Of a stretch of DNA of 13,388 nt, positions 1 through 13,388 are shown piece after piece. The stretch comes from Lachnospiraceae bacterium (GTDB lineage: Bacteria > Bacillota_A > Clostridia > Lachnospirales > Lachnospiraceae), in NCBI GenBank assembly GCA_016291475.1, contig JAEEXJ010000088.1, forward strand, positions 1-13,388, given 5' to 3'. Within the stretch, counting starts at the first letter, position 1. Every line of letters begins with the position of its first letter. The notes under the pieces are model-generated. The model worked only from the letters and a program-made list of their open reading frames with translations, had not been told where the DNA came from and did not search any database. The position numbers and the translations under genes are program-made.

Positions 1-467
1 AGATGAAGGAAGCTAAGCTTCGTATGGAAGATGCTCTTGCAGCTACCAGAGCAGCTGTTGAGGAAGGAATCATCGCAGGCGGCGGATCAGCTTACATCCA
101 CGCATCCAAGAAGGTTGCAGAGCTTGCAGATACCCTTGACGGAGATGAGAAGACCGGCGCAAGAGTTGTCCTTAAGGCACTTGAAGCTCCTCTTTATCAC
201 ATCGCTGCAAATGCAGGACTTGACGGAAGCGTTATCGTAAACAAGGTTCGTGAGTCCAAGAAGGGAATGGGATTCGATGCTCTTAACGAAGAGTATGTCG
301 ATATGGTTAAGGCCGGAATCCTTGATCCCGCTAAGGTTACCAGAAGCGCTCTTCAGAACGCTACTTCAGTTGCATCAACCCTTCTCACCACCGAGAGCGT
401 TGTAGCAACTATCAAAGAGCCCCAGCCTCCTATGCCCGCAGGCGCAGGAATGGGAATGGGCATGTGA
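1..467 (+). CDS. groEL: Chaperonin GroEL, C-terminal fragment
   Basis: This is the last 155 or so codons of the 60-kDa chaperonin, which forms the double-ring folding chamber with GroES in the cytoplasm. The reading frame is open at the left edge (first full codon at position 3), so the start lies outside the window; a full GroEL is about 540 residues. The visible part covers the C-terminal half of the intermediate and equatorial domains: the segment [14 protein letters not shown], the stretch [12 protein letters not shown], the highly conserved [16 protein letters not shown], and a flexible tail ending in GAGMGMGM, the usual Gly/Met-rich end. Codon use is strongly biased, as expected for an abundant protein. 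A strong hairpin terminator follows 19 nt after the stop. Identification is secure; there is no sign of damage. Confidence 0.98.
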
Positions 468-478
468 TCGAAAACTGA

Positions 479-627
479 GCCGTGCTAATACATAAAAATA
501 CCGACCGTGAGCATGTTTACATGCAGAGCGGTCGGATTTTTTATGTATTAATAGGGCGAAGCCCGGCATGAGGAAAACGAGCAAAGCGAGTTTTCCGAAT
601 GAGCACGGCAGTGATCGCCATGGCGAT
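479..627. repeat. Multi-hairpin palindromic region after groEL
   Basis: Beyond the terminator, four more complementary pairs are visible. GCCGTGC (479-485) pairs with GCACGGC (603-609) and closes a junction. GGGC/GCCC (554-557, 561-564) has a GAA loop. GGAAAAC/GTTTTCC (572-578, 590-596) has a tip in which GA/GA can form tandem sheared pairs before a GC-AAA-GC cap. ATCGCC-ATGGCGAT (614-627) is a perfect palindrome. This dense nesting is typical of interspersed palindromic elements, and I infer such an element without having seen another copy in the window. Some of the hairpins could instead simply help end transcription. Confidence 0.5.
486..550 (+). terminator. Long hairpin terminator after groEL
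   Basis: A 13-bp outer stem (486-498 with 538-550) encloses a 2x2 mismatch and a 7-bp GC-rich stem CCGACCG/CGGTCGG (501-507 with 529-535). A small inner stem GCATG/CATGC caps it (511-515 with 520-524). The GC stem runs straight into a T tract (537-542), so it reads as an intrinsic terminator for groEL. The A-rich left arm would give a T tract on the other strand, so it may work both ways. Confidence 0.85.
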
Positions 628-663
628 TATTTCTTTTGCCTCTTTCTTTTCCAATGTTTCCCA

Positions 664-672
664 TGTTAATAT
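664..672 (+). promoter_or_regulatory. Candidate extended -10 promoter for the small ORF/membrane cassette
   Basis: TGT followed by TAATAT matches the extended -10 form (TGn-TATAAT, 4 of 6 in the hexamer). No convincing -35 box lies 17 nt upstream. Start of transcription would fall near 679, inside the palindrome ACCCCTAGGGGGGT (673-686), leaving about 27 nt before the ATG at 706 with a good ribosome binding site. This is inferred from motif match only. Confidence 0.3.
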
Positions 673-705
673 ACCCCTAGGGGGGTGCTTTTTAGGAGAA
701 TCATC

Positions 706-834
706 ATGATAAACTCTTCAAAAAAGTTATCGCCTTTTTTATTTCTAAAATTCGTGTTTTATTCTGATATTCTCTGTTCCTTTCTTGACCGGATGATGTG
801 TAATGCCGGTGCTTTCCTTATTGAAAGGGGATGA
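706..834 (+). CDS. Small ORF, 42 residues, possible leader peptide or small membrane protein
   Basis: An ATG at 706 sits 7 nt after a clear AGGAG (694-698) and opens a frame of 42 codons ending at TGA 832-834. Its stop is only 4 nt before the ATG of the next gene at 839, and that gene's AAAGGGG ribosome binding site lies inside the small ORF, the arrangement expected for translational coupling. The product starts MINSSKKLSPF; residues about 10-26 are hydrophobic (rich in Phe and Leu, with a Cys), followed by a short tail that ends GAFLIERG. Two cysteines are present (24 and 31). I recognise no family. It could be a true small membrane protein, a coupling leader, or a chance frame; the strong ribosome binding site and tight spacing favour translation. 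Confidence 0.45.
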   Translation: MINSSKKLSPFLFLKFVFYSDILCSFLDRMMCNAGAFLIERG

Positions 835-838
835 TGTT

Positions 839-1288
839 ATGGGATATGCAGCTTTCTCGTTCTTGTTTATTTTGGCTATCGGTCCACTACTTGTGTATTT
901 ATTGGCATACTTTACGGTGCTTATTGAAAAGCCTGTAATTATAGGCGCTAAGATTACGGATAATGGGCGCTTTGTGAAGTCACTTAATATCTGCACAAAC
1001 GTTTCATTCAATATGTGTACGGTTTTGATTTTTTATCTGTGTCAATTTGTCTTTTTTTCGGATTATAAGGTACCGGTATATCTGTGGACTGCGATTGCCG
1101 AACTGTTATTAATCCCTTTCTGGGAAATACATTTTTACCGGAAGGTGTCCGATAAAAAGCTTTCACGGATCGTCCTGTTTACCTACCTTGCCAATTTTCT
1201 TTCTTTCTCATTGGGATTTGTGGTATTTGGATTTGCCGGAAAAATTATCCGGGGCACAATACTGGTGCCTATTTTCGGAGTTGGGTGA
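839..1288 (+). CDS. Four-helix membrane protein of unknown function
   Basis: The product is 149 residues and mostly hydrophobic. Likely membrane helices lie at about 4-26, 50-73, 79-99 and 110-133, with short charged loops (for example RKVSDKKLSR, 101-110, probably cytoplasmic). The start at 839 was chosen because AAAGGGG (824-830) precedes it by 8 nt; an in-frame ATG at 803 has no ribosome binding site. The next gene follows with its own AGGAGG just past the stop (TGA 1286-1288), 11 nt before its ATG, so the two are almost certainly co-transcribed. Codon use (many TTT, TTA, ATT) is AT-richer than that of groEL and the genes after 3358, which suggests acquired DNA. I recognise no family or catalytic motif. 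It may form a complex with the next protein, but this rests on gene order alone. Confidence 0.75.
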   Translation: MGYAAFSFLFILAIGPLLVYLLAYFTVLIEKPVIIGAKITDNGRFVKSLNICTNVSFNMCTVLIFYLCQFVFFSDYKVPVYLWTAIAELLLIPFWEIHFYRKVSDKKLSRIVLFTYLANFLSFSLGFVVFGFAGKIIRGTILVPIFGVG

Positions 1289-1299
1289 CAGGAGGGCTT

Positions 1300-2376
1300 A
1301 TGAATTATTTTATTTTAATGAATGTGGGTATAGCTAATCTCCTGTATCTTATTTTCGGTATTACAGGAGCGTTGTTTATCGTATCCGGTTTAAATCTTTT
1401 GTTAAGACATGCTTTTATCATGAGAAAAGAATTAAATCCGGGAAAAGAGGAGACCGGTCTTTTGCGTGTTTTGGCCAAATTTATAAACAGTATATTTGGA
1501 TATATATTTGTTGCAGTGCTGACAATTGTGCTGATCGGTGTTATTACGGCAACTATTGAGAAATCACATAACCCGCGAAATCAGGCTCCTGATGACGCAC
1601 TGTCGGAAAGCATTGAAGAATTCAGAGGGGATGACCTTTTATATAGAGGACAGGAATATAATGAATACAGTGGATGCACATCTTATGAATATTTAGTGAA
1701 AAGCGATGGTAATTCTTATCCGTTAGATATGGCAGAAGCATTTAACTCATGTGATGAAATCGATAAATCCCGGAAGATTTGCATATCGGTTTGGGGTTAT
1801 ATTGATCACGCGAACTTCTGGTCCGTTTTTGGGATGTATAACTATATTGATGATGAAACATATGATCATATAGTAAGTATTTATACAGGTGATACGAGCA
1901 TGCTGGGGCATGGTGTGATAAAAGATCTTTACTACTTTTTGTCTATAGAGGGAATAACCTGCTATCAGGGCTCGTATGATACATTGGTGAATACACTGGA
2001 TTCCGGTACGGATATTTTATCTTATTGGCCGGAACTGTCCCGTGTGAAACTTAGTGGAGTGGGAAGTAGTGCCCCTATGGTAGAACTCACAGATAATACC
2101 GCGGTCATAAATGCATCTTCCAATTTCTATAAATATGATATACTTGATGTGGAAGAGATAACGATTATAGGTTCGAAGGGTACTGTTACCTATACATGTG
2201 ATGAACTGGAGTATGAACGGGGAACCGGAAACTATTCACCCTTTACATTTACCGTAAGTCAAAACGGAATATTTGATCTGATATCCGAGACAGGAGAGCT
2301 ATATGCGGTCCGGGTGACGGATTCAAACGGAGAAACATATGACCTGGGCTATATCCCGAAGGATTTAGATTATTAA
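1300..2376 (+). CDS. Membrane-anchored protein with large extracytoplasmic domain, unknown function
   Basis: The product is 358 residues. The start at 1300 follows AGGAGGG (1290-1296) closely; an in-frame GTG at 1285 overlaps the upstream stop and lacks a site of its own. Two helices are visible at about 4-35 and 61-85, so the N-terminus is a membrane hairpin. Residues 86-358 are polar, rich in Asp, Glu, Tyr, Ser and Gly, and probably lie outside the membrane. This domain holds five cysteines (126, 151, 161, 221, 300), which could allow disulfides. Its last 100 residues look beta-rich (for example SPFTFTVSQNGIFDLIS followed by GELYAVRVTDSNG), like an immunoglobulin-type or similar sandwich; that is an impression and not a family match. 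No catalytic motif was found. It shares the AT-rich codon use of the gene before it and ends 3 nt before a terminator. Confidence 0.8.
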   Translation: MNYFILMNVGIANLLYLIFGITGALFIVSGLNLLLRHAFIMRKELNPGKEETGLLRVLAKFINSIFGYIFVAVLTIVLIGVITATIEKSHNPRNQAPDDALSESIEEFRGDDLLYRGQEYNEYSGCTSYEYLVKSDGNSYPLDMAEAFNSCDEIDKSRKICISVWGYIDHANFWSVFGMYNYIDDETYDHIVSIYTGDTSMLGHGVIKDLYYFLSIEGITCYQGSYDTLVNTLDSGTDILSYWPELSRVKLSGVGSSAPMVELTDNTAVINASSNFYKYDILDVEEITIIGSKGTVTYTCDELEYERGTGNYSPFTFTVSQNGIFDLISETGELYAVRVTDSNGETYDLGYIPKDLDY

Positions 2377-2379
2377 AGT

Positions 2380-2408
2380 AAAAGCGTCCGCAACCTGCGG
2401 ACGCTTTT
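2380..2408. terminator. Bidirectional terminator between convergent genes
   Basis: A 12-bp perfect stem (2380-2391 with 2397-2408, core AAGCGTCCGC/GCGGACGCTT) with a 5-nt loop is flanked by an A run on the left and T runs on the right. It lies 3 nt after the plus-strand stop at 2376 and 7 nt beyond the end of the minus-strand regulator gene at 2416, so it can end transcription from both sides. Confidence 0.93.
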
Positions 2409-2415
2409 TATTTGT

Positions 2416-3261
2416 TTATCTGTATAACTTCCTGTAATTCCTGGGTGAATACCCCGTGATCTCCCTGAACACCTTATTGAATGTAGTGGTGGACTGGAAT
2501 CCCGCCATGAACGCACAATCCGTAATGGATAATCCCTTATCAAGCAGAAGAGATGTGGCACTCTTTACCCTGATATTTGAAAGGTATGCAGGGAAGGATA
2601 TGTGCATGTATTGCTTGAACAGCTTCGAGAAATAGAAGGTGCTTATCCCGATATGATCCGCGACCTCCGTCTGAGTGATGGGGTTGGATGAATTCTCGGA
2701 GATATAATTGCATGCGGCATGTATGTATTGCCATCCTATCCTGGAGGTGTCTTCGGAATCGATAAGAGAGCTGTTGTCCGACATGACATGCTCACCGATA
2801 GTTACCAATATCTCATAAACACATCCCTTGCTTCTTGACTCCGCAAACATATCTCCGGATTTTTTGATCCTCTCGATCTCAAATATTCTGTCTGCTATGA
2901 ATTCGGCAAGGACCGGTTCCTCTTTGACGGATATGTGTTTGCAATCATAGAGAAATCTGGACACGGATAAAAGATCCATGTTGTTCTCCAGGATCAGAGA
3001 AGAAAACTGGATGAATATCGCTCCGTTTTTGGGAATCTTGACCGTTTCGTGGATCTGTCCGGGCCATATCAGAAGAACATCCCCGGCATTTAATTTATAG
3101 ACAGTATCCCCAATCTTGTATTTGCATCCGTCTTTGAGAGCGACGGTAAACTCCGCAGCATTATGCCAATGAGGAGGATAAATCTCCGGTATCTCGTCAT
3201 TGGTGATGGAGATGGACGTCGGGGTTTCAAAATGTATTGTTTCCTGAGTGTTTTTATTCAT
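2416..3261 (-). CDS. AraC-family transcriptional regulator with N-terminal cupin
   Basis: The product is 281 residues. Residues about 22-90 form a cupin-type sensor: HWHNAAEFTVAL (31-42) carries two His and a Glu, followed by GDTVYKLNAGDVLLIWPG and QIHE with His71, the usual pattern of AraC arabinose-binding-like domains. Residues about 176-281 are the double helix-turn-helix: first motif at 196-217 (TQTEVADHIGISTFYFSKLF) and second at about 245-268, ending in the family signature GYSPRNYRK (270-278). The start is fixed by an in-frame stop two codons upstream. No proper ribosome binding site precedes it, and a good promoter lies so close that the mRNA may be leaderless. It is divergent from the MATE/TIM-barrel pair, which is its most likely target, probably with autoregulation. 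The ligand is unknown; a sugar or similar small molecule is typical. Confidence 0.93.
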   Translation of the reverse strand: MNKNTQETIHFETPTSISITNDEIPEIYPPHWHNAAEFTVALKDGCKYKIGDTVYKLNAGDVLLIWPGQIHETVKIPKNGAIFIQFSSLILENNMDLLSVSRFLYDCKHISVKEEPVLAEFIADRIFEIERIKKSGDMFAESRSKGCVYEILVTIGEHVMSDNSSLIDSEDTSRIGWQYIHAACNYISENSSNPITQTEVADHIGISTFYFSKLFKQYMHISFPAYLSNIRVKSATSLLLDKGLSITDCAFMAGFQSTTTFNKVFREITGYSPRNYRKLYR

Positions 3262-3267
3262 ACCTTA

Positions 3268-3295
3268 ATAATAACAAAAAATGGGCAAAACTCAA
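3268..3295 (-). promoter_or_regulatory. Promoter of the AraC-type regulator
   Basis: Read on the minus strand, TTGAGT (3295-3290), a 16-nt spacer and TATTAT (3273-3268) match the -35 and -10 consensus at 4 and 5 of 6 positions. The ATG begins 7 nt after the -10 box, exactly where transcription would start. Confidence 0.6.
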
Positions 3296-3357
3296 CAAAT
3301 AAGTAATTCTATAAAAAACTGCCGCGGAATAGAATGTGCTTGAAAGGGTGAATGATC

Positions 3358-4761
3358 ATGAAAAGTCGGGAAACTGATTTTACAAAAGGAAAACCTTCAG
3401 CACTTATACTGCAGTTTTACTGGCCGCTTTTAATGACCAGTATGCTTCAGCAGTTTTATAATTTTGCGGACACATGGATCGTAGGAAAGGGACTCGGAGA
3501 TAATGCCCTTGCCGCTGTCGGAAACATGGGTTCTTTATTTTTCCTGATAGTCGGTTTTTCATTCGGTATAGCAAACGGATTCGGTGTTCTCATCGCTCAG
3601 AGTTACGGTGCCGGAAATATTGAGGCGCTTAAACATAGAATGGCAGGAGTCATTGAACTCGGCATAGTGATCTCTTTGTTTTTATCCGGATTCAGCGTTG
3701 CTTTTCTTCCTCATGCGTTAAGGCTTCTTCAGACGGATGAGATCATCATGGCTGACAGCCTTAAGTACGGATACATCATCTTCGGCGGGCTTTCCACCGG
3801 TATCTGCTACAATATAAGTGCGGCTGTTTTAAGAGCTCTCGGGGACAGCAAAACTCCCCTCAAGGCTATTATCATTTCTTCTGTTCTCAACGTTACTTTG
3901 AACTGCTTTTTCATATTCGGAATGGGGATGGGGGTTGAAGGCGTTGCCATCGCAACCATCGTAGCCCAGATAATCTCCGCTGCGTTTTGCATCTACAGAC
4001 TCAGCAGGATACCGGTTATTCATCTTCAGAAAGAACATTTTAAGAATGAAAATAAGATCTTCTTCGAACTTCTTGCAAACGGACTTCCCATGGCATTTAT
4101 GAATTCCATAACTGCGGTGGGATGCATGGTGGTTCAGTATTTCGTAAACGGCTACGGTGTCGTATATACAGCGGCATATGCGGCTTGCAGTAAATATCTG
4201 AATCTTTTCATGAATCCCGCTTCGACCGCAGGAAATGCCATGAGTGCTTATACTTCTCAGAACTATGGTGCCGGCAGGTTTGTAAGGATCAGGGAAGGAC
4301 TCAAAGTCACGCTTTCCGTTGCAGGTATATCCTACCTTCTTTTGGGATCACTCATGGTTTTCTTCCCGGGATTTCTGGCCCGTATTCTTTTGCAGGGAAG
4401 CGCGCAGATACGTCTGGCGTGCATGTTCCTTCCCAGATGCGGGATCATGATGATATTCGTGGATGTTCTCTTCGTAGTCAGGAACTGTGTCCAGGGTATG
4501 GGAAAGCCTATGCTTCCCATGGCTTCAGGAATACTGGAGATGTTTTTGAGGATATTCGTGATATCATTTTTAATGAGCAGACTCGGATTCAAAGCAACGG
4601 CATATGCGGAGATCAGTGCCTGGATCGGCGCACTTGCGGTAAATGCCTTTGCGCTTAATAAATATCTGGCTCCGCTCCTTGCTGCGTCAGAACCCGAACC
4701 GGAAGAAACAGAACCGGTAATTCATGGAAGATGGAGGAGAAAACTTCATGGGTCATTTTAA
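3358..4761 (+). CDS. MATE-family multidrug/organic compound exporter
   Basis: A 467-residue inner-membrane transporter of the multi antimicrobial extrusion family, which uses a Na+ or H+ gradient to export cationic or other organic compounds. It has the usual length (about 450) and about twelve hydrophobic helices in two homologous halves. Family features include the N-terminal PLLMTSMLQQFYNFADTWIVG and the LAAVGNMGSLF helix in the first half, with QNYGAGR in the second half matching AQSYGAGN in the first. ATG 3358 is preferred over ATG 3352 because it stands 9 nt after GAAAGGG (3342-3348); the choice changes only two residues. The C-terminal tail is short and charged, and its last 14 nt overlap the next gene. 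Pairing of a MATE protein with a carbohydrate-enzyme-like partner under an AraC regulator hints at a carbohydrate or glycoside substrate, but that is inference. Confidence 0.95.
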   Translation: MKSRETDFTKGKPSALILQFYWPLLMTSMLQQFYNFADTWIVGKGLGDNALAAVGNMGSLFFLIVGFSFGIANGFGVLIAQSYGAGNIEALKHRMAGVIELGIVISLFLSGFSVAFLPHALRLLQTDEIIMADSLKYGYIIFGGLSTGICYNISAAVLRALGDSKTPLKAIIISSVLNVTLNCFFIFGMGMGVEGVAIATIVAQIISAAFCIYRLSRIPVIHLQKEHFKNENKIFFELLANGLPMAFMNSITAVGCMVVQYFVNGYGVVYTAAYAACSKYLNLFMNPASTAGNAMSAYTSQNYGAGRFVRIREGLKVTLSVAGISYLLLGSLMVFFPGFLARILLQGSAQIRLACMFLPRCGIMMIFVDVLFVVRNCVQGMGKPMLPMASGILEMFLRIFVISFLMSRLGFKATAYAEISAWIGALAVNAFALNKYLAPLLAASEPEPEETEPVIHGRWRRKLHGSF

Positions 4762-6499
4762 TAACTTCAAAGTAACCGTATACTGCGTATCTTCGATCCT
4801 TCAAAATATGGATCTTGATACTCTTGAAAAACAGTACGATTTCATCGAGAAATATGTGGGACTTGATAAGGTATATCTGGAGCCCTACAGAGGCCCCCAC
4901 TGGGTTGAGAAGGACAAGATCAGAGAGATAACGAAGTTCTTCAGAGACAGAAATGTGGAGGTGTCGGGCGGTCTGACCACGGTTGTTCCGGATCTTTCTG
5001 ATGAGGATAAAGAAAAGCAGAGACTTTTCGGAACATTCTGCTATACCAATCCGGGAATGAGGGAGCATGTGAAGAAGGTTTCCGAGTATTGTGCGGAGCT
5101 TTTTGATGAAGTCATCCTGGATGATTTCTATTTTACCAATTGTACCTGCGAAGAATGTCTTAAGGCCAAGGAAGACAGATCGTGGGTCGATTTCAGAAGA
5201 GATCTCATGAAGGATGTTTCGGAGAATCTGATAGTGGGTCCCGCCAAAAAGATCAATCCCAATATCAAAATGATCATCAAGTTCCCCAACTGGCGTGAGT
5301 CATATCATGCAACCGGTTACAGACCCGATGTGGAAAAGGATATCTTCGACAGGGTTTATACAGGAACGGAAACAAGAGCCAGTGCATATCAGGATCAGCA
5401 TCTTCCCACGTATCTGAGCTACAGTCTTGTAAGGTGGATGGATGATGCTTCGGAGGGCAGAAATCAGGGAACCTGGTTTGACACATATCAGTGCTGGCCC
5501 ATCGATGATTACCTTGAACAGGGATATCTGTCCGCATTTGCAAGGCCCGAAGAAATCACTCTTTTCCAGTGGACGGATCTTTATGAAAATAAGCTCGTCA
5601 CTCCTCTTGGGCTTCAGCTTTCCAGAATAGACAGGATGCTGGATAAGACGGGCAAGCCCGTAGGAATTCCCGCATATATTCCTTATGCATCACAGGGTGA
5701 AAATCACATTGAGGATTTCCTCGGAATGCAGGGGATCGCTCTTTATCCCACAACCGTTTTCCCGAAAGATGGAAGCGTTCTCGTAACCGAAAGTTCTCTT
5801 TATGACAGGGAGATATTCGTTAAACTCAGGGAGTTTATGATATCCGGCGGAAAGGTGTTCGTAACCCCCGGCTTTATGGCTAAGGCTCCCGAAGACGAAT
5901 GGAGAGAGATAAGCAGTGCGTACCTTACCGGAAGAAAGCTTAATGTCACCAGATATTATGTGACTGACGATCCTGCCGGATATCTGGAGGATGTCAAGCC
6001 TGTACTGTTTGCGGACATTCAGCATTCAAACAATCTTTCCTGGTCTCTTTTAAACGGAGGTGCGGGAGAGTATCACTCGACTCTTTTCCTTAAGGATACA
6101 TACGGAAAGGGCAGGATGTTTTTGATAAACATTCCCGAGAATCCTTCGGATCTTTCTAAGATACCGGGGTGGGCAATGGATGCGGTGAAGCAGGAGTTTA
6201 ATTATGGCGGTATATATGTCACCGCTCCGAACGTTTCCGTATTCCACTATGACAATGATACCTTCATCCTGTACGCACATGTTACGGATCACGCACACCC
6301 CGTTACCGCAACAATTCATATTCAGGATGAGAATGTAAAACTCATTCAGTATTTTGCTCCTTGGACCAAAGACGGGGAAAAACAGATCGAACTGTCGAAG
6401 AAGACTTTCCGCTACGATCTTAAGCCCGCTACTGAAATGAGGGCCGATGTTATCCTTAATCCCGGAGAGTTCTATGAATATAAAGTTATCAGAGGATAA
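4748..6499 (+). CDS. GH42-like TIM-barrel protein (putative glycoside hydrolase-like)
   Basis: The product is 583 residues with no signal peptide, so it is cytoplasmic. The start at 4748 is set by GGAGGAG (4733-4739) and lies inside the end of the MATE gene (14-nt overlap), so translation is coupled. Three parts can be seen. Residues 1-300 look like a TIM barrel: a strand ending EVILDDFYFTN (121-131) gives paired acids 125-126, followed by a cysteine cluster C132-x-C134-xx-C137, then IKMIIKFPNW (173-182) and later ITLFQWTD (270-277). Residues about 305-480 resemble the class-I-amidotransferase-like domain that trimerises GH42 beta-galactosidases (FVKLREFMISGGKVFVTPG, 357-375). Residues about 490-583 look like a beta-sandwich. 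The fold order recalls GH42 and related hypothetical glycosyl hydrolases, but I do not see the standard catalytic pair with certainty, so activity is unproven. Confidence 0.8.
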   Translation: MGHFNNFKVTVYCVSSILQNMDLDTLEKQYDFIEKYVGLDKVYLEPYRGPHWVEKDKIREITKFFRDRNVEVSGGLTTVVPDLSDEDKEKQRLFGTFCYTNPGMREHVKKVSEYCAELFDEVILDDFYFTNCTCEECLKAKEDRSWVDFRRDLMKDVSENLIVGPAKKINPNIKMIIKFPNWRESYHATGYRPDVEKDIFDRVYTGTETRASAYQDQHLPTYLSYSLVRWMDDASEGRNQGTWFDTYQCWPIDDYLEQGYLSAFARPEEITLFQWTDLYENKLVTPLGLQLSRIDRMLDKTGKPVGIPAYIPYASQGENHIEDFLGMQGIALYPTTVFPKDGSVLVTESSLYDREIFVKLREFMISGGKVFVTPGFMAKAPEDEWREISSAYLTGRKLNVTRYYVTDDPAGYLEDVKPVLFADIQHSNNLSWSLLNGGAGEYHSTLFLKDTYGKGRMFLINIPENPSDLSKIPGWAMDAVKQEFNYGGIYVTAPNVSVFHYDNDTFILYAHVTDHAHPVTATIHIQDENVKLIQYFAPWTKDGEKQIELSKKTFRYDLKPATEMRADVILNPGEFYEYKVIRG

Positions 6500-6519
6500 A
6501 GGATGGTATAAAAAATCTG

Positions 6520-6548
6520 TTGACTTATCTGGCGGGATTTTATAGAAT
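6520..6548 (+). promoter_or_regulatory. Strong sigma-70-type promoter of the ohrR operon
   Basis: TTGACT (6520-6525), a 17-nt spacer and TAGAAT (6543-6548) match the vegetative consensus at 5 of 6 positions each with ideal spacing. Transcription should start near 6555, within the palindrome that follows, about 40 nt before the ohrR start codon. Confidence 0.8.
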
Positions 6549-6577
6549 ACTTTTGCACAAGTAAATTGTACGAAAGT
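6549..6577. promoter_or_regulatory. Probable OhrR operator (imperfect palindrome)
   Basis: This 29-bp stretch matches its own reverse complement at 11 of 14 arm positions (ACTTTTGCACAAG... paired with ...TTGTACGAAAGT). Its core CACAAGTAAATTGTA (6557-6571) agrees at 13 of 15 positions with TACAATTAAATTGTA, the Bacillus OhrR half-operator as I remember it. It starts just after the -10 box, where a bound repressor would block transcription. The gene behind it encodes an OhrR homologue, so autoregulation is the natural reading. Confidence 0.7.
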
Positions 6578-6595
6578 GATACGAGGTAAGAGTAA

Positions 6596-7045
6596 ATGAA
6601 AAACAGTAACGACTTTGACAGACTTAAGCTTTGCAATCAGGTTTGTTTTCCGCTTTATGCCTGCTCAAAGGAACTTGTAAGACAGTACGGCCCGTACCTG
6701 AAGGAACTTGATCTTACTTATACCCAGTACATCGTAATGATGGTCATGTGGGAGAGGGAAGTGGCTTCTTCAAGAGATCTTGCGGACTGTCTTCATCTGG
6801 ATTACGGAACTCTGACTCCGGTTCTGAAGAGACTTGAACTTGCCGGATACATAACCAGGGAACGTTCGGGGGTTGATGAAAGACTTTTGACTCTTAAGCT
6901 TACCAAGGAAGGTAAGAAACTGAAGGCAAAGGCAGTTCACATTCCCGGTGAGATTGCGGCTAAGGTAGGCCTTACGGAGGACGAATTCAAAACACTCTAT
7001 GCTCTTACTTACAAAGCACTTGCGAACATGGAATCGGCTGATTAA
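6596..7045 (+). CDS. ohrR: OhrR-type organic peroxide-sensing MarR repressor
   Basis: A 149-residue MarR-family regulator that matches Bacillus OhrR closely in its N-terminal half. LKLCNQVCFPLYACSKEL (10-27) aligns with the OhrR segment that carries the single reactive cysteine, placing Cys17 at that site; Tyr31 and Tyr42 align with the two tyrosines that hold this cysteine in the reduced protein. The winged helix-turn-helix covers about 58-100, with DYGTLTPVLKRLELAG as recognition region and VDER (93-96) in the wing. In the family, oxidation of the cysteine by organic hydroperoxides releases DNA. Additional cysteines at 13, 23 and 65 are unusual for the one-Cys subgroup. GAGG (6583-6586) precedes the ATG by 9 nt. 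The gene leads an operon with a peroxidase 15 nt downstream, which fits its proposed role. Confidence 0.92.
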   Translation: MKNSNDFDRLKLCNQVCFPLYACSKELVRQYGPYLKELDLTYTQYIVMMVMWEREVASSRDLADCLHLDYGTLTPVLKRLELAGYITRERSGVDERLLTLKLTKEGKKLKAKAVHIPGEIAAKVGLTEDEFKTLYALTYKALANMESAD

Positions 7046-7060
7046 GCAAAGGAGAAGACT

Positions 7061-7612
7061 ATGGCAGGAGTATACGATTTTACAGTTAAGGACAGAACCG
7101 GTAATGAAGTAAGTTTAAACGAGTACGCAGGAAAGGTACTTCTTATCGTAAATACCGCAACAGGATGCGGATTTACACCTCACTATGAGCCCCTTGAAGC
7201 TATGTACAAGGATCTTAAGGATAAGGGTTTTGAGATCCTTGATTTCCCCTGCAACCAGTTTGCAAACCAGGCACCCGGAGATGAGGAAGAGATCCATCAG
7301 TTCTGTACCATGAAGTTCGGTACCGAGTTCCCTCAGTTTGCCAAGCTTAATGTTAACGGTGATGATGCGGATCCTCTTTTTGCATATCTGGCTACCGAGA
7401 AGCCTTTCGAGGGATTCGGAAAGGGTCTCAAGAATGCAGCTCTTAAGAAGTTCACCGATATGAATAATAAAGCATTCGGCGATAAAGCATATATCAAGTG
7501 GAATTTCACCAAATTCCTGATAGACAGAGAAGGTAAAGTTATAGCAAGATTCGAGCCTACTGTTGACATGGATGATGTCAGAAAAGCAGTTGAGGATCTT
7601 CTTTCCAAATAA
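7061..7612 (+). CDS. Glutathione peroxidase-family thiol peroxidase
   Basis: A 183-residue cytoplasmic peroxidase of the GPx family with a thioredoxin fold; it reduces hydrogen peroxide or organic hydroperoxides. The peroxidatic residue is Cys36 in NTATGCGFTPHYEPLE (31-46), with cysteine where animal enzymes have selenocysteine. FPCNQF (62-67) is the second signature, and the WNFTKFL motif supplies the active-site Trp and Asn. Cys82 in IHQFC stands in the helix where thioredoxin-dependent GPx proteins carry a resolving cysteine, so the reductant is more likely thioredoxin than glutathione (inference from the family). The start follows AAAGGAG by 6 nt. It is co-transcribed with ohrR and so should be induced by organic peroxides. 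Length is in the normal upper range for bacterial members. Confidence 0.96.
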   Translation: MAGVYDFTVKDRTGNEVSLNEYAGKVLLIVNTATGCGFTPHYEPLEAMYKDLKDKGFEILDFPCNQFANQAPGDEEEIHQFCTMKFGTEFPQFAKLNVNGDDADPLFAYLATEKPFEGFGKGLKNAALKKFTDMNNKAFGDKAYIKWNFTKFLIDREGKVIARFEPTVDMDDVRKAVEDLLSK

Positions 7613-7663
7613 ACAGCAAATGTGTCTTTGAAAAGGCACGGCAGACTTAACGGGAGGTCTTAC

Positions 7664-8638
7664 ATGGATAAGATTAAATGGGGAATTCTGGGAACCGCCA
7701 ACATTGCAAGGTGGGCTACCATACCCGGAATAAAGAAGGCGGAAAATGCCGATCTTTATGCGATCGCAGGCAGAAATCCGGACAAAGCCAAAAAGTATAA
7801 AGACGAGTTCGGGTTTGAAGTATCCTACGGAAGCTATGATGAGCTTATAGCGGATCCTGCCGTACAGGCTGTTTATATTCCCCTTCCCAACGATCTGCAT
7901 CTTAAGTGGGTTACTCAGACTCTTAAGAATAAGAAACATGTCCTTTGTGAAAAGCCTCTTGCGCTTAATGCCGAGGAAGCGGCAGCGATGTACAAGACCG
8001 CGGAAGAAAACGGCGTACATCTTATGGAGGCTTATGCATATCTTCACAGTCCGTATGTGGAGAGCCTTAAATCTGATATTGAAAGCGGAATAATAGGTGA
8101 TGTGGATTATATAGAATCCGCGTTCATCACTCAGGGGTACAAGGAGGATTTCCGCCTTCACAAAGAATTCGGAGGCGGTGCAATGTATGACCTCGGCTGT
8201 TATTGCACCACCATGATATTAACCCTCATAGATTCCGAGCCTGAACTTGTAAAAGCGGTTGCGGAGTTCTCGGATCTCGGGGTGGATTTTAATACTGCGG
8301 CGATCATGCGGTTCAAGAACGGTGTAAGGGCATCGTTCAACATCGGAATGATCCTCGGAGAAAATACAAACTCACGATTTGACAGACTCTATATCCACGG
8401 AAGCAAAGGATGCATCAGATCCGAAGTTGAATACAACCAGGAAGGATGTGTCGGATATTTTGTCTGCAACAGTGACGGATGTTTTGAGAGAAAAATAAAT
8501 GTTCCGCATAATTACAAACTTGAAATAGAGCAGCTCGGAAGATGCATCTTAAATGGGGAAAAGCCGCATATCACTCCCGAGTTTTCAATAAAGAACGCCA
8601 AACTTATCGATACGGTACTTAAAGAAATTGGTTTTTAA
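7664..8638 (+). CDS. Gfo/Idh/MocA-family NAD(P)-dependent oxidoreductase
   Basis: A 324-residue cytoplasmic dehydrogenase of the glucose-fructose oxidoreductase/inositol dehydrogenase family. Residues 1-120 form the Rossmann domain: KWGILGTANIARW (5-17) is the dinucleotide loop, YIPLPNDLHLKW (71-82) follows, and HVLCEKPLAL (92-101) contains the family EKP motif, whose lysine (97) is catalytic in known members. The C-terminal alpha/beta domain has GGGAMYDLGCYC (170-181) at the position of the usual active-site DxGxH, with Cys-Tyr in place of the His region as in dihydrodiol-dehydrogenase-like members. ATG 7664 is chosen for GGGAGG (7652-7657); an in-frame GTG at 7622 has no such site. It begins 51 nt after the peroxidase stop with no terminator between, so it probably belongs to that operon. 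The substrate, likely a sugar or cyclitol, cannot be named. Confidence 0.94.
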   Translation: MDKIKWGILGTANIARWATIPGIKKAENADLYAIAGRNPDKAKKYKDEFGFEVSYGSYDELIADPAVQAVYIPLPNDLHLKWVTQTLKNKKHVLCEKPLALNAEEAAAMYKTAEENGVHLMEAYAYLHSPYVESLKSDIESGIIGDVDYIESAFITQGYKEDFRLHKEFGGGAMYDLGCYCTTMILTLIDSEPELVKAVAEFSDLGVDFNTAAIMRFKNGVRASFNIGMILGENTNSRFDRLYIHGSKGCIRSEVEYNQEGCVGYFVCNSDGCFERKINVPHNYKLEIEQLGRCILNGEKPHITPEFSIKNAKLIDTVLKEIGF

Positions 8639-8643
8639 TTCAG

Positions 8644-8857
8644 CGTAGGGATTTACATCTGTCCAAGGGGTGACGCGAATGCATAAGCTGTCGAGACTTC
8701 GATTTCTGCGAAAAAATGCGGCCGCCCGGCCCGAACAGCGTGAGTGGCCACGCGTCATGAGCTGAAACATGCCTTGTGAAGCATTTCCGCCTGAAATCGA
8801 AAAGCGAGACAGTTATGCGTCGCGGCAGGACCCGTGGGACAGATGTAAGTCCCTGCG
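8644..8857 (+). ncRNA. Candidate structured RNA or palindromic element, about 214 nt
   Basis: This gene-free stretch folds on itself almost completely. P1 is 21 continuous pairs (8644-8664 with 8837-8857). Next come GGGT/ACCC (8668-8671 with 8830-8833), an 11-bp helix with one bulged G (8681-8692 with 8808-8818), a 9-bp helix (8698-8706 with 8793-8801) and a split helix (8708-8710 with 8788-8790, 8714-8719 with 8781-8786). The apex has hairpins GCGTG/CACGC (8738-8742, 8749-8753) and CATG/CATG (8756-8759, 8768-8771). Three helix positions are U-G pairs only if the plus strand is transcribed (8646-8855, 8652-8849, 8680-8819); on the minus strand they would be A-C mismatches. It matches no riboswitch, SRP, tmRNA, RNase P or 6S pattern I know. 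It ends 13 nt before the AAGGAGG of the next gene, so it may be a 5' leader, an independent RNA or a MITE-like insertion. Confidence 0.55.
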
Positions 8858-8884
8858 AGCTTTGTAACTAAGGAGGGTATTTCC

Positions 8885-9913
8885 ATGAAAAAGAAAGCAT
8901 TGTTCATTGGGGGAACAGGCACTATAAGTACGGCGATCGTAAAGAGACTGACTAACGAACTCGATTGGGAAGTATGGGTCTTAAACAGGGGAAACAGAAA
9001 TGACGTACTTCCGGAATCGGTTCACAGTATTGTATGCGATGTTAACGATGAAGCTGCGGTGCTTGAAAAGATCGGTGATGCAACCTTTGATTGTGTATGT
9101 GAATTCATAGGTTTCCATGTATCACAGGTTGAAAGAGACTGCAGACTCTTTAAGGATAAAACAAAACAGTACATCTACATCAGTTCCGCATCCGCTTATC
9201 ATAAGCCGGCTGCAAATTATATCATCACGGAAGGCACATCTTTGGCGAATCCCTATTGGCAGTATTCAAGGGACAAGATCGAGTGCGAAGAATTCCTTAT
9301 GAAAAAATACAAAGAGGAAGGCTTCCCCGTAACCATAGTTCGCCCCAGCCATACATATGATGAGAGAAATGTTCCTCTGGGAGTACACGGAAAGCACGGT
9401 TTTTGGCAGGTGATCAAGAGAATGCAGGAAGGAAAGCCCGTTATAATACAGGGCGACGGATCGAGTCTTTGGACTGTAACCTGGAACGGAGATTTTGCAA
9501 TAGGTTATACAGGTCTTATGGGTAACAGAAAAGCAATCGGAGAAGCGTTTCAGATCACTTCAGACGAAGCTCTTACCTGGGACCAGATCTATCAGACGAT
9601 CGCAGATGTTCTCGGAGTTAAACTTAATGCTTATCACGTATCAACGGATTTCCTCCGTGCCGCGGGGGATAAGTACGGATTCGATTTTACGGGCTCGCTC
9701 CTCGGAGATAAATCCGTATCCGTTATTTTCGATAACAGTAAGTTAAAGAGAGTTGTTCCCGATATGGCTACCAATGTCAGATTCGATATGGGTGTAAAGA
9801 TTGCCCTGGACTATGTATTGTCGCATCCCGAATGTCAGGTGGAAGATCCCGAATTCGATGATTGGTGTGACCGGGTAATAGCGGCATTGGACAAAGCAAA
9901 AGAAATGATTTAG
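8885..9913 (+). CDS. NAD-dependent epimerase/dehydratase (extended SDR)
   Basis: A 342-residue cytoplasmic extended short-chain dehydrogenase/reductase. The N-terminal Rossmann loop is FIGGTGTIS (7-15), in which Ser15 stands where most members have the third Gly. YIYISSASAYHK (96-107) supplies the catalytic Ser/Thr region, and Y127-SRD-K131 is the YxxxK pair. VTIVRPSHTYD is the typical post-catalytic strand. The family oxidises and re-reduces nucleotide sugars or related sugars with bound NAD; this member resembles the subgroup near plant CSP41 proteins, and its substrate is unknown. AAGGAGGG (8870-8877) precedes the ATG. The structured element at 8644-8857 lies directly upstream, and no promoter was identified there. 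The stop codon overlaps the short palindrome at 9912-9942, beyond which the next enzyme starts. Confidence 0.94.
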   Translation: MKKKALFIGGTGTISTAIVKRLTNELDWEVWVLNRGNRNDVLPESVHSIVCDVNDEAAVLEKIGDATFDCVCEFIGFHVSQVERDCRLFKDKTKQYIYISSASAYHKPAANYIITEGTSLANPYWQYSRDKIECEEFLMKKYKEEGFPVTIVRPSHTYDERNVPLGVHGKHGFWQVIKRMQEGKPVIIQGDGSSLWTVTWNGDFAIGYTGLMGNRKAIGEAFQITSDEALTWDQIYQTIADVLGVKLNAYHVSTDFLRAAGDKYGFDFTGSLLGDKSVSVIFDNSKLKRVVPDMATNVRFDMGVKIALDYVLSHPECQVEDPEFDDWCDRVIAALDKAKEMI

Positions 9914-9942
9914 GTGACAATGAAGCGTCCCCACCGTCACCT
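9912..9942. repeat. Short palindromic (REP-like) element between genes
   Basis: AGGTGAC (9912-9918) and GTCACCT (9936-9942) form a 7-bp stem around a 17-nt loop that contains GTCCCC. The layout GGTGAC ... GTCCCC ... GTCACC is like short palindromes widespread in Firmicutes genomes (from memory). It overlaps the stop of the SDR gene and ends just before the next ribosome binding site (AGGAG 9944-9948). It has no T tract, so it is probably not a terminator. Confidence 0.5.
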
Positions 9943-9957
9943 TAGGAGAGTAAGATT

Positions 9958-10791
9958 ATGAGACTTGGAACTTCATCGCCTCTCAGACATAATTCACCTC
10001 AGGAGTGGGCCGAAAAGCAGATAAACTTAGGCTGCTCGACCGTTGTTTTCCCTGTTCAGAGTAACGAACCCGAAGAGAAGATAATCGCCTATAAGGATGC
10101 TGCGGAAAAAGCCGGTTTATCCATAGCGGAAGTCGGCATCTGGAGAAATGCCCTTGCAGCGGATCCCGATGAAAGGAAAGCAAATCTGGATTACTGCGTT
10201 GAGCAGCTCAGGCTGGCGGATTTCCTCGGCGCAAGGTGTGCGGTTAATGTAGCCGGATCCTTCGGACGCATATGGGACGGCGGTTATAAGGAAAACTTTT
10301 CAAAGGATGCCTGGGATAAGACCGTAGCCATGGTAAGGGAGGTTATTGACAGGGCAGATCCCAAGAATACATATTTTACATTGGAACCCATGCCCTGGAT
10401 GATCCCTACAGGCCCGAAGGATTATCTCAAGCTTATTGAAGCTGTTGACCGCGACAGATTTGCGGTCCATATGGATATCATCAACATGATCAATTCGGCA
10501 GACAGGTATTTTAATGCGGATGAATTCGTCGATGAATGTGCGCATCTTTTGGGTGATCGCATCAGGAGCTGTCATATCAAAGATGTACATCTCGGAAGTC
10601 AGTATACATTGAGACTGGAAGAGTGTGGTCCCGGCGACGGCGAATTTCCTTTACGGCATTACGCCGAGAAAATGGATGCCATAGATCACGATATGCCCGT
10701 TATTCTCGAGCATCTTGATTCCGATGAAAAGTACATCATGTTTATGGGATATCTCAAGGAGGAATTAAATGGCTTATACAAGAATATCTGA
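9958..10791 (+). CDS. Sugar phosphate isomerase/epimerase-like TIM-barrel protein
   Basis: A 277-residue cytoplasmic protein of the xylose isomerase-like TIM-barrel superfamily (AP_endonuc_2 fold), whose members include tagatose 3-epimerase, hydroxypyruvate isomerase and IolE/IolI. Likely metal ligands, each at the end of a barrel strand, are Glu143 in TLEPMPWM, Asp173 in VHMDIINM, His206 in SCHIKDVHL and Glu251 in VILEHL. GPGDGEFPL (224-232) is a frequent family motif. The four ligands are intact, so it should be active on a ketose, cyclitol or similar compound. AGGAG (9944-9948) lies 9 nt before the ATG. Its last 23 nt overlap the next gene, so the two products are translationally coupled and probably act in the same pathway. 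Confidence 0.93.
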   Translation: MRLGTSSPLRHNSPQEWAEKQINLGCSTVVFPVQSNEPEEKIIAYKDAAEKAGLSIAEVGIWRNALAADPDERKANLDYCVEQLRLADFLGARCAVNVAGSFGRIWDGGYKENFSKDAWDKTVAMVREVIDRADPKNTYFTLEPMPWMIPTGPKDYLKLIEAVDRDRFAVHMDIINMINSADRYFNADEFVDECAHLLGDRIRSCHIKDVHLGSQYTLRLEECGPGDGEFPLRHYAEKMDAIDHDMPVILEHLDSDEKYIMFMGYLKEELNGLYKNI

Positions 10792-11659
10792 TGCAAATGA
10801 GATTACCGCTAAGTATATGGATTCCATTTATTTCGAGGAAAGACTTATCGATTCCGTGGTAGCCGATACCTCTACGGAGTTTTGGGGAGTGAAATTTGAC
10901 AGCCCTGTTCTTACTCCCGCCTTTTCTCATATCGGCCGCTTAAACGGAAGAGAGCTTTCGGGACTTGAAGAGTATTCCATCGCGGCGAAGAACTGCAACA
11001 TCTTAAACTTCTGCGGCATGATGGAAAACGACATGTTTAAGAAGATCGCAGATACCGGTGCCAAGACCGTGAGGATCGTAAAACCCTATGCGGATAACGG
11101 AAAGGTTCGTGATCAGTTCGCTTATGCGGAAAGTGTAGGAGCTTTCGGTATCGGAATGGACATAGATCACATCTTCGGTGAGAACGGACTTGATGTGGTC
11201 GTGGGAGAGGAGATGGCTGTTCAGACCACCGATATGCTCAGGTCTTATGTGGAGTCTACAAAACTGCCCTTCGTGGTAAAAGGAGTCTTAAGCGTTGCAG
11301 ATGCTCTTAAATGTGCCGAGATAGGAGCAAAGGGAATACTAGTAAGTCATCATCACGGACGCCTTCCCTATGCGGTGCCTCCCATGATGATCCTTCCCGA
11401 GATAAAAGAGGCTCTTAAAGACAAAGACATTAAGATCTTTGTCGACTGCGGTATCGAAAGCGGATCGGATGTATATAAAGCGCTGGCCCTCGGAGCGGAC
11501 GGTGCGGCTGTCGGAAGATCCATGATGCCCTCCCTGGAAAAAGAGGGAACTCTCGGCGTAGAGACATTCCTTAATAAGGTCACTTCGGAACTTCGATTTG
11601 TTATGAGTTGTACGGGATTTAAAAATGTTTGCAATATTGATGATTCTGCGTTATATTAA
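10769..11659 (+). CDS. FMN-dependent alpha-hydroxy-acid dehydrogenase/oxidase homologue
   Basis: A 296-residue flavoprotein related to lactate/glycolate oxidases and L-lactate dehydrogenase LldD. Visible signatures are FVVKGVLSVADA (168-179) with the FMN-binding lysine, VSHHHGRLP (192-200) aligned with the usual SNHGGRQ loop so that His195 and Arg198 occupy the catalytic base and substrate-binding positions, and FVDCGIESGSDVYKALALGA (224-243) followed by VGR (248-250), the FMN phosphate site. It is shorter than typical members (350-390): the N-terminal substrate-lid and Tyr-bearing segments are reduced, and the normal Gly-Gly is His-Gly. The start follows AAGGAGG with a 6-nt gap, 23 nt inside the preceding gene. 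It may oxidise a hydroxy acid made by its neighbours, or have another role within the FMN-dehydrogenase family. Confidence 0.9.
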   Translation: MAYTRISDANEITAKYMDSIYFEERLIDSVVADTSTEFWGVKFDSPVLTPAFSHIGRLNGRELSGLEEYSIAAKNCNILNFCGMMENDMFKKIADTGAKTVRIVKPYADNGKVRDQFAYAESVGAFGIGMDIDHIFGENGLDVVVGEEMAVQTTDMLRSYVESTKLPFVVKGVLSVADALKCAEIGAKGILVSHHHGRLPYAVPPMMILPEIKEALKDKDIKIFVDCGIESGSDVYKALALGADGAAVGRSMMPSLEKEGTLGVETFLNKVTSELRFVMSCTGFKNVCNIDDSALY

Positions 11660-11675
11660 TGGTCACATAATGGTC

Positions 11676-11711
11676 AATGGGGACAGTTTCCGTAGGGACA
11701 CTGTCCCCATT
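11676..11711. repeat. Short palindromic (REP-like) element, 12-bp perfect stem
   Basis: AATGGGGACAGT (11676-11687) pairs perfectly with ACTGTCCCCATT (11700-11711) around a 12-nt loop that itself contains GGGAC. GGGGACAGT...ACTGTCCCC palindromes are common REP-type repeats in Firmicutes (recalled, not searched). It lies 16 nt after the FMN enzyme stop with no T tract behind it. It shares the GTCCCC theme with the element at 9912-9942. Confidence 0.6.
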
Positions 11712-11843
11712 TGCATGTATACTGAAAAAGAGATAAATTTACAAAAAAATAATTTAATCATAGTTTCCATCCCAAAATGCATACTGTTCGTTTTCACGGC
11801 ATTTAAAATGAATTTTTATGCAAAACGTTTTCGTAAGTTTCCG

Positions 11844-11868
11844 AAAATGCCACGAGTGGCAAATTTTT
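11844..11868 (+). terminator. Weak candidate terminator
   Basis: TGCCA/TGGCA (11848-11852, 11857-11861) with a 4-nt loop is flanked by AAAA on the left and AAATTTTT on the right, so it could end the transcript from 8885-11659. The stem is short and it lies 185 nt past the stop, which lowers confidence. The rest of 11712-11843 is AT-rich and shows nothing I can name. Confidence 0.3.
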
Positions 11869-11890
11869 GACTTTTCTGGAAAAAATTTTG

Positions 11891-11899
11891 TGATATAGT
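11891..11899 (+). promoter_or_regulatory. Extended -10 promoter
   Basis: TGA-TATAGT fits the extended -10 form with 5 of 6 in the hexamer. TTGACT lies upstream at 11867-11872, but the 21-nt spacing is too long, so the extended -10 would have to carry the promoter. The ATG of the next gene starts 9 nt after the box. Confidence 0.5.
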
Positions 11900-11908
11900 C
11901 TTAATGTT

Positions 11909-12451
11909 ATGGACTCGGAGAGGATAAAAGAACGCACTTTCGATTATGAGGTAGAATTTATCAGGGATGAGAAGGGGCGTCTTAAGAAAAAAGCCCGTTA
12001 CAAAGGCCCTGACTTTTACTATGTCCTGCCTGAGGAAATCAGAAAGAAGGCAAGATATCTTTTAGGTGTATTCATTCTGATGGATATTGTGTTCACTATG
12101 ATCCCTCTTTTGATATCCGATCCGTTTATGCACAAATGGTACACTTCCGCACCGCTTATCATGTGCCTGCTGGGAGATGTACATTTAATAATGGGATTTG
12201 TCACATTCCTTACCGCGAAGGAACCTCTTAAGAGAGAGGATACCAAGCACGGATTTGAGAGAATAGCCATTTGGGCGCTGTTAAATACGATCTTTTCATT
12301 TATATCGTCGGTCTCTCAGATCGTATGGCATCTAAAGAACGGATTCGAACTTCTGAATACTTGTATAACCGTAAGCACGATTTTTATATTTGTTTTTTCC
12401 ATATTAATAGGTAAAGCCAAAGGTTGCGCGGAGGCCAAAGAAAACAAATAA
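11909..12451 (+). CDS. Four-helix membrane protein, unknown function
   Basis: A 180-residue protein with a charged N-terminal part of about 48 residues (rich in Lys, Arg and Glu, presumably cytoplasmic) and four hydrophobic helices at about 49-70, 78-101, 117-140 and 147-167, ending in a short Lys-rich tail. I recognise no family. The ATG at 11909 has no ribosome binding site: upstream is TAGTCTTAATGTT, and a candidate promoter ends only 9 nt away, so the mRNA may be leaderless. A GGAGAGG inside codons 3-5 is followed by no in-frame ATG, GTG or TTG nearby. An out-of-frame ATG at 11904 opens a 7-codon frame. Codon use is like that of the neighbouring genes. The following lipoprotein gene has its own candidate promoter, so functional linkage is uncertain. 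Confidence 0.8.
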   Translation: MDSERIKERTFDYEVEFIRDEKGRLKKKARYKGPDFYYVLPEEIRKKARYLLGVFILMDIVFTMIPLLISDPFMHKWYTSAPLIMCLLGDVHLIMGFVTFLTAKEPLKREDTKHGFERIAIWALLNTIFSFISSVSQIVWHLKNGFELLNTCITVSTIFIFVFSILIGKAKGCAEAKENK

Positions 12452-12470
12452 CAATCATCCATGACGGATG

Positions 12471-12479
12471 TGTTATATT
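12471..12479 (+). promoter_or_regulatory. Candidate extended -10 promoter for the lipoprotein gene
   Basis: TGT-TATATT matches the extended -10 form (5 of 6 in the hexamer); no clear -35 is present. A small hairpin CATCC/GGATG (12456-12460, 12466-12470) lies just upstream. The leader that follows can form TTCGA/TCGAA before the AGGAGG (12508-12513), 10 nt ahead of the start codon. Confidence 0.4.
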
Positions 12480-12523
12480 TCGATCTTATGTCGAAAGAAA
12501 TGCTTATAGGAGGATTAGAAAAA

Positions 12524-13388
12524 ATGAAAAGCAAGAAATTAATGGCTATGCTTCTCTCAGCCGGAATGACGCTTTCCATGATCGCAGGCTGCCAGAACAG
12601 CGCGGATGTGGACGTTCCCGATACTGAGACCGAGCAGGAGCAGGGACAGGAAGGCGATGTTACCGAGCCTGCCCAGACCTCAGAGGGGGATTCTACACTT
12701 GTTTATGCAACATCAACATTTGGTCAGAAGTTCAGCCCTTTCTTCGCTACCACTGCGTACGATATGGAGGTTGTTGACCTTACTCAGGGAGCACTGCTTG
12801 CAGCTGACCGTGGCGGCGCTATCATCAACAATGGTATCGACGGCGAGACCGTTACCTATAACGGTTCCGATTATGAGTACAAGGGAATGGGCGATGTAGA
12901 AGTTGTTCAGAACGCTGACGGTTCCGTTGATTACAACCTTACCATGAAAGAGGGCGTTAAGTTCTCTGACGGCGTTGACGCTACCATCGATGATGTAATC
13001 TTCACCATTTATGTAATGTGTGATCCTACTTACGACGGACAGTCTACCATTTATGCACTTCCCATCGAAGGAATGGAAGACTACCGCGGAGGCATGGATT
13101 CCAGAGGAAACGTTATCTTCGCAGCAGGCGAGGACGGATATGCAGATACCGATCTCTACACTGAAGATCAGTACAATGCATTCTGGGATTACTATAACAA
13201 CAACGCAGGCGCTGACTTTGCTCAGGAGATCGTTGATTACTGTATCTCTAACGGATACAACTCAGCTGAGTATTCCGTAGCTGACTGTGCTGCTAACTGG
13301 GGATTCGAGCTTGAGTCAGATGCTACCGCTCAGGATTTCTGGGATACCATGGTAGAAGCTTACGGCGGAGATACCGATGAAGCTGAGT
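12524..13388 (+). CDS. Oligopeptide ABC transporter substrate-binding lipoprotein, N-terminal part
   Basis: The frame opens at ATG 12524 after AGGAGG and stays open to the window edge (288 codons), so the gene continues beyond it; SBP_bac_5 members run to 500-600 residues. Residues 1-22 are a lipoprotein signal peptide (KSKK, then a hydrophobic run) ending in the lipobox IAGC, with Cys23 as the lipidated residue. A linker rich in Glu, Gln, Thr and Asp spans about 25-55. The mature domain shows the SBP_bac_5 start TLVYATSTFGQKFSPFF (58-74) and the signature LTMKEGVKFSDGVDATIDDV (about 139-158). It would deliver peptides or similar solutes to an ABC permease, presumably encoded downstream. Codon bias (GTT, GCT, ACC, AAG) like that of groEL suggests high expression. 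The segment around residues 95-120 seems longer than in typical members. Confidence 0.9.
   Translation, partial: MKSKKLMAMLLSAGMTLSMIAGCQNSADVDVPDTETEQEQGQEGDVTEPAQTSEGDSTLVYATSTFGQKFSPFFATTAYDMEVVDLTQGALLAADRGGAIINNGIDGETVTYNGSDYEYKGMGDVEVVQNADGSVDYNLTMKEGVKFSDGVDATIDDVIFTIYVMCDPTYDGQSTIYALPIEGMEDYRGGMDSRGNVIFAAGEDGYADTDLYTEDQYNAFWDYYNNNAGADFAQEIVDYCISNGYNSAEYSVADCAANWGFELESDATAQDFWDTMVEAYGGDTDEAE

Follow-up and report, generated by a model that had tools for sequence, protein, structure and literature searches.

In the window, the whole 13,388-nucleotide stretch of a Lachnospiraceae bacterium contig (JAEEXJ010000088.1), a 214-base palindromic element lies between an oxidoreductase gene and an SDR gene on the same strand (Table 1). 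Its minimum free energy (MFE) on the + strand (8644-8857) was -109.7 kcal/mol, against -67.0 ± 4.5 kcal/mol for 200 dinucleotide shuffles (z = -9.57), none of which folded as well. The 214-base fold is real, and the description given in an earlier, sequence-only reading held up well: the 21 terminal bases at either end form an uninterrupted helix, the MFE structure contains 80 pairs where "over 50" had been counted, and the "three wobbles" were roughly right, there being five G-U pairs overall, of which two (8646/8855 and 8652/8849) belong to the closing helix. Since the opposite strand folds nearly as well (-97.4 kcal/mol, z = -9.23), a strand preference is not shown by the window copy alone. 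The element has a G+C fraction of 0.556, compared with 0.44 in the neighboring genes, and the ribosome binding site of the SDR gene (AAGGAGG) begins at 8870, at the distance stated before. Inside the closing helix, the repeated core contains a basal internal loop (GGGTGA../..GGCAGGACCC), a tandem-GA loop (CGAGACTTCG/CGAAAAGCGAG), and an apical hairpin (GGCCCGAAC..GTGAGTGGCC). As the earlier reading had supposed, no known RNA class was recognized: the window had no Rfam match at the gathering cutoff, positions 8600-8900 had none at E values up to 5, and neither tRNA nor tmRNA was detected. At the window site, the sole site examined for duplications, a clean target-site duplication was likewise absent, the imperfect repeat TTTTAATTCAG (8633-8643)/TTTGTAACTAAG (8861-8872) around the element not being counted as duplication evidence.

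Table 1. The element of the window, its parts, and the flanking genes.
Feature	Position	Strand	Remark
Upstream neighbor, Gfo/Idh/MocA oxidoreductase gene	7664..8638	+	Start is our choice; ORF opens at 7622
Left arm of the 21-bp closing helix	8644..8664	+	Site-specific; arms differ among copies with cores 97% like the window's
Repeated core, 166 nt	8668..8833	+	Found by comparison of copies
Right arm of the closing helix	8837..8857	+	Fold prediction
Downstream neighbor, NAD-dependent epimerase/SDR gene	8885..9913	+	Position kept where the element is inverted or missing

Searches with the 214-base query gave 8, 8, 16, and 11 matches in the genomes of four relatives, many of them spanning only about positions 25 to 190 of the query. 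What had been taken for a single object thus resolved, on comparison, into two layers: a repeated core and arms specific to the site. BLAST detected the core in 11 of 114 relatives, and a covariance model returned 117 core matches in 17 of the 31 genus genomes (1 to 17 per genome), a count that includes partial matches and one copy matched on both strands. When 397 genomes drawn from the family were searched under the stricter filters applied above 40 genomes, the core was found only in G001 and G028, both of the same genus. The core family is therefore genus-restricted and multicopy. Because assemblies seem to break at the hairpins, copy numbers may be undercounts; three contigs of G005 (L196, L199, and L228) stop at or inside the element, and most of the genomes compared are metagenome assemblies. 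Across the family, the core forms a long hairpin whose non-canonical internal loops are conserved, and its length ranges from about 120 to 235 nt, with a short variant (∼117 to 130 nt; L102, L106, L107, L110, L223, L231, L233-L238, L240, and L241) that is devoid of the apical GGCC hairpin and keeps the basal part and GCGGCATGAG. Neither an exact two-arm pattern scan of genome contigs and viral contigs nor blastn with the element against plasmids gave a match, and blastn against phages gave a single 26-base match (E = 0.9). The core had no Rfam match, and the unnamed family was not found among the matches listed in open-access full-text literature, which does not prove its absence from print.

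To describe the constraint on the core, an alignment of 102 matches was built by fitting to the covariance model, to which 100 loci were given, with weak or partial ones (such as L244-L249) omitted; it counts one copy twice (L084 378-506 is L223), and 101 copies were used for arms, orientation, and placement. Over 42 pairs, 95.4% of the cells pair and both-sided changes occur in 37 pairs, with a core covariation score of 0.384 compared with 0.145 after shuffling and at most 0.068 when the columns were slid by one to three. A MAFFT alignment of 28 copies also gave double changes in 22 of the 42 pairs. Moreover, G-U cells outnumbered A-C cells in the core stems (125 versus 55, or 109 versus 39 without the weakest pair), and the pair at the basal internal loop was A.G in 61 of 102 matches, G.A in 21, A.T in 10, and in other states in 10; turning the strand alone would not convert A.G into G.A. 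Thus, the plus-strand constraint proposed before, which cannot be read from the window copy, emerges at the level of the family. The G-U excess was similar in sense (21:10), antisense (28:9), and convergent (43:13) settings, with both L207 copies dropped and copies without context pooled, indicating that the constraint is independent of local transcription; an RNA constraint acting through the local transcript was rejected on the same ground. Judging from these substitution patterns, the + strand of the core is constrained as a folded single strand, and the molecule may be single-stranded DNA or RNA.

Such a strand-specific signal, present regardless of local transcription, is also what would be expected of dispersed structured RNAs that act in trans as a sister class to TwoAYGGAY, perhaps show GGA hairpins to CsrA, and are free in orientation because each copy has its own transcription, a reading that we regard as possible though rather doubtful. 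TwoAYGGAY (RF01731) is listed in the excerpt of PMC2864571 as a probable RNA that is probably not cis-regulatory, and the excerpt of PMC4333381 proposes CsrA binding from motif analysis and reports a tandem GA. In our genus, TwoAYGGAY is multicopy as well, occurring in 17 of the 31 genomes (13 of the 17 core carriers and 4 of the 14 others), and it follows the same plan, with a long stem whose outer part is variable (14 copies read) and with GGGACGGTTC-type arms in L347 and partly in L351. It differs from the core, which is without the two AYGGAY loops; the TwoAYGGAY model gave no match to the window stretch at E values up to 5 or to seven module-bearing loci of the family at E values up to 1, and in view of this missing score, the idea that the core is an unrecognized TwoAYGGAY was rejected. 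A module containing two GGA hairpins is nested in each of these seven loci (L003, L129, L133, L136, L195, L204, and L219), which favors the trans-acting reading, but most copies are without the module, and neither core nor module matches Rfam. The GTACANGGATGTAC of this module presumably resembles a selected CsrA site. CsrA was detected in 27 of the 31 genomes, and the four assemblies in which it is missing (G003, G005, G006, and G024), possibly through incompleteness, are all core carriers. The CsrA link is a lead and not a result.

A polar promoter, which such RNAs would call for, was not seen: TATAAT with at most one mismatch occurred on the 5' side in 19 and on the 3' side in 19 of the 97 copies with flanks long enough for the count, and this equality led us to reject a promoter at the core 5' end. 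The TATAAT-like hexamers had mirrored peaks, with start distances from the core of 15 to 17 on the 5' side (14 hexamers) and 13 to 15 on the 3' side (15 hexamers). In a related reading, which we hold to be unlikely, the core would be a mobile RNA scaffold, indifferent to orientation, that moves and inverts at the ends of genes within borrowed palindromes (RAYT-type or terminator hairpins) and acquires exchangeable GGA-hairpin modules; its copies would give each genome of the genus a shifting stock of dispersed CsrA sponges alongside TwoAYGGAY. As separate observations, TwoAYGGAY copies in G001-G004, G026, G028, and G029 often form opposite-strand pairs ∼290 to 415 bp apart with the minus copy first (for instance, G001:C1:262980-263142 on the - strand and 263272-263428 on the + strand), and in L108 1300-1800 (G001) a TwoAYGGAY copy (Rfam, 64.9 bits) adjoins a half-element, GGCAGGACCCGTGGGACAG, resembling the right end of the window's element.

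The placement of the 101 copies, with neighbors taken from ORF-finder calls, was uneven: 35 have converging neighbors and 4 diverging ones, codirectional genes enclose 19 copies in sense and 27 in antisense orientation, and 16 are without a call on one side; a long ORF spans the core in some frame in 4 copies. Since a circular chromosome has converging and diverging neighbors in equal number, 35 against 4 is a strong bias, among copies that are not independent of each other. The arms are complementary within copies (mean of 15.5, compared with 7.2 for arms randomly paired between copies, a null level raised by similar terminator arms); among the 94 copies with long flanks, complementarity exceeded the 95% null level in 48 and the 99% level in 10, being weak or absent in others. 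L085 and L089, with cores both 97% like the window's, have different arms (GGACATTTCAGTCGTTCC and GGGGACGGCTCTGCCATTTC), and hardly any arms extend beyond the basal stem in L179, L181, L187, L197, L201, and L213. By a crude pattern, terminator-type hairpins enclose 24 of the 101 copies, GGGGA-type sequence occurs on both sides of 13 and on one side of 18, and 46 show neither. The position at gene 3' ends and the terminator arms of one group would fit ordinary 3'-end hairpins, terminating transcription or protecting mRNA, that are maintained by palindrome correction and have no further role; this we consider improbable, because it leaves unexplained the conserved unpaired motifs, the A.G/G.A swaps, and an identity between orthologues of 96 to 99% in the cores against 86 to 94% in the flanks.

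Grouping the copies by both flanks gave 19 sites common to at least two genomes, one of the groups including two contigs of G019, and both orientations occur at 15 of these 19 sites; a scripted recount of all orthologous core pairs found 42 of 71 inverted. Because the core is turned at most shared sites compared, it is probably no switch for the neighboring gene. Both orientations at so many sites could suggest a phase-variable switch flipped by a site-specific recombinase, but we consider this very unlikely, as no fixed crossover sequence is common to the arms, the inverted pairs L179/L181 and L091/L093 have hardly any arms, and the polar promoter is not seen. In these two pairs, the arms also look too short for simple assembly error, though metagenome assemblies make up most of the genomes. 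Among the 12 mutual-best core pairs, six are inverted (L091/L093, L179/L181, L203/L205, L209/L219, L225/L226, and L237/L240), and in 9 the two cores resemble each other more closely than the flanks do (e.g., 98.8 versus 88.3%), the exceptions being L197/L201, L209/L219, and L225/L226. In many other inverted pairs, hand-picked from the arm comparison and including the window site, the closest core lies at a different site, so that another copy may also have taken the place of the original one. The two G019 contigs L184 and L186 have flanks ∼99% identical on each side with cores in opposite orientation, perhaps representing two strains.

At the window site itself, a search with the SDR protein returned 80 loci, of which L001 (Lachnospiraceae bacterium P6A3), L002, L003, and L004 are syntenic with the window. 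The element is reversed in L001 and L002, in the window's orientation with a basal stem ∼56 bp longer in L003, and missing, arms included, in L004, L254, and L255 (3 of the 7 genomes read). A comparison of the window with L002 places this inversion inside the arms: the left arm, G-T position included, is the same in both, and the sequence enclosed by the arms runs the other way. The copy at this site in L002 (9719-9953) has a different additional apical hairpin of ∼60 nt. The suggestion that the element is a cis-regulatory leader of the downstream SDR gene, prompted by its nearness to the ribosome binding site, was rejected and is now extremely unlikely, given the same-site inversion, the absence from three genomes, the unrelated genes next to the other copies, and the lack of a sense bias between codirectional genes.

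To follow the turnover of sites, ten probes were used to reach orthologous sites in the 31 genomes, yielding 87 fetched stretches, of which 85 (all but L278 and L289) were read. The core model at E values up to 0.1 found no core in the 87 stretches, indicating that there are no cores beyond the copies known before; this tells only that no core scores there, and the states of the sites (empty, remnant, or other hairpin) are by-eye readings. So read, remnants occur at 7 of the 10 sites (L261, L270, L271 [probable], L290, L292, L303, L318, L328, L329, L335, and L339), such as that of L318, in which perfect arms enclose CGCGGGTGGCGCG. Coreless GGGGAC-type hairpins stand at core sites P3, P4, P7, and P8 (L267, L269, L282, L316, and L319). 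Site P6 lies between convergent genes; of its 16 genomes, 10 show a single plain terminator hairpin and four show hairpin, core, and inverted hairpin; in G028, both hairpins enclose the remnant GCTGCAGGACCCGCAGAGC, and one further genome, at a contig end, differs.

We therefore favor, with moderate confidence, a non-autonomous, noncoding palindromic repeat resembling a REPIN turned inside out, which lies predominantly at gene 3' ends, owes its inversions and trimming to template switching, and is probably not a leader. Folding of the strand would take place at the replication fork, as single-stranded DNA, and also in read-through transcripts; a polymerase switching templates from one arm to the other would homogenize the arms and turn the core around, and slippage would remove the core. 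The perfect site-specific arms, inverted cores, reverse-repeated hairpins, and hairpin-shaped remnants point to these processes. Excerpts of PMC8604942 and PMC8794818 describe template switching as repeatable and reversible, leaving homogenized arms and inverted spacers; the spacer inversions given there are of a few bases in yeast genes, whereas here the spacers are about 120 to 235 bp. According to excerpts of PMC3116915 and PMC3733652, REPINs consist of inverted palindromes around a spacer, form a single-stranded DNA hairpin with compensatory changes, and are extragenic, between unidirectional and converging genes, and TIRs with a GGGGWSAS motif occur at some tyrosine transposases; the excerpt of PMC3733652 adds a GTAG or CGTC tag at one end of REP/REPIN. 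Our element resembles them in the hairpin with compensatory changes, the extragenic position, and the placement between codirectional and converging genes, and a part of the copies (48 of 94) has clearly complementary arms; but REPINs combine conserved ends with a variable spacer, and the present family has variable ends around a conserved, structured inner core. By description only, as excerpted, bcr1 of the Bacillus cereus group is also alike (∼150 to 170 bp, structured, intergenic, with mobile traits). Of the three options offered by the sequence-only reading, a MITE-like element is the closest, with copies at many unrelated loci, although the window site differs from a MITE in having no clean target-site duplication; by the rule set in that reading, the unrelated loci speak for a MITE, and the missing clean duplications and strong covariation for an RNA.

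Spread in trans might be by a single-stranded DNA transposase of the RAYT/TIRYT kind acting on GGGGAC-type arms, as with REPINs, or by another enzyme. Y1 domains were detected in 4 of the 16 genomes tested out of 31 (3 among 14 carriers, 1 among 2 non-carriers), which may set the family apart from a REPIN/RAYT system, and a Y1 transposase as sole mobilizer was rejected since it is missing from 11 of the 14 carrier assemblies tested. Similarly, a reverse transcriptase as mobilizer was rejected, being present in 8 of the 31 genomes and 3 of the 17 carriers and thus missing from 14 carriers. The RAYT-type Y1 genes of G001 (L141) and G002 (L138) have GGGGACG hairpins on both sides, which adds to the likeness to REPINs, some site arms are GGGGAC palindromes like those flanking RAYT genes, and the pattern GGGGACGKWYY clearly exceeds its reverse in 8 of 9 genomes (209 versus 16 in G002), the exception being G004 (14 versus 11). 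Thus, RAYTs may move the arms in some species. Apart from orthologues, the flanks of unrelated copies have no common DNA. Against the repeat reading stand the metagenomic origin of most assemblies, the fact that no transposase ties in and that neither a clean target duplication nor a demonstrably recent insertion was seen, a core identity that exceeds arm identity, opposite to a REPIN, and a conservation of the core above that of the flanks in 9 of 12 pairs, beyond what a selfish repeat would need; candidates for what keeps the core sequence are a mobility factor and an RNA-binding protein.

The window element belongs to an unnamed family of structured palindromic repeats that is restricted to one genus of rumen bacteria and often changes orientation. 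For annotation, a strongly covarying hairpin next to a gene is not necessarily a leader of that gene. If our reading is true, the REPIN plan would here be turned inside out, the cargo being conserved and the ends variable, and the family would provide natural examples of a large folded element that has reversed again and again at fixed sites (15 of 19) with its core conserved, so that orientation would be separable from function and template-switch inversion would be open to study on long spacers. These findings would also bear on the nature of TwoAYGGAY RNAs and on whether dispersed CsrA-binding RNAs occur in Clostridia.
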